Assembly (NCBI RefSeq): GCF_009189165.1
Contig: NZ_CP045118.1
Span: 4,278,001 to 4,342,000, forward strand
Direction of reading: 5' to 3'
DNA from: Pseudomonas sp. SCB32
GTDB lineage: Bacteria > Pseudomonadota > Gammaproteobacteria > Pseudomonadales > Pseudomonadaceae
DNA length: 64,000 bases
The notes below the pieces were generated by a model. It made no database searches. It was given only the letters and a program-made list of their open reading frames with translations, and was not told where the DNA came from. Of the stretch, positions 1 to 64,000 are shown in pieces. Position 1 is the first letter of the stretch; each line of letters opens with the position of its first letter. Made by a program: the position numbers and the translations under genes.

Positions 1-2
1 GC

Positions 3-848
3 CGCCTGGCCACCCTCGCCCAGCGCCTGGGGCTTGGCGGTGCCGATGCCCATAACGTCGCGGAACGCAGCCGCACCCTGTCCCTGCCGTTCAAGGCGCT
101 CGACGCCTGCACCAGCGGCATCGGCTGGCAATCCGGTACACAGCTGCATCGCCTGATCGACCTGCCACGCGGCGCGCTGTCCGGACCGGTGCAGGAGGAC
201 AAGGCGCGCATCCACGCCGTGCTCAAGCGTCTGGTCGGCAGCCACAGCGACGAGCAGCCAGCCCTCGACCTGCGCTCGCTCGACGGCCTGTGCCAGCGCG
301 CCCTGCAGGACAGCCCCCTGGCAACGCTGGAGGAACTGGCGCACAGCGACAGCGGCCGCAAGGTGCGGATCATCAGCTACAACGACTTCACCCGGGTGCT
401 CGGCCAGGCGCTGCCAGGCTTCGAGCGCCAGGCGGCCTTGCAGCTGCGGCGCGCCAGCTGGCATGGCAAGCGGCTGTTCTGGGATGACGACAATCACGCC
501 TACGAGATGGCCAGCGCCGTGGTCTATGCCCGGCGGCGCGGACTGGAGATCACCCTGCCGGCGATCATTCAGAGCTTCGAGCTGCGCACGGCGGTCCTGG
601 ACGAGCTGGATCGCGATTTCCACATGCTGGCAATGCCGGCGCAGGCCTGGAGCGACCCGGCATTCATGGGTCTACTGCTGGAAACCGGCATGCCCTACGC
701 GCGCTTCGGCCTGTTCAATACGGAAACCCCGGAAAGCCTGCTGTTGCCCAAGGACCATCCGCAGTCCGACACCTTCGGCCAGGGGCTGCGGGAGGCGGGC
801 GCGCCGGATGTCATCGGCTATCTGCGGCGCACCGACCGGGCGAACTGA
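3..848 (+). CDS. conserved hypothetical protein, 5' end outside the window
   Basis: The reading frame is open from the first complete codon at position 3 to a TGA at 846-848, so the gene starts upstream of the window and at least 281 residues are visible. The GTG at 189 is probably internal, because the frame upstream of it reads as ordinary protein with Pseudomonas-like codon use. No signal peptide, membrane segment or catalytic motif is visible in this part; the protein is soluble, rich in Leu, Arg and Asp, and ends in RRTDRAN. I do not recognise the family. The convergent XRE gene ends 9 bases downstream, with no clear terminator between them. Confidence 0.75.
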   Translation, partial: RLATLAQRLGLGGADAHNVAERSRTLSLPFKALDACTSGIGWQSGTQLHRLIDLPRGALSGPVQEDKARIHAVLKRLVGSHSDEQPALDLRSLDGLCQRALQDSPLATLEELAHSDSGRKVRIISYNDFTRVLGQALPGFERQAALQLRRASWHGKRLFWDDDNHAYEMASAVVYARRRGLEITLPAIIQSFELRTAVLDELDRDFHMLAMPAQAWSDPAFMGLLLETGMPYARFGLFNTETPESLLLPKDHPQSDTFGQGLREAGAPDVIGYLRRTDRAN

Positions 849-857
849 CAGCCTGCA

Positions 858-1271
858 TTACTCTCCGGCATCTTCCTCGCGGATACGACGCTCCTCCTCG
901 CACAGGCTTTCCAGCACCTCATGGTGGCGTGCCTGCCACTCCTCCAGGCTCAGGTCACTGCTGGCGAGCAGCTGCGGATGGCGCTTGACCAGATAGACCG
1001 CCGCGCGCTGGGCGGAGTCGGCGACCTTCCAGGTCACCTCGGTGGAATCGATCGGCCCCTCGTAGGTGATCCAGCGGCTGAAATCCTCGTATTCACTGCA
1101 GACTTTCTCAAAGTCCTCGTCGCGCATACGTTGGTTGCCGTACTCGATGTTCTCCACGTCTTTCTCTTTCATACCGACGGTTTCGGCAAATGCGCGGCGC
1201 GAAAGTCCAGTTAGCGAACGAAGCGCCCGTAGTCTTTCTCCTGCACTGAACAGGAAACGTTTCTTCACCAT
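858..1271 (-). CDS. XRE-family HTH transcriptional regulator (phage-repressor-like)
   Basis: A 137-residue protein with an N-terminal helix-turn-helix of the Cro/CI (XRE) type at about residues 10-40: GERLRALRSLTGLSRRAFAE followed by a recognition helix around VGMKEKDVENIE. The C-terminal half is acidic and ends in a Glu/Arg-rich tail; it has no Ser-Lys autoprotease signature, so it is not a LexA/CI-type self-cleaving repressor. It is transcribed divergently from a small excisionase-like HTH gene, which is the layout of a lysogeny switch. The shared spacer contains an inverted repeat (1311-1327) that could be its operator. The HTH call is sound; the phage origin is inference from arrangement. 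Confidence 0.85.
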   Translation of the reverse strand: MVKKRFLFSAGERLRALRSLTGLSRRAFAETVGMKEKDVENIEYGNQRMRDEDFEKVCSEYEDFSRWITYEGPIDSTEVTWKVADSAQRAAVYLVKRHPQLLASSDLSLEEWQARHHEVLESLCEEERRIREEDAGE

Positions 1272-1310
1272 GTGTCATCCGTGTCCGAGACTGCAAAGCC
1301 CGGCTATAAA

Positions 1311-1327
1311 ATCCTAATAATCAGGAT
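1311..1327. promoter_or_regulatory. candidate operator in the XRE / Cox-like divergent spacer
   Basis: ATCCT (1311-1315) and AGGAT (1323-1327) form a perfect inverted repeat around AATAATC, in the AT-richest part of the divergent spacer. A TATAAA box at 1305-1310 abuts the left arm. Position and symmetry fit a repressor site controlling one or both genes. The arms are only 5 bp, so chance cannot be excluded. Confidence 0.35.
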
Positions 1328-1394
1328 AAATTCCCATATCGACAGGGGCTCGAACCCGACGTTTCGAGCGATTTCCGATGGTGCAGGATGCAGC

Positions 1395-1601
1395 ATGAAA
1401 GTGGAAGAATCGTTCTCCCCGGACCTACGCGCAGGCAGTTACTACCTTACGCCCGAGCGCTTCGCGCAATTGATCGGCATGAGTGACCGGCTGGCCGTGG
1501 TGCAGCGATGGATCGACCTCGGCGAAGTGCCATCGCGGATGATCGGCGGCCACCTCCTGGTGGACCTGAGCGCCCTGCTCAGGCAGACCGATTCACAATG
1601 A
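1395..1601 (+). CDS. small excisionase/Cox-like HTH protein
   Basis: ATG at 1395 gives 68 residues beginning MKVEESFSPD. The frame extends upstream to 1272, but that extension crosses the AT-rich promoter spacer and reads as non-coding, so 1395 is chosen. The core, YYLTPERFAQLIGMS then VVQRWIDLGEVPSRMIGG and LLVDLSALL, has the winged-helix look of MerR-like excisionases and phage Cox proteins, which bind DNA to direct excision or repress the lysogenic promoter. It lies divergent to the XRE gene, and its stop overlaps the next small ORF. The function is inferred from the motif pattern and gene arrangement. No integrase or structural phage genes are in view. Confidence 0.6.
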   Translation: MKVEESFSPDLRAGSYYLTPERFAQLIGMSDRLAVVQRWIDLGEVPSRMIGGHLLVDLSALLRQTDSQ

Positions 1602-1732
1602 TGAGCCAGCCATTGCTGCCAAGGATCTGCTTCCACGCAGCCGACCTGGCGCGTGGCAAGCAGGTGCGGCAGGCGCTCGAGGAGTGCAATGCCCTACGGG
1701 AAATGCAGCGCATCGGCCTTCTGCATATGTAA
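1598..1732 (+). CDS. small hypothetical ORF coupled to the Cox-like gene
   Basis: Tandem ATG codons at 1598 and 1601 overlap the TGA (1599-1601) of the Cox-like gene, giving a 44-residue ORF that begins MMSQPLLPRICFHAADLA and ends at TAA (1730-1732). The overlap is typical of translational coupling in small phage operons. The peptide is basic to neutral and has no recognised domain. It may be genuine because of the overlap, but codon evidence from 44 codons is weak. Confidence 0.35.
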   Translation: MMSQPLLPRICFHAADLARGKQVRQALEECNALREMQRIGLLHM

Positions 1733-1860
1733 GCGCCGGAGCTCGGCAGGCAGGCAACGCTCGGTACCTGCCGGCATCCCCGGCTGTTCGCCTTTCACTT
1801 CTATTACCGCTGGCTACCGACCCACATCGGCAGCTTTCGTCCTTCAGCCGTGGACCTGGA

Positions 1861-2391
1861 TCACTCCTGAGCGGCTTCCTGCGCTGCCTCCAGCGCCGGT
1901 GCCGCGGGAATGCCGATCTCCACACAGAGGGCCATGACGCGCTCCAGATCGTTGCGATAGACCAGCACGCACTGCAGTTCGTCATCCAGCGGCTCGCTGA
2001 AATCCACCAGCACATAGCCGCCCTTTTCCGGATAGAGCGCGCCGAGCTGGGTCTGGATGCGGTTCAGCGCGGTGAGGGGTTCGGTCTTGCGCAGCTGCTT
2101 GGCCTGCAGGACGAAATTGACGCTCGGGTCGAAGGAAGCGCGAATTTCACCGAACAGCTCTTCGTAGCTGTCACCCTGGAACAGCACGATTTCCGGCAGG
2201 CTGCCCACCACCATCCACTCCCCCAGGGGAATCGGGAAGCTGTCGTCGTAGTTGATGTCCGGGTTGGCCGTGTGGAAGGCCACCGGATCGGCGTAGGCCT
2301 GGGCGGCCTCGTCGGCGATCTGCTCGATCTCGGCCTCGTCCAGGCAGCCCGAGCTGATCAGAGTAAGGAGTTCGACGAGTTGCGCTTTCAT
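1861..2391 (-). CDS. conserved hypothetical acidic protein
   Basis: A 176-residue cytoplasmic protein starting MKAQLVELLTLISSG at 2391. An upstream in-frame start at 2481 would add 30 residues with no resemblance to coding sequence, whereas 2391 has AGGA seven bases upstream. The protein is strongly acidic, has no signal peptide or membrane segment, and ends in an Ala/Glu-rich tail with a repeated EAAQ. I recognise no domain. It stands alone between the phage-like switch and a small lipoprotein gene on the other strand. Confidence 0.7.
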   Translation of the reverse strand: MKAQLVELLTLISSGCLDEAEIEQIADEAAQAYADPVAFHTANPDINYDDSFPIPLGEWMVVGSLPEIVLFQGDSYEELFGEIRASFDPSVNFVLQAKQLRKTEPLTALNRIQTQLGALYPEKGGYVLVDFSEPLDDELQCVLVYRNDLERVMALCVEIGIPAAPALEAAQEAAQE

Positions 2392-2591
2392 GGGGGAGTC
2401 CTGAGAAGAGATGAACAGCGGCGAAGGATATCCGCAATCGCTGGAAAACGCCGCAGGAAGGGAACCTTCTGACAACTCCATGAGTCGGAAGTCACCATAA
2501 CGATACTCACTATCAAACGGGATGATTTCTGCTCGATCCGCGTGATTGTTAGCCTGACATCCGTCCCGAACTTCCCTGCGTGCCTAAAACC

Positions 2592-2804
2592 ATGAACCGT
2601 GCCCTCGCCCTCCTCACCCTGACCGTGCCCTTCTGGCTGGCAGGCTGCAGCAGCCAGCCAGCGCCGCAGCAGCCGAACAGCGATACCGAAGTGAAGTCCT
2701 TCGCGCTGAAGATCCTGGGCGCCAGTAACATGTCCGACGACCTTTATGCCAAGTACCGTCGCGCACTGACCGAACCCCATGAGGAAGGTCGCAGCGGGAG
2801 CTGA
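2592..2804 (+). CDS. small outer-membrane-type lipoprotein
   Basis: A 70-residue product starting MNRALALLTLTVPFWLAGC. The N-terminus is a lipoprotein signal peptide with lipobox L-A-G-C, so the mature protein would begin at Cys19 with lipid attached. Residues after the Cys (SSQPAPQQPNSD) form a flexible linker and carry no Asp at +2, which predicts sorting to the outer membrane. The remaining 35 or so residues are polar and probably helical. ATG at 2592 is preferred over the in-frame GTG at 2580 because it directly begins the signal peptide. Function unknown. Confidence 0.65.
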   Translation: MNRALALLTLTVPFWLAGCSSQPAPQQPNSDTEVKSFALKILGASNMSDDLYAKYRRALTEPHEEGRSGS

Positions 2805-2865
2805 ACGGGCCCGGCAGCCCTTTGATGGCCAGATGCGACTTACTCGGAAGGGAATGGCCTGCGCA

Positions 2866-2897
2866 CAAAAAATCCGATGCCGAACTGGCATCGGATT
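2866..2897 (-). terminator. intrinsic terminator of the amidohydrolase gene
   Basis: AATCCGATGCC (2871-2881) and GGCATCGGATT (2887-2897) are perfect 11-bp arms around GAACT. Read on the minus strand the hairpin is followed by a run of T (complement of the A run at 2866-2872). It sits 90 bp past the stop of the minus-strand amidohydrolase. Confidence 0.85.
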
Positions 2898-2987
2898 CCG
2901 GTTTCTCACCGCTAGCGCCAGGCCCGGCGACCTGACCGGCTGGCGCTTGCCACAAATGGCTCAGCTTTCATTGCTGGCGGCGTTGGC

Positions 2988-4928
2988 CTATTGGCCATAG
3001 ACCGTTTTGCCACGGAACACCGTCTGCTGCACCTGGGTTTCAGCGATCTTCTCAGGGGTACCCTGCTGAACCAGATCGAACAGGTTGCGATCCAGGACGA
3101 TGAAGTCGGCGGACTTGCCCGGCTCGATCGAACCCATGAGTTTTTCCTGTCGCACAGCGCGAGCGCCGTTGATGGTGTAGGCGTCCAGCATCTGCTCCAG
3201 CGTAGCGCTCTGCTCGGGGTTGTAGGCCGGCTTGCCGGGGATGGCACGAGTGATGCCCGCCGCGATGTTCACGAACGGCCGCGGATCGCGAGTGTCCACC
3301 GGCGCATCGCTACCCGCCACCAGCACCGCGCCCGCCTTGGCGGTATTGCCGACAGGATAAACGGCGTTCCAGGTGTAATTCTTCGGGTTGTAGAGCAGGT
3401 CGTTGATGTCCTGGCCTTTCTTGCTGGGCTCGAGGAATGGCGTAATCAGCACATCGTACTCGGGTTGCTCGTTGATCCAGGCATAGGTGTAGGTGAGGTA
3501 GGTGCCCAATTCGCCGAGACGCTTCTGGTCGTCCGGGTGGACCATTTGCAGGTGGGCGATGGTGTGCGGGATATGGCGATCACCGTTGCGCTGGCGGGCC
3601 GCTTCCAGTGCATCGATCGTCACCCGGGTGGCGCGGTCGCCGACGCTGTGGACATGGATACTGAAGCCATCGGCATCCAGTGCGGTGGCGTAATTCTTGA
3701 AGTCCTCTTCCTTGTAATTGACGATGCCGTTGTTCTTCGTCTCCTCGCTGTCCTGGGTGACGGTGACGACACCGGTCTCTTCATCCTGCTTGAGGTGGGG
3801 CTTCTGGTAATGGTGGAGCATGCCGGCGTTGGGTGAGAATGGCGGCTTGCTGAAGGGATCGCCTTCGAGCACACCGTCGGCAAAGATCTTCACCGCATCG
3901 GCCTTGATCAGCGGATTGCCGGCGAACTCGGCGCGAACTTCACGAGCCTTCTTCAGGTGCCCGGCGATATCCACCTTGCCCTTGTAGTCATCGGAGATGA
4001 AACAGGTGGCGGCAGTGACGTGCATGTTCAGCAGGTTCTGCTGCTGCATCTTCACCAATTGCTCGCGGATAAAGTCATTGGCACAGGCATCCTGGATGCT
4101 GGTGATGCCGCTTTGCGCCATGACCTGTGCGACTTTCGGCAGGATCGCGCCGTAAATGGCTTCGCCACGCGGATCGCCCACCTCCTGGGCGAACATGTCG
4201 AAGCTGCCGACCGGAATCTTCTCCTTGGCCGCATCGCGGACGACCCCGCTGTCCAGGCTGACGTAGGGCGCCAGATCGGCGAACACGCCGCCCTTGCCCA
4301 GAGTCTTGGCGTTGAAACCAACGGTCTTGCCGCTATCGTCCTGGGCCATGCTCAGGGCTTTGGAGTTGTAGGCGCTGGCGTGGCCATCCACGCCGGAGAG
4401 AAGGATCGGATGTCCGTCCGCAACGGCATCCAGTGCCTGGCGGATGGTCTTGTAGTTGCTCGTGGGCTCGTTGTTCTCATAGGGCACCCACTGCTCGATC
4501 TTCAACCAGGCGCCGGGCTCACTGGCGTAGCGCGGCAGGCATTCCTTCACTTTGCTGGCCAGTTGATCGAGGTTCACGCTCTGGCCCTTGAGGTCGCAGA
4601 CATCCAGGGGCACGACACCCATGACATGGATGTGGTTGTCGTGCAGGCCCGGCAGAACCATCTTGCCGCCCAGGTCCACCACGCGATAGCCCTGGCTGAT
4701 GAAGCCTTCCGCGCCTTCGCGGTCACCGGCATAGACGAACTTGTCGTTCGACACGGCGATGGCTTCGACCTTCCGGCGCTGGGCGTCCTGGGTATAGATC
4801 TGACCGTTCAGGTACACCGTGTTGTTACCGGTGTCGATCTCCGGCGCCGGCGTCTGGCTGCAGCCGGCAAGCCCGGAGAGCAGAACGAGGGAGGACAGCG
4901 TCAGGTGTTGTTTTGGTTTGAGCCGCAT
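2988..4928 (-). CDS. exported amidohydrolase family 3 protein (YtcJ-like), lipoprotein
   Basis: A 646-residue protein. The start MRLKPKQHL at 4928 directly precedes a lipoprotein signal peptide with lipobox LAGC (Cys23). An upstream in-frame start at 4970 lies inside the operator palindrome and is unlikely. Metal-site motifs of amidohydrolase family 3 are present in order: LPGLHDNHIH, a mid-domain His in IHVHSVGDRA, HTIAHLQMVHP, and GSDAPVDTRDPRPF near the C-terminus. Family members hydrolyse amides or related C-N bonds, mostly with unknown substrates; this one is predicted to be anchored in the envelope. The divergent TetR gene is the probable regulator through the palindrome at 4942-4967. 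Confidence 0.9.
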   Translation of the reverse strand: MRLKPKQHLTLSSLVLLSGLAGCSQTPAPEIDTGNNTVYLNGQIYTQDAQRRKVEAIAVSNDKFVYAGDREGAEGFISQGYRVVDLGGKMVLPGLHDNHIHVMGVVPLDVCDLKGQSVNLDQLASKVKECLPRYASEPGAWLKIEQWVPYENNEPTSNYKTIRQALDAVADGHPILLSGVDGHASAYNSKALSMAQDDSGKTVGFNAKTLGKGGVFADLAPYVSLDSGVVRDAAKEKIPVGSFDMFAQEVGDPRGEAIYGAILPKVAQVMAQSGITSIQDACANDFIREQLVKMQQQNLLNMHVTAATCFISDDYKGKVDIAGHLKKAREVRAEFAGNPLIKADAVKIFADGVLEGDPFSKPPFSPNAGMLHHYQKPHLKQDEETGVVTVTQDSEETKNNGIVNYKEEDFKNYATALDADGFSIHVHSVGDRATRVTIDALEAARQRNGDRHIPHTIAHLQMVHPDDQKRLGELGTYLTYTYAWINEQPEYDVLITPFLEPSKKGQDINDLLYNPKNYTWNAVYPVGNTAKAGAVLVAGSDAPVDTRDPRPFVNIAAGITRAIPGKPAYNPEQSATLEQMLDAYTINGARAVRQEKLMGSIEPGKSADFIVLDRNLFDLVQQGTPEKIAETQVQQTVFRGKTVYGQ

Positions 4929-4941
4929 AAATTCTCCGATT

Positions 4942-4967
4942 AAAATTACAGTATTTACTGTAATTTT
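4942..4967. promoter_or_regulatory. 26-bp palindromic operator between amidohydrolase and TetR genes
   Basis: AAAATTACAGTA (4942-4953) and TACTGTAATTTT (4956-4967) are perfect 12-bp inverted arms separated by TT. The site lies 14 bp upstream of the amidohydrolase start codon and about 100 bp upstream of the TetR start, as expected for a TetR-family dimer site that represses the divergent gene. It is far more AT-rich than its surroundings. The half-site order is CAG-N6-CTG, not the CTG-N10-CAG order of a LexA box, so SOS control is not suggested. Confidence 0.75.
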
Positions 4968-5070
4968 CACTTCTACCAGCGATACTCCGAGGCGTCAATT
5001 GTTCCGGTTTGACTCTGCCGGGCAGCTCAATGTGAAATGCGCAGCAAGCAACGATGAGGCTGGGCACTGG

Positions 5071-5718
5071 ATGATTCCGCACGACCTGAAGATGCGCCGC
5101 GAGCCGCGCCAGCAGCGCACCCTGGAGATCATCAGGAAGATCGAGCAGGCGACGCTGGAATTACTCAAGGAAGGCGGCATGACCCTGCTGAACACCAATG
5201 CCATTGCCGAACGCTCCGGCATCGACATCAGCTCGCTCTACCGCTTCTTCCCGAACAAGGAGGCGATCGTCTACCGACTGGGCCAGCAATGGCTGGACGC
5301 CATTCGCAGTCGGGAGAAGACGATTTTCGAGGGTGAGTTGGGCCTGATCGAAACCTGGGACGCGCTGGGTGAAATGATCGATGAAATCGAGCAGGAGTTC
5401 TCCGGCTACGGTGCGCTCTGGCAGGCCATGGATGTGATCCCGGAGCTGTACGACCTGGAGGCGGAGCATGAGGCCTTCCAGCTCGACAACATGCGTGTGC
5501 TGCTGAGAAAGCATGGTTGCCAGTGGCCGGAGAAGGAGCTGACGGAATTGTTGCGGTACCTGTACCGCACCTGGGATGTGGTCAAGCAGGGCTGCATCGA
5601 ACAGGGTGAAGCGGGCGGATTGATGTGGCGGGCGCATCAGAAATGGCAGTACCGGTTGTTGCGATTGGCGGTCAGCACGCCAGGGGCCGCCGAGTTCGAG
5701 CGCGAGCTGCAAGCGTGA
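5071..5718 (+). CDS. TetR/AcrR-family transcriptional regulator
   Basis: ATG at 5071 gives 215 residues starting MIPHDLKMRREPRQQRT, with GAGG at 5055-5058 as a plausible ribosome site; ATG 5092 is an alternative. The N-terminal HTH spans about residues 20-65, with NAIAERSGIDISSLYRFFPN the classic TetR turn and recognition helix. The remaining helical domain has no identified ligand pocket. The frame is open much further upstream, but that part runs antisense through the amidohydrolase start and is not coding. The protein probably represses the divergent exported amidohydrolase by binding the 26-bp palindrome; this is inferred from arrangement. Confidence 0.88.
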   Translation: MIPHDLKMRREPRQQRTLEIIRKIEQATLELLKEGGMTLLNTNAIAERSGIDISSLYRFFPNKEAIVYRLGQQWLDAIRSREKTIFEGELGLIETWDALGEMIDEIEQEFSGYGALWQAMDVIPELYDLEAEHEAFQLDNMRVLLRKHGCQWPEKELTELLRYLYRTWDVVKQGCIEQGEAGGLMWRAHQKWQYRLLRLAVSTPGAAEFERELQA

Positions 5719-5732
5719 GCGCGACGAGTTCG

Positions 5733-5865
5733 CCGTAGGGCATATAGCGTTCGACGATATACGCCGTTTGGCCTTAGTCCCAAGGCGCTCCAGACTTGAC
5801 CCTGGAGCAGTCGACATACGTCTGGTGTAACGGCGCACAACCGCGAACGCTTGTACGCCCTACGG
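5733..5865. repeat. palindromic intergenic repeat (decayed)
   Basis: CCGTAGGGC (5733-5741) and GCCCTACGG (5857-5865) are perfect inverted 9-mers bounding 133 bp that includes further partial symmetry (ATATACGCC and a later TACGTC-GGTGTAACGGCG block). It resembles the imperfect palindromes common between Pseudomonas genes. No ORF of interest lies inside. It fills most of the spacer between the TetR gene and the gdhB terminator. Confidence 0.45.
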
Positions 5866-5920
5866 TGCTGCCTCATTCCGTCCAGGCACTTCCTGCCCGC
5901 GCCTACAAATCCGGCACCCG

Positions 5921-5947
5921 AAAAAAAGCCCCGCACTAGGCGGGGCT
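5921..5947 (-). terminator. intrinsic terminator of gdhB
   Basis: AGCCCCGC (5927-5934) pairs with GCGGGGCT (5940-5947) around ACTAG. The seven A bases at 5921-5927 become a T run after the hairpin on the minus strand. It lies 32 bp beyond the gdhB stop codon. Confidence 0.85.
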
Positions 5948-5978
5948 GGAGCATCAAAACTTCAACGACACGTGCGCA

Positions 5979-8900
5979 TCAAGGAATGCACGCGCCATGC
6001 TGGTTGCTTTGCGCGAGATCGAGCAGCTCCCGATTGGCAACGGCGTACATCGCATAGTCGGTACCGCTGGACGCCCGCAGGTCGACGAGCATGGCGCGCC
6101 AGCGCTCAACCATGGGGGCGTGCTGGGCCAGCCAGAGGACCACACGCTGGTCGATTTCCGCCGGTCCGTCGTTCATCTGCAGTACCGACACGGTGATCGC
6201 CCGCTGCTGCCAGTCCAGGTCGTCGCGGAAGGCTTCGCGAGCCAGCGCCTGCCAGTTGTTCTCCACCGGCAGGGAGCTGATCTGCTGCAGGTACCAGGTC
6301 AGTTCCAGTTCGCTACCCAGGGCGAAGTAGGCGCGCGCCACGTCGGCCGGATCGCGGCCGGTGACGTCCGCCGCCTCGATGATCGGCAGCAGGGTGTAAA
6401 GGTGGCTGGTACCGGCAACCATGCGTGCCAGCAGTTCCGGCACGCCGGCATCGACGTAGCCCTGGTAGCGCGCCTGCCACAGCTCGCGGGTCGGGCCCTC
6501 GAGCAGTTCGTTGAGCTTCAGGCCGAGGGCGGCGATACGCGGACCGAAGTGCGCCACGTCGCGCGCCGCGTCCTGCTCGTTGCGGCGGCTGCGCAGGAAC
6601 CAGCGGGTGGCGCGGCGGCCCAGGCGCATCAGCTCGTCCATCAGGGTCAGCTGCACTTCCGCCGGCACCTGGTAGTCCAGCGCCTCGATCTGGCGGAACC
6701 AGTGCGGCAGGTGGAAGACATCGCGCACGATCACATACGCACCCGCCACGTTCGCCGGCGTCATGCCGGTGGACTCCTTCAGGCGCTGCACGAAGGTGAT
6801 GCCCATGTGGTTGATCAGGTCGTTGGCGATCTGCGTGCTGACGATCTCGCGCTTCAGACGGTGCTTGCGCATGGCCGGGCCGAAGGTATCGACCAGGGTC
6901 TGCGGGAAGGCCGTCTCCATGTCGCGGGTCAGGTAGTCGTCGTCCGGCACCAGCGAGCCCAGCAGCTGTTCCTTCAGATCGATCTTGCTGTAGGAGATCA
7001 GCACGGACAGCTCGGCGCGAGTCAGTCCTTGCCCGGCGGCGATACGCTCGGCCAGCGCGTCGTCGGTGGGCAGGAACTCGAGTGCGCGATCCAGCTTGCC
7101 GCGACCTTCCAGGTCGGTCATCAGCCGACGGTACTCGGCGATGCGCTCGCGGGCACGGCGTTCGGCCAGGGACAGCGCCTGGGTCTGCTTGTAGTTGTTG
7201 CCCAGCACCAGGCCGGAGACCTGCTCGGTCATTTCCGCCAGCAGCTTGTTGCGCTGCTTGCTGGTCATGTCACCGGCGGTCACCACCTCGTTGAGCAGGA
7301 TCTTGATGTTCACCTCGTGGTCGGAGCAGTCCACACCACCGGCGTTGTCGATGAAGTCGGTGTTGCATGCGCCGCCGTTCAGGCCGAACTCGACCCGCGC
7401 CAGCTGGGTCATGCCGAGGTTGCCACCCTCACCCACCACCTTCACCCGCAGCTCGCGGCCATCCACGCGCAGGCCGTCGTTGGCCTTGTCGCCAACGTCG
7501 GCGTGGGTTTCCTTGCTCGACTTCACGTAGGTGCCGATGCCGCCGTTCCACAGCAGGTCGACCGGCGCCTTGAGTAGCGCGTTGATCAGTTCGGTGGGCG
7601 TCAGGCGCTCGGCGTCGATGTCGAAGCGCGCACGCACTTCCGGCGTCAGGGTGATGCTCTTGGCGCTGCGCAAGAAGATGCCACCGCCGGCGGAGATCAG
7701 CGAGGCGTCATAGTCGGCCCAGCTGGAGCGCGGCAGGTTGAACATGCGCTGGCGCTCGGCGAAGCTCGCCGCCGGGTCCGGATTCGGGTCGAGGAAGATG
7801 TGCATGTGGTTGAAGGCCGCGACCATCTGCAGCTTGTCCGACATCAGCAGGCCGTTGCCGAACACGTCGCCGGCCATGTCACCGATGCCGATGACGGTGA
7901 CATTGTCCTTCTGCACATCGATGCCGCGCTCGCGGAAGTGGCGTTGCACCGAAACCCAGCCGCCACGTGCAGTGATGCCCATGCCCTTGTGGTCGTAGCC
8001 GGCGGAGCCGCCGGAGGCGAAGGCGTCGCCGAGCCAGAAGTTGTAGTCGGCAGAGATGCCGTTGGCGATGTCGGAGAAGGTCGCGGTGCCCTTGTCGGCC
8101 GCCACTACCAGGTAGGGATCGTCCGGATCGTGGCGCACCACGTTGGCCGGCGGCACGACCTGGCCTTCCTTGAGGTTGTCGGTGATGTCCAGCAGACCGG
8201 AGATGAAGATGCGGTAGCAGGCGATGGCCTCGGCCTGGATTTCATCGCGAGTGCCGCCGACCGGCAGGCGACGCGGGATGAAGCCGCCCTTGGCGCCCGT
8301 GGGCACGATCACCGCGTTCTTCACCTGCTGCGCCTTCACCAGGCCCAGCACCTCGGTGCGGAAGTCTTCCTCGCGGTCGGACCAGCGCAGGCCGCCGCGG
8401 GCCACGTCGCCGAAGCGCAGGTGTACGCCTTCCACGCGCGGGCAGTAAACGAAGATTTCGAACTTGGGCGTCGGGCGCGGGATTTCCGGAATGGCTTTCG
8501 GGTTGAACTTGAAGCTGAAGTAGCTCTTGTTCTGCCCGGCCGCGTCCGGCTGGTAGAAGTTGGTGCGCAGGGTTGCCTTGATCAGGTCGAGGTAGCGCCG
8601 CAGGATGCGGTCTTCGTTGAGCACCTGGACATCGTCCAGCGCCGTGAGGATCGCCTGCTCCAGCTTCTGCTGCTTGTCGGTCAGGTCCTCGACGGTGAGC
8701 TTGCGCGCCAGGTAGAAGCGGGTCTTGAACAGGCGCACCAGTTCGCGCGCGATGTCCACGTGGGCGTTCAGCGCGCTGGCGATGTAGCCCAGGTCGAAGC
8801 CCAGGCGGATCTGCTTGAGGTAGCGCGCGTAGGCACGCAGCAGCGCGACGTCGCGCCACGGCAGGCCGGCGGTCAGCACCAGGCGGTTGAAGGCGTCGTT

Positions 8901-10841
8901 CTCGGCATCGCCATTGACGATGTGGACGAAGGCGTCCTGCAGGGTCTCGTTGAGCTCCTGGATGTTGACGTCCAGGCCTTCGGCGTAGGTGAAGGCGAAG
9001 TCGTGGATCCAGTACTCGCGGCCATTGGTGTGGCGCAGGCGGTAGGGGAACTCACCGAGCACGCGCAGGCCGAGGTTCTCCAGGATCGGCAGGACATCCG
9101 ACAGCGCCAGCGGCGAATCGGCGTGGTACAGCTTGCAATGCAGCTGCTGCTCACCCTGGGCCAGCGGCTGGTAGAAGCTCATCACCAGCGGACGCTTGTC
9201 CGACAGGCTGGACAGGTGCTGCAGATCGACCACCGCGAAGTGCGGGGCGAAGCGCTCGCGATAACCGGCCGGGAAGCCCTTGGGGAAGTCTTCCAGCAGG
9301 TTGTTGCCCTGGCCTTCGCCAAAGTTCTCCAGCACCAGCGCGGCGTAGTCGTCCTGCCAGGAGCGGCAGGCCTGGATCGCTTCCTGTTCAAGCTGCGCGG
9401 CATCAACGTCGATGCGGTTCTTCGGATCGACGCGCAGGATGAACTGCACGCGCGCCAGGGTGGACTCGGAGAAGAAGGTCCAGAACTCGCAGTCGCTGGC
9501 CTTCAGGCGCTCACGCAGGACCTGCTCGATCTTGATGCGCGTCTCGGTGGAATAGATGTCGCGCGGCACGTACGCCAGGCAGTAGGCGAAGCGGCCGTAG
9601 GGGTCCTTGCGCAGGAACAGGCGGATCTTGTTGCGTTCCTGGATCTGCACGATGGACATGGCGGTGGCGAACAGCTCATCCACCGAGGTCTGGAACAGGT
9701 CGTCGCGCGGCAGCACTTCCAGCACCTGCGCCAGTTCCTTGCCCAGGTGCGCGTTGGCGTCGAAGCCGGAGCGGCGCTCGACTTCGAGCACCTTGCCACG
9801 GATCGACGGGATCTGGGTCACGCTGTCGTTGTAGACCGAGGAGGTGAACAGCCCCATGAAGCGGAACTCGCGCAGCACCTTGCCCTTGGCATCGATTTCG
9901 CGGATCGACACGTAATCCGGGTAGGCCGGGCGATGCACGCGGCTGGGGTGCGAGGCCTTGGCGAAGGACAGCAGCAGCGGCTCACGCAGGTAGGCCACCG
10001 CGTAGTCTTCGATGTGCAGTTCCTGCTGGCTGAGGCCGGTACGCAGCAGCTTGGTCACGCCGAGGAAGGACTTCTCGTCGTAGACCATGCGCCCGCCGTC
10101 GGTCTCGTCGGCGACGGTGAATTCCTCGTAGCCGAGGAAGGTGAAGTGATTGTCCAGCAGCCATTGGAGGAAGGCGCGCACTTCGGCGGTCTCTTCCGCG
10201 CGGACCTTGGACTTGGATTTGCCCAGCCAGGCCAGCAGGTCTTCGGCCTTGGCGCGCATGTCCGGGAAGTCGGCCACCGCCAGGCGAACCTCACCCAGCA
10301 CCTCGAGCAGGCTCTTCTCCAGCGTGCGCAGCTCGCCGATATGGGAGGCGCGGTCGATCTCCAGGTACATCAGCGATTCCTGATGCACGTCCTTGCCGTG
10401 GGTGCCCTTGGGCAGGATTTCCAGCAGCTCGCCCTTGCCGTTGCGACGCACGCTGAGCACGTTGGTCTGCAGGGTGTGGATGCTGTAGCCGCGGCGGTTC
10501 AGTTCCATGCGCACCGAATCGACCAGGAACGGCTGGTCCGGATGCAGCACCTGCACGGCGGTGTGGGTGGATTGCCAGCCGTGCTTCTCGTAATCGGGGT
10601 TGTACACCTGCACCTCGGGCTGGGCGGGATCGAACCGCTCCAGCATGCGCCAGGACGACAGGGTGCAGCCGACCAGGTCGGACAGCCTGCGCTGGGTCAA
10701 TTCGTCGAGGGAGATGAAACCGAAGAACTGTTCGGCGAACAGGGCCACTTGTGGCATGCCCTTGTCGTCGACGTGCTGCGCCAGGGCCGTCTGCAGTTGT
10801 TGCTGGAAGTCGGCTTTGCTGGCTGCGGTGAAGAACGCCAT
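5979..10841 (-). CDS. gdhB: NAD-specific glutamate dehydrogenase, 180-kDa class
   Basis: Start MAFFTAASKADFQQQ at 10841, with GGAGT eleven bases upstream, gives 1620 residues, the length I recall for P. aeruginosa GdhB. This large-class enzyme oxidatively deaminates glutamate to 2-oxoglutarate with NAD and serves arginine and glutamate catabolism. A long N-terminal regulatory region precedes the catalytic core, where VIVPTGAKGGFIPRR (substrate region with the lysine) and GIGDMAGDVFGNG (dinucleotide-binding loop) are visible. The gene is monocistronic, bounded by its own terminator and a 286-bp upstream spacer shared with a divergent gene. The opposite strand carries very long open frames, which are a composition artefact. 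Confidence 0.97.
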   Translation of the reverse strand: MAFFTAASKADFQQQLQTALAQHVDDKGMPQVALFAEQFFGFISLDELTQRRLSDLVGCTLSSWRMLERFDPAQPEVQVYNPDYEKHGWQSTHTAVQVLHPDQPFLVDSVRMELNRRGYSIHTLQTNVLSVRRNGKGELLEILPKGTHGKDVHQESLMYLEIDRASHIGELRTLEKSLLEVLGEVRLAVADFPDMRAKAEDLLAWLGKSKSKVRAEETAEVRAFLQWLLDNHFTFLGYEEFTVADETDGGRMVYDEKSFLGVTKLLRTGLSQQELHIEDYAVAYLREPLLLSFAKASHPSRVHRPAYPDYVSIREIDAKGKVLREFRFMGLFTSSVYNDSVTQIPSIRGKVLEVERRSGFDANAHLGKELAQVLEVLPRDDLFQTSVDELFATAMSIVQIQERNKIRLFLRKDPYGRFAYCLAYVPRDIYSTETRIKIEQVLRERLKASDCEFWTFFSESTLARVQFILRVDPKNRIDVDAAQLEQEAIQACRSWQDDYAALVLENFGEGQGNNLLEDFPKGFPAGYRERFAPHFAVVDLQHLSSLSDKRPLVMSFYQPLAQGEQQLHCKLYHADSPLALSDVLPILENLGLRVLGEFPYRLRHTNGREYWIHDFAFTYAEGLDVNIQELNETLQDAFVHIVNGDAENDAFNRLVLTAGLPWRDVALLRAYARYLKQIRLGFDLGYIASALNAHVDIARELVRLFKTRFYLARKLTVEDLTDKQQKLEQAILTALDDVQVLNEDRILRRYLDLIKATLRTNFYQPDAAGQNKSYFSFKFNPKAIPEIPRPTPKFEIFVYCPRVEGVHLRFGDVARGGLRWSDREEDFRTEVLGLVKAQQVKNAVIVPTGAKGGFIPRRLPVGGTRDEIQAEAIACYRIFISGLLDITDNLKEGQVVPPANVVRHDPDDPYLVVAADKGTATFSDIANGISADYNFWLGDAFASGGSAGYDHKGMGITARGGWVSVQRHFRERGIDVQKDNVTVIGIGDMAGDVFGNGLLMSDKLQMVAAFNHMHIFLDPNPDPAASFAERQRMFNLPRSSWADYDASLISAGGGIFLRSAKSITLTPEVRARFDIDAERLTPTELINALLKAPVDLLWNGGIGTYVKSSKETHADVGDKANDGLRVDGRELRVKVVGEGGNLGMTQLARVEFGLNGGACNTDFIDNAGGVDCSDHEVNIKILLNEVVTAGDMTSKQRNKLLAEMTEQVSGLVLGNNYKQTQALSLAERRARERIAEYRRLMTDLEGRGKLDRALEFLPTDDALAERIAAGQGLTRAELSVLISYSKIDLKEQLLGSLVPDDDYLTRDMETAFPQTLVDTFGPAMRKHRLKREIVSTQIANDLINHMGITFVQRLKESTGMTPANVAGAYVIVRDVFHLPHWFRQIEALDYQVPAEVQLTLMDELMRLGRRATRWFLRSRRNEQDAARDVAHFGPRIAALGLKLNELLEGPTRELWQARYQGYVDAGVPELLARMVAGTSHLYTLLPIIEAADVTGRDPADVARAYFALGSELELTWYLQQISSLPVENNWQALAREAFRDDLDWQQRAITVSVLQMNDGPAEIDQRVVLWLAQHAPMVERWRAMLVDLRASSGTDYAMYAVANRELLDLAQSNQHGACIP

Positions 10842-10939
10842 GGTGTTACTCCGCTGGGCTCGAATTATTGGATTGAGCGTAGTTCGCTTGTGCGTCTTGG
10901 GGCGGATCACAGATGTAATCGGGCAGTGTGACCCTCGAC

Positions 10940-10962
10940 TGACCATCCCGACCGGACGGTCA
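10940..10962. promoter_or_regulatory. candidate palindromic site in the gdhB divergent spacer
   Basis: GACCGGACGGTC (10950-10961) is a compact palindrome with 5-bp arms, and TGACC (10940-10944) pairs with GGTCA (10958-10962) as an overlapping wider repeat. The site sits about 100 bp upstream of the gdhB start and about 165 bp upstream of the divergent gene. A repressor or activator site is possible; no regulator is identified. Confidence 0.3.
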
Positions 10963-11127
10963 CCGGTTCGCCGAGCTTATCGGGAGTGGGCTACCGTCCG
11001 CTTACGGGGCTGCGACATATTCGTTCAACGGCTTGCTCCGGACGGCCCCCGGCGTGCCCATTCGGCAATTACCGAAATACTTGTACGGCCGATCCGAAAC
11101 TGACGCAGGAAATATCAAAGCGCTATC

Positions 11128-12036
11128 ATGGACTTCCCGCCTGGAATGGATGCCATGCAACGCCGCCCTCCCCTGCACCGCCCATTGCTCCGACACTTGG
11201 ACAATCTGCTGGTCACCCTGCTCGGCATCACGCTGGTCGCCCTGGCCTGGCTGTTCCTGCCGATCGCGATCCGTCCGCTGTTGCTGGGCGCTGTGCCGGT
11301 CTACCTCGGTGTACTGCTGCCGCGCTGCATCGGTCGTCGCGAACGCTTGCGCCGGGTCGCCGCAGCCCGCCAGCGCTCGATCGAGGAGTGGGGATTCTGC
11401 AGCCGCGACCGCAGCGGGCCATGGATCAACTACATCGATTTTCCGTTGGTGCGCGAGGACGCCGCCTTCCAGGGCCGCTTCTTCTATAGCGAGTGGCTGG
11501 TGGTGCACGACGGTCGCATCATCATCAACCCCGGCCCGGCCAGGGTGGACCTGGAAGCCAGCACCGTAAGCTACGACCTCTGCTGCCAGCGCACCTATGC
11601 CTGGGACGGCTGTTCGCCCAAGGTGCCCTTCTACTGGGTCGCCACCCTCGGCACGCCCGACTGGTGGGACCACCTGGAACCGGTGCAGTACCTGCATCAC
11701 GGCCAGCAGACGCAACGCCTGATGTTCTGGCCGGTGGCCCACCACGCGAGCCTGGTGCACGACGCGCTGTACCAGTTCCTGAATGTCGCCCCGGTGACCA
11801 AGGCCGAGGCGGATGAACTGTTTCACCGAATGTTGCTGGAAGCCGGTATGCCGCGGCTGGTCGCATGGGTCTATCGTTTCGCCGTCATCCACGGCGGAGC
11901 CCGCGACATGCGCCGGGTCCGCAACCCCAACAGCGCGCTGCGCTGCCTGACGCCCCTGCCCGGCGACCCGGGGTCGCAGGCCGCGCAGCCCCAGGTGAGA
12001 ACCTCGGCGCTCCACGCGGAACTGCCGATGCAGTAA
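11128..12036 (+). CDS. conserved membrane protein of unknown function (PA3069-like position)
   Basis: About 302 residues. ATG 11128 is used; ATG 11155 is an alternative with GGA spaced closer to it. Two hydrophobic segments lie at about residues 25-65 (LLVTLLGITLVALAWLFLP, then LLLGAVPVYLGVLLP), followed by a long soluble region rich in Trp, Tyr and His that has no known motif. It lies just before the MoxR gene, with 45 bp between stop and start, so it may be the first gene of that operon. The position next to gdhB matches PA3069 in PAO1 as I recall it. Function unknown. Confidence 0.7.
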   Translation: MDFPPGMDAMQRRPPLHRPLLRHLDNLLVTLLGITLVALAWLFLPIAIRPLLLGAVPVYLGVLLPRCIGRRERLRRVAAARQRSIEEWGFCSRDRSGPWINYIDFPLVREDAAFQGRFFYSEWLVVHDGRIIINPGPARVDLEASTVSYDLCCQRTYAWDGCSPKVPFYWVATLGTPDWWDHLEPVQYLHHGQQTQRLMFWPVAHHASLVHDALYQFLNVAPVTKAEADELFHRMLLEAGMPRLVAWVYRFAVIHGGARDMRRVRNPNSALRCLTPLPGDPGSQAAQPQVRTSALHAELPMQ

Positions 12037-12081
12037 AGTATGGGCCCCGACAGCCCCACCCTCGTCCAGGAATCCCACGCG

Positions 12082-13041
<960 letters not shown>

Positions 13042-13042
13042 C

Positions 13043-13987
13043 ATGCACAACGTCCTGGCGCCCGGCGTGGCCGTCTCGCTCGGCGAGCTGATCGAGATTC
13101 GTCACCGCCTGCGCGAAGTCCAGCTGTTCTCCACGCCGTCGCGGCGCAGCCCGTTGATCGGCCTGCACCATTCGCGCCTGCGCGGACGCGGCGTGGACTT
13201 CGACCAGGTACGCGTCTACCAGGCCGGCGACGACGTACGCACCATCGACTGGCGCGTCACCGCGCGCACCCAGGAACCGCACACCAAGCTGTTCCATGAA
13301 GAGCGCGAGCGCCCGGTGTTCGTCCTCGTCGAACAGAGCACGCGGCTGTTCTTCGGCTCCGGCCTGTGCCTCAAGTCGGTGCTCGCCGCCCGCGCCGCCG
13401 CGTTCATCGGCTGGTCCGCGCTGGCCCACAACGACCGCATCGGCGGGCTGGTCTTCACCGACAGCGAATGCCACGAGATCAAGCCACGGCGCAGCAAGCA
13501 GAGCCTGCTGCAGCTGCTCAACCTGGTCGTGCGCGCCAACCACGGACTGCTCACCAGCGCAGGCGTCAGCCAAAGCGGCGACGGTTTCAGCATGGCCCTG
13601 CGCCGCGCCCGCGAAGTCCTGCGCCCCGGCAGCCTGATCCTGGTGGTGTGCGACGAGCGCGCACTGGGCGACCTGGCCGAGCAGCAACTGGCACTGCTGG
13701 CGCGTCATACCGACCTGGTGCTGCTGCCCGTGTCCGACCCGCTCGATCACGCGCTGCCGGCAGCCGGGCTGCTCCGTTTCGCGGAAGGACAGGCGCAGCT
13801 GGAACTGGACACCCACATCGACGAACAGCGCCTGGCCTATCGTGCCCTGGGGCAGGCCCGTCGCGAGCGCTGGACGCGACTGGCCCAACGCCTGGGAGTG
13901 CCACTGCTGCCGCTGTCCACCCAGGAAGAACTGGTCGAGCAGTTGCGCAACCTGCTGGAGCAACATCAGCCGGGGTACGCGCCATGA
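13043..13987 (+). CDS. DUF58-domain protein of the Bat operon
   Basis: 314 residues, starting 1 bp after the MoxR stop. The DUF58 signature is at about residues 40-75: [20 protein letters not shown] followed by [20 protein letters not shown]. The rest folds as a degenerate vWA-like domain without a clear MIDAS. DUF58 proteins regularly accompany MoxR ATPases and are thought to be adaptors or substrates of them. The stop overlaps the next start by 4 bp (ATGA), indicating coupled translation. Confidence 0.93.
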
Positions 13988-14481
13988 ACCCGATTGACCA
14001 GCTGGAGCCGCTGATCGCCCCCGCGCCGATCGCCTGGTGGCCGCCCGCCCCCGGCTGGTGGGTGGTGGCCGCATTGATTCCGATAGCACTGTGGCTGCTC
14101 TGGCTGACACGCAAGCACTGGCAGCCACGACGCAAGCCGAAGGAGGTCGCCGAGGCCCCGCTCGATCCCTTGCGCCAGGCGGCGCTGGAAGAGCTCGCCC
14201 GGCTCCCGCGCCCTTACGACCGCGCCCCCGCCGGCCCCTGGCTGCAGGCCATCAACGGCTTGCTCAAGCGCGTCTCGCGTGCACGCTGGCCCGACAGCCA
14301 CAGCCATACGCTGAGCGGCCGCGCCTGGCTGGCCTTCCTCGACAACCGCTGCCCCGCCGCCGGCCTGACCCGCTGGATGATCCTGGTGGAGGGCGGCTAC
14401 CGCTCCGAATGCCAGCTCGACGACAAGGCCATCAACGGCCTCACCGCCGCCGTGGAAATCTGGGTGCGCAAGCATGTTTGA
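13984..14481 (+). CDS. DUF4381 membrane protein of the Bat operon
   Basis: 165 residues starting [20 protein letters not shown], overlapping the DUF58 stop by 4 bp. One transmembrane helix lies at about residues 25-45 (WWVVAALIPIALWLLWLT), preceded by the Pro/Trp-rich segment typical of DUF4381 and followed by a basic stop-transfer stretch and a cytoplasmic helical domain. It probably anchors the DUF58/MoxR partners at the inner membrane; this role is inferred from its constant position in such operons. Its 3' end overlaps the BatA start by 8 bp. Confidence 0.9.
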   Translation: MNPIDQLEPLIAPAPIAWWPPAPGWWVVAALIPIALWLLWLTRKHWQPRRKPKEVAEAPLDPLRQAALEELARLPRPYDRAPAGPWLQAINGLLKRVSRARWPDSHSHTLSGRAWLAFLDNRCPAAGLTRWMILVEGGYRSECQLDDKAINGLTAAVEIWVRKHV

Positions 14482-15517
14482 GTTCGCCTGGCCCTGGGTC
14501 TTCCTGCTCGCGCCCCTGCCCTGGGTGATGCGCCTGATCCTGCCGCCGGCAGACAGTGGCGAGGCCGCGCTCAAGGTCAGCTTCCTCCAGGAACTCGAAG
14601 GCCTCGCCGGCCGCCGCGCCCGCGCCCGTCTGCCGGCCTGGCGCCAACAGGCGCCCTTCGCCCTGCTCTGGCTCTGCCTCTTGATGGCGGCGGCACGCCC
14701 GCAGTGGGTCGGCGAGCCGCTGCCGATTCCCTCCACCGGCCGCGACCTGCTGCTCGCCGTGGATGTCTCAGGCTCCATGGACACCCCTGACATGCACTGG
14801 GAAGACGGCGAGATCAGCCGCATCGAGGCGGTGAAGAAGCTCTTTGGCGACTTCATCGAAGCCCGTCGCGGCGATCGCGTCGGCCTGATCCTCTTCGGCA
14901 CCCGCGCCTACCTCCAGGCTCCGCTGACCTTCGACCGCAGCACCGTACGCATCTGGCTCGACGAAGCAATGATCGGCATCGCCGGCAAGGACACCGCGCT
15001 GGGCGACGCCATTGGCCTTGCGGTCAAGCGCCTGCGCCAGCGTCCGGCACAGAGCCGCGTGCTGGTCATGATCACCGACGGCGCCAACACCGCCGGCGAG
15101 ATCGATCCGCAGACCGCCGCCCGTCTCGCTGCCCAGGAGCAGGTGAAGGTCTACACCATCGGCATCGGCGCCGATCCCCAGCAGGGCGGCGTGAAAGGCC
15201 TGTTCGGCCTGAATCCGGGCCAGGACCTGGACGAGCCGGCGCTCAAGTCCATCGCCCAGATCACCGGCGGCGAGTACTTCCGCGCCCGCAACGGCGAGGA
15301 GCTGAAACGCATCTCCGACAGCCTCGATGCCCTGGAGCCGGTGGAGCAGAAACCCACCCAGGCACGCCCCGCCCTCGCCCTTTACTGCTGGCCGCTGCTG
15401 CTGGCGCTGCTGATCAGCGTGACGCTGGTGGTCCGTGAGCTCTGGCCGCCGGAGGACTGGCGCTGGCCGGCACGCCCGGCCTGGCTGGCGCGACTGCGCC
15501 GGGAGCGACAGCCATGA
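14474..15517 (+). CDS. BatA-like vWA-domain membrane protein
   Basis: 347 residues with N-terminal membrane segments (about residues 5-24 and 60-78), a vWA domain, and a C-terminal transmembrane helix (about 300-322). The MIDAS metal site is intact: DVSGS at residues 97-101, a Thr-containing loop around GKDTALGDA, and MITDGANTAG. It should therefore bind Mg and a ligand in the periplasmic face of the inner membrane. It corresponds to BatA of the Bacteroides aerotolerance operons. Its neighbours overlap on both sides, so it is made in step with BatB/C. Confidence 0.93.
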   Translation: MFEFAWPWVFLLAPLPWVMRLILPPADSGEAALKVSFLQELEGLAGRRARARLPAWRQQAPFALLWLCLLMAAARPQWVGEPLPIPSTGRDLLLAVDVSGSMDTPDMHWEDGEISRIEAVKKLFGDFIEARRGDRVGLILFGTRAYLQAPLTFDRSTVRIWLDEAMIGIAGKDTALGDAIGLAVKRLRQRPAQSRVLVMITDGANTAGEIDPQTAARLAAQEQVKVYTIGIGADPQQGGVKGLFGLNPGQDLDEPALKSIAQITGGEYFRARNGEELKRISDSLDALEPVEQKPTQARPALALYCWPLLLALLISVTLVVRELWPPEDWRWPARPAWLARLRRERQP

Positions 15518-17277
15518 GCGCGCTCTGGCCCCACCTGCTGCGCCCCTGGTCGCTGCTCCTGCTGCCGCTGCTCGGCTGGCTGCTGTGGAAGCTCTGGCAC
15601 CGCCAGCGCCGCGCCGGTCGCTGGCAATTGCTGCTGCCGGCCGCCTTCCACCCCTGGATGCTCTCCGGCGGCAGCGGTCGATACGAACGGCGCCCCTGGA
15701 TATTCCTCGGCCTGGCCTGGCTGCTGGCCGTGCTCGCGCTGCTCGGCCCGAGCTGGCAGTACCTGGAACAGCCGGCGATGGAGCGCAGCGACCCACTGGT
15801 CGTGGTCCTCGAACTGACGCCCGAAATGCTCGCCACCGACCTGCCGCCCAGCCGCCTGGAACAGGCCCGGCGCAAGGTGCTCGACCTGCTGCAGGCACGC
15901 AGCGATGCGCAGACCGCCATCGTTGTCTACGCCGGCAGTGCGCACACCCTTGTCCCCCTGTCCAACGACCTGGACACCGCGCGCAACCTGCTGGACGTGC
16001 TCAAACCCTCGATCATGCCGGCGCCGGGCCGGCGCGCCGACCTCGCCGTCGAACTGGCGCGCCAGCTGCTGAACCACGGTGCCACGGGCAACGGCCACAT
16101 CCTGTTGATCACCGGCGCCCTGGATGCCCAGGAACGCCAGGGCATACGCAAGGCGCTCAAAGGCAAGGGCAAGGACCTGCTGCTGCTCGCCACCGGCACC
16201 GCCGGCGGTGCGCCGATCGCCCAGGAGGACGGCACCTTCCTCAAGGATGAACAGGGCAACATCCTGGTGCCCCGGCTGGATGAAAACTCCCTGCGCCAGT
16301 TCACCACCGACCTCGACGGGCACTTCCAGCGCCTTCGCCAGGGCAACGGCGACCTGAGCGCCCTGGGCCTGTTGAACAACACCCAGGGCTTGCAGATCAG
16401 CGAGGAGGACGCCCTCCTGCGCCTGCAGCGCTGGGCCGATCAGGGCTACTGGCTGCTGCTGCCACTGCTGCTGCTCGCCGCCTGCGCCGGCCGCCGGGGC
16501 TGGCTGTTCAGCCTGCCATTGCTGCTGCCACTGCTGTGGTCGCCGCCGCAGACGGCCAACGCCTTCGAGTTCGCCGACCTCTGGCTGCGCCCCGACCAGC
16601 AGGGCGTGCGACTACTCGACGCCCAGCGGCCGGCCGAAGCCGCCGAGCGCTTCGAGGACTTCCGCTGGCGCGGCCAGGCACTCTACGAAGCAGGCGACTA
16701 CGTCGACGCCGCGCATGCCTTCGCACAGGGCGACAGCGCCGCCGACCATTACAACCGAGGCAACGCCCTGGCCCGGCAGAACGAGCTGGAAGCTGCGATC
16801 GACGCCTACGACCAGGCCCTGGAACGCGATCCGGAACTGGCCGTAGCGCAACGCAACAAGGCACTGCTGGAAGACCTGCTGCGTCAGCGGCAGAAAGCCT
16901 CCAGCGACGAAATAAGCCAATCCTCGCCGCAGCAGAATCCGTCCCACGGTGAGACCAGCGAGGCACAACAGGCGCAGCACAAAGACTCCAAACCCAGGCA
17001 AGAGCAGTCCGAGGAACAGGACTCGCACCCCACTCCATCGACCCAGACGCCGGAACAACGCGACGCCGACAAGCCGGCCGCCAGCCAGAGCAATGCGCAA
17101 CAACTGGCGCAGGGCGAGGAAAGCGAAACCAACCCGACGCCGACCGGTCCACTGAGTGACGAGCGCCGCCAGGCCCTGGAACAATGGTTGCGCCAGATTC
17201 CCGACGATCCATCCGAACTGCTGCGACGCAAGTTCTGGTATCAGCAACAGCAGCAGCGCCAGGAACCCACGCAATGA
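15514..17277 (+). CDS. BatB/BatC fusion: degenerate vWA domain plus TPR repeats
   Basis: 587 residues. Two N-terminal membrane helices (about 10-27 and 62-78) lead into a vWA-like domain (about 95-290), then two more membrane segments (about 312-345), TPR units around residues 375-450 (ALYEAGDYVDAAHAFAQGD, YNRGNALARQNELEAAIDAY), and a long Gln/Ser/Glu-rich disordered tail. The MIDAS motif is degenerate: the expected D-x-S-x-S reads E-L-T-P-E at 100-104, and the later T-D-G reads T-G-A, so metal binding is doubtful. BatB and BatC are separate proteins in Bacteroides and fused here. Overlaps BatA and BatD by 4 bp each. Confidence 0.92.
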   Translation: MSALWPHLLRPWSLLLLPLLGWLLWKLWHRQRRAGRWQLLLPAAFHPWMLSGGSGRYERRPWIFLGLAWLLAVLALLGPSWQYLEQPAMERSDPLVVVLELTPEMLATDLPPSRLEQARRKVLDLLQARSDAQTAIVVYAGSAHTLVPLSNDLDTARNLLDVLKPSIMPAPGRRADLAVELARQLLNHGATGNGHILLITGALDAQERQGIRKALKGKGKDLLLLATGTAGGAPIAQEDGTFLKDEQGNILVPRLDENSLRQFTTDLDGHFQRLRQGNGDLSALGLLNNTQGLQISEEDALLRLQRWADQGYWLLLPLLLLAACAGRRGWLFSLPLLLPLLWSPPQTANAFEFADLWLRPDQQGVRLLDAQRPAEAAERFEDFRWRGQALYEAGDYVDAAHAFAQGDSAADHYNRGNALARQNELEAAIDAYDQALERDPELAVAQRNKALLEDLLRQRQKASSDEISQSSPQQNPSHGETSEAQQAQHKDSKPRQEQSEEQDSHPTPSTQTPEQRDADKPAASQSNAQQLAQGEESETNPTPTGPLSDERRQALEQWLRQIPDDPSELLRRKFWYQQQQQRQEPTQ

Positions 17278-18923
17278 AAAGGCTGATCTGCCTGACCCTG
17301 CTCTGCCTCGCCGCCGTCCGAGCCGAGGCCAGTTTCACCGCCAGCGTCGACCGCACGCGCCTCAACGAAGGCGAGAGCATCGACCTGACGCTGGAGTCCG
17401 ACGACCCGACCCTGTTCGGCAAGCCGGACCTGAAGCCCCTGGACGAGCACTTCCTGGTGCTGGGCACCCGCCAGGTCAACCGCCTCACGACCCTGAACGG
17501 CAAGACCCAGGCCACCACCCGCTGGATCGTCACCCTGCAACCGCGCAGCGAAGGCACCGCGGTGATCCCGCCTCTGCACCTGGGCGGCAACGCAACCGAC
17601 TCCATCAGCCTGCAGGTACTCAAGGCATCGGAAAACGCCGGCAGCCAGGCACTCGCCCCGGTATTCATCGAAGCCAGTGTCGACCAGCAAGAAAGCTACG
17701 TGCAGGCGCAGGTGATTCTTACGCTGCGTATCTACCATTCGGTATCGCTGTACGACGACAGCAGCCTCACGCCGCTGCAGATCACCGATGCTCGTGTCGA
17801 GCCGCTGGGCGAAGCGCGTACCTACGAGAAGGAAATCAACGGCGTGCGCCACGGGGTCATCGAAGTTCGCTACGCGATCTTCCCGCAGAAGAGCGGTCCC
17901 CTGGAAATCCCCGGCCAGACCTTCAACGCCACCCAGGCCGCCCAGCAGCGCAGTCCCGACGAGAGCCCCTTCGGCCCGCCGTCCGGCAAGCAGATCCGGG
18001 TGGTCTCGCCGAACATTGCACTGCAGATCAAACCCAAGCCCGCCGACTATCCCAAGGACGCCCCCTGGCTGCCGGCCCGCTCGCTGAGCCTCAACGAGAC
18101 CTGGAGCCCGCAGCCGGAACAGGCCCGCGCCGGCGAAGCGCTGACCCGCAACATCATGCTGCGCGTGGAAGGGCTTTCCAGCGCCCAGCTGCCGCCGCTA
18201 CCGCAGACGGTGCAGGGAGGCCTGCGCCACTACCCCGACCAGCCGCACCTGGCCAACCAGAGCACCGAGCAGGGTGTGATCGGCAGCCGCGAGGAACGCG
18301 AGGCGCTGATCGCCGACCATGCCGGTCAGGTGCAGTTGCCCCCCATCGAAGTCGTCTGGTGGAACACCCGGGACAATCGCGTCGAGCGCACCAGCCTGCC
18401 GGCGCGCACCCTGGAGGTCGCGGCCAACCCGCAACTGGACGGCGCGGCCGAAACGCCCACCGCACCATCCACCGACGCCCTGCTGCAACCCCAGGCCCGG
18501 CTGTGGCCCTGGCAGCTGGCCTGCGCCATTCTCGCCTTCACCACATTGCTGGGCTTCGGCCTGTGGTGGCGTGCGCGCCGACTGCCCGCCGTGATTCGCG
18601 CCGCAGTCGCCGGCCCCAGCGCCCGGACCCTGCTCGACGAACTGCGCCGCGCCTGCCAGGCCAACGACTCGCACGCCACCCGCCAGGCGCTGGACGCCTG
18701 GGCGCGCCAGCAACCGGAGACCCTTGCCGACATGGCGGCGCGCTTCGTGCCGCTGTCCGATGCCCTGGACAGCCTCAACGGCGCGCTCTACAGCGACAGC
18801 GAAGGCGGTCGCAACTGGCAGGGCGAGGACCTCTGGCGCGCCGTGCGCAGCCTGCCGGGCGCCGATCCGGAAGCGGCACCCGCCACCGAACCGGGCAGCC
18901 TGCCGCCGCTCTACCCACGCTGA
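17274..18923 (+). CDS. BatD-like membrane-anchored protein
   Basis: 549 residues starting MKRLICLTLLCLAAVRAEAS, with an N-terminal signal peptide probably cut after AEA. A long periplasmic region of beta-sandwich character follows (BatD/oxygen-tolerance family), with the family opening FTASVDRTRLNEGESIDLTL. A C-terminal transmembrane helix lies at about residues 415-440 (WQLACAILAFTTLLGFGLWW), leaving a cytoplasmic tail of about 110 residues. It overlaps the BatB/C stop by 4 bp. Its probable partners are the membrane vWA proteins. The start at 17184 in the same frame lies inside the upstream gene and is rejected. Confidence 0.92.
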   Translation: MKRLICLTLLCLAAVRAEASFTASVDRTRLNEGESIDLTLESDDPTLFGKPDLKPLDEHFLVLGTRQVNRLTTLNGKTQATTRWIVTLQPRSEGTAVIPPLHLGGNATDSISLQVLKASENAGSQALAPVFIEASVDQQESYVQAQVILTLRIYHSVSLYDDSSLTPLQITDARVEPLGEARTYEKEINGVRHGVIEVRYAIFPQKSGPLEIPGQTFNATQAAQQRSPDESPFGPPSGKQIRVVSPNIALQIKPKPADYPKDAPWLPARSLSLNETWSPQPEQARAGEALTRNIMLRVEGLSSAQLPPLPQTVQGGLRHYPDQPHLANQSTEQGVIGSREEREALIADHAGQVQLPPIEVVWWNTRDNRVERTSLPARTLEVAANPQLDGAAETPTAPSTDALLQPQARLWPWQLACAILAFTTLLGFGLWWRARRLPAVIRAAVAGPSARTLLDELRRACQANDSHATRQALDAWARQQPETLADMAARFVPLSDALDSLNGALYSDSEGGRNWQGEDLWRAVRSLPGADPEAAPATEPGSLPPLYPR

Positions 18924-18973
18924 CGCCGTGGCGGGGCTATGCTTGCTGGCGAGCCCCGCCAAGAGGCGCAGCA

Positions 18974-20062
18974 ATGCCCCGCGTTTGCTATCCGAAACTC
19001 CTTCCGGCGCTGATCGTCGGTCTGCTGCCCCGCATCCTGCACGCCGAGCTGGCCCTGCCGCCCACGCAGCCGCTGCAGGGGCCGGGCGGCTCGAGCTACA
19101 GCCATGCCGACGTGCAGCAGTGGCACTTCAACGTCGACGGCAATGAATACTGGGTCTTCACTCCATCCCGCCCGCAGCCGGAAAGCGCGCCGCTGGTGGT
19201 GTTCACCCACGGCTGGAGCGTCATGCAGCCGGACCTCTACCGGACCTGGATCGAGCACATCGTCCGGCGCGGCGCGATCCTCATCTATCCGCGCTACCAG
19301 ACCAGCCTGAAGACCCCGGCCGCGGACTTCCTGCCCAGTGCCGCCGAGTCGGTGCGCCGTGCCATCGGTGACCTCCAGGCGGGCAAGCTCGGGGTGAAGC
19401 CAGAGCTGGAGCACGTGGCGTACGTCGGCCACTCCGCCGGCGGCCTGATCGCCAGCGGGCTTGCCGCCTCCTGGCAACGCCTGGGCGTGCCGCAGCCGCG
19501 CGCGCTGATGGCCGTGGAACCGGGCAAGAGCAGCGGCCCGCGCTGGCGCCAGGTGCCGTTGGAGCCGCTGCTGAATCTCCCCGCCGGCACCTTGCTGCTG
19601 GCCGTCTGCGGTGACGAGGACGAGCGTGTCGGCTGCGATGACGCACGTCGTATCTACCAGGAAAGCACCCAGGTCGCCGCGCGGGACAAGGACCTGCTGC
19701 TGTTGCGCAGCGACCACCACGGCAGCCCGCCCCTGCTGGCAAACCACGCCGCACCGACCGCGCCGCGCTTCGACCCGCGCTATCCACCCAGTGACTCGTC
19801 CAGCTGGCTGCTCGGCCGCGTACAGGAACGGGTGCGCCAACGCCTCAAGCAGGGCCAGCCATCCGCCCATAATGCGCTGGCCACCGATGCACTGGACTGG
19901 TACGGCACATGGAAACTGTTCGACGCACTGTGCGATGCCGCCTTCTACGGCCAGGACCGCGACTATGCGTTGGGCGGCGGTGCGGCTCAGCTGTCCATGG
20001 GACGCTGGAGCGACGGAACGCCGGTGAAGGCGATCCTGCGCTTGTCGGTGCCGGCTCGCTGA
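18974..20062 (+). CDS. exported alpha/beta-hydrolase family protein
   Basis: 362 residues starting MPRVCYPKLLPALIVG at 18974; the signal peptide probably ends at LHA. The alpha/beta-hydrolase core shows the oxyanion-hole turn FTHGWSV, the nucleophile elbow VGHSAGG, a likely acid in VCGDEDERVG, and a likely catalytic His in RSDHHG. It resembles bacterial lipases/acyl hydrolases of the chlorophyllase or PET-hydrolase shape, but the substrate is unknown. It follows batD by 50 bp on the same strand, so it may be the last gene of the Bat operon. The frame is open far upstream, but that part is out of phase with BatD and is not coding. Confidence 0.82.
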   Translation: MPRVCYPKLLPALIVGLLPRILHAELALPPTQPLQGPGGSSYSHADVQQWHFNVDGNEYWVFTPSRPQPESAPLVVFTHGWSVMQPDLYRTWIEHIVRRGAILIYPRYQTSLKTPAADFLPSAAESVRRAIGDLQAGKLGVKPELEHVAYVGHSAGGLIASGLAASWQRLGVPQPRALMAVEPGKSSGPRWRQVPLEPLLNLPAGTLLLAVCGDEDERVGCDDARRIYQESTQVAARDKDLLLLRSDHHGSPPLLANHAAPTAPRFDPRYPPSDSSSWLLGRVQERVRQRLKQGQPSAHNALATDALDWYGTWKLFDALCDAAFYGQDRDYALGGGAAQLSMGRWSDGTPVKAILRLSVPAR

Positions 20063-20091
20063 ACGTTCAGTTCACAGCGTCGCGGTGCCGC

Positions 20092-20139
20092 TGTAGGATC
20101 GGGCCATACCCGCAATCGCACGCTTGGCGCTCTCCTACA
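20092..20139. repeat. degenerate REP-type palindrome
   Basis: TGTAGGA (20092-20098) and TCCTACA (20133-20139) bound a GC-rich stem-like segment containing CGGGCCATACCCGC, the pattern of a Pseudomonas REP unit. It sits in the short spacer between two convergent genes. Confidence 0.5.
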
Positions 20140-20153
20140 AAAGACAGCCTTCT

Positions 20154-20570
20154 CTATCCACCATTGGCCTCCATCACCGCGCCCTTGAACACATCGTCCA
20201 GCGGCACCTGGTAGCCGATGGCGAGGCGGTTGGTCTCGTTGGCCATGGCCACCACCGCCAGCAACTCACCGAGCATGGCATCGTCCATCCCCGCCTTGCG
20301 CGCTGCCGCTCCGTGGGAGCCGATGCAGTAGTTGCAGTTGTTGGTGACGCTCACGGCAACGTAGATCAGCTCCTTTACCAGCGGATCGAGCTGCCCCGGC
20401 CCCATCACCTCCTTGAGACTTTCCCAGGTGCGCTTGAGGGTCTGCGGATGATTGGCCAGGGCCATCCAGAAGTTGTTCACCCAGTCGATCTTGCGGGTCG
20501 CCATGATGTCGTCGTAGACGGCGCGGACTTCGGGGCTGGCGTCGGCGTATTCGATGAGCTGCAAGGACAT
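20154..20570 (-). CDS. carboxymuconolactone decarboxylase / AhpD-like protein
   Basis: 138 residues, all helical by appearance. The redox motif C-x2-C-x3-H of AhpD-type proteins is intact: Cys79, Cys82 and His86 in NNCNYCIGSH. Such proteins reduce peroxidase partners or act as alkylhydroperoxidase-like enzymes; the two-cysteine site argues for redox work rather than muconolactone decarboxylation. It is divergent from a periplasmic cyclase-family gene with a 116-bp spacer, and the two may share regulation. No peroxiredoxin partner is adjacent. Confidence 0.9.
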   Translation of the reverse strand: MSLQLIEYADASPEVRAVYDDIMATRKIDWVNNFWMALANHPQTLKRTWESLKEVMGPGQLDPLVKELIYVAVSVTNNCNYCIGSHGAAARKAGMDDAMLGELLAVVAMANETNRLAIGYQVPLDDVFKGAVMEANGG

Positions 20571-20686
20571 GGATGCTCCTGAACTGGTTTCGGAATAAGA
20601 AAAGCAGAATTCGGAATTGGAAGATGGGGTTGGCGCTGGAGAAAGATAAGGCGCGCCATCCCATCCCCGTCAAGGAATCAGACGCC

Positions 20687-21496
20687 ATGCAACGTTTGCC
20701 CGCCCTGCTCTTCGCCACCGCCCTGCTGCCCCTGCTCATCCAGCAACAGGTCCAGGCTGCCCAACCCGGCCTGTGGGATACCTACACCAGCCTCAGGCAG
20801 CACCAATGGGTCGACCTGACCCACGCCTTCGACGACGACATACCACACTGGAAAGGCTTCGAGTCCATGGGCCGCAAGACGCTCTACACCGTGGACAAGG
20901 ACGGTTTCCAGGTGGAGCTGTACAGCCACGTCGGCCAGTGGGGCACCCACGTCGATCCGCCCGTGCATTTCCACAAGGGCCTGCGCAGCGTCGACCAGTT
21001 GGAAGTGAAGGAACAGTTCCTGCCGCTGGTGGTGTTCGACATCTACCAGCAAGTGGCGAAGAACCCCGACTACGTTCTGACCCTGGCCGATGTGAAGGCC
21101 TGGGAAGCCAAGCACGGCCCGGTCCCCGAAGGCGCCTTCGCGGCGCTGCGCACCGACTGGTCCAAGCGTTGGCCGGACCAGGCGAAGATGCAGAACCAGG
21201 ACGGCAAGGGCGTGGCGCACTATCCGGGGTGGAGCAAGGAGGCACTGGTGTATCTCTACGAGACACGCAAGATCACCGCGTCCGGCCACGAGACCACCGA
21301 CACCGATCCGGGCATCGCCACCAGCAAGGACGACTACTCGCTGGAGTCGTACATCCTGGGCACCAACCACTATCAGATTGAGCTGCTCGCCAACCTCGAC
21401 CAGGTGCCGGAAGCCGGCGCGCTGGCGGTGGTGAGCTTCCCGAAGATCGCCCGGGGCACGGGCTTCCCGGCACGGGTGTTCGCCATTCTTCCGTGA
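20687..21496 (+). CDS. exported cyclase-family (kynurenine formamidase-like) hydrolase
   Basis: 269 residues from ATG 20687. The N-terminus is a signal peptide (MQRLPALLFATALLPLLI) cut near VQA-AQ. The metal-binding motif of the cyclase/kynurenine-formamidase superfamily, GTHVDPPVHF, lies at residues 86-95, with WVDLTHAFDDDIPHW upstream of it. Family members hydrolyse cyclic amides or N-formyl groups with a divalent metal. A periplasmic location excludes a simple cytoplasmic tryptophan-catabolic role. The upstream frame from 20573 lacks coding character. Followed by a REP pair and a bidirectional terminator. Confidence 0.85.
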   Translation: MQRLPALLFATALLPLLIQQQVQAAQPGLWDTYTSLRQHQWVDLTHAFDDDIPHWKGFESMGRKTLYTVDKDGFQVELYSHVGQWGTHVDPPVHFHKGLRSVDQLEVKEQFLPLVVFDIYQQVAKNPDYVLTLADVKAWEAKHGPVPEGAFAALRTDWSKRWPDQAKMQNQDGKGVAHYPGWSKEALVYLYETRKITASGHETTDTDPGIATSKDDYSLESYILGTNHYQIELLANLDQVPEAGALAVVSFPKIARGTGFPARVFAILP

Positions 21497-21534
21497 TCCC
21501 GCTCCTACAGGGGAACCCGGCGGAACGAAGACAA

Positions 21535-21596
21535 TCGCGGACGAAGTCCGCTCCTACGCGATCTCATGCATCCGTAGGAGCGGACTCCGTCCGCGA
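21535..21596. repeat. REP inverted pair (REPIN)
   Basis: Two 24-bp arms, 21535-21558 and 21573-21596, are reverse complements with one mismatch and a 14-bp spacer; the core is CGTAGGAGCGGACT. A further single half-unit (GCTCCTACAG) lies just upstream near 21501. This is the form of mobile REP pairs spread by RAYT transposases in Pseudomonas; no RAYT gene is in the window. Confidence 0.8.
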
Positions 21597-21633
21597 TAGA
21601 TCCCCGGCGGCTCCGAACCTGATCCGGCGCAAT

Positions 21634-21663
21634 AAAAAACGCGGCCCTAAGGCCGCGTTTTTT
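21634..21663. terminator. bidirectional intrinsic terminator
   Basis: CGCGGCC (21640-21646) and GGCCGCG (21651-21657) form a stem around CTAA, flanked by six A on the left and six T on the right, so it can stop both the plus-strand cyclase transcript and the minus-strand MMPL transcript. Confidence 0.9.
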
Positions 21664-21676
21664 GCTTGGGCGTCGA

Positions 21677-24058
21677 TCAGTGAACCAGGATCGAAGCCTT
21701 CTTCTGACGCACCTTCTCCGGATTGATCAGGAAGCGCGCCAGCGCCGGCAGCAGCCAGAGGGCGCCAAACATGTTCCAGAGGAGCATGAAGGTCAGCATC
21801 AGGCCCATGTCGGCCTGGAACTTGATCGCAGAGAAGATCCAGGTGGCGACGCCGATGGCCAGGCACAGACCGGTGAACAGTACCGCCTTGCCGGTGGACT
21901 TCAGGGTCTCGTAGTAGGCCTCCTGCAGGGACAGGCCCTGGCGCAGGAAGGACTCCAGGCGGGTGTAGATGTAGATGCCGTAGTCCACGCCGATGCCCAC
22001 GCCCAGTGCGATCACCGGCAGGGTCGCCACCTTCACGCCGATGCCGAGCATGGCCATCAGCGCGTTGCCCAGCACCGAGGTGAGGATCAGCGGCAACACG
22101 ATGCACAGGGTCGCGGCGAAGGAGCGGAAGGTGATCAGGCACATCGCCGCCACGCAGATGTACACGAGGATCAGGATGGTCAGTTCGGACTGCTTGATCA
22201 CCTCGTTGGTGGCCGCCTCGATACCGGCGTTACCGGCGGCGAGCTTGAACTTCAGGTCATCCTGGTTGTTGGCCTTGGCGAACTCCTGGACCACGCCGAC
22301 CGCGCGGTCGAGGGTCTCGGCCTTGTGGTCGTTGAGGAACACCAGCAGGGGCGCCAGCGAGCAGTTGCTGTTGAACAGACCTTCGGCGCGGCTGATGGAG
22401 TTGTTCAGCACGTCCTGGTTGCGCGACAGCGACTCCCACTTCAGGTTGCCTTCGTTCATGCCCTTGATCATCTGCTTGGAGACGGTGACCAGGGAGATGG
22501 CCGATTGCACGCCCTCGGTGTTTTCCAGGCGCCAGGCGAGTTCGTCGATGGCGGCCATGGTCTTGTGGGTGGAGCAGCCTTCGGAGGCGGATTCCACCAT
22601 CACCACCAGTACGTCGGAGCTGGTCGAGTAGTTGCGGATGATGAAGTCGTTGTCCAGGTTGTAGCGCGAGTCCGGACGAAGTTCCGGTGCGCCCTGGTCG
22701 AGGTCGCCGATCTTCAGGTGATGGCCTTCCCACATGCCGCCGGCGAACATCACCAGGGCGATGACCACGGAGATGGGCGCCACTTTCGGGCTGGCGAAGT
22801 TGGACAGCGCGCGCCAGAAGGGATGGTCACGTACCGCGTCTTCCTTGCTGCGCTGCACCGCCTTCTTGCTGATGCCAATGTAGGAGATGGCGACCGGCAG
22901 CAGGATCAGGTTGGTGAATACGATCACCGCCACGCCGACGGAGGCGCCGATGGCCAGCTCACGGATCACGCCGATATCGATCACCAGCAGGGTGATGAAG
23001 CCGACGGCGTCCGCGAGGATCGCGATCATGCCCGGCAGGAACAGCTGGCGGAAGGTACGGCGGGCGGCCAGCAGCGGGGTTTCCGCATCGCTGGACTGCA
23101 GGGCGATACCGTTGATCTTCTGCACGCCGTGGGAAATGCCGATGGCGAAGATCAGGAACGGCACCAACATCGAGTACGGGTCCAGCCCGAAGCCGATGGT
23201 GTGCAGCAGGCCGAGCTGCCAGATCACCGCCACCAGGGTGGTGGAGAGCACGGCGATGGTCGAGCGCACGCACTTGGTGAACCACAGCAGCAGCACCAGG
23301 GTGATCACGAAGCAGATGCCGAAGAAACCCACCACCAGCAGCAGGCCGTCGATCAGGTCGCCGACCTTCTTGGCGAAGCCGGTGATGTGCACCTTCACGT
23401 TAGGGTTCTGCAGCTGGTACTTGTCGCGGATCTTCTCTTCCAGCTCATGGGAGAACTGGCGGTAGTCCAGCTTCATTAGCCTGCCCTGGTCCTTCGGGTC
23501 CGGGTAGACCTCCAGCAGCGGCACGTCGACGATGCTCGACTTGAAGTTGTTCGCCACCAGGCGGCCGATCTGGCCGGACTTCAGCACGTTGTTGCGCAGC
23601 AGTTCCAGCGCCTTGGGCGAGCCGTCGTAGGTCTGCGGAATCACTTCGCCGCCGGCGAAGCCCTCCTCGGTCACCTCGGTCCAGCGCACGCTGGGGCTCC
23701 ACAGCGACTTCATGCCGGAGCGGTCGACGCCGGGAATGTAGAAGACCTCGTCATGGATCTTCTGCAGCGTCTCCATGTACTCCTTGGTGAAGATGTCGCC
23801 GTTCACCGCTTCCACCGAGATGCGCACGGTGTTGCCGAGGTTGGCCAGGTCGTTGCGGTGCTCCAGCATGTTCTGGATGAACGGGTGCTGCAGCGGGATC
23901 ATCTTCTCGAAGCTGGTGGACGGACGCACCTGGGTCGCCTGGTAACCGAGGAAGATGGTCACCAGCAGGCAGGCGATGATCACGAACGGCCGGTGGGTGA
24001 AGATGATGCGTTCCAGGAAAGTCGCCTTGTCCTGTTGATGCTTGCTGATAGCGTTCAT
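21677..24058 (-). CDS. MMPL/RND-superfamily permease
   Basis: 793 residues with the RND layout: one transmembrane helix at about 30-47, a large periplasmic loop, five more helices, a cytoplasmic linker, and the same pattern repeated in the C-terminal half (a helix at about 440, a second loop, and a bundle from about 625). ILADAVGFITLLVIDIGVI and GVGIGVDYGIYIYTRLESFL carry the acidic residues expected in the proton-relay helices. The family exports lipids or other hydrophobic compounds using the proton gradient. RBS GGGGAGTCGCA precedes the ATG. The Asp-box protein gene ends 14 bp upstream, so the two are co-transcribed. No membrane-fusion protein is adjacent. Confidence 0.92.
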   Translation of the reverse strand: MNAISKHQQDKATFLERIIFTHRPFVIIACLLVTIFLGYQATQVRPSTSFEKMIPLQHPFIQNMLEHRNDLANLGNTVRISVEAVNGDIFTKEYMETLQKIHDEVFYIPGVDRSGMKSLWSPSVRWTEVTEEGFAGGEVIPQTYDGSPKALELLRNNVLKSGQIGRLVANNFKSSIVDVPLLEVYPDPKDQGRLMKLDYRQFSHELEEKIRDKYQLQNPNVKVHITGFAKKVGDLIDGLLLVVGFFGICFVITLVLLLWFTKCVRSTIAVLSTTLVAVIWQLGLLHTIGFGLDPYSMLVPFLIFAIGISHGVQKINGIALQSSDAETPLLAARRTFRQLFLPGMIAILADAVGFITLLVIDIGVIRELAIGASVGVAVIVFTNLILLPVAISYIGISKKAVQRSKEDAVRDHPFWRALSNFASPKVAPISVVIALVMFAGGMWEGHHLKIGDLDQGAPELRPDSRYNLDNDFIIRNYSTSSDVLVVMVESASEGCSTHKTMAAIDELAWRLENTEGVQSAISLVTVSKQMIKGMNEGNLKWESLSRNQDVLNNSISRAEGLFNSNCSLAPLLVFLNDHKAETLDRAVGVVQEFAKANNQDDLKFKLAAGNAGIEAATNEVIKQSELTILILVYICVAAMCLITFRSFAATLCIVLPLILTSVLGNALMAMLGIGVKVATLPVIALGVGIGVDYGIYIYTRLESFLRQGLSLQEAYYETLKSTGKAVLFTGLCLAIGVATWIFSAIKFQADMGLMLTFMLLWNMFGALWLLPALARFLINPEKVRQKKASILVH

Positions 24059-24072
24059 TGCGACTCCCCGGC

Positions 24073-25155
24073 TTATTGTTGTTCTGTCAGCTCGGCGCCG
24101 GTCGCCGAAGCCAAGTGGATGCCGCCCTGGCCGACCAGCACCAGGTTGCCGTTGCCGGCCGCGCTCACACCCGCGAGGGACAGGCGGTCCGGACGGTTGA
24201 CGACGCTGAAGCTCGCGCCGTCGTCCTTGCTTTCGAGCACGCTGCCGCCATGGCCGACGATGACGATGGTGCCGTCATTCAACAGGCTGCCTTCGGAGAG
24301 GCCGAACTCCAGTTCGCCACCGTTGGCGGTGGGCAGGTTGACCTGCTTCCAGCTGGCGCCGAAGTCAGTGGTGCGGAACAGGTGGCCACGCAGGCCGTAG
24401 ACCAGCGCGGTGCCGGCCTGGCGGGTACCGACCACGCCGAACAGCGAGCCTTCGTATGGGCCTTCGAGTTTTTCCCAGGTCTGGCCCCAGTCCTTGGAAC
24501 GGAAGATGCTGCCGGCCTCACCGACCACCAGCAGGCCGGAATCCTTCACCGCCGCGATGGAGTTGAGGTGGTACTGGTCTTCGTTTTCCATACGGTCGCT
24601 GGCGTCTTCCCAGTGCTGGCCACCGTCGGTGGTTTCCAGCAGCGCGCCGTAGGCGCCCACGGCCATGCCGTGGTTGTCGTCCTGGAACCAGATGTCCAGC
24701 AGCGGCGCTTCGCGCTTGAGGTCTTCGAACTGGCGGGTCCAGGTGGTACCGCCATCGGTGGTGGCGAGGATCTGCGCGTCGTGGCCGACCGCCCAGCCCT
24801 TCTTGTCATTGAGGAAGAACACCGCGGTCAGCAGCTGGCGGGTCGGCACCTTGGCCTGGGTCCAGCTCTTGCCGGCGTCGTCGGAGTAAAGGATATGCCC
24901 GTGATCCCCCACCGCCACCAGGCGCTGGCCAGCCTGGGCGACACCCAGCAGCAGGCTGCTGGTGGCCTTGGCCGAAGGAATGGAGCTGGAGTCGCTGGCC
25001 GCTTCGGTTGCCGCAATGGCGCTCAAGGGAGCAACGGACAGCATCAGCAGGGAAAGTGCGCCGAGCAGGGAGATCGATTTGCGCGACATCGGGAAGGAGC
25101 GCGGAGTCTCCGACACGGACTGCTCGCTCGTAGTGCGCCACTGGGGCTCACGCAT
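24073..25155 (-). CDS. periplasmic Asp-box (YCF48/BNR-like) beta-propeller protein
   Basis: 360 residues. ATG 25155 has a good AGAGG ribosome site; the internal ATG 25089 directly before the hydrophobic segment SLLGALSLLMLSVAPLSA is an alternative start. After the signal peptide come repeated Asp-box motifs (SDDAGKSWT, TTDGGTTWT, TTDGGQHWE, SKDWGQTWE, TTDFGASWK), typical of the YCF48 / photosystem II assembly-factor-like propeller. Here it must be a binding or assembly factor for the neighbouring permease rather than anything photosynthetic. It lies 14 bp upstream of the MMPL gene. Confidence 0.9.
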   Translation of the reverse strand: MREPQWRTTSEQSVSETPRSFPMSRKSISLLGALSLLMLSVAPLSAIAATEAASDSSSIPSAKATSSLLLGVAQAGQRLVAVGDHGHILYSDDAGKSWTQAKVPTRQLLTAVFFLNDKKGWAVGHDAQILATTDGGTTWTRQFEDLKREAPLLDIWFQDDNHGMAVGAYGALLETTDGGQHWEDASDRMENEDQYHLNSIAAVKDSGLLVVGEAGSIFRSKDWGQTWEKLEGPYEGSLFGVVGTRQAGTALVYGLRGHLFRTTDFGASWKQVNLPTANGGELEFGLSEGSLLNDGTIVIVGHGGSVLESKDDGASFSVVNRPDRLSLAGVSAAGNGNLVLVGQGGIHLASATGAELTEQQ

Positions 25156-25204
25156 ATGCCTTTACCTCTTTGTTCTTATTGCAGGCGGTATCGAGTGTGG
25201 TCGC

Positions 25205-25234
25205 TATATAGCCAGCCTTTTCCGGGGCTGACAA
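25205..25234 (-). promoter_or_regulatory. sigma70-like promoter of the YCF48-MMPL operon
   Basis: On the minus strand TTGTCA (complement of 25229-25234) and TATATA (25205-25210) are spaced 18 bp, a good housekeeping promoter. It lies about 50 bp upstream of the YCF48-like start. An upstream terminator (25386-25413) separates this operon from the DUF1329 gene, so the two halves of the module have their own promoters. Confidence 0.55.
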
Positions 25235-25385
25235 TTAACGGCACGTTATCTTTTGTTAAGCAGCCGCGGCCTCACCCAAAAGGATGATTGCAGGTGGCCA
25301 CCAACGCTGTAAGGCACGCCCCAGGCGGCTTGCAACGGGGCGAGAGGTAACACTTTCGGTACGCCGCCGGTCGGAAGCCGGCAAG

Positions 25386-25413
25386 AAAAAGCCCGCCAGG
25401 AGGCGGGCCTTTT
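25386..25413 (-). terminator. intrinsic terminator after the DUF1329 gene
   Basis: GCCCGCC (25391-25397) pairs with GGCGGGC (25402-25408) around AGGA. The A run at 25386-25390 gives the trailing T run on the minus strand. It ends the DUF1302-DUF1329 transcript 17 bp past the stop codon. Confidence 0.85.
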
Positions 25414-25429
25414 CACGCATGGGACGAAC

Positions 25430-26797
25430 TCAGCGGGTACCGCGGCGACGCAACGCGGACGGGCTGAAATAGGAGTCGTCCGGTACGGCCTGGCTGAAGT
25501 CGATGGTGCTCGGCTCTTCGTTGTCCAGGTTCTGCACGTGGTAGCGACGGGCCTGAAGGTCGTGGAAGGTATCCAAAGCAGTCCAGGTGGTGGGCAGCTC
25601 GTAGTAGTTCTTCAGGTACGCCAGCGACACACGCCACAGCTCGCCACGGCCGTCGTACTGGTCGACCTCTGCGGCGCCCCAGCTGTCCTCGTCGAGGAAC
25701 AGCACGCGCTTGGAATAGATGTGGCGCGCGCCCGGCTTCAGGGTGCCCTCGACGACCCACACACGGTGCAGCTCATAACGGGTGTACTTCGGATTGAGGT
25801 GGCTGGGAGTCAGCAGATCCTTGTACTTAACGTCCGGGCTGGAAACCTTGTAGTTGTTGTACGGGATGTACATTTCCTTCTTGCCCACCAGCTTCCAGTC
25901 GTAGCGATCGGGCGAGCCGTTGAACATGTCGGTGTCGTCGGCGGTGCGCAGGCCATCGGCAGCGGCGATCGGGGTGTCGTAGGCCAGGTTCGGCGCACGG
26001 CGCACGCGGCGCTGGCCAGCGTTGTAGCCCCACGCCTGGCGCGGCTCCTTGACCTGGTCCAGGGTCTCGTGCACCAGTGCGGCGCCACCGGCCAGGCGCG
26101 CCGGGCTCTTGGTGAAGGACAGGTAATAGAACAGCAGGTTGTTCAGGTCAGTGAAGCTCTTGCCCTGGATGTAGTACTTGAACAGCGCCTCCTGCTGAGA
26201 GGTCACCAGCGAATAGTCGCCGTTGCGCTGCAGCGCCACTTCCGAGGCACGGCGTACGACGTAGGTGCCACGGTAGCGGGCGATGTGGTTCCACACCGCT
26301 TCCACGCCGCTCTGCGGGATCGGGAACGGGATGCCACCGAAGGCATCGACGAAGCCGTTGCCGCCCTCGACCAGCTTGGCGCTGGTGGCGTTCTTGAAGG
26401 TGTTGTCGTACACCCACTGCGGCGCCGAACCGCTGCGGCGGCTCGGGTACACCGGCATCTGGAAGGTCTCCGGATAGGTGTTGAACAGCGCCAGGGTGCC
26501 CGGGGTCAGGTTGGCCTTGTACTTATCCAGGTTGGCCTTGGTGATGGTGTACAGCGGCTTGTCCGAGGCGAACGGATCGATGTGGTGCTGACCCGGCTTG
26601 TAGCCGGCCGGCGCCTGGGTGATGCCACCGGTCCAGGCCGGGATGGTGCCGGCGGCGTTGCCGGCCTTCTCCGCGCCCAGCGGGGTCAGGGACGATTGCA
26701 GCTTGGCCGCATCCTGTGCGGAAACCGCGGCCAGGGCGCTGCCGGCGGACAGGGTCAGGGCCACCGCCGCGCCGATCAGGGTACGCATGTTGCGCAT
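25430..26797 (-). CDS. DUF1329 periplasmic/outer-membrane protein
   Basis: 455 residues starting MRNMRTLIGAAVALTLSAGS, with a signal peptide cut near LA-AVS. The mature protein matches the DUF1329 family, recognisable from LTPLGAEKAGNAAGTIPAWTG near its start and the Tyr/Trp-rich C-terminal half (RHIYSKRVLFLDEDSWGAA). The family has been related in fold to LolB/LolA-type lipoprotein carriers, which suggests handling of a hydrophobic molecule in the periplasm. It follows the DUF1302 barrel gene by 59 bp; the two families nearly always travel together. Confidence 0.93.
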   Translation of the reverse strand: MRNMRTLIGAAVALTLSAGSALAAVSAQDAAKLQSSLTPLGAEKAGNAAGTIPAWTGGITQAPAGYKPGQHHIDPFASDKPLYTITKANLDKYKANLTPGTLALFNTYPETFQMPVYPSRRSGSAPQWVYDNTFKNATSAKLVEGGNGFVDAFGGIPFPIPQSGVEAVWNHIARYRGTYVVRRASEVALQRNGDYSLVTSQQEALFKYYIQGKSFTDLNNLLFYYLSFTKSPARLAGGAALVHETLDQVKEPRQAWGYNAGQRRVRRAPNLAYDTPIAAADGLRTADDTDMFNGSPDRYDWKLVGKKEMYIPYNNYKVSSPDVKYKDLLTPSHLNPKYTRYELHRVWVVEGTLKPGARHIYSKRVLFLDEDSWGAAEVDQYDGRGELWRVSLAYLKNYYELPTTWTALDTFHDLQARRYHVQNLDNEEPSTIDFSQAVPDDSYFSPSALRRRGTR

Positions 26798-26856
26798 GGT
26801 GAATCTCCGTGAGGTTCACGCGCCGGGCGCGCTGGGCGCCCGGTGCGTGCTTGTCG

Positions 26857-28824
26857 TTAGAAGGAGTACTTGACGTTGAAGCCGACGTTGTCGCGGTCGC
26901 GGCTGGCGTTGTCCTTGCCTGCACCGTAGAACTCGGTGTATTGCAGTTCGGCTTCCAGGGCGTTCAGGTAGGTGGCCTTGACGCCCAGGGTGTAGGCCTG
27001 GCGGCCTTCGATGAAGTTGCCGGTCTGGTAGGAGTTGCCTTCGAAGTCGTCCTTGTAGACGGCGTACGGCGAGACGTTCACGCCGGCGAATACGTCGTTC
27101 CAGGTACCCGAGAGCAGCAGGGTGTAGCCGTAGGCGTCGCGGTTGACCTGATCGTCACGGTTGTAGCCGGAGATGTAGGCGCCGTTGGCGCGACCGGAGT
27201 AGTAGCGGGTCGTGCCATCGTAGGCGGTGTACTGCAGGCTGCTGGCGCGCAGGTGCTCGGAGGCCAGCTCCGCCACGCCCATCAGCGAGTCGAAGGACAA
27301 CTGCGGACCGAAGTTGTAGATGGTGCCCAGCGAGGTGTTGAAGGCCTCGACGCGATCATAGTTGTGGATCTGGTCGCGGATCGACACCGGACGGCCGCCG
27401 ATGTTCACGGTCTTGCCGCTGGCCAGCTGCGGCGCCTGGCTGAGCAGGTCGCCCAGCAGGTCGTTGGTGGTAGCGACACCGATCGGCAGGTTCGGGCGGT
27501 AGGCCAGCTCACCGAACACCGAGGCATCGGCCACGGTGGTGTTGAAGCTGACGCCGTACATGCGGATGTTCTCGACGTACTCGCGACGAGCGTTTACCTG
27601 GTTGGCGACGTCCACCGCCGCCGCGCCATTGACCAGGCCCAGCACCTGCCCGGCCATGGCGTTGCCGCTGCCGGCGGCGGCCATGAGTTGGTCATAGGAA
27701 GAGAAGCCGCCCAGGCCGGCCAGCTTGTCGATGTCCAGACCGGCGTAGCTGCTGTTCAGGTCGGCGTAGATGGTCGGCTCTTTGGCGTGGTAGTTGACGA
27801 AGTAGAAGCCAAACTCGGTGGAGTTCAGTTGTTCGGCAATGTAGTGGAAGGCCACGCCGAACTGGCCGTCGTTCTTGGCATTGAGGTCCTTGCCGACGCT
27901 GGCGACCTTGAACACGCCGTTGGAATCCAGGTACTGGGTACCCTGCAGGCCGCCAACGTGGGCCGCCGAGAGCTGCGGATAGAGGCTCTGGAACATCGGG
28001 TTGGCCAGTGCGCCGACGGTGGTGTAGGCAGTGTTGCCGCCATCGGCGAACAGGTCGGTCTCGGAGAAGAAGGTGCCGACCGGGTCGATGCGGGTTTCCT
28101 TCCAGTTCGACTGGTAGAAGGTGTCCATCGACAGGCTGTCGGTCAGGCCGATGTTGAAGCTCACGGCTTCCACCGGCATCAACACTTCCTTGAGCTCGGC
28201 ACCGGGCAGGCGGAACTTGGCGGCATCCACCGGGTTGGTGGTGTTCACGCCGCCACGGTAGAAGAGGCCCTCGCCCCAGTTGAACACCTGGCGACCCAGG
28301 CGCCCGGTCACCGGATGCTCGGCCACGTCCCAGTTGCCATAGACATAGGCATCGAGGATTTCGGCGCGGCTGCCGGCGGTATCGCGCGTGCCATCGGTGA
28401 AGCGGTCGTTGTTGGGGTAGCTCTGGCTCGGCTGCGGCGGCTGGTTGTTATCGTAGTAGTCGTTGCGCTTGTCCATGATCTGGGTGTCATAGAAAGCCGA
28501 ACCGCGCACGAACATGCCGTAGTTCTTGTAGGTCGCTTCCATGTCGGAAGTGATCTTGTACACCTCGGAAACCAGGCCGGTATCGAAGTTGCGGTTGCCG
28601 TCGTTGCCGTTGATGTCGTTGTTGGTCTTGTCCTGCCCCTGCACACGCCACAGGGTGCCGTACGAAACCGTGGTATCGATCGAGCCGCTCACCTCGTTGT
28701 CGAGGAAACTGAACTCGACGGCGGCGGCCTGCACCGACATCAGCAGCGGCAGGACACCTGCCAGAGCAAAACCCGCGCGAGCAGGTGCGAAACGCAAGAT
28801 GCTCTTGCGAACCGGGATTTCCAT
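26857..28824 (-). CDS. DUF1302 outer-membrane beta-barrel protein
   Basis: 655 residues starting MEIPVRKSILRFAPARAGFA, with a signal peptide ending near VQA-AAV. The mature sequence alternates polar and aromatic residues as in a large beta-barrel and ends NVGFNVKYSF, an outer-membrane insertion signal with a terminal Phe. The DUF1302 opening (FSFLDNEVSGSIDTTVSYG) and GRLGRQVFNWGEGLFYRGG are visible. It is the likely outer-membrane component of this module. RBS GGAGTGAG precedes the ATG. It is the first gene of a two-gene operon ending at the terminator 25386-25413. Confidence 0.93.
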   Translation of the reverse strand: MEIPVRKSILRFAPARAGFALAGVLPLLMSVQAAAVEFSFLDNEVSGSIDTTVSYGTLWRVQGQDKTNNDINGNDGNRNFDTGLVSEVYKITSDMEATYKNYGMFVRGSAFYDTQIMDKRNDYYDNNQPPQPSQSYPNNDRFTDGTRDTAGSRAEILDAYVYGNWDVAEHPVTGRLGRQVFNWGEGLFYRGGVNTTNPVDAAKFRLPGAELKEVLMPVEAVSFNIGLTDSLSMDTFYQSNWKETRIDPVGTFFSETDLFADGGNTAYTTVGALANPMFQSLYPQLSAAHVGGLQGTQYLDSNGVFKVASVGKDLNAKNDGQFGVAFHYIAEQLNSTEFGFYFVNYHAKEPTIYADLNSSYAGLDIDKLAGLGGFSSYDQLMAAAGSGNAMAGQVLGLVNGAAAVDVANQVNARREYVENIRMYGVSFNTTVADASVFGELAYRPNLPIGVATTNDLLGDLLSQAPQLASGKTVNIGGRPVSIRDQIHNYDRVEAFNTSLGTIYNFGPQLSFDSLMGVAELASEHLRASSLQYTAYDGTTRYYSGRANGAYISGYNRDDQVNRDAYGYTLLLSGTWNDVFAGVNVSPYAVYKDDFEGNSYQTGNFIEGRQAYTLGVKATYLNALEAELQYTEFYGAGKDNASRDRDNVGFNVKYSF

Positions 28825-29077
28825 TTGGACTCACTCCATGGACTGATCATTCTGTATGGGCGCCACCACTGCGGGCGGTTCGCCTTGTCAGCCGTTATTC
28901 CACGGCCTTGTTGTCGTCGATCTGAAGGAAACTCCCCCAAGGTGCTCGACACGCCCCCGGCCCAATGACCAGGCAAAGGCTAAGCGGGATCGGCCGGTGC
29001 AACGCCGATGCCAATTGCTGTAAACGCGCTGAATCTACTTACAAAATTTAAAGATATGGCCCGCTACTTTTTGTGAC

Positions 29078-29106
29078 TGGTCATTCACTGACCAAACCCA
29101 CTGACC
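29078..29106. promoter_or_regulatory. inverted and direct repeats upstream of the DUF1302 operon
   Basis: TGGTCA (29078-29083) and TGACCA (29089-29094) are perfect arms around TTCAC, and CACTGACC occurs twice (29086-29093 and 29099-29106) 13 bp apart. The site sits about 255 bp upstream of the DUF1302 start, next to the AT-rich stretch around 29035-29075 that probably holds its promoter. The 486-bp spacer 28825-29310 contains this site, the pepN terminator, and no ORF that I would call a gene. Confidence 0.4.
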
Positions 29107-29234
29107 GATTGCGCCATCAGTCTCTCGAAATGGCGCATTCCGCCCCTGGAAGGCCCGACGCAGACAGGGCGGCACCCTGGCGCCAATTCACTCCAGCGAT
29201 AAGTCGACCATCGTTTAATTTCGATAAGTAACAA

Positions 29235-29268
29235 AAAGGTGTTACCAGCCAATACTGGTAACACCTTT
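29235..29268 (-). terminator. strong intrinsic terminator of pepN
   Basis: AAAGGTGTTACCAG (29235-29248) and CTGGTAACACCTTT (29255-29268) are perfect 14-bp arms around CCAATA; on the minus strand the stem is followed by TTTTTG. A second stem, GGCGCTCC-GAAC-GGAGCGCC (29281-29300), lies between it and the pepN stop codon. Confidence 0.88.
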
Positions 29269-29310
29269 AGCGAGGCAGGTGGCGCTCCGAACGGAGCGCC
29301 GGAGGGAGGA

Positions 29311-31968
29311 TCAGGCGAGGCTCTTGCTTACAACCTCGAAGACATCGCTGGACAGTTCGCCGGAAGCCAGGATGCGCTCCAGCTCGGCACGCATCAGCGC
29401 CTGACGCCCAGGCGCGTACTTGCGCCAGCGGGTCAGCGGGGTCAGCAGGCGCGAAGCGATCTGCGGGTTGAGCGCGTTGAGGGTGATGATCTGGTCAGCG
29501 AGGAAACGGTAGCCGGCGCCGTCCGCGCGATGGAAGTTCACCGCGTTCTGGTTGGCGAAGGCGCCGATCAGGGCGCGGATCTTGTTCGGGTTCTTCAGGG
29601 TGAAGGCCGAATGCTTCATCAGCTCCTGCACGCGCTCCAGTCCACCCGGCAGCGTGCAGCCTGCCTGGACGCTGAACCACTGGTCCATCACCAGCGGGTC
29701 TTCCTTGAAGTAGTCGGCGAACATCGCCAGCGCTTCGCCCTTCTCGGTCTCGAACGACGAATTGACCAGCACGGCCAGCGCAGTCAGGCGCTCGGTCATG
29801 TTGTCGCAATCCTTGTACTGCTCCTGGCAGGCGGCCAGCACTTCGGCCTTGCCGCTCTGCATCAGGTAGGACAGGGAAATGTTCTGCAGGCTGCGGCGAG
29901 CGATGTGCGAGGCCTCCGCGACGTAGGCGGTCTCGCGGGACTGCTTGCGGTTGGCCTGGTAACGCTCCCACAGCGGCTCGTGCAGCGCCGCGCCGATCTG
30001 CTGGCGGGCGAACTCGCGGGCCGCGTGGATGGCCTCGACGTCAGCCACTTCGCTGATCTCGGTGAGGTACGCCTCGCTGGGCAGCGAAAGCATCTCGGCG
30101 ACCATGGCCTGGTCCAGACCGGTATCCAGCAGCAGGGTGCGGAAGGCAGTGATCAGGCGCGCATCGAGCACCAGCTTCTCGCCGCGCTGGTGCTGGCCGA
30201 TCAGCTCCTGCAGCACCTGCACGGACAGCTGCTGGCCGGCTTCCCAGCGGTTGAAGCCGTCCTCGTCGTGCTGCATAAGGAACATCAACTGGTCGCGATC
30301 GTACGGGAAGCTCAGCTTCACCGGCGCGGAGAAGCCACGCAGCAGCGACGGCAGCGGTTTCTCGGCGATGCCGACGAAGGTGAAGGATTGCTCGGCCTCG
30401 GTGACCTGCAGCACGCGATCGCTGCCGTGGGCGTGCTCCTCGCCCTGCAGACGCAGCGACAGGGCGTTGCCCAGCTTGTCGATCAGGCCCATCTGCACCG
30501 GGATGACGAAAGGCTGTTTCTCGCTCTGCCCCGGCGTGGCCGGGCAGCTCTGGCGGAAGGTCAGGGTGTAGCTCTGCGCCGCGGCGTCGAAGCGCTCCTC
30601 CACCGCCAGGCGCGGGGTGCCGGATTGGCTGTACCAGCGCTTGAACTGGGTCAGGTCGACGCCGTTGGCGTCTTCCATGGCCTTGACGAAGTCGTCGCAG
30701 GTCACGGCCTGGCCGTCATGGCGCTCGAAGTACAGGTCGGTGCCCTTGCGGAAGCCGTCGGCGCCCAGCAGGGTGTGGATCATGCGCACCACTTCCGAAC
30801 CCTTCTCGTAGACGGTCAGGGTGTAGAAGTTGGAAATCTCGATGAAGGAATCCGGGCGCACCGGGTGCGCCATGGGGCCGGCGTCCTCGGCGAACTGGTT
30901 GGTGCGCAGGAAGGCCACGTCCTCGACGCGCTTGACGGTGCGCGAGTTCATGTCGGCGGAGAACTCGCTGTCACGGAATACGGTGAAGCCTTCCTTGAGC
31001 GACAGCTGGAACCAGTCGCGGCAGGTCACGCGGTTGCCCGACCAGTTGTGGAAGTACTCGTGGGCGACCACGCCTTCGACACGCTGGTGCGCGGCGTCGG
31101 TAGCGGTCTCGGCCTTGGCCAGCACGCAGCTGGAGTTGAAGATGTTGAGGCCCTTGTTCTCCATGGCGCCCATGTTGAAGTCGTTGACCGCGACGATCAT
31201 GAAGATGTCCAGGTCGTACTCGCGGCCGTAGACCTTCTCGTCCCAGCGCATTGAGTTCTTCAGGCTGTCCATGGCGTGCTGGACCTTGTCGATGTTCTCC
31301 GGCTCGACGTAGATGCGCAGCGTCACGTCGCGCTCGCTCATCGTGTTGAACTGGTCTTCCACGCACCAGAGGTCACCGGCGACCAGGGCGAACAGGTAGG
31401 CCGGTTTCTTGAACGGGTCCTGCCAGGTCGCCCAGTGGCGACCACCCTCTTCCGAGCCGCTGGCCACCGGGTTGCCGTTGGACAGGAGCACAGGGTACTT
31501 GTGCTGCTCGGCCGACAGCGTGGTGGTGAAGCTGCTCATCACGTCCGGGCGGTCGAGGTAATAGGTGATCTTGCGGAAGCCTTCGGCCTCGCACTGGGTG
31601 CAGAACATCTTGCCGGACTTGTACAGGCCTTCCAGCGCGGTGTTGCTTTCCGGGTGGATGCGCACGGTGCTGTCGACGGTGAAGGTCTTGGCGGTCGGTT
31701 GCAGGGTCAGGTGGTTCTCGTCGAGCTGGTACTGGCCGGCTTCCAGGGCCTGGTCATCCAGCGCCACCGACAGCAACTCCAGCTGCTGGCCGTCGAGCAC
31801 CAGCGGCGGCAGGCCGTCGCCGCGCTCCGGATTGCGGCGCATCACCAGCTGGGCGTGGACCAGCGTGTGGTCCTCGTACAGCTCGAAGGTCAGGTTGGTC
31901 TCGTCGATCAGGTACTCAGGCGCCTGATAATCCTTGAGGTAGATGACTTTCGGTTGCTCGGTACGCAT
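29311..31968 (-). CDS. pepN: aminopeptidase N (M1 family)
   Basis: 885 residues, full length for a bacterial PepN. The substrate-binding GAMEN motif (FNMGAMENKGLNIF) is followed by the zinc motif HEYFH at residues 303-307 and the third ligand Glu326 in LKEGFTVFRDSEFS, the HExxH-x18-E pattern. The enzyme is a cytoplasmic zinc aminopeptidase that removes N-terminal residues from peptides. RBS AAGGGG lies upstream of ATG 31968. The gene is monocistronic, with a strong terminator downstream. Confidence 0.97.
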   Translation of the reverse strand: MRTEQPKVIYLKDYQAPEYLIDETNLTFELYEDHTLVHAQLVMRRNPERGDGLPPLVLDGQQLELLSVALDDQALEAGQYQLDENHLTLQPTAKTFTVDSTVRIHPESNTALEGLYKSGKMFCTQCEAEGFRKITYYLDRPDVMSSFTTTLSAEQHKYPVLLSNGNPVASGSEEGGRHWATWQDPFKKPAYLFALVAGDLWCVEDQFNTMSERDVTLRIYVEPENIDKVQHAMDSLKNSMRWDEKVYGREYDLDIFMIVAVNDFNMGAMENKGLNIFNSSCVLAKAETATDAAHQRVEGVVAHEYFHNWSGNRVTCRDWFQLSLKEGFTVFRDSEFSADMNSRTVKRVEDVAFLRTNQFAEDAGPMAHPVRPDSFIEISNFYTLTVYEKGSEVVRMIHTLLGADGFRKGTDLYFERHDGQAVTCDDFVKAMEDANGVDLTQFKRWYSQSGTPRLAVEERFDAAAQSYTLTFRQSCPATPGQSEKQPFVIPVQMGLIDKLGNALSLRLQGEEHAHGSDRVLQVTEAEQSFTFVGIAEKPLPSLLRGFSAPVKLSFPYDRDQLMFLMQHDEDGFNRWEAGQQLSVQVLQELIGQHQRGEKLVLDARLITAFRTLLLDTGLDQAMVAEMLSLPSEAYLTEISEVADVEAIHAAREFARQQIGAALHEPLWERYQANRKQSRETAYVAEASHIARRSLQNISLSYLMQSGKAEVLAACQEQYKDCDNMTERLTALAVLVNSSFETEKGEALAMFADYFKEDPLVMDQWFSVQAGCTLPGGLERVQELMKHSAFTLKNPNKIRALIGAFANQNAVNFHRADGAGYRFLADQIITLNALNPQIASRLLTPLTRWRKYAPGRQALMRAELERILASGELSSDVFEVVSKSLA

Positions 31969-32115
31969 GGCTTTTGGCCCCTTGGAAGGCGGCAGGCAGG
32001 ATGGGCCGGCCGGAGGAATACTGACTCTAGCGATTGGGAACGGCGCGGGCGAATCGGGAACGCATCTATCCCTAGATGCTATCCCTGGGCCGGAAATTCA
32101 ATGCAGGTTCGATCA

Positions 32116-32253
32116 GAACCTATTTACGATCTTGCGAGCTGGAGCCGTAGTTGGCGAAAAGGGCCCGAAGAGCGGAGCTTACGTGCTGTAAATGAGCATC
32201 TGAGGGCGCTTTTCAACGCCCTACGGCCGACGCAGCAGATCGTAAACAGGCTC
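32116..32253. repeat. 138-bp element with terminal inverted repeats (MITE-like)
   Basis: The left end GAACCTATTTACGATCT (32116-32132) and the right end AGATCGTAAACAGGCTC (32237-32253) are imperfect inverted repeats (15 of 17 matching). The trinucleotide TCA flanks both ends (32113-32115 and 32254-32256), like a 3-bp target duplication; the right copy is the stop codon of the DUF2797 gene on the minus strand. Inside are a short hairpin (AGGGCG 32203-32208 / CGCCCT 32217-32222) and TAAATGAGCAT. The other part of the 285-bp spacer holds a perfect hairpin GCATCTA-TCCC-TAGATGC (32062-32079). No ORF is present. Confidence 0.55.
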
Positions 32254-33081
32254 TCAGGCGCTGATGGCAAGCTGGTACGCAGTGAACTTGCGCACGTTGA
32301 TCACGCCGGTATCGAAGATCAGGTACTGGCCCTTGATACCCTGCAGCGTACCCTCGACCACCGGCGTCTTGTCCAGATCGAAGCTGGTGATCTTGGCCAG
32401 GTAAGCCTCCACCGGATAGCTGATCTCGATGGGGTCCATGTCGAGCACCGGCTGGATCGCCTGCAGGCCGAAGCGCTGCTGCAGGGCGACGATGCCCTCG
32501 GCGCAGGTGTCGAACAGTTGCTCGCGGATTGCCACCAGGTCCAGTGGCTCGGCTTCGCCCTTGAGCAGCGCGCGCCAGTTGGTGCGGTCTGCGACCTGGC
32601 TGCGCAGCAGGTCTTCGACGAAGCCGGACTGCTGGCGGGTCGCCACGCGCATGATCGGCAGCGCCTGGCGCGCGCCCTGGTCGATCCAGCGGGTCGGCAC
32701 CTGGGTGGCACGGGTGATGCCCACCTTCACGCCCGACGAATTGGCCAGGTAGACCACGTGGTCGGTCATGCAGAAGCGCTCGCCCCACTCCGGTTCGCGG
32801 CAGGAGCCGTCCTCGAAGTGGCACTTCTCCGGGCTCATGATGCAGCTGTCGCACTGCGCCAGCTTGGTGAAGCAGGGGTAGCAGTAGCCCTGGGCGAAGC
32901 TCTTCTTGGTCTTGCGCCCGCAGTGGCAGCAGTTGATCTCGCCCAGGTACTCCAGGCGCAGGGTCTTGCCGATCAGCGGGTTTACCGGGACTTCCGTCTC
33001 GCCGAGGCGGAAGGCGTATTGCACGGGGCTTTCCAGGCGCGCTGACATCTTGCTCAGGGCGCCGCGTCCAAGCTCTACCAT
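32254..33081 (-). CDS. DUF2797 Cys-rich protein
   Basis: 275 residues. The N-terminal third holds ten cysteines in zinc-site spacing (Cys51, 52, 54, 67, 70, 77, 80, 87, 94, 104), and the middle holds a GIY-YIG-like strand pattern (VVYLANSSGVKVGIT, 109-123, then Arg131). This matches DUF2797, a family of unknown function that may be a nuclease-fold nucleic-acid-binding protein. The start ATG 33081 has no strong ribosome site; ATG 33048 is an alternative. It follows the DUF1315 gene by 13 bp. A 138-bp repeat element ends exactly at its stop codon. Confidence 0.85.
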   Translation of the reverse strand: MVELGRGALSKMSARLESPVQYAFRLGETEVPVNPLIGKTLRLEYLGEINCCHCGRKTKKSFAQGYCYPCFTKLAQCDSCIMSPEKCHFEDGSCREPEWGERFCMTDHVVYLANSSGVKVGITRATQVPTRWIDQGARQALPIMRVATRQQSGFVEDLLRSQVADRTNWRALLKGEAEPLDLVAIREQLFDTCAEGIVALQQRFGLQAIQPVLDMDPIEISYPVEAYLAKITSFDLDKTPVVEGTLQGIKGQYLIFDTGVINVRKFTAYQLAISA

Positions 33082-33094
33082 CAGAAAGCAGCCA

Positions 33095-33355
33095 TCAATG
33101 CAGGGTATTGGTCGAGAACAGGATGTTCGGGATCGGTTCGGCGTGGGACTCGCATTCCTGCGGACCCATGTAGCCGGTGCGCTGGTCTTCGGGCAGGTTC
33201 TTCAGCTCCCAGGCGATCACGGCCTGCAGCGACAGTTCCTTCTGCTCCTGGGACAGCTTGCGGCCGTCGGGCCACTTGCCGATTTCCACGGCGAGCTTGA
33301 GGCTCTCGTAGAGCTCGGGGGTGATGTTCTGGATCATTTCGGCGAAGGACGACAT
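33095..33355 (-). CDS. DUF1315 (YeaC-like) small protein
   Basis: 86 residues starting MSSFAEMIQNITPELYESLK, with the DUF1315/YeaC core KWPDGRKLSQEQKELSLQAV and GYMGPQECE. It is a small soluble helical protein of unknown function. It forms a two-gene operon with DUF2797, an arrangement I also recall as PA3085-PA3084. GGAG lies just upstream of the ATG. Confidence 0.88.
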   Translation of the reverse strand: MSSFAEMIQNITPELYESLKLAVEIGKWPDGRKLSQEQKELSLQAVIAWELKNLPEDQRTGYMGPQECESHAEPIPNILFSTNTLH

Positions 33356-33463
33356 GGGCCGGCTCCTGCTGGAGAAAACAAAGCCGGCATTCTACCGGGC
33401 CAAAGGCGTTGGCGCACGAACAGAGGTCAGGCGGTAGATGATTACCGGCAGGCGCGCGCTCTG

Positions 33464-33544
33464 CGCGCGATTCGTGGGCATGGCCCACTCCTACCGGTGG
33501 ATACACCGGGACACGCGCTCCTGTAGGAGCGCGCCATACGCGGG
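33464..33544. repeat. REP units in the DUF1315-rhomboid spacer
   Basis: Two REP-type halves occur here: one around 33464-33496 (GTGGGCATGGCCCACTCCTACC) and one around 33516-33544 (GCTCCTGTAGGAGCGCGCC). Both carry the CTCCTAC / GTAGGAG core seen at 21535-21596 and 45364-45411. GCTCCTGTAGGAGC is itself a perfect 14-bp palindrome. Confidence 0.65.
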
Positions 33545-33573
33545 ACGCGCTGGCATGGCCCACGCCCGCCGCG

Positions 33574-34440
33574 TCAATGCCCGGCGCGGCGCGCCAGCAA
33601 TCCGCTGATCAGGCCGCTCAGGCAACCAGCGACCAGCCCGCCGACGTGCGCGCCATTGGCGATGGAGCCGAAGCCGAGCAGGTCGATCACCCCGGACAGG
33701 CACACCAGCAGCCAGATCAGCATCATCGCCACCACGCCCTTGGGCAGGTGGTAAGCCGGGGTCGGCGCCATGCGCTGGAAGATCCAGCAATGGCCGAGCA
33801 GCCCGTAGAGCACGCCGGACAGGCCGCCGAACAGGCTCGACCCACTGACGCCGTACTGCACGACGTTGGAGACCAGTCCAAAGCTCAGGCTCAGGCCCAG
33901 CAGCATCCAGCCACCCTGGCGGTACTCGATGCGCCGCCCCAGCTCCCAGTACCACATGCCGTTCATCGCCAGGTGCAGCCAGCCGAAGTGAATCAGCATC
34001 GGTGTGACCAGCCGCCACCATTGCCCGGATGCCAACGTCTCGGACAGCGGCACGAACACCAGCTGGTCCTCGCTGACCATGCGGAAATCCTGGAACGTCA
34101 GCCAGCGCATCGTCTCCGGGTAGGTACCGAGCAGGGTCACGGCGGCGACGAGGCAGGTCACCAGCAACACCGCAGCGGTCATCCAGCTCAGTTTCAGCTG
34201 CTCCAGCAACCCCGGTCCGGCACGTCGGCGCTCGGCCTGCACGCTGAACTGCGGGTCACCCTGCGGATAACGCTCGTACAGGGTACGCACCTGCTCGGCC
34301 AACTGGGCATTGGGCACCCAGAGCACCTGCTCGCCCGATTCCTCACTGACCCGGAAGGGAACGTTCAGACGCCGCAGCAGAGTGACGAACTCACCCAGGT
34401 CGACCGCCGCCGGCAGCCGTATCGCTTCAACCACACTCAC
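33574..34440 (-). CDS. GlpG-type rhomboid intramembrane serine protease
   Basis: 288 residues if translation begins at GTG 34440, which overlaps the upstream TGA as GTGA; an ATG start is not available near. A cytoplasmic N-terminal domain (about 1-85) precedes six transmembrane segments. Catalytic Ser208 lies in FGGLSGVLYG and catalytic His265 in ANGAHVGG; the helix HFGWLHLAMN (151-160) supplies the oxyanion-site residues. The enzyme cleaves membrane-protein substrates within the bilayer. It is translationally coupled to the phosphoesterase gene and, through it, to nadK. Confidence 0.9.
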   Translation of the reverse strand: MSVVEAIRLPAAVDLGEFVTLLRRLNVPFRVSEESGEQVLWVPNAQLAEQVRTLYERYPQGDPQFSVQAERRRAGPGLLEQLKLSWMTAAVLLVTCLVAAVTLLGTYPETMRWLTFQDFRMVSEDQLVFVPLSETLASGQWWRLVTPMLIHFGWLHLAMNGMWYWELGRRIEYRQGGWMLLGLSLSFGLVSNVVQYGVSGSSLFGGLSGVLYGLLGHCWIFQRMAPTPAYHLPKGVVAMMLIWLLVCLSGVIDLLGFGSIANGAHVGGLVAGCLSGLISGLLARRAGH

Positions 34441-35417
34441 GCATCGCCCTCCGGACGCTTCACATCCACCCACACGAATTTGCTGCGTTCCAGCCGCGTT
34501 TCGTCGTCCAGCCGATAGGCCGCCAGCTTGCCGTACATCACCGCGCTGTAGTCCAGGCAGGCCAGGTTGGGCCGGATCGGCGCCGGCGTGCCGCGCCGCC
34601 AGTAGTGGCCAACGAAGAGCAGCGGCTCGTCGGCGCCGTAGGTCAGCAGGCGGGACTTCTGCTCCTCGCTCAGGCGCTCGCTGGCCACCTCATCGGGCAG
34701 CCCATCAGGCTGGAACACGATGTCGCCGTAGGTCTCCGGCGCGCGATCCTCCGCCCAGAACTTGGTGCGGAAGAAGGCGCGGGTGAAGCCGTCGCTACCG
34801 GTCAGGGTCAGGCCGTTGGGCAAGCGCATGTCGGTGCCGCGCAGCAGGCGGTCACAGGCTTGCTGGGCGAAGCTGCCCGGCTCGGCGGTGGCCTTGAGGA
34901 AGGCCTCGTCGATGCGACCATCGTGGAACTGCTGGCGCAGCGCGTCGATCACGTCGTGGTCCCAGCAGGCGTGAACCATGCGGAAGTGCCCGGCGTCGAG
35001 GAACAGCGGCATCTCCTGGAACCAGCCGAGGAAATCCCGCCAGTCCGCCGGATGGCCTTCAAATTGATCCAGGGTTTCCTTGATCAGCCTGGCGTGGCGC
35101 GGCGTGTGCTCGCGCACGTACTGCCGGCCACTGCCGGGCGCCGCCGGGGTCGACCAGCCGAGGGCATTGAACTCGTGGTTACCCATGATGCACAGCGCTT
35201 CACCGACGGCGACCATGTCGTGCACCCGGTGCAGCGCCTCGCGGATGCGCGGCCCGCGGTCAATGATGTCGCCGAGGAACAGCGCCTGCCGCCGGGCGTG
35301 CCGCCAGACACCGCCCTGCAACCGGTAGCCGAGGCGCTCCAGCAGATAATCCAGGGTATTGGCGCAGCCGTGGATGTCGCCGATCAGGTCATAACCGCGT
35401 GAGGGGTCGAGTTCCAT
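34437..35417 (-). CDS. PPP-family metallophosphoesterase (serine/threonine-phosphatase-like)
   Basis: 326 residues from ATG 35417, whose first base is also the last base of the nadK TGA stop (TGATG). The dinuclear-metal motifs are intact: GDIHGC, LFLGDIIDRGP, IMGNHEFNALG, and a later His in FVGHYWRRG. This is the PPP fold, as in diadenosine-tetraphosphate hydrolase ApaH and Ser/Thr phosphatases; the exact substrate is not determined. Its 3' end overlaps the rhomboid start by 4 bp. The operon nadK-phosphoesterase-rhomboid is transcribed leftward. Confidence 0.92.
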   Translation of the reverse strand: MELDPSRGYDLIGDIHGCANTLDYLLERLGYRLQGGVWRHARRQALFLGDIIDRGPRIREALHRVHDMVAVGEALCIMGNHEFNALGWSTPAAPGSGRQYVREHTPRHARLIKETLDQFEGHPADWRDFLGWFQEMPLFLDAGHFRMVHACWDHDVIDALRQQFHDGRIDEAFLKATAEPGSFAQQACDRLLRGTDMRLPNGLTLTGSDGFTRAFFRTKFWAEDRAPETYGDIVFQPDGLPDEVASERLSEEQKSRLLTYGADEPLLFVGHYWRRGTPAPIRPNLACLDYSAVMYGKLAAYRLDDETRLERSKFVWVDVKRPEGDA

Positions 35418-36304
35418 CACTCACTGCTCCCGAGGCGGCTGCCCCAGCCCAGCTTGGTCCGGCAGACTTCGTAGTAGTTGTGGTCGATCGGGTGGATCAG
35501 GCGCAACTTCTGCGGCTTCTTGCTCACCGTGACGGTGTCGCCCGGCGCGCAGGTGAAGTGGTTCTGCCCGTCACAGGACACCTGCGGGTAGATCTGCATG
35601 TTCGGCGAGACGACGATCTTCAGCTCGCTGTTGCCGTCGACCACGATGGGGCGGCCCGACAGGGTATGCGGATACATCGGCACGACGACGATGGCGTCGA
35701 GCTTGGGATGCATGATCGGTCCGCCGGCGGACAGCGCATAGGCGGTAGAGCCGGTCGGGGTGGCGACGATCAGGCCGTCGGCCTTCTGGCTGCAGACGAA
35801 CTGGCCGTCGATGTGCAGCTCGAACTCGATCATCCGCGTGGACTTGCCGGGGTGCAGCACCACGTCGTTCAGCGCATCACCCTGGCCGATGGACTCGCCG
35901 TGGCGGCGCACCTGGGCGTCGAGCAGGAAGCGGCTTTCGACGATGTACTGGCCGCCGAGCACTTCGGCGACCTTGGTTTCCAGCTCGTCCGGGCGTATGT
36001 CGGTGAGGAAGCCCAGGCTGCCACGGTTGATCCCCAGCACCGGCACCTTGTGCCGCGCCAGGGCGCGCGCCGCGCCGAGCATGCTGCCGTCGCCGCCGAC
36101 CACGATCACCAGGTCGCAGATCTCGCCCATGATCTTCCGTGAGCAGGTCTGCAGACCGTGGCCGGGCAGCACCTCGGAGATGGTGTCCTCGAGGATCACG
36201 TGCAGGTGGCGCTCGATGAGGAAGCGCTTCAGCCGACGGATGGTTTCCAGGACCTGGGTACTGCCCAGGCGGCCGATGATGCCGATATTGCGAAAGGGTT
36301 CCAT
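35417..36304 (-). CDS. nadK: NAD kinase
   Basis: 295 residues, normal for NadK. The ATP/NAD-kinase signature VIVVGGDGSMLGAAR has the catalytic Asp72 in GGDGS (70-74), followed by GINRGSLGFL, NDVVLH and ATPTGSTAYALSAGG for NAD binding. The enzyme phosphorylates NAD to NADP. It is the first gene of an overlapping three-gene operon with a phosphoesterase and a rhomboid protease, and is divergent from a DUF1853 gene across 101 bp. Confidence 0.97.
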   Translation of the reverse strand: MEPFRNIGIIGRLGSTQVLETIRRLKRFLIERHLHVILEDTISEVLPGHGLQTCSRKIMGEICDLVIVVGGDGSMLGAARALARHKVPVLGINRGSLGFLTDIRPDELETKVAEVLGGQYIVESRFLLDAQVRRHGESIGQGDALNDVVLHPGKSTRMIEFELHIDGQFVCSQKADGLIVATPTGSTAYALSAGGPIMHPKLDAIVVVPMYPHTLSGRPIVVDGNSELKIVVSPNMQIYPQVSCDGQNHFTCAPGDTVTVSKKPQKLRLIHPIDHNYYEVCRTKLGWGSRLGSSE

Positions 36305-36405
36305 GGGACTCCGGACAGCTTTGCGGTGCGGGAATGTCGGAATTATGGGCGAAACGCCGAAGCAGCGGCAAACCGCAGCGCTGCGTGAGCGGCTAGGCTA
36401 GAGGA

Positions 36406-37350
36406 ATGAGCGCTCTCACCCCCCTGCTGAACGAACTGTTGACCGAGCTGCGCCAGCCACTGGTCCGCGATCTGGCCTGGACGCTGCTCTCCCCGCCCCT
36501 GCTGACTCCAGGCAGCCCGGCCCTGCGTCACCCGCTGGCCGCCAGCCGTTGGCTTGCCGAACCCGAGTGCCTGGCCGACTGGCTGCGAGCCCAGGAGCAC
36601 TCTCCCGCCAAGCTGCTGGAGCAACTGGACACCACGCCACACCAGCGCCTGGGCCGCTACTATGAGCGACTCTGGCAGTACGCCCTGGAACAGGCACCCG
36701 ACCTGCGCCTGCTGGCCGCCAACCTGCCCGTGCGCGACAACGGCCACACCCTTGGCGAGCTGGACCTGCTGCTGGAGGACGACGACGGCCTGCACCACCT
36801 GGAGCTGGCCATCAAGCTCTACCTGGGCCCCAGCGCGGATGGACCGAACGCCTGGCTCGGTCCCGGCGCGGAGGACCATCTCCTGCGCAAGATCGAACAC
36901 TTCTACCAGCACCAGTTGCCGCTCTCGGCGACGATCGAAGGCCTGTGCGTGGTTCGAGAATTCAGCGAGGCCACTCCCTCGGCAGGGCTCTGGCTCGGCG
37001 GTTACCTGTTCTATCCCTGGCCGACGCGCTGCCCGCCCCCTTCCGGTGCCAGCGACCACCACCTGCACGGCCGCTGGCTGCATCGCAGTGAGTGGCCGCG
37101 CTATCAGGAGGTGCATCCCGAGGGCTGGCAGGTGCTGTCACGCAAGCGCTGGCTGGCGCCGGCCGCCTGCGATGCCGATGAACGCTGGAGCGCCGCGCAG
37201 TTCACCGACTGGCTGACACAGCTGCCGGAGGACGGTTTCCCGCAGTTGCTGGTTCGCCTGGCGTTCCAGGACGGGCGCTGGCGCGAACAGGAACGACTGT
37301 TCCTGGTGGGCGACCGCTGGCCGCGAGTACACAGCGGCTATTCGCGCTGA
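36406..37350 (+). CDS. DUF1853 protein, PD-(D/E)XK-like core
   Basis: 314 residues starting MSALTPLLNELLTELR. The conserved core GELDLLLEDDDGLHHLE then LAIKLYLG (residues 117-141) has the strand-turn-strand look of a PD-(D/E)XK nuclease site (Asp120, Glu133, Lys137), though the spacing before Lys is not canonical. DUF1853 function is unknown. Its last 13 bp overlap the 3' end of the convergent deaminase-like gene (37338-37350), with no room for a terminator between them. Confidence 0.85.
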   Translation: MSALTPLLNELLTELRQPLVRDLAWTLLSPPLLTPGSPALRHPLAASRWLAEPECLADWLRAQEHSPAKLLEQLDTTPHQRLGRYYERLWQYALEQAPDLRLLAANLPVRDNGHTLGELDLLLEDDDGLHHLELAIKLYLGPSADGPNAWLGPGAEDHLLRKIEHFYQHQLPLSATIEGLCVVREFSEATPSAGLWLGGYLFYPWPTRCPPPSGASDHHLHGRWLHRSEWPRYQEVHPEGWQVLSRKRWLAPAACDADERWSAAQFTDWLTQLPEDGFPQLLVRLAFQDGRWREQERLFLVGDRWPRVHSGYSR

Positions 37351-38282
37351 GCGGCAAGCTCCTGGAGGCGTTCCTGCATCGCCCTTCGCCCCTGCAGGCC
37401 GCCAGTGTGGACGGCGACAATGCGACTGCCTCGGACGATCCGCCCGGCAGCGACCTCATCGCGCAATGCCAGCAGCAGCTTGCCGGTGTACAGCGGCTCC
37501 AGCGGCACGCCGCTCTCGGCTTCGGAGTCCAGGATGAAGCGCGCCAACTCAGGGTCGATCCGCGCGAAGCCGCCCCGGCTGGCGTCGACCAATCGGTAGC
37601 CCGATGCCTCGACTCCCGCCTCCGTCAATAGCTCGGGAACCTGTTCCTCGACGCCGTGCCCCGGCGGCACCGCCAATGCACCTACCACCGGGTGCGCTCC
37701 ATCCTCGCCCAGCACCAGGCCGGCCAGGGTGGTGCCGGTGCCGCAGGCAACCCATAGCTGCTGGTAGTCGCTCCAGCCAAGGCCCGCCAATTGGCCGCGA
37801 ATCTGCGCCACCAGCAGCGCACAGCCCTGCGCCCCCGGCAAACCGCCGCCGCCCTCACCCACCGGCAGCAGGTCGGGATATCGCTCGCGCCAGTGCTTCC
37901 AGAAATCCGCTTCATGGCGTCGGCGGTAGCCACCGTAACCCAGCCAGTGCAGTTGCATACCAAGTTGGCGCAGGTCGGCGACCGTGGGATTGTCCTGCTC
38001 TTCGCCGCGCAGCAGCCCGACGGTGCGAAAACCAAAACGGGCGCCGGCCGCCGCCAGGGCGTGGAGGTGATTGGAATGGGCACCGCCCAGGCTCATCACG
38101 CCCTCAAGACCAAGATCGGCAGCCTGTTTCAGGTAGGGGGCGAGCTTGAACCATTTATTGCCCGAAACCAGCGCGTCGACCTGGTCCAGGCGCAACAGCG
38201 CCAGCTCGATGCCGGCGCGCTCAAGCCAATCCAGGTGAACCGATTGCAGGGGTGCGACGGGGCGCCAGTCTGGGTATTGCAA
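37338..38282 (-). CDS. PLP-dependent ACC deaminase / D-cysteine desulfhydrase family enzyme
   Basis: 314 residues. The PLP lysine is in the family motif SGNKWFKLAPYL; SLGGAHSNHLHALAAAG supplies the substrate/PLP-ring contact, and CGTGTTLAGLVLG binds the phosphate. This is the fold-type II group of ACC deaminase and D-cysteine desulfhydrase; sequence alone does not fix the substrate, but D-cysteine desulfhydrase is more common in bacteria without plant signals. The 3' end overlaps DUF1853 in convergent arrangement. The coiled-coil gene ends 9 bp upstream, so they may share a transcript. Confidence 0.85.
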   Translation of the reverse strand: MQYPDWRPVAPLQSVHLDWLERAGIELALLRLDQVDALVSGNKWFKLAPYLKQAADLGLEGVMSLGGAHSNHLHALAAAGARFGFRTVGLLRGEEQDNPTVADLRQLGMQLHWLGYGGYRRRHEADFWKHWRERYPDLLPVGEGGGGLPGAQGCALLVAQIRGQLAGLGWSDYQQLWVACGTGTTLAGLVLGEDGAHPVVGALAVPPGHGVEEQVPELLTEAGVEASGYRLVDASRGGFARIDPELARFILDSEAESGVPLEPLYTGKLLLALRDEVAAGRIVRGSRIVAVHTGGLQGRRAMQERLQELAAQRE

Positions 38283-38291
38283 GGCGCCCGC

Positions 38292-39890
38292 TCAAGCCGT
38301 GGTCACGCTGCGCAGGCGGCCGGCCGTCTTGTGGCGGGCGCAGCAGTTGCTGTCACCTTCGACGAATCGTCCGGGCGTCTCCACACGGTCGATCGGCAGG
38401 GCGCAACGGTCGCCATTGGACAGCCGCCCCTCGCAGGTCGGCTGCTGGTAGTGCGCCAGCCATTGGCGGTACTGGTCCTCCGAGACGAAGCACTTGGCGG
38501 CGGCGAAGGCCATCGGGTTTTCCTGATAACGAGTGACATCCGAAAGCGACAGGGTCAGGTGGCCGGCCCCCGGGTGATAGACCACGAAGATAACCCCCTG
38601 CTCCGACAGACGCTCCAGCATCGAACTGTCCGCCGCCTGGGCCGACTGCGCGGCCAACTCCTGGCGCAGGCTCTCGACACTCTGCTGCAGCTGCTCCGCC
38701 TGCCCGGCCTGCGCGCGCAGCTGCGTGCCCTCCTGGCGAAGCTGGGCACTTTCCTGGTGTAGCTGGGCGCTTTCCTGGCGCAGCTGGGTGCTTTCCTGAC
38801 GAACCTGCTCGATGTCGCGCCGCAACTGTTCGAGCTCCTGACGCTGCCCTTCAGTCTCCTGGCGCAACGTCAGTATTTCCTGCTGAAGCTGCTGATTCTC
38901 ATACAGCAGCTGCTGGTCCAGCTCATTGCGGTAGCCCAGTTCCGCATCGCGGATGGAAACCTGCTCCCGATACTGGGCCTCCAGCGCGACGATACGGCCC
39001 TTGGCCTCGTCTTCGATCTGTTGGCGCAGCTGCTCCAGTTCGTCGCGGCCACTCGCCTCGATCTGCCGCAACTGTGCGGTCAGCTCCTCACGGCCACGCT
39101 GGAATCCACTGACCTGCCCGTCCAGTTCCTGGCGCAGGCCGGCATTGATCTCTTCCTCGCGCTTGAGCCCGTCGCGCAGCGCCGTGGCTTCGGCCTGCAA
39201 CACCTTGACCTGCTCCTGCGCATCGAGCTTCAGGCGACTGAGTTCCTGTTCGTGCCGCAGGCTAATCTGCGACAGGCGGGTTTCGTGCTGGTCGAGCAGC
39301 TCGGCGGTCTTCTGCTGGTGCTCCTGGAGCATCTCCCGCGCCAGCTTCTCGGCCGTTTCGCGGGACTCTTCCTCGGAGGGTGCATACCATTGGTGCTCGG
39401 CCGCCATCTGCAGGCGCTCGGGCTCGACGGCCACCGGTTCCTCTTCCACCAGCAGGCCGAGGTTGTTGCGCTTGGCCGCGGCGCGCAGCTGAGTCAGAGG
39501 GGTGTTGTCGCCTTCAAGATCCGGGTCCCAAAGGTGCATCTGGTGCCAGGACACCGGGCACTGGCTGCGAGAGGCCAGGCGGATCGGCCCGGCGCCCAGG
39601 TCCGGACCACGGCCGGCGCGCTCGGACAGGTTGCGCAGGGGCAGGTTCCAGCCGCGATCGGCCTCGCCCTTCTCGTCGAAGTCCAGGTAGAAGAACACCG
39701 CCGCCTTGATCATCAGGCGCGGATTGATCAGCACATAGGCCAGCCGCACCTGCTGCTCGGCGAGATCCGGCATCTGCACGACGTTGTCGAGCAGCGCCTC
39801 GAATTCGGGGTAGAGCATTTCCTTGCAAACGCCACGGTCATTGAAGAAGACCACGGCTTCCACCATCTGAGGCTTCTTCTGCATGCTCAT
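38292..39890 (-). CDS. long coiled-coil protein with C-terminal Cys cluster
   Basis: 532 residues from ATG 39890 (AGAGG ribosome site 7 bases upstream; the frame upstream of it is not coding). An N-terminal domain (about 1-170, MSMQKKPQMVEAVVFFND) precedes a coiled coil of roughly 250 residues rich in Gln, Glu and Leu, including tandem heptads encoded by a 21-bp repeat. The C-terminal 95 residues are globular with Cys/His spacing (TCEGRLSNGDRCALP, then NCCARHK) suggestive of a zinc site. I do not recognise the function; a structural or chromosome-associated role is possible. It resembles PA3091 by position. Confidence 0.8.
   Translation of the reverse strand: MSMQKKPQMVEAVVFFNDRGVCKEMLYPEFEALLDNVVQMPDLAEQQVRLAYVLINPRLMIKAAVFFYLDFDEKGEADRGWNLPLRNLSERAGRGPDLGAGPIRLASRSQCPVSWHQMHLWDPDLEGDNTPLTQLRAAAKRNNLGLLVEEEPVAVEPERLQMAAEHQWYAPSEEESRETAEKLAREMLQEHQQKTAELLDQHETRLSQISLRHEQELSRLKLDAQEQVKVLQAEATALRDGLKREEEINAGLRQELDGQVSGFQRGREELTAQLRQIEASGRDELEQLRQQIEDEAKGRIVALEAQYREQVSIRDAELGYRNELDQQLLYENQQLQQEILTLRQETEGQRQELEQLRRDIEQVRQESTQLRQESAQLHQESAQLRQEGTQLRAQAGQAEQLQQSVESLRQELAAQSAQAADSSMLERLSEQGVIFVVYHPGAGHLTLSLSDVTRYQENPMAFAAAKCFVSEDQYRQWLAHYQQPTCEGRLSNGDRCALPIDRVETPGRFVEGDSNCCARHKTAGRLRSVTTA
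38729..38812 (-). repeat. 21-bp tandem repeat encoding heptads
   Basis: Four successive 21-bp units (38729-38749, 38750-38770, 38771-38791, 38792-38812) differ by a few bases each and encode the heptad (L)RQESAQ within the coiled coil. This is a site of likely length variation between strains by slippage. Confidence 0.7.
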
Positions 39891-40096
39891 CGATTGACCT
39901 CTGGGCCTGTGCGGGAGGAAGTCTGGGAAATGATGCCGTAGGAAAGTGGCACCCTGATGGCAGGAATGCCCTGACATTCGGACCAGTCTAGGGGAAATAA
40001 TGTCGCAGGCAATGTGACTGGGTTCGCAGCCGACCTGCCGGTCAGGTTAACCGGTTGAGCGGAGAGATAAATCTGTGATGCAGTTTGGCATTCAGC

Positions 40097-40134
40097 AAAA
40101 AACGCAGGCCCCGGGAGAACTTTCCGGGACCTGC
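40097..40134 (-). terminator. intrinsic terminator of fadH
   Basis: GCAGGCCCCGG (40104-40114) pairs with CCGGGACCTGC (40124-40134) with one G-T-type mismatch; the A-rich run 40097-40102 gives the T run after the stem on the minus strand. It lies 18 bp past the fadH stop. Confidence 0.8.
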
Positions 40135-40151
40135 TTTCCAGATCTTGCGAA

Positions 40152-42275
<2,124 letters not shown>

Positions 42276-42402
42276 CTAAGGAGCCACCCCGCCCCACTCA
42301 ATGATCAAAAGTAACAACTTACTGATCGAAGATGACACGGCGACTTGGCAACGAACGACCTAACCCCTACCCTGTGGAGCATCTACCGAGTACTCGTTCC
42401 CC

Positions 42403-43521
42403 ATGCGCAAGCTGATCTTCCTCATCCTGGTTATCCTGTTTGCCGGCTATGCCGGCTGGGCGGAGCGTCGCCCGGTGGGCCACTACCTCTCCGACCTGCG
42501 CAGCCAGGTCGCGCTCAACCAGGGCGAACCCTCCGAGCGCGGCAACCTGCTGGGTGTACAACCGGAGCTCTTCACCCAGGACTACCAGAGCGTCGAGCGA
42601 CTACGCCTGAAATTCCACGCCTACCTGGCCAAGGCCCGCGACGAAGGGCTGATCAATGCCCGCACCGTGGTGGTCTTCCCCGAACACATCGGCACCTGGC
42701 TGGTAGCCGCTGGCGAGAAGCCCGAGGTCTACCAGACCGAACACCTGGCCGAAGCCATGGAGTGGATGGTCGCCAGCAACCCGCTGAAAGTGGCACGCGG
42801 CTGGCTCGGCGCCAAGAGTGAGGACCGCATGGCCGACGCCCTGTTCCGCATGAAGGCGGTGGACATGGCCCACGACTATCAAATGCTCTTCGGCGGTCTG
42901 GCCAGGGAGTTCGGCGTGACCATAGTCGCCGGCTCCATCGTGCTGCCCAATCCGCAGATCGTCGAGGGCCAGATCCGCACCGGCAATGGCCGCCTCTACA
43001 ACGTCAGCCAGGTCTTTGGCAGCAACGGCCTGCCGCTGGGCGAGCCGCAGCGCAAGCTGTTCCCCATCGACGAGGAGAAAGGCTTCACCCGCGGCAGCGA
43101 TGCCAACGATCTTCAGGTCCTGCAGACCCCGGCTGGACGTCTGGGCGTACTGATCTGCGCCGACAGCTGGTATCCCGCCGGCTACACCGCGCTGGCGGCG
43201 AACAAGCCTGACTTCATCGCGGTGCCGGCGTTCCTCACGGGCAATGGCAACTGGAGCAAGCCGTGGAAGGGCTACAACGGCGCCCCCACACCCACCGATG
43301 TCACCCTCAAGCCCGGCCAACTGACCGAGGGCGAAGCCTGGGAGCGCCTGGCGCTGGCCGGACGCATTAGCGAAAGCGGCGCCCATGCCGGCATCACCGT
43401 GTTCCTCCGCGGCCACCTCTGGGACCTGGGCAGCGACGGCCGCAGCCTGGTGGTCAGCGGCGACAGCCATACCCTGGCGCCCGAAGGCCCCGGCGCGCGC
43501 CTGATCAATCTCTGGCTATGA
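42403..43521 (+). CDS. exported carbon-nitrogen hydrolase (nitrilase superfamily)
   Basis: 372 residues with an N-terminal hydrophobic segment (MRKLIFLILVILFAGYAGW) that anchors or exports it. The Glu-Lys-Cys triad of the nitrilase superfamily is complete: Glu94 in VFPEH, Lys218 in PQRKLFP, and Cys252 in ICADSWYP. The enzyme should hydrolyse an amide or nitrile bond outside the cytoplasm; the substrate is unknown. It overlaps the downstream AraC regulator by 4 bp (ATGA), so the regulator may control or report on its pathway. Confidence 0.88.
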   Translation: MRKLIFLILVILFAGYAGWAERRPVGHYLSDLRSQVALNQGEPSERGNLLGVQPELFTQDYQSVERLRLKFHAYLAKARDEGLINARTVVVFPEHIGTWLVAAGEKPEVYQTEHLAEAMEWMVASNPLKVARGWLGAKSEDRMADALFRMKAVDMAHDYQMLFGGLAREFGVTIVAGSIVLPNPQIVEGQIRTGNGRLYNVSQVFGSNGLPLGEPQRKLFPIDEEKGFTRGSDANDLQVLQTPAGRLGVLICADSWYPAGYTALAANKPDFIAVPAFLTGNGNWSKPWKGYNGAPTPTDVTLKPGQLTEGEAWERLALAGRISESGAHAGITVFLRGHLWDLGSDGRSLVVSGDSHTLAPEGPGARLINLWL

Positions 43522-44555
43522 CCCGCCCAACCATGCGTCTGGGCGACCTGTCGGTGGGCTTCGTACACAGCCTCGCCGACGCCCTGGCGGAAAGCGGCGT
43601 CGCCCCGCAGCCGCTGCTGGAGCAATACGGCCTGGATAACGCGCGCCTCGGTGAACCCGGCGCACGCCTGTCGATCCCCCGCTACATGCGCCTGGGCCAC
43701 GCCGCCATCCAGCAGAGCGGCGACCCCGCCCTGGGCCTGCGCATGGGCCAGTTGAGCCGACCGGGCCAGAGCGGCCTTGCCGGTGTCACCGCCGCGCAGG
43801 CACCCAACCTGCGCGCCGCAGCCCGCGCGCTGATCCGCTTCGAGCCGCTCTACGCGCAGAACTATCGAGGCCAGAGCAGCTTCATCGAGGACGCCAGCGG
43901 TGCCTGGCTGCGCTTTTACTCCATCAGCCCGTACAACGCCTACAACCGCTTCGTGGTGGACTCGGTGCTGGCTGGCTGGGTGAGCATGCTCGGCAGCATC
44001 GGCGCGCAACCGTTGCGACCGGAGAAGATCGAGATCGAGTATCCGGCGCCCACCTGGGCGTCGCGCTTCGAGGAAATGCTGGGCTGCCCGGTGGAGTTCG
44101 GCGCGGAGCACAACCAATTGCGCCTGGATCAGGCAGCGCTTGCGCGCAGCAACCCGGACCACTGTCCGAGCACCTGGCGGCAATTGCTGGAAATCTGCGA
44201 GAAGGAACTTGAGCAGTTGACCCGCACCCGCAGCCTGCGCGAACGCGTCGCCCAGCTGCTGGGCCCGATGCTCAACGGTCGCGAACCGGACCTGGAGGAA
44301 GTCGCCGCACGCCTGAAACTGCCGACCTGGACATTGCGCCGCAAACTGGCCGAAGAAGGCACGCAGTTCCGCAGCATCCTCAACGACACCCGCCGCGACC
44401 TGGCGATGATCTACATCCGCGACACGGACCTCGCCTTCGGCGAAATCGCTTACCTGCTCGGCTTCGCCTCGGCCGAGGCATTCCAGCGCGCTTTCAAGCG
44501 CTGGAGCGGGCAGACCCCGGGCGAATTCCGCCGCGCCCAGCGCCACAGCGCCTGA
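43518..44555 (+). CDS. AraC-family transcriptional regulator (arabinose-binding-domain type)
   Basis: 345 residues. The N-terminal ligand-binding region (about 15-205, SVGFVHSLADALAESGVAP and onward) is the type found in OruR/ArgR-like AraC regulators of Pseudomonas. The C-terminal AraC HTH pair is at about 255-340: DLEEVAARLKLPTWTLRRKL and DLAFGEIAYLLGFASAEAFQ, then RAFKRWSGQTPGEFR. It is translationally coupled to the nitrilase-family gene. Its stop codon directly abuts the stop of a convergent 28-codon ORF. Confidence 0.92.
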   Translation: MTRPTMRLGDLSVGFVHSLADALAESGVAPQPLLEQYGLDNARLGEPGARLSIPRYMRLGHAAIQQSGDPALGLRMGQLSRPGQSGLAGVTAAQAPNLRAAARALIRFEPLYAQNYRGQSSFIEDASGAWLRFYSISPYNAYNRFVVDSVLAGWVSMLGSIGAQPLRPEKIEIEYPAPTWASRFEEMLGCPVEFGAEHNQLRLDQAALARSNPDHCPSTWRQLLEICEKELEQLTRTRSLRERVAQLLGPMLNGREPDLEEVAARLKLPTWTLRRKLAEEGTQFRSILNDTRRDLAMIYIRDTDLAFGEIAYLLGFASAEAFQRAFKRWSGQTPGEFRRAQRHSA

Positions 44556-44642
44556 TCACATCTCCGTGGCGTCATCGGCGCACTCCGGCGCATCGTCCTG
44601 CTCAGCGTGCAGTTCCAGCAGTTCTTCCTTATAGTCGTCCAT
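44556..44642 (-). CDS. unrecognised 28-residue acidic small protein
   Basis: Minus-strand ATG at 44642 opens 28 codons reading MDDYKEELLELHAEQDD then APECADDATEM, ending in TGA (44556-44558). AGGAGA lies seven bases upstream, a strong ribosome site, and the codons follow Pseudomonas preference. It has 12 Asp/Glu residues, a single Cys, and a predicted N-terminal amphipathic helix. It is convergent with the AraC gene, ending one base from that gene's stop, and lies upstream of the tRNA-operon terminator. The product class is unknown; the ORF is too short for default gene calling. Confidence 0.5.
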   Translation of the reverse strand: MDDYKEELLELHAEQDDAPECADDATEM

Positions 44643-44777
44643 TGGCTGTCTCCTGACCGTTCGATCCGGTTTTAGTAAAAGGCGCAGGATAAACCTAGAG
44701 GCAGGAGGTGACCGAGCTGTGACAGGACCTTACAGAAACGGGAATGGGAGGAAGGGAGTTTTCCGAGGCACAACGAA

Positions 44778-44809
44778 AAAACCCTCAGGTATTGCTACCT
44801 GAGGGTTTT
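44778..44809 (-). terminator. intrinsic terminator of the tRNA operon
   Basis: AAAACCCTCAGGTA (44778-44791) and TACCTGAGGGTTTT (44796-44809) are perfect 14-bp arms around TTGC, just past the second tRNA-Asp on the minus strand, with T runs on both strands. Confidence 0.9.
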
Positions 44810-44815
44810 CGAATA

Positions 44816-44892
44816 TGGCGCAGCGGACGGGACTCGAACCCGCGACCCCCGGCGTGACAGGCCGGTATTCTAACCGACTGAACTACCGCTGC
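44816..44892 (-). tRNA. tRNA-Asp (GTC), distal copy
   Basis: 77 nt including an encoded CCA. Acceptor stem GCAGCGG/CCGCTGC with discriminator G, anticodon GTC in CCTGTCACGC, T arm with GGTTCGAGTCC. Identical to the copy at 44990-45066. It is the last tRNA of a minus-strand Val-Asp-Asp operon. Confidence 0.97.
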
Positions 44893-44989
44893 GTGTCGGT
44901 TGGACTTGCGTCCGGTAAAGCAACCTCCTTGTGCCTGGAGCTATTCGCTCTACAAGCTGGTTCGGGGTAGGAACCAAGGAGGGGGAAAA

Positions 44990-45066
44990 TGGCGCAGCGG
45001 ACGGGACTCGAACCCGCGACCCCCGGCGTGACAGGCCGGTATTCTAACCGACTGAACTACCGCTGC
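44990..45066 (-). tRNA. tRNA-Asp (GTC), proximal copy
   Basis: 77 nt including CCA, identical over its length to the distal copy; anticodon GTC. It is separated from the distal copy by 97 bp and from tRNA-Val by 16 bp. Confidence 0.97.
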
Positions 45067-45082
45067 GCGTAACTTGCGAGAG

Positions 45083-45158
45083 TGGTGGGTGATGACGGGA
45101 TCGAACCGCCGACCCTCTGCTTGTAAGGCAGATGCTCTCCCAGCTGAGCTAATCACCC
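45083..45158 (-). tRNA. tRNA-Val (TAC)
   Basis: 76 nt including CCA. Acceptor GGGTGAT/ATCACCC with discriminator A, D loop AGCTCAGCTGGGAGAGC, anticodon TAC in CCTTACAAG, T arm GGTTCGATCCC. First tRNA of the operon. Confidence 0.97.
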
Positions 45159-45178
45159 TTCGTCTCGAAGTGGGGCGC

Positions 45179-45206
45179 ATTCTACAGTCGGCAGATCCTA
45201 AGTCAA
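45179..45206 (-). promoter_or_regulatory. promoter of the Val-Asp-Asp tRNA operon
   Basis: On the minus strand TTGACT (complement of 45201-45206) and TAGAAT (complement of 45179-45184) are spaced 16 bp, followed by a GC-rich discriminator GCGCCCC as expected of stable-RNA promoters under stringent control. The spacer 45159-45507 holds this promoter, an AT-rich upstream region, a REP pair and the SDR terminator, with no gene seen. Confidence 0.75.
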
Positions 45207-45363
45207 TGCCCTGATTGAAATTTTTTTCATTTTCCTCGAAAAAAGTTCGGCGCGCTGTCAGCGACCTCAGGTTCACGAGCTAGATCGCTTCAGGGAGACT
45301 CTGTTTTCGCAGGAGCGGATCTTGCCCGCGAAACTCTCCTTGCAGCGAAGCATGGTGCCAACC

Positions 45364-45411
45364 TGTAGGAGCGGGCCATGCGCGCGATCGCGGGCATGGC
45401 CCGCTCCTACA
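45364..45411. repeat. perfect REP pair near the tRNA operon
   Basis: TGTAGGAGCGGGCCATGC (45364-45381) and its exact reverse complement (45394-45411) are 18-bp arms around a 12-bp GC-rich loop containing GCGATCGC. A further partial REP half (AGGAGCGGATCTTGCCCGCG) lies at 45311-45330. Together they occupy much of the junction where PAO1 has the xcp cluster. Confidence 0.85.
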
Positions 45412-45462
45412 ACTGAGCTTCGGCGCTCGCGAGCTGCCAAACGCCCGAAGCGGCCGGAAAAG

Positions 45463-45487
45463 AAAAAGGGCGGCCCTCAGGCCGCCC
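45463..45487 (-). terminator. intrinsic terminator of the purF-metZ-SDR operon
   Basis: GGGCGGCC (45468-45475) pairs with GGCCGCCC (45480-45487) around CTCA; the A5 at 45463-45467 becomes the T run on the minus strand, 20 bp past the SDR stop. Confidence 0.88.
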
Positions 45488-45507
45488 TCCTCTTCCACAC
45501 CCGACAC

Positions 45508-46275
45508 TCAGTCGAGGTAGATCATCTTGCACGCCATGCCACCGTCGATCACCAGCTCTTGGCCAGTGACGAAGCCGGCGCTTTCGCCGATCAGCCAGGA
45601 GACCGCCGCTGCGACATCCTCCACCGTCCCGACCCGGCCGACCAGGTGCTGGTCATGGTCCAGTTCAGTGAGCGGCTCGGCTTCGCGGGCACGCAGGTCG
45701 CGGGCATCGATCCAGCCGGGGGAAATGGCGTTGACGCGAATGTCCGGCCCCAGGCTGCTGGCCAGGGCATGGGTCAGCGACAACAGCCCACCCTTGCTCG
45801 CGGCGTAGGCTTCGGAGTTCGGCTCGGACTGGTGGGCCCGGGTCGACGCGATGTTGACGATGCAGCCGTTGTGCGCACGCAGGTACGGAGCCGAGTGCTT
45901 GGCCAGCAGCATCGGGCCGGTGAGGTTCACTGCCAGGGAGCGGTTCCACTCGTTCAGGCCCAGGCCTTCCAGTGGCGTATTGTGCGGACGGGAGATGGCA
46001 GCGTTGCTCACCACCGCATCGAGGCGACCGTACTGGCCGATCACCTCGGCGACCGCCGCTGCCACCTGCGCCTCGTTGGCCACGTCCAGCGCCACGAAGC
46101 CGGCTCGCTCGCCCAACGCCTGGGCCACTTTCGGCCCGCGCTCGCGATCGATGTCCGCCAGCACCACCTGCCAGCCCTCGGCGATCAGCCAGGCGCTGAC
46201 GCCCAGGCCGATGCCGCGCGCCGCACCCGTCACCAGGGCGACGCGGCCGTTACCGAAGATATCAGTCGCGCTCAC
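45508..46275 (-). CDS. short-chain dehydrogenase/reductase (PA3106-like)
   Basis: 255 residues starting at GTG 46275, which overlaps the metZ TGA as GTGA. The Rossmann glycine motif is [10 protein letters not shown] near the N-terminus, followed by VVSNAAIS, the catalytic Ser in NIASTRA and the Y-x3-K in AYAASKGG. It is an SDR oxidoreductase, NAD(P) specificity not settled. Position after metZ and purF matches PA3106. It is the last gene of a purF-metZ-SDR operon. Confidence 0.92.
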
Positions 46276-47483
46276 AGGGCAGCCAGACCCCGCGCCAGGT
46301 CGGCCGTGATGTCGGCGACATCCTCCAGGCCCACGGCAACGCGGATCAGGTTGTCACGGATACCGGCGTTCTCGCGCTCCTGCGGCGACAGGCGCCCGTG
46401 GGAGGTGGTCGCCGGGTGCGCGATGGTGGTCTTGGTGTCACCCAGGTTGGTGGTGATGGAGATCATCCGGGTGGCATCGATGCAGCGCCAGGCTGCTGCC
46501 TTGTCGCCCTTCACCTCGAAGCTCACCACCGCGCCGAAGCCCTTCTGCTGACGCTTGGCCAGCTCGTGCTGCGGATGGCTCGGCAGGCCCGCGTAGTACA
46601 CGCGCTCCACGCCCGGCTGCTGCTCCAGCCACTCGGCGACCTGCTGGGCCGAGGCACTGTGGGCCTGCATGCGCACGCGCAGAGTTTCCAGACCCTTGAT
46701 GAAGATCCAGGCGTTGAACGGGCTCAGGGTCGGGCCGGCGGTACGCAGGAAGCCGACAACGGGCTCCATCTGCGCGCGGCGACCGGCGACAACGCCGCCC
46801 ATGGTACGACCCTGGCCGTCGATGTACTTGGTCGCCGAGTGGATCACCACATCCGCGCCCAGCTTCAGCGGCTGCTGCAGCGCCGGGGTGCAGAAGCAGT
46901 TGTCCACCGCCAGCAGCGCGCCCTTGGCGTGGGCGATATCGGCCAGCGCAGCGATATCCACCAACTCGGCCAGCGGGTTGGACGGCGACTCGACGAAGAA
47001 CAGCTTGGTGTTCGGCTTGCAGGCCGCTTCCCAGGCCTTCAGGTCACTCAGCGGCGGGTAGTCCACCTGGATGCCGAAGCGCTTGAAGTACTTCTCGAAC
47101 AGGCTGATGGTCGAGCCGAACACGCTGCGGGAGACCAGCACGTGGTCGCCGGCACTGCACAGGCTCATCACCAGGGAAAGGATCGCCGACATGCCGGTGG
47201 AGGTGGCCACCGCCTGCTCGGCGCCTTCCAGCGCGGCGATGCGCTCCTCGAAGGTACGCACCGTGGGGTTGGTGTAGCGCGAGTAGACGTTGCCCGGCAC
47301 TTCACCGGCGAAACGCGCGGCCGCATCGGCGGCGCTACGGAACACGTAGCTGGAGGTGGTGAACAGGCCTTCGCCGTGTTCAGCCTCCGGGGTGCGACGC
47401 TGGCCGGCGCGCACCGCGAGGGTATCGAAACCGACGCCCTCCAGATCGCTGTCCAGCCGACCGGCTTCCCAATCCTGAGCCAT
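46272..47483 (-). CDS. metZ: O-succinylhomoserine sulfhydrylase
   Basis: 403 residues, matching the P. aeruginosa enzyme length. A Cys/Met-metabolism PLP enzyme: the PLP lysine is Lys219 in [12 protein letters not shown], with [20 protein letters not shown] and VAVDN-type core motifs nearby. It condenses O-succinylhomoserine with sulfide to homocysteine in methionine synthesis. purF ends 33 bp upstream and the SDR start overlaps its stop, so all three are co-transcribed. Confidence 0.96.
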
Positions 47484-47515
47484 GCCCTGCTCTCCCCTAT
47501 TCGTTTCTGAATCAG

Positions 47516-49021
47516 TCAGTCGTTGTACAGATCGATGATGGCGCTTACCGCGGCACCCTTGGTCTTGGTCGCGTCGTTGCGCGCCTGCTCGATCTTGTTC
47601 AGATAGGCTTCGTCGACGTCACCGGTGACGTATTCACCGTTGAACACGGCGCAGTCGAAGTGCTCGATCTTGATCTTGCCGCCCTCGGTGGATTCGATCA
47701 GGTCCTGCAGGTCCTGATACACCAGCCAGTCGGCGCCGATCAGCTCGCAGACCTCTTCGGTGCTGCGGTTGTGGGCGATCAGCTCGTGGGCGCTCGGCAT
47801 GTCGATGCCATAGACGTTGGGGTAACGCACGGCTGGGGCGGCGGAGCAGAAGTAGACGTTCTTCGCGCCGGCCTCACGGGCCATCTGGATGATCTGCTTG
47901 CAGGTGGTGCCACGGACGATGGAGTCGTCCACCAGCATCACGTTCTTGCCGCGGAATTCCAGCTCGATGGCATTGAGCTTCTGGCGAACCGACTTCTTGC
48001 GCGCGGCCTGGCCGGGCATGATGAAGGTACGGCCGATGTAGCGGTTCTTCACGAAGCCTTCGCGGAACTTCACGCCCAGGCGGTTGGCCAGCTCCAGCGC
48101 GGCGGTACGGCTGGTGTCCGGGATCGGGATGACCACGTCGATGTCGTGATCCGGACGCTCGCGCATGATCTTGTCGGCCAGCTTCTCGCCCATGCGCAGG
48201 CGCGCCTTGTAGACCGAGATGCCGTCCATGATCGAGTCCGGACGCGCCAGGTAGACGTGCTCGAAGATGCACGGGGCGTACTGCGGGTTGGCCGCGCACT
48301 GGCGGGTGAACAGCTTGCCGTCTTCGGTGATGTACACCGCTTCGCCCGGCGCCAGGTCGCGGATCAGGGTGAAGCCGAGAACGTCCAGGGCCACGCTTTC
48401 CGAGGCGATCATGTATTCCACGCCGTTCTCGGTGTGGCGCTGGCCGAAGACGATCGGGCGGATCGCATGGGGGTCGCGGAAGCCGACGATGCCGTAGCCG
48501 GTGATCATCGCCACCACGGCGTAGCCACCGACGCAGCGGGCATGCACGCCAGCCACAGCGGCGAAGACGTCTTCCTCGGTGGGCTGCAGCTTGTTGCGCA
48601 CCGCCAGCTCATGGGCGAACACGTTGAGCAACACTTCCGAGTCGGAGTTGGTGTTCACGTGGCGCAGGTCGGATTCGTAGATTTCCTTGGCCAGCTGCTC
48701 GACGTTGGTCAGGTTGCCGTTGTGCGCCAGGGTGATGCCGTAAGGCGAGTTCACGTAGAACGGCTGCGCCTCGGCAGAGCTGGAGCTGCCCGCGGTCGGG
48801 TAGCGCACGTGGCCAATACCGATCTTGCCGACCAGGCGCTGCATGTGACGCTGCTGGAAGACGTCACGGACCAGGCCGTTGTCCTTGCGCAGGTACAGGC
48901 GGTCATCCTGACAGGTGACGATCCCCGCAGCGTCCTGGCCACGATGCTGGAGAACGGTGAGCGCGTCATAGAGCGCCTGATTGACGTTCGACTTGCCCAC
49001 GATACCGACGATGCCACACAT
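47516..49021 (-). CDS. purF: amidophosphoribosyltransferase
   Basis: Start [15 protein letters not shown] at 49021 gives 501 residues, the known length; an in-frame start at 49030 would add three residues and displace the N-terminal Cys. The nucleophile for glutamine hydrolysis is the Cys right after Met, which must be exposed after Met removal. The PRPP-binding motif is [18 protein letters not shown]. It makes phosphoribosylamine, the first committed step of purine synthesis. cvpA lies upstream, as in many gamma-proteobacteria. Confidence 0.97.
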
Positions 49022-49126
49022 GCGACGCAACCCCTAGTTGGTTTCAGGCTAAAACAATCCGTTACTCGGCAGTATCCACCGGACCTGCCGTTGCGGCGAC
49101 GGCTTCCCGTCGCCTCCACCCGCCCG

Positions 49127-49669
49127 TCACTGGGCCGGCAGCAAAGTACCCACTCCGGACGGCGGAGCAATGGTAACGCCGGACATCCAGTGCCCGGCAA
49201 AAGTCAGAATGGTGTTCTTCGACCAGTCGGCGACGATCAGGAAGTGTGGCAGCAGCACCGATTGCTGCCACCACGGGTCCTGTTGCACCGGAGCAAGGCT
49301 CAGCAGGCCGACCAGCAGCACCACCAGCAGCACGCCACGAGCGCCACCGAAAACCATGCCGAGCACGCGGTCGGTGCCGGACATGCCGGTCACCCGCACC
49401 AGCTCGCTGATGAGGAAATTGACGAGTGCGCCCAGCAGCAGCGTGATGACGAAAAGAATGGCGCAAGCGGCGATGACGCGCCCCGAGGGCAGCTGAATGT
49501 AGGGTGCGAGATGCTCGGCCAGCGCGCCGCCGAACATCCAGGCGACCGCACCGGCTACGATCCAGGTGACCAGCGACAGGGCTTCCTTGACGAAGCCACG
49601 ACTCAAGCTGATCAGGCTGGAAATGACGATGATGCCGATCATCGTCCAATCGACCCAGGTAAATGCCAC
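49127..49669 (-). CDS. cvpA: CvpA-family inner-membrane protein
   Basis: 180 residues with four predicted transmembrane helices, the first at about residues 6-24 (VDWTMIGIIVISSLISLSRG). The family motif GFVKEALSLVTWIV and the loop GTDRVLGMVFGGARG are present. In E. coli CvpA affects colicin V export and envelope stress resistance; its biochemical role is unknown. It lies between a SPOR-domain gene and purF, the usual arrangement. A weak hairpin (49727-49748) precedes it without a T run. Confidence 0.93.
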   Translation of the reverse strand: MAFTWVDWTMIGIIVISSLISLSRGFVKEALSLVTWIVAGAVAWMFGGALAEHLAPYIQLPSGRVIAACAILFVITLLLGALVNFLISELVRVTGMSGTDRVLGMVFGGARGVLLVVLLVGLLSLAPVQQDPWWQQSVLLPHFLIVADWSKNTILTFAGHWMSGVTIAPPSGVGTLLPAQ

Positions 49670-49773
49670 GTTGCGGCCCAGAAACGGAAAGGCCCCGCAT
49701 TTTAGCAGAGGCCTTCGATTTAGCGGAGCCCCAGTTTGACTTGGGGCTGATTGAGTCAGGCTAACGAAGCGGC

Positions 49774-50433
49774 TCAGCCGCGCTCAGGCTGGAAGCGCAC
49801 GACGAAACCGTTGAGCTTTTGCTGCTTGCCCAGCTGGTCGCGCAGGCGATCGGCCTCGGCGCGCTCCACCACCGGACCTACGAACACACGGTTCATGCCG
49901 TCGAAGCTGCGCACATAGGCGTTGTAACCCTGGCTGCGCAGCTGCTTCTGCAGCTCGTCAGCACGAGCACGGTTGGACAGGCTGGCCAACTGCACCGACC
50001 AGCTGACCGGCAGGTTGCTGGCATCCAGGCGTTGGGCTGGAGCCGGGACTGGAGCCGACGCGGGCGCTTTCGGCGCAGTGCTGGCCTGGGTCTGTACCGG
50101 CTGAGGCGCCGGGGCGGCAGGCTTGGGCGCTGGAGCTGCCGACTGGGCCGGAGCCGTTGGTACGGGGATAGACGGCGCAGGAGTCGACGGCGCAGCAGTG
50201 ACAGCTGGCTGTTCCGCGGCCTCCGCGTCTTCCGCCTGAGGCTCAGGCACCTCGGTGGGCTGTACCTCGACGCTGGGCATGGCCGGCGGCTTGGGCATTA
50301 CCGGCGCCTCGACCACGACCTGACGCATCTCGTCCTCGCGGGTAAACAGCATCGGCAGGAAGATGATGGCCAGCGCCAGCAATACCAGCGCACCGACAAC
50401 CCGCTGCTTGAGCCCCTTATCGAGCAAGGCCAT
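49774..50433 (-). CDS. SPOR-domain cell-division protein (DedD-like)
   Basis: 219 residues. A single N-terminal transmembrane helix (about 11-29, VVGALVLLALAIIFLPMLF) is followed by a long Pro/Ala-rich periplasmic linker and a C-terminal SPOR domain (about 140-215, SWSVQLASLSNRARADELQK, then VFVGPVVERAEADRLRDQL). SPOR domains bind denuded peptidoglycan at the septum; the layout matches DedD. It is located between folC and cvpA, 18 bp past the folC stop, and so belongs to the folC-accD transcript. Confidence 0.92.
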   Translation of the reverse strand: MALLDKGLKQRVVGALVLLALAIIFLPMLFTREDEMRQVVVEAPVMPKPPAMPSVEVQPTEVPEPQAEDAEAAEQPAVTAAPSTPAPSIPVPTAPAQSAAPAPKPAAPAPQPVQTQASTAPKAPASAPVPAPAQRLDASNLPVSWSVQLASLSNRARADELQKQLRSQGYNAYVRSFDGMNRVFVGPVVERAEADRLRDQLGKQQKLNGFVVRFQPERG

Positions 50434-50451
50434 GAATCACTCCCCTTTTCC

Positions 50452-51732
50452 TTATCGAGCAGCCCTGACGAGCCACTCCAGGGCATCCGCCACGCTGTAG
50501 AACGAACCGAACACCAGAATTTCGTCATCCGCCGAAGCCGCATTGCATTGCGCTTCGAGCGCCGCGGCGATGTCCGCGTGACGACTGACGCTTGCGCCAC
50601 GGGCACGCAGCGCAGCTTCCAGCTCTTCTGCCGGCCGACTGCGACCAGTGGGCAGCGGCGCGACGGCCCAATCCTGCACCAAGCCGAGCACGGGTTCCAG
50701 TACGCCGTCCAGATCCTTGTCCGCCAGCAGGCCGAACACGGCACGACGCAGGCCCTTTGGCGGCGCCGCACGCAGGCGACCGGCCAGGTACTGCGCGGCA
50801 TGCGGATTGTGCCCCACATCCAGCAGCAGATGGCGCTCTTCACCCTGCCAGTGCACCGTGCGACGATCCAGGCGCCCGGTGACGTGGGTGCGCTGCAAGG
50901 CGGCGACCAGTTGCTCCGGCTGCCATGGCATGTCCATCAGCGCATAGACCTGCAAGGCCAGCGCCGCGTTCTCCATCGGCAGATCGAGTTGCGGCAGGTT
51001 ATGCAGCGCCAAAGCCTCCCCGGCGGCGTTGCGACCGCGCCAATGCCAGTCGCCCTCACCCAGCGCCAGGTCGAAATCGCGACCGCGCAAGACCAGCGGC
51101 GATCCGAGCTTGCGCGCCTGCTCCATGATCGGCGCTGGCGGCTCCAGGTCGCCACACACGGCAGGCTTGCCGGCGCGGAAGATACCAGCCTTCTCGAAGG
51201 CCACGCTTTCGCGGGTGTCGCCCAGCCAGTCGGCGTGATCGATACCGATGCTGGTGACCACGGCGACATCGGAGCCGACCAGGTTCACCGCATCCAGGCG
51301 GCCGCCGAGACCGACTTCCAGCACCACGGCATCGAGGCCGGCGCGCTCGAACAGCCAGAAGGCCGCGAGGGTGCCCATTTCGAAGTAGGTCAGGGAGATT
51401 TCGCCACGCGCCGCCTCGACGGCGGCGAAGGCCTCACAGAGCGCTTCATCGCTGGCTTCGACACTTTCGATGAGCACGCGCTCGTTGTAGCGCAGCAGGT
51501 GCGGCGAGCTGTACACGCCGACCCGCAGGCCCTGCTCGCCGAGCAGGGCGGCGAGGAAGGCGCAGGTGGAACCCTTGCCGTTGGTGCCGGTGACGGTCAC
51601 CACGCGGGGCGCGGGACGCCCCAGCCCAAGCCGGCCGGCTACCTCACGGGAGCGGTCCAGCCCCATGTCGATTGCCGTGGGGTGGAGTTGTTCGAGATAG
51701 CTGAGCCAGTCGGCAAGGGTACGTTGGGTCAT
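50452..51732 (-). CDS. folC: dihydrofolate synthase / folylpolyglutamate synthase
   Basis: 426 residues. The Mur-ligase ATP-binding loop [20 protein letters not shown] is at about residues 43-62, with [17 protein letters not shown] and GIDHADWLG further on. The enzyme adds glutamate to dihydropteroate and extends folate polyglutamates. It overlaps the accD stop region by 4 bp (51729-51732), indicating coupled expression of folate and fatty-acid genes, as in E. coli. Confidence 0.96.
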
Positions 51733-52604
51733 CCTGCGAGGGCGGCACTTGGAGTGTGGGTGAACTTGGCCAGCAGCTTGGCCAGCCGCTCGCGCATTTC
51801 GGAGCGGTGAATGATCATGTCGATGGCGCCGTGCTCCAGCAGGAACTCACTGCGCTGGAAGCCTTCAGGCAGCTTCTCGCGCACGGTCTGCTCGATCACG
51901 CGCGGGCCGGCGAAGCCGATCAGGGCGCGCGGCTCGCCGACGATCACATCGCCAAGCATCGCCAGACTGGCGGACACGCCGCCATAGACCGGGTCGGTCA
52001 GCACGGAAATGAACGGAATACCCTCTTCGCGCAGACGGGCCAGCGCGGCGGAGGTCTTGGCCATCTGCATCAGGGAGATCAGGGCTTCCTGCATGCGCGC
52101 ACCGCCCGAGGCGGAGAAGCAAATCATCGGGCAACGGTTTTCCAGCGCGTAGTTGGCGGCACGCACGAAGCGCTCGCCGACGATGGAGCCCATGGAGCCG
52201 CCCATGAAGGAGAACTCGAAGGCACTGGCCACTACCGGCATGCCCATCAGCTTGCCACTCATGGAGATCAGCGCGTCCTTCTCGCCAGTGTCTTTCTGCG
52301 CGGCGGTCAGGCGGTCCTTGTACTTCTTGCTGTCGCGGAACTTCAGACGATCCACCGGCTCCAGCTCGGCGCCGAGTTCTGCGCGGCCGTCGGCATCAAG
52401 GAAGATGTCCAGGCGGGCACGGGCGCCGATGCGCATGTGGTGATCGCACTTCGGGCAGACGTCCAGGGTCTTTTCCAGCTCGGGACGGTACAGCACCGCT
52501 TCGCAGGACGGGCACTTGTGCCACAGGCCTTCCGGAACCGAGCTCTTCTTCGCCTCGGAACGCATGATGGAAGGGATCAGCTTGTCTACCAGCCAGTTGC
52601 TCAT
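51729..52604 (-). CDS. accD: acetyl-CoA carboxylase, carboxyltransferase beta subunit
   Basis: 291 residues. The N-terminal four-Cys zinc finger is CPSC with CPKC 19 residues later (about 31-53). The carboxyltransferase core shows [18 protein letters not shown] and [20 protein letters not shown]. With AccA it transfers the carboxyl group from biotin to acetyl-CoA to start fatty-acid synthesis. The 245-bp spacer to trpF (52605-52849) has no gene I can support. Confidence 0.97.
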
Positions 52605-52849
52605 GCTCTCGTCTCCAGTGCAGGGGCACGGCCTGAAGCCACGCGCGTGTCCCTGAGCAAATTCATCGTCGCGGTTCCGGCCTCAAGACCCGAACCCCTC
52701 GCAAACACAGGCGCCGCCGGAAGCGTCGCCATGAATACACCACTCGATACGGGGCGCCAGCGGCTTGCACCGACGACTCCCAGCGCTGCCAGGCAGCGAT
52801 TGGGTAGTGGACGGCGGCAGCTCGCTCGTCGTCACATGAAGATTCCGCA

Positions 52850-53473
52850 TCACGCCACCGACCGGCATTGAGCGATGAAGTCGCGGATCTTCTGCGCGTC
52901 CTTGATGCCCTTGCTGGCTTCCACACCGCCACTGACATCCACCGCGTAGGGACGCACCTGAACGATGGCATCAGCCACGTTCTCGGGCGTCAGCCCACCC
53001 GCCAGGATCAGCGGTCGATCCACGCTTTTCGGCACCAGTGACCAGTCGAACGCCTGGCCGGTTCCGCCGGGCACGCCTTCCACGTAGGTATCCAGCAGGA
53101 AACCGCTGGCCTGCGGGTACTTCGCGATCTGCGCCGCCACATCGTCACCCGGCTTCACGCGCAGGGCCTTAAGATAGCGTTTGTGCCAGCCGGAGCAGGC
53201 TTCAGGCGTCTCGTCACCATGGAACTGCAGGACGTCCAGCGGCACCGCATCGAGGATCTCCCCCAACTCGCAACGACTGGCATCGACGAACAGGCCGACG
53301 GTGCTGACGAAGGGCGGCAACGCAGCAATGATCGCCCGCGCCTGCTGGATGCTGACTGCGCGCGGGCTCTTGGCGTAGAACACCAGCCCGATCGCGTCGG
53401 CGCCGGCCTCGGCGGCGGCGAGGGCATCCTCGACACGGGTAATACCGCAGATTTTGATGCGAACGGCGGACAA
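52850..53473 (-). CDS. trpF: phosphoribosylanthranilate isomerase
   Basis: The likely start is TTG 53473, giving 207 residues beginning (M)[17 protein letters not shown], with GAAGG ten bases upstream; the open frame reaches 53515 with no better ATG. The catalytic Cys is in KICGIT and the general-acid Asp follows later; [10 protein letters not shown] and [10 protein letters not shown] are the phosphate-binding loops of the TIM barrel. It carries out the third step of tryptophan synthesis. It is 57 bp from truA. Confidence 0.95.
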
Positions 53474-53530
53474 GATGCAGTAACCTTCAGGCAAGTGATC
53501 GATCGATGGTAGCAAATGCCCCTGGCATCG

Positions 53531-54388
53531 TCAGCCAAGGATATCGGGCAAACTTGAAAGGAAATGTGGCCCCAGGTAGCGCTCGGGCAACTCGAACTCC
53601 TCCGGGTACTCCACGCGCACCAGATAGAGCCCGTACGGGTGCGCGGTGACGCCACCGGCCCGCCGGTCGCGCGCCGCCAGCACTTCTGCAGCCCACTCCA
53701 GCGGACGCTCCCCGGCGCCGATGGTCATCAGCACGCCCGCGAAGTTGCGCACCATATGGTGCAGGAATGCGTTGGCGCGGATATCCAGGACGATGAAGCG
53801 GCCATGCTCGATCACCTCCAGGTGATGCACGGTCTTTACCGGCGATTTGGCCTGGCACTGCACGGCACGGAACGAGGTGAAGTCATGGGTGCCGACCAAC
53901 GCCTTCGCCGCTTCGCGCATGCGCGAAACGTCCAGCGGACGGTGGTTCCAGGTGACCTCCTCGGACTGGTGCGCCGGGCGGATCTGGTCGTTGTAGATCA
54001 CATAGCGGTAACGCCGCGCCATGGCGGTGAAGCGCGCATGGAAATGCGCGGGCATCACCTTCGCCCAGGTCACGCTGATGTCGGCCGGCAGGTTGGCATT
54101 GCTGCCCATGATCCAGGCTTTCAGCGGGCGCTCGACAGTCGTGTCGAAGTGCACGACCTGGCCGCTGGCATGCACTGCGGCATCGGTGCGCCCGGCACAG
54201 AGGACGGACACGGGCCCGTCGGCCACTTTCGACAGGGCTTTTTCCAGCGCGGCCTGCACCGAAGGCACGCCGTCTTCCTGGCGTTGCCAACCGCGATAAC
54301 GCGCACCTTTGTATTCGACGCCCAGGGCAATCCTGGAAACGCCAGCGGCAGCCACTTCGGCTGCCGCTTGGGGTATAGCTTCACTCAT
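53531..54388 (-). CDS. truA: tRNA pseudouridine(38-40) synthase
   Basis: 285 residues. The catalytic Asp69 lies in CAGRTDAAVHASGQVVHFD, and RRYRYVIYND is the characteristic second motif. TruA modifies U38-40 in the anticodon stem of many tRNAs. The N-terminus (MSEAIPQAAAEVAAAG) carries a short extension before the domain. It lies 19 bp downstream of fimV, with which it is likely co-transcribed. Confidence 0.96.
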   Translation of the reverse strand: MSEAIPQAAAEVAAAGVSRIALGVEYKGARYRGWQRQEDGVPSVQAALEKALSKVADGPVSVLCAGRTDAAVHASGQVVHFDTTVERPLKAWIMGSNANLPADISVTWAKVMPAHFHARFTAMARRYRYVIYNDQIRPAHQSEEVTWNHRPLDVSRMREAAKALVGTHDFTSFRAVQCQAKSPVKTVHHLEVIEHGRFIVLDIRANAFLHHMVRNFAGVLMTIGAGERPLEWAAEVLAARDRRAGGVTAHPYGLYLVRVEYPEEFELPERYLGPHFLSSLPDILG

Positions 54389-54407
54389 CTATCTGGAGCC
54401 TTCCGGC

Positions 54408-57326
54408 TCAGGCGATTCGCCCGAGCAGTTCGCGCGCTTCCTGCTGCTGGTTGTCGTTACCCTCGGTGAGCACTTCGTCGAGGATGTCGCGGGCGCCTTC
54501 GGTGTCGCCCATGTCGATGTAGGCACGCGCCAGATCGAGCTTGGTGGCGGCCTCGTCGGCACCGGAGAGGAAGTCGAAATCATCATCCTCATCGGCGCTG
54601 TCGGCTGGCAGCTCAAGATCATTCGCCGCGAATGCGGCCTCCGGCGCAGGCTCCGACGCCTTGGGCTCGTCGACGTCACCTGCCAGACGATCCAGCTCGG
54701 CACTCACTTCGTCGAGCTGAGCGGAGAATGCGTCATCGGCCTTCACCGGCTCGGATTCCTCGCCAGGCAGAGACAGGTCGAAATCATCCGGCAGATCGGC
54801 CAGCGACTGCTTCACGCCAGTGTCCTTGTCGAGGGAGAACTCCTCCGCGCTGACACCGGACAGAGACGTCACGTCATCATCCAGCCCCAGCAGGAAGTCT
54901 TCCTCAGCGGACGACGGGGCGTCCTTTTCCAAATCGAGAGCAAAGTCGGCCAGGTTATCGGACAGCGAAACATCCGCAGGCTTGGCAGCCGGTTCTTCGC
55001 CCAGGTCGAGATCGAAGGCGAAGTCATCTTCCGGCTTGACCGGCTCGGTAGCGGGCGCGTCGAACGCCAGGTCATCATCCAGGTCGAAATCGCCCAGCGA
55101 CAGTTCGTCGTCCTTGCTCTCGACCGGCGCCGCAGGCTTGTCGTCCTCCAGCTCGAGGTCATCCAGCGCCAGGTCGAAGGCATCATCGAGATCACCCACC
55201 AGCGGGGCAGACTCGGCGGCAGGTTCCGGCTGGGCCGGCGAATCCCCATGCAGGTCATCGAGGCTGAAGCTGCCAAACTCTTCGGCAGCCACTGCGGTTG
55301 CGACACCTGCAGCACCCACTGCCGCCAGCGCAACCATGCCCGGATAACGGGACTTCAGCTGCTCCACGTGGCCTTCGGCGCCGCCCATCTCGCGCAATTC
55401 GTTTTCCTGACGGGCGAAACCTTCGCGATCACCGATCTCGGCATACACCTCCATCAGCTTGAGGCGCAGGTCGGCGCGGTGCGGTTCGTCGTAGATGGCA
55501 CCCTGCAGGAGCTCGGCAGCCTGGTTGAAGCGGCCGTAGGCAATGTAGATGTCCGCTTCGCTCAGGGCATCGGTGGTCTGCGGTGCGACGCGCTCGGGAG
55601 CCGACGCCGCCGGAGCGGCCACTTCGGCGGCATGCGGCACGTCGAGGGAATCCAGATCAGAGTCGCCCAGATCCAGTGCGCCACCCAGGCTGGGCTCGTG
55701 CGCATCGGACTCGGCATCCCGTTGCTCGCGCTCCTTGGCGGCCGCGGCTTTGCGGCGAGCCACCATCAGCACTACCAGCAGCGCCAGCAGGGCGCTACCG
55801 GCGATGGCGCCCAGCCACAGCGGGTTGGCCAGGAGGTCATCGATGAAGCTCGGCTCGCTCTGTTCGACCGGAGCCGGGGCCGGAGCAGGTGCCGGGGCCT
55901 TCTGCGCCTCCACGGGCTTGGCCGCCTCGGGAGCCGGAGCAGGCTGTGCCGCAGGAGCAGCCGGAGCAGCAGGTGCGCTGGCTTCGGAAGCGGCAGGTGC
56001 TACGGGCGCTGCGGGTTCAGCCGGCTGGGCAGGTGCAGCAGCCTGAGCAGGCTCGGCAGGCTGAGCCGGCTGTACAGGTGCGACGGACTGAGCGGCCTGA
56101 TCAGGAGCTGCCGACTGAGGCGCAGCGGGAGCGGGAGCAGGAGCAGCATCGGCCACCGGTGCCTGGGCCGCGCCTTGCGGCGCGCTGCCAAGCTGGCTCT
56201 GCAACTTCGCCAGTTGGGCATCCTTCAGCTCGATGAGCTTCTGCAGCTTGTCCATCTGGCTTTTCAGGTCGCCCATGCGACTCTGCAGTTCGTCATTCTC
56301 GCGGCGCGTGGTATCCAGGCTTTCCTGGGTGACGGCCAGCTTGTCGGCAATCGCCTTGCCGTCCTTGCTGCCCTTGTCGCCGCCCTTGACCTTGCCGTTC
56401 TCGCCGGAGACCAGGTGCAGGCTGTCCTTGTCCTCGGCTGTCGACGGAGCTGCACCGGCATTGGCGCGCGGCGTGGCATCCAACTGACGGGTGCCGCTGG
56501 CCGGCAGGCTGCGGCCTTCGCGCCAGGCGGCGTATTGCTGATTGACCTGGGTGGCGGCATCGGGCTGCGTGCGGGCCTTGATCTGCTCCGCATCGGGCAG
56601 GCGCAGCACCTGGCCACTCTTCAGGCGATTGATGTTCCCGCCAAGAAAAGCATCGGGATTGAGGTCCTGGATCGCCAGCATGGTCTGCTGGACCGAAACG
56701 CTGCCGTTCGGACGTGCGCGCGCTGCGATTTCCCACAGGGTGTCTTTGCGGCCGGTCCGGTATTCGTTGCCTTCCAGGCGACGCGAAGTCGGTGCCGCTG
56801 CCGCAGCGGGGCGCGGGGACGGCGCAGCAGCGGGACGCGGCGCGACCGGTGCGGGCTGGCGGGCGATCGGCGCCGGCGCGGCCATGGGCGCACGAGGTGC
56901 GGCAGCCGCGGCGGTCTGCGGGGAATACAGCGGCGGGTCGAGCAGCACGGTGTATTCGCGCAGCACCCGGCCGTTGGGCCAGAGCACTTCTACCAGGAAG
57001 TTCAGGTAGGGCTCCTGGACCGGACGATCCGAGGTCACGCGAATGACGCTCTTGCCGTTCGGCTTGATGATCGGGGTGAACTTGAGGCCGGTGAGGAAGT
57101 ACTGGCGGTCAACGCCCGCCTTGTTGAAGTCTTCCGGCGACGCCAGCTTGGGAATCACCTCGCCCTGGGCAAGATCACGAACTTCGACCAGGTCGATCTC
57201 GGCATCCAGCGGCTGGTTCAGAGCCGAACGCAGGTGGATGTCTCCCAACCCCAGTGCATGCGCCATGCCCGTGGTCAATGCCGAAGCAGCCGCGATTGCC
57301 TGCACCAGTTTACGAAGCCGGATCAT
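54408..57326 (-). CDS. fimV: FimV, type IV pilus / polarity hub protein
   Basis: 972 residues. Signal peptide (MIRLRKLVQAIAAASALTTG, cut near AHA) then the conserved FimV N-terminal domain (LGLGDIHLRSALNQPLDAEI to LREYTVLLDPP), a LysM peptidoglycan-binding motif (about 190-235, NEYRTGRKDTLWEIAARARP), a coiled coil (about 340-400), an Ala/Pro-rich linker, one transmembrane helix (around residues 500-520, LWLGAIAGSALLALLVVLMV), and an acidic cytoplasmic tail with TPR-like units ending in the FimV C-terminal domain. It organises polar assembly of type IV pili and secretion machinery. AAGGGA precedes the ATG. Confidence 0.95.
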   Translation of the reverse strand: MIRLRKLVQAIAAASALTTGMAHALGLGDIHLRSALNQPLDAEIDLVEVRDLAQGEVIPKLASPEDFNKAGVDRQYFLTGLKFTPIIKPNGKSVIRVTSDRPVQEPYLNFLVEVLWPNGRVLREYTVLLDPPLYSPQTAAAAAPRAPMAAPAPIARQPAPVAPRPAAAPSPRPAAAAAPTSRRLEGNEYRTGRKDTLWEIAARARPNGSVSVQQTMLAIQDLNPDAFLGGNINRLKSGQVLRLPDAEQIKARTQPDAATQVNQQYAAWREGRSLPASGTRQLDATPRANAGAAPSTAEDKDSLHLVSGENGKVKGGDKGSKDGKAIADKLAVTQESLDTTRRENDELQSRMGDLKSQMDKLQKLIELKDAQLAKLQSQLGSAPQGAAQAPVADAAPAPAPAAPQSAAPDQAAQSVAPVQPAQPAEPAQAAAPAQPAEPAAPVAPAASEASAPAAPAAPAAQPAPAPEAAKPVEAQKAPAPAPAPAPVEQSEPSFIDDLLANPLWLGAIAGSALLALLVVLMVARRKAAAAKEREQRDAESDAHEPSLGGALDLGDSDLDSLDVPHAAEVAAPAASAPERVAPQTTDALSEADIYIAYGRFNQAAELLQGAIYDEPHRADLRLKLMEVYAEIGDREGFARQENELREMGGAEGHVEQLKSRYPGMVALAAVGAAGVATAVAAEEFGSFSLDDLHGDSPAQPEPAAESAPLVGDLDDAFDLALDDLELEDDKPAAPVESKDDELSLGDFDLDDDLAFDAPATEPVKPEDDFAFDLDLGEEPAAKPADVSLSDNLADFALDLEKDAPSSAEEDFLLGLDDDVTSLSGVSAEEFSLDKDTGVKQSLADLPDDFDLSLPGEESEPVKADDAFSAQLDEVSAELDRLAGDVDEPKASEPAPEAAFAANDLELPADSADEDDDFDFLSGADEAATKLDLARAYIDMGDTEGARDILDEVLTEGNDNQQQEARELLGRIA

Positions 57327-57495
57327 AATTTAATCCCTTGTTTTAATAGCTTTTTCTGGATTAGAACGAGGTCTATTCAGGTTGCCGCTGCCCATGATGT
57401 CCGCCGTTTTCACGGCTGGACCTCCCCCTGTCAGCGTCAATCCCAGCCAGTATTGCCAAGCTAGAATACTTCTTCAAATATTCGGTAAGTATCTT

Positions 57496-58503
57496 TTACA
57501 GATAGTGTTTTATCAACAATTCGCCCAAGTTCACAGCATTTAGGGCTGCGCCTTTTCGCACATTATCTGACGCAATCCACAAATTCAGTTTGTGCGAATC
57601 TGTCAGACCAAGACGTAGGCGACCGACGTAAACACTATCCTGCCCCTGTGCATCACCGATGACAGTCGGGTAATCGTCTTCGACCAACTCGATACCAGGC
57701 GCGTTATCCAGGGCCGCCTCCACCGCATCCAGCGAAACCGGCGCGACCGTGGCGATCGACAGCATCAGCGTGTCGCCGAAGAAAACCGGCGCCATGGCGC
57801 AGGTGACATCCAGCGTACCCGCCAGCTCAGGAAACAGCGCAGACAGCTCCGCGGCCATGCGCCGCTCCAGGGCGGAATGCCCCTGCTCATCCACGGCGCC
57901 GACCTGGGCCAGCATGTTGAATGCGTATTGCCGATCAACCAGCTTCGGCTCCAGTGGACGGGCATTGAGCAATTCAGCGGTCTGGCGCGCCAGCTCCTGA
58001 ACCCCCTCGCGCCCCAGCACCGAGGCGGAGAGGCAGGCGGTGACGCTCAACTGGCGAACTTGGAGCACGTCTCGCAGCGCCGCGAGCACTTCGGCGACTT
58101 CCGCGGCCGGCGCACAGGGCGCGGCGATCCGTACCGGCAGGCTGAGCTGCTCCAGCGCCTCGCCATTGGCAGCAGGCAGCATGACAGCGGACTGTTCGGC
58201 CAGCGCCGCGCCGCTCAGGTCGATCACGCTGCACCCTGCCGAGAGGGCCTGGCTTGCGCACTCGCGAGCGGCGTCCGCGGTGGTGGAAAGGAAGGCCAGA
58301 CGGACCTTGGCGAAGTCGAAGTCGGCCAGCTTGCCGACGCGCAGGTTGCGCCCACGGTACGCCACCGACTTCCCGGCGGATTCGCCCGTGGCGAGCAGAT
58401 ACAGGGTGCCTACGGGAAAGTCCCGTTCCTCCAGCAGCTCGACCAGCGCCTCGCCCACAAGTCCGGTGGCGCCTACTACGGCGATATCGATGGTTTCAGG
58501 CAT
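57496..58503 (-). CDS. aspartate-semialdehyde dehydrogenase-like paralogue (Usg-like)
   Basis: 335 residues with the Asd fold: nucleotide-binding VVGATGLVGEALVELL near the start and KLNLWIASDNVRKGAALNAV at the end. A Cys is present at the expected place (Cys130 in APCAPAAE), but the usual N-C-S/T context is lost, and the later active-site segment reads PVFFGDTLML where functional enzymes have a His. It is therefore probably not an active dehydrogenase, like E. coli Usg. The true Asd is encoded at 60064-61176. Confidence 0.88.
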   Translation of the reverse strand: MPETIDIAVVGATGLVGEALVELLEERDFPVGTLYLLATGESAGKSVAYRGRNLRVGKLADFDFAKVRLAFLSTTADAARECASQALSAGCSVIDLSGAALAEQSAVMLPAANGEALEQLSLPVRIAAPCAPAAEVAEVLAALRDVLQVRQLSVTACLSASVLGREGVQELARQTAELLNARPLEPKLVDRQYAFNMLAQVGAVDEQGHSALERRMAAELSALFPELAGTLDVTCAMAPVFFGDTLMLSIATVAPVSLDAVEAALDNAPGIELVEDDYPTVIGDAQGQDSVYVGRLRLGLTDSHKLNLWIASDNVRKGAALNAVNLGELLIKHYL

Positions 58504-58605
58504 CCAGTGTCTCGCGATATTCAGGGAGGAAAACTGCGCAGCACTTTACTTGCCCCCCAACGGCGAGGCAATCGAGTGCCCCGCCGCCTATCGCCGCAGC
58601 ACGGA

Positions 58606-59826
58606 CTAAGGGTGTGCGGCGTTTTCCGTGGCCTGGGCGCTAACCACGACCTCACCCTGGACCGGCGCAGGGGCCACGCCAGGTGCTGTCGGCTGATCGG
58701 CGCCCACGGCAGCCCCGGCGGGCTTGGCAGCGCGATCCTGTTCCGCCAGCCGGGCGATCAGGCTGGCAATCTGCGCATCCTTCAGCTCGACCAGTTTGTT
58801 CAGCTTCTCCATCTGGCTTTGCAGATCGGCGACCCGGCTGCGCATTTCATCACCCTCACGACGGGCGCTGTCGAGCCCCTCCTGAAGGACCGCGAGCTGC
58901 TCGGCGCCGGCCTTGTCCTTCTTGCTGGCAGCATGCCCGGACAGCAGGCGCAGGCTGTCGCGCGCCTCGACACTGACCGGCGCCGCTCCCGCCTCGGCCC
59001 TTTTCGTCGCATCCAGCTGACGACCTTGCGGCAGCGCGGCCTGGCGGCGCGCACGCCACTCGCCGTTCTGCGTCTCGATGTGCGCCACAGCCTGTGCATG
59101 GCTCTGCGCCCGCACCTGCTGTTCATCGGGCAGGCGCAGCACCTGCCCGACCTTCAAACGATTGGCGTTGCCATCGACGAAGGCATCGGGGTTCAACTGC
59201 TGGATTGCCAGCATGGTCTGCATCACTGACACGCTGGAGGACGGGCGATTGCGCGAGGCGATATCCCACAGGGCATCGTTGCGATGGATTCGGTAGCTGT
59301 CTGCCGATTCACGCGTAACCGCTGCGGCCGACGACGCCGTTACCGGCGACGGTGCAACCTGGCGTGCCGGCGCGAGCACCGGACGGGTCGCGATGGCCGC
59401 CGGCGGCGTCACCGGCGTGGCGACATAGCTCGGCGGATCGAGCAGCAGCGTGAATTCACGCACCACGCGCCCCTGCGGCCAAACCACCTGCAGGACGAAA
59501 TTGACGTAGGGTTCCTGGATCGGACGCTGCGAAGTGACGTGGATGACGCCACGGCCATTCTTGCCGATGTCAGAGCTGAAGCGCAGGCCGGTCACCAGCT
59601 GGCTGCGGTCGACACCCAGGCGGTCGAAATCCTGCTGGGACGCGAGACTGACCACCACCTCCTCCGCATTCAGGTCGCCCACTCCGCGAAGATCGATGTT
59701 CGCCGACAAGGTCTGCCCAAGGGCCGCGCGCGATGAAATCTCCCCCAGCTCCAGCGCATTGGCGGCGCCTGGAAGGAAGGCCGAGGCAATGGCCGCCGCC
59801 AACAAGAATCCGTGAACCCGAGACAT
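58606..59826 (-). CDS. short FimV-like paralogue lacking the transmembrane and C-terminal domains
   Basis: 406 residues. Signal peptide (MSRVHGFLLAAAIASAFLPG, cut near ANA) followed by the same FimV N-terminal domain as the neighbour (LELGEISSRAALGQTLSANI to VVREFTLLLDPPSY), a LysM motif (YRIHRNDALWDIASRNRPSS, about 180-235) and a coiled coil (about 325-370). It then ends, with no transmembrane helix or TPR tail, so the product should be periplasmic and peptidoglycan-binding. GGGGAGAGG precedes the ATG. It lies between the Usg-like gene and asd, a place with no FimV paralogue in the PAO1 order as I recall it. Confidence 0.88.
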   Translation of the reverse strand: MSRVHGFLLAAAIASAFLPGAANALELGEISSRAALGQTLSANIDLRGVGDLNAEEVVVSLASQQDFDRLGVDRSQLVTGLRFSSDIGKNGRGVIHVTSQRPIQEPYVNFVLQVVWPQGRVVREFTLLLDPPSYVATPVTPPAAIATRPVLAPARQVAPSPVTASSAAAVTRESADSYRIHRNDALWDIASRNRPSSSVSVMQTMLAIQQLNPDAFVDGNANRLKVGQVLRLPDEQQVRAQSHAQAVAHIETQNGEWRARRQAALPQGRQLDATKRAEAGAAPVSVEARDSLRLLSGHAASKKDKAGAEQLAVLQEGLDSARREGDEMRSRVADLQSQMEKLNKLVELKDAQIASLIARLAEQDRAAKPAGAAVGADQPTAPGVAPAPVQGEVVVSAQATENAAHP

Positions 59827-60018
59827 CCTCTCCCCCGCAGCAAGTATCCGATTGGCCGGCGCGAAAAGGCGCGCCGAAACCTGGGCTGCGAGGATAGCGA
59901 CTGGTTCCTGGCTGCTTTTACGGGTCCGTCACAGAACACCGCGAAATCAACGGAGAACCCCGCCAGGACCGCGGACTTCGAACGGTTTTGTGCAGGAGAT
60001 CACTAGTCACGGAAAGCA

Positions 60019-60043
60019 CGACGCCGGCACAAGGCCGGCGTCG
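60019..60043 (-). terminator. hairpin after asd
   Basis: CGACGCCGGC (60019-60028) and GCCGGCGTCG (60034-60043) form a perfect 10-bp stem around ACAAG, 21 bp past the asd stop. The T run is poor, so it may be a weak or Rho-assisted terminator. Confidence 0.55.
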
Positions 60044-60063
60044 CGGGGATCACAGGGAGCGAA

Positions 60064-61176
60064 TCAACGCTCGAGCAGGATGCGCAGCATACGGCGCAGC
60101 GGCTCGGCGGCGCCCCACAGCAGCTGGTCGCCCACGGTGAAGGCGCCCAGGTACTGCGAGCCCATGTTGAGCTTGCGCAGGCGGCCGACCGGAACGCTCA
60201 GGGTACCGGTGACGGCGGCCGGGGTCAGCTCGCGCATGCTGATGTCGCGCTGGTTGGGAACCAGCTTGACCCAGGGATTGTGCTGGCTGATCAGGCCTTC
60301 GATATCGGCCATCGGCACATCCTTGTTCAGCTTGATGGTCAGCGCCTGGCTGTGGCAGCGCATGGCGCCGATGCGCACGCAGATGCCGTCCACCGGGATC
60401 GGGCTCTTGAAGCGGCCGAGGATCTTGTTGGTTTCCGCCTGGCCTTTCCACTCTTCGCGGCTCTGGCCGTTGGGCAGTTCCTTGTCGATCCATGGGATCA
60501 GGCTGCCCGCCAGCGGCGCGCCGAAGTTCTCGGTGGGCATCGCGTCGCTGCGGATGGCCTCGGCGACCTTGCGGTCGATGTCGAGGATGGCGCTGGACGG
60601 ATTGGCCAGGTCATCGGCGACGGAAGCGTTGATGGCGCCCATCTGCTTGATCAGCTCGCGCATGTTCTGCGCGCCGGCGCCGGAGGCCGCCTGGTAGGTC
60701 ATGGCGCTCATCCACTCGACCAGGCCGGCTTCGAACAGGCCGCCCAGGGCCATCAGCATCAGGCTGACGGTGCAGTTGCCGCCGATGTAGTTCTTGGTGC
60801 CAGCGTCCAGCGAGTTGTCGATGACTTTGCGGTTCACCGGGTCGAGGACGATCACCGCGTCATCCTGCATGCGCAGGCTGGAAGCGGCGTCGATCCAGTA
60901 GCCTTGCCAGCCGGCTTCGCGCAGCTTGGGGAAGACTTCGTTGGTGTAGTCGCCGCCCTGGCAGGTCAGGATGACGTCGAGGGTTTTCAGTTCCTCGATG
61001 CTGTAGGCGTCTTTCAGGGGGGCAATGTCCTTGCCAATGGACGGACCTTCGCCACCCACGTTGGAGGTGGTGAAGAACACCGGCTCGATCAGGTCGAAGT
61101 CCCGCTCTTCCAGCATCCGCTGCATGAGCACCGAACCGACCATGCCACGCCAACCGATCAGACCTACACGCTTCAT
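60064..61176 (-). CDS. asd: aspartate-semialdehyde dehydrogenase
   Basis: 370 residues. NADP-binding [18 protein letters not shown] at the N-terminus, catalytic Cys135 in [14 protein letters not shown], Gln in [16 protein letters not shown], and [16 protein letters not shown] (substrate-binding Arg/His) are all present. It makes aspartate semialdehyde for Lys, Thr, Met and diaminopimelate. AAGGTG precedes the ATG. leuB is 78 bp upstream, so leuB and asd probably form one unit, separated by a hairpin. Confidence 0.97.
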
Positions 61177-61208
61177 CGCTACTACACCTTCAAATATTTA
61201 GAGGGCCG

Positions 61209-61240
61209 TCGCTCCCGCTTTCCTATGGGGCCGGGAGCGA
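61209..61240 (-). terminator. GC-rich hairpin between leuB and asd
   Basis: TCGCTCCCG (61209-61217) pairs with CGGGAGCGA (61232-61240), a 9-bp stem with a 14-base loop and no T run. It lies 15 bp past the leuB stop and may attenuate or stabilise the transcript rather than fully terminate. Confidence 0.4.
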
Positions 61241-61254
61241 GCGAACCGGAGAGA

Positions 61255-62337
61255 TTACAGATTCCGCAGAGCCGCGACTACCGCATCGCCCATTTCGCGG
61301 GTACCGACCTTGGTGCAGCCTTCCAACCAGATGTCGCCGGTGCGCAGACCCTGGTCCAGCACCAGGCTGACCGCCTTCTCGATGGCGTCGGCGGCGGCGC
61401 CTTCGTTGAAGGTGTAACGCAGCATCATCGAGACCGAGAGGATGGTCGCCAGCGGGTTGGCGATGCCCTTGCCGGCGATGTCCGGCGCGGAACCGTGGCA
61501 CGGCTCGTACATGCCCTTGTTGTTCGAATCCAGCGACGCAGAAGGCAGCATGCCGATGGAGCCGGTCAGCATGGAAGCCTCATCCGACAGGATGTCGCCG
61601 AACATGTTGTCGGTGACCATCACGTCGAACTGCTTGGGCGCGCGGACCAGTTGCATGGCGGCGTTGTCGACGTACATGTGCGACAGCTCGACGTCCGGGT
61701 AGTCCTTGGCCACTTCCTCGACCACTTCACGCCACAGCTGGCTGGAGGCCAGGACGTTGGCCTTGTCCACCGAGCACAGCTTCTTGCCGCGCACTCGGGC
61801 CATGTCGAAGCCGACGCGGGCAATGCGGCGGATTTCGCTTTCGCTGTACGGCAGGGTGTCGTAGGCCTGGCGCTCGCCGTTCTCCAGCACGCGCTGCTCG
61901 CGGGGCGAGCCGAAGTAGATGCCACCGGTCAGTTCGCGGACGATGAGGATATCCAGGCCGGCGACCACTTCCGGCTTCAGGCTGGAAGCGCCAGCCAGTT
62001 GCGGATAGAGGATGGCCGGACGCAGGTTGCCGAACAGGCCCAGCTGCGAGCGGAGCTTCAGCAGGCCGCGCTCCGGACGGATGTCACGCTCGATCTTGTC
62101 CCACTTCGGGCCACCCACGGCGCCCAGCAGGATGGCGTCGGAGTTGCGCGCGCGCTCCAGGGTCTCGTCGGCCAGCGGTACGCCGTACTTGTCGATGGCG
62201 GCGCCACCCAGATCGTCCTGGGTCAGCTCGAAGCCCAGCTGGAACTTGTCGCTGGCCAGCTCCAGGACCTTGATCGCTTCGGCCATGATCTCCGGGCCGA
62301 TACCGTCGCCGGGAAGAACCAGAATCTGTTTGCTCAT
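61255..62337 (-). CDS. leuB: 3-isopropylmalate dehydrogenase
   Basis: 360 residues, the P. aeruginosa length. The isocitrate/isopropylmalate-dehydrogenase motifs are [19 protein letters not shown] at the start, the substrate loop [15 protein letters not shown] and the metal-binding [20 protein letters not shown] (Mg-binding Asp). It oxidises 3-isopropylmalate to 2-ketoisocaproate. AAAGGATAT precedes the ATG. A methyltransferase gene lies between it and leuD. Confidence 0.97.
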
Positions 62338-62365
62338 CGTTTATATCCTTTGGCAAATAACGTAT

Positions 62366-62395
62366 CGCCCCGGATGGTTCGTTCCACCCGGGGCG
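62366..62395 (-). terminator. GC-rich hairpin upstream of leuB
   Basis: CGCCCCGG (62366-62373) pairs with CCGGGGCG (62388-62395) around a 14-base loop, in the 71-bp spacer between the methyltransferase stop and the leuB start. No T run follows on the minus strand, so it may be a processing or attenuating structure. Confidence 0.4.
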
Positions 62396-62408
62396 CTCAA
62401 GAAAGTGT

Positions 62409-63173
62409 TCAGCGCTCCGCCCAGAGCATCAGCACGTCAGTGCTGAAGGAGCCCTCGGCGTCGATCTCGAAGTATTCGCGCACCTCGTCACCCACCGAAA
62501 GCTGCAGGGCGCGAATGGCCTGGCGCATCACCTCGGGCGTACGCATGCGCTCGACCCAGGAGGTGAACTCCAGGCGCAGACGCTGGCGCTTGGCGGCGGT
62601 GACCGCAAGCCCCGCCTCACCGAGCAGGCGCGCCCACTCGGACGGCGAATAATCGCGCACGTGACTGGTGTCGCGCAGCACTTCCACCGCTTGCAGGTGG
62701 GTATCGAGCAGCGGCAGGCCGGGCGCCGCCACGTCGATGAAACAGGCCACGCCGCGCGGCTTCAGCACCCGGCGCACTTCACGCAGGGCCTGGCCGACGT
62801 CGCGCCAGTGATGCGCGGAGTAACGACTGAAGGCGAAGTCGAACTCGCCGTCCTCGAACGGCAGCTGCTCGGCAGCGCCACAACGGGTGGAGATGTTGCC
62901 CAGACCACGCTCGATGGCGGCCGAGGCCACCACGTCGAGCATCTGCTGGGACAGGTCGTAGGCCACCACCTCACCGGCCAGCGGCGCGACGTTGAAGCTC
63001 ACGTGCCCTGCCCCGCACCCCAGGTCCAGCACACGGGCACCGGTAGTCGCCGACAGTCGCTCACACAGCTGGGCGAATTCCTCGCCCTGGGCGTGCACGG
63101 TACTGGTCAGGTAAGCGTTGGCCTGTGCGCCGAACTGGCGCTGGACCACGTGCTCGTGGCGACTCTCGGTCAT
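62409..63173 (-). CDS. class I SAM-dependent methyltransferase
   Basis: 254 residues from ATG 63173 (AAGGAGAGCAGC ribosome site). Motif I is VLDLGCGAGHVSFNVA (SAM binding), followed by VVAYDLSQQMLDVV and the acidic loop DGEFDFAFSRYSAHHW of the UbiE/BioC-like methyltransferases. The substrate is unknown. The frame is open upstream into leuD but out of coding phase. It sits between leuB and leuD, as PA3119 does by position, and is probably part of the leuC-leuD-MTase-leuB transcript. Confidence 0.92.
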   Translation of the reverse strand: MTESRHEHVVQRQFGAQANAYLTSTVHAQGEEFAQLCERLSATTGARVLDLGCGAGHVSFNVAPLAGEVVAYDLSQQMLDVVASAAIERGLGNISTRCGAAEQLPFEDGEFDFAFSRYSAHHWRDVGQALREVRRVLKPRGVACFIDVAAPGLPLLDTHLQAVEVLRDTSHVRDYSPSEWARLLGEAGLAVTAAKRQRLRLEFTSWVERMRTPEVMRQAIRALQLSVGDEVREYFEIDAEGSFSTDVLMLWAER

Positions 63174-63205
63174 GCTGCTCTCCTTACAGAGTGATGCGAC
63201 GCCGG

Positions 63206-63850
63206 TCAGGCGTCGCGGAACAACCAGGGCTGGCTCTTCTTGTAGCCGGTTTCGAAACTGCGGATGGCGTCGGCGTCCTGCAGGGTCAGGCCGATGTCGT
63301 CCAGGCCGTTGAGCAGGCAGTGCTTGCGGAACGCGTCCACTTCGAAGCTGTACTGCTTGCCGTCCGGACGGGTCACGGTCTGCGCGGCGAGGTCGACGGT
63401 CAGTTGGTAACCCTCGGTGGCTTCGCACTGGGCGAACAGCTCGTCCACTTCTTCATCCTTCAGAATGATCGGCAGCAGGCCGTTCTTGAAGCTGTTGTTG
63501 AAGAAGATGTCGGCGAAGCTCGGCGCGATCACGGTGCGGAAGCCGTACTCGTCCAGCGCCCACGGCGCGTGCTCGCGGGAGGAGCCGCAACCGAAGTTCT
63601 CACGGGCCAGCAACACGCTGGCACCCTGGAAGCGCGGGAAGTTGAGGACGAAGTCCTTGTTCACCGGACGCTTGGAGTTGTCCTGGTTCGGCTGGCCCAC
63701 GTCGAGGTAGCGCCACTCGTCGAACAGATTCGGGCCGAAGCCGGTGCGCTTGATCGACTTGAGGAATTGCTTGGGGATGATCTGGTCGGTGTCGACGTTG
63801 GCGCGGTCGAGCGGCGCAACGAGACCGGTGTGCTGGGTAAAGGCTTTCAT
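63206..63850 (-). CDS. leuD: 3-isopropylmalate dehydratase, small subunit
   Basis: 214 residues. The small-subunit core is [18 protein letters not shown] with [20 protein letters not shown], typical of the LeuD swivel domain. With LeuC it isomerises 2- to 3-isopropylmalate via dehydration. It begins 11 bp past the leuC stop, so both are co-translated. Confidence 0.97.
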
Positions 63851-63861
63851 GTTCGGTCTCC

Positions 63862-64000
<139 letters not shown>

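Follow-up and report, generated by a model that had tools for sequence, protein, structure and literature searches.

An AmeABCD-type locus of Pseudomonas sp. SCB32 and a possible engine shared by several DUF1302-DUF1329 modules

Four neighbouring genes of Pseudomonas sp. SCB32 encode a DUF1302 barrel, a DUF1329 protein, a YCF48-like Asp-box protein and an MMPL permease. They are an ordinary example of a type already described, as the same four families have been published together in AmeABCD, in Betaproteobacteria and in P. putida. What is new here is that the two halves of the locus are separable, and this, together with the ratio of engines (MMPL-YCF48 pairs) to DUF1302-DUF1329 modules, suggests a shared engine. 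With moderate confidence, we favour an AmeABCD-type transport route for hydrophobic or fatty-acid-like molecules, in which the engine would be shared in trans by several DUF1302-DUF1329 modules. How very hydrophobic carbon sources and products move across the Gram-negative periplasm is poorly known. The window, hereafter, is the whole analysed stretch of 64,000 nucleotides (contig NZ_CP045118.1, positions 4,278,001 to 4,342,000).

The four genes and their products

All four genes are on the minus strand, and Pfam profiles confirmed the families proposed in the initial annotation. From upstream to downstream, they encode a DUF1302 outer-membrane barrel of AmeA type (26857–28824, 655 aa; PF06980, 1.5e-160), a periplasmic DUF1329 protein of AmeB type (25430–26797, 455 aa; DUF1329, 1e-165, and LolA_like, 3.7e-8), a periplasmic YCF48-like Asp-box protein of AmeC type (24073–25155, 360 aa; PSII_BNR, 1.2e-29) and an inner-membrane MMPL/HAE3-like RND permease of AmeD type (21677–24058, 793 aa; Pfam MMPL, E 1.3e-30). 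The YCF48 start is possibly at 25089 rather than 25155. Judged by eye, the N-termini of the YCF48-like, DUF1329 and DUF1302 proteins resemble signal peptides.

The genes likely form two operons, DUF1302-DUF1329 and YCF48-MMPL, because only 59 bp and 14 bp, respectively, separate the members of each pair. Each operon ends, on the minus strand, in an intrinsic terminator composed of a hairpin and a U-run, at 25385–25414 for the first (−27.9 kcal/mol, z −6.67) and at 21634–21663 for the second (−22.1 kcal/mol, z −5.09). Reading frames, gaps and hairpins thus agree with the arrangement first described, two adjacent operons with their own terminators. A simple terminator scan missed both hairpins, seemingly since their U-runs are base-paired as part of the stem. 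A promoter scan of 20500–30000 found no sigma-70-type promoter. Upstream of DUF1302 lies pepN (29311–31968), with its own terminator at 29235–29268; downstream of the permease, at 20154–21496, Pfam identified two genes, one of the cyclase family, which is convergent, and one of the CMD family. Among these three immediate neighbours Pfam identified no membrane-fusion or TolC-type gene, as had been claimed at the outset, and a tripartite HAE1 RND pump comprises both a membrane-fusion protein and a TolC-type channel. The cyclase-family and CMD-family genes adjoin the permease in only seven of 80 related loci (L023–L028, L030). Just 3' of the permease terminator (21537–21600) are palindromic repeats that, by eye, have a REP-type look.

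The best NCBIfam match of the permease was TIGR00921 (HAE3), with 153.6 bits against a model cut-off of 351.9. Scores for the HpnN models were 75.2 bits (TIGR03480, cut-off 751.85) and 29.1 bits (NF052374, cut-off 1100). HpnN is an MMPL permease like that of the window, but it has no such partners. BstABC, a lipid transport system as HpnN is, likewise has an MMPL permease and consists of inner-membrane, periplasmic and outer-membrane-associated parts, but BstB and BstC belong to other families. AupA/AupB was also considered as a relative and dropped; the terms RND, MMPL, HAE3 and DUF were not found in its paper. The closest permeases, by MMPL, are those of Pseudomonas sp. 30_B (99%) and of the P. 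nitroreducens group (96%), and the MMPL-YCF48 pair is strongly conserved (at least 82%) across the 80 related loci. At the presumed proton-relay sites the permease is asymmetric, with Asp692-Tyr693 in TM10 but Ser309-His310 in TM4; this Asp-Tyr/Ser-His pattern is kept in all 80 orthologues and in 5/5 sets of the window genome. The YCF48-like protein resembles the Ycf48 structures 2xbg and 5ojr at 2e-20.

For DUF1329, a LolA/LolB-type fold had been suggested initially, and the predicted structure bore this out: residues ~160–455 form a LolA/LolB-type half-barrel, preceded by an additional N-terminal part (~24–160). A fold search with the model ranked LolA3 first. Sequence searches of the PDB gave no convincing relative of either DUF1329 or DUF1302; one weak DUF1329 match (E 0.46) was LolA3, the very protein that topped the fold search.

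The DUF1302 protein ends in VKYSF, with a terminal Phe. Even its best AF2 model is of low quality (pLDDT 61.0 and pTM 0.57, against 36–44 for the four others), and its nearest solved folds were MOMP and AlgE (TMt 0.51–0.60), with FadL at 0.37–0.38. Because of the quality of the model, the match means no more than a porin-like barrel. Several orthologues are labelled glycine betaine transmethylase in databases. By gene order, PA3082 is probably the orthologue of the window DUF1302 gene. It is listed as glycine betaine transmethylase (gbt) in a table of PMC7775676. The apparent signal peptide, the barrel-like model and the aromatic C-terminus argue against a methyl-transfer enzyme.

Association of the four families and separability of the two halves

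The chromosome of the window genome (6.31 Mb) contains 12 DUF1329 matches (of which 11 are close to full length), 10 DUF1302 matches, and PSII_BNR matches at six loci. Five of these six loci are complete four-gene sets with an MMPL; those outside the window lie at about 2.811–2.818, 3.040–3.047, 3.223–3.230 and 3.874–3.880 Mb. At the sixth (L110:5463–7089; chromosome about 2829363–2830989), a short MMPL frame lies beside a YCF48-like frame. These two frames are ~12 kb from one of the complete sets (L109) and look like the remnant of another.

In 96 genomes of the class, the window genome included, a PSII_BNR match was found in 14 of 14 genomes with a strong DUF1302 match (E<1e-90, a cut chosen after the data were seen) versus 7 of the 82 others (Fisher 4.9e-12). 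At the default DUF1302 cut, the corresponding figures for the same genomes were 17/27 with DUF1302 and 4/69 without. A larger class sample, from which the window genome was excluded, comprised 38 genomes with strong DUF1302 that had not been selected via MMPL, and the search for AmeD-type MMPL covered these strong-DUF1302 genomes. It was present in 36 of the 38, in one case (G161) only as a piece at a contig end. DUF1302 lay within 6 kb of it in 35 of the 38, where roughly 1% would be expected per gene by a rough estimate. At most four DUF1302 candidates were scored per genome in this sample, and gene counts are therefore lower bounds. The three genomes without such linkage were G086, G134 and G210. 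G134 and G210, both fragmented and of one genus, lack AmeD-type MMPL despite having DUF1302. G086 has eight DUF1302 matches and a DUF1329-YCF48-MMPL trio without adjoining DUF1302; a second AmeD-type MMPL (C12) lies elsewhere in that genome, with no PSII_BNR match near it.

The association of the four families is far above chance. The initial annotation had proposed a single trans-envelope set, to be given up if the Asp-box/MMPL pair occurred with DUF1302/DUF1329 no more often than by chance; the 14/14 versus 7/82 distribution of PSII_BNR and the DUF1302-MMPL linkage in 35/38 genomes refute chance co-occurrence. The association is thus real, and the initial interpretation is partly supported. 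The set is not a closed unit, though: window-type DUF1329 and DUF1302 are both present in only 13 of the 80 related loci, and DUF1329 alone in one (L030), versus a YCF48 gene within 500 bp upstream of the MMPL gene in 80/80. The MMPL-YCF48 pair is therefore the constant part of the locus. pepN is visible in 56 of the 80 loci, and 42 of those 56 have neither DUF gene. A position beside pepN is not general, since in 14 loci neither pepN nor the DUF genes appear in 10 kb of upstream sequence; the other 10 end early at contig ends.

The two components were counted in 15 Pseudomonas genomes, namely the window genome and 14 hand-picked from the 80 (12 without and 2 with local DUF genes). As all 14 were reached through their MMPL, they are no test of the need for one. 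The 15 genomes hold 113 DUF1329 genes (scores above 180 only); for 35 of them an AmeD-type MMPL lies no more than 6 kb away, for 78 it is farther. Most of the unlinked genes adjoin a DUF1302. One of them, in P. citronellolis (C30), has an MMPL at a distance of 7.9 kb, and a less strict cut would count it as linked. The count excludes a 25.7-bit match at chromosome 1324568 (L012), a 24-bit match in P. mediterranea and a 116-bit fragment in P. jinjuensis. There are 51 AmeD-type MMPLs in the same genomes, defined by a cut of E 1e-60 in the 14 picked genomes and as five MMPLs in the window genome, the short frame of L110 being excluded; 16 of the 51 have no DUF1329 nearby.

Among individual genomes, the complete sequence of P. 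aeruginosa PA7 contains five DUF1329 genes but a single MMPL that passes the 1e-60 cut for the AmeD type. The ratio is two to one in P. rhodesiae and one to one in P. rubra, on different contigs in both. P. putida 31800 has four of each, two of each being unlinked; the picture of a single engine thus emerges most clearly only in PA7, P. rhodesiae and P. rubra. Dedicated sets are also common, since in the window genome every one of the five AmeD-type engines has a DUF1329 as neighbour.

Published relatives and the outer modules

The window locus has the same four families in the same order as AmeABCD of Castellaniella defragrans, described in 2018 as a tetrapartite system of the HAE3 lineage with DUF1302, DUF1329, YCF48/COG4447-like and HAE3/MMPL components (PMC6394551). 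The proteins are also of similar lengths (605/451/316/787 aa in AmeABCD, 655/455/360/793 aa in the window, in the order DUF1302, DUF1329, YCF48, permease). In contrast, AmeABCD is one cassette within a monoterpene island, whereas the window set lies downstream of pepN and is divided into two operons by a terminator; many relatives, moreover, retain only its MMPL-YCF48 half. It has been stated in print that every member of the AmeD lineage sits in a complete cassette (PMC6394551). This rule fails if window-type permeases belong to that lineage, AmeD-type being used here as a label and not as a placement on an AmeD tree.

The same four families form COG4447-COG1033-PF07044-DUF1302 operons in the AphR/AphS/AphT aromatic regulons of Betaproteobacteria (2019; PMC6449761); these differ from the window locus by their control from aromatic-catabolism regulators. 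In an anaerobic benzene culture, DUF1329, YCF48-related and MMPL genes were reported in a 'nanopod' cluster (PMC13101534), and the same article cites impaired growth on phenanthrene upon loss of a Delftia DUF1329 gene. A DUF1302 protein of Delftia was reported in the outer-membrane fraction.

That the window MMPL-YCF48 pair corresponds to PP_2018/2019 of P. putida is probable from the families, the gene order and, in P. putida 31800, the adjoining pepN. PP_2017 is presumably pepN in strain KT2440. PP_0765/0766 and PP_2018/2019 comprise the same four families, with distant locus tags for the two halves, and all four genes were needed on Tween 20, with contacts in AlphaFold co-folding (2024; PMC10866462). 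Compared with this split set, the window genome has a PP_0766-type module elsewhere and an additional DUF pair beside the engine.

In a DUF1329 tree, a PP_0766-type clade contains the window genome's copy (L103) and those of P. putida 31800, PA7 and other species, with at most one sampled copy per genome. In the window genome this module is at chromosome 5010099–5013484, beside genes for an acyl-CoA ligase and a MalT-like LuxR regulator, and the island ligase-DUF1302-DUF1329-LuxR is conserved in P. putida, P. rubra, P. rhodesiae, P. mediterranea and PA7. Judged by family, species and the gene neighbours in KT2440, it is probably the PP_0765/0766 island. In a proteome comparison of P. aeruginosa MPAO1, three proteins whose locus tags lie close together, a fatty acid-CoA ligase, a DUF1302 protein and a DUF1329 protein, were reported to shift in the same direction (PMC7603352).

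The tree was built by a quick method from 99 rows with hand-set labels (54 unlinked, 42 dedicated, 3 pepN-linked); L126 was labelled unlinked though an AmeD-type MMPL is ~2.2 kb away, and the correct totals are 53 unlinked and 43 dedicated. Linkage labels were clustered on it, with 13 changes versus 32.8 after shuffling, a difference partly due to near copies.

Most neighbourhoods of the other modules of the window genome are catabolic, with genes for aldehyde dehydrogenase, FAD/FMN oxidoreductases, thiolase, serine hydrolase, CoA-transferase and hydantoinase, and with LuxR, sigma-54, LysR or AraC-type regulators. Two are not clearly so: at L105 the neighbours encode phenylalanyl-tRNA synthetase and an MFS transporter, and at L108 a solitary DUF1329 gene lies close to one of HemN type. 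Several other features were observed near these modules. A tyrosine-phosphatase-family gene (PF13350) occurs at L107:5135–7045 and L111:14009–14959, by one unlinked pair and one complete set; that of L107 is fused to an autotransporter barrel. A 1085-aa ORF without Pfam match lies beside a DUF1302-DUF1329 module (L106:11111–14368). Finally, a weak DUF1329/LolA-like gene adjoins a different, HAE3-like MMPL at L114 (chromosome 1318000–1335000). This pairing recurs in several class genomes, with further loci at L132, L133, L135–L139, L143 and L144, and recalls an MMPL/LolA-like protein of Thalassolituus that was raised on long-chain alkane (PMC6304351).

A shared engine and its rivals

In the mechanism that we propose, the MMPL permease and its YCF48-like periplasmic partner would constitute an inner-membrane engine, presumably driven by protons. 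The LolA-type DUF1329 would ferry the molecule across the periplasmic space, with the engine at one end and the DUF1302 barrel, in the outer membrane, at the other; no TolC-type duct would be used. The engine would serve the adjoining DUF1302-DUF1329 pair and, in trans, distant ones such as the acyl-CoA-ligase-linked pair. We infer that the four proteins make contact, that the engine acts on distant modules in the window genome, and that the substrate is of a hydrophobic kind; gene linkage itself does not show physical contact or direction. The catabolic neighbours and the growth requirement tip the balance slightly towards import; the sole transport assay found in print, Nile Red with AmeABCD, favours export (PMC6394551). 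It may also be that unlinked modules work with a different MMPL, or without any.

A broader version of the proposal, to which we give just under an even chance, is that a conserved Pseudomonas MMPL-YCF48 pair, usually near pepN, powers interchangeable DUF1302-DUF1329 modules in trans, many of which would come with catabolic genes and a MalT-like LuxR regulator of their own. It would apply most cleanly to PA7, with one engine for five DUF1329 genes, and to P. rubra, with one of each, unlinked. TonB-ExbBD is a parallel, as one inner-membrane engine serves many outer-membrane clients; the likeness is one of logic, and no homology is claimed. One engine for many DUF1302-DUF1329 pairs was not found in the accessible parts of the open-licence literature on these families.

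The main competing explanation, rather unlikely in our view, is a closed, dedicated four-part exporter of toxic hydrophobic compounds, the unlinked DUF pairs having other roles or pumps. Families and gene order are those of AmeABCD, interpreted as an exporter by its authors: its deletion lowered monoterpene tolerance and increased Nile Red accumulation, and a transposon in ameB impaired monoterpene growth (PMC6394551). The DUF1329 gene beside every AmeD-type engine of the window genome also fits this explanation. However, most related MMPL-YCF48 pairs have no adjoining DUF pair, and PP_0765/0766 have a growth phenotype in common with the distant PP_2018/2019 (PMC10866462). Maintenance of envelope lipids, in which the engine would deliver a native lipid to the outer membrane by analogy with HpnN and hopanoids, is improbable. 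Such a maintenance role would agree with the weak similarity of the permease to HpnN, the strong conservation of the MMPL-YCF48 pair and the window set's lack of a clearly catabolic operon beside it, but other modules adjoin acyl-CoA ligase, aldehyde dehydrogenase, thiolase or CoA-transferase genes, and the published phenotypes, in the parts available, concern carbon sources.

Two further explanations are very improbable, both to the same degree. That DUF1302 and DUF1329 act as esterases or hydrolases, at the surface or in the periplasm, and take no part in transport was an earlier suspicion for PP_0765/0766 (according to PMC10866462), against which stand the LolA-type fold of DUF1329, the barrel-like DUF1302 model (of low confidence) and the absence of any catalytic family match in Pfam and NCBIfam. 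That the two operons are unrelated and neighbours by chance in this species group would account for the separate terminators and for the lack of the DUF pair in most related loci, but not for the four other complete sets of the window genome, nor for DUF1302 within 6 kb of AmeD-type MMPL in most strong-DUF1302 genomes.

If the shared-engine reading is true, the database name glycine betaine transmethylase would be corrected for the DUF1302 barrel. New substrates would, under its broader version, be gained by an extra outer module, with no new pump. Should one engine serve many modules, the DUF1302/DUF1329 pairs of Pseudomonas would become a readable list of substrate-specific routes, and a single MMPL-YCF48 deletion would test all of them. 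Up to 18 or 19 DUF1329 matches were found in one Pseudomonas genome.
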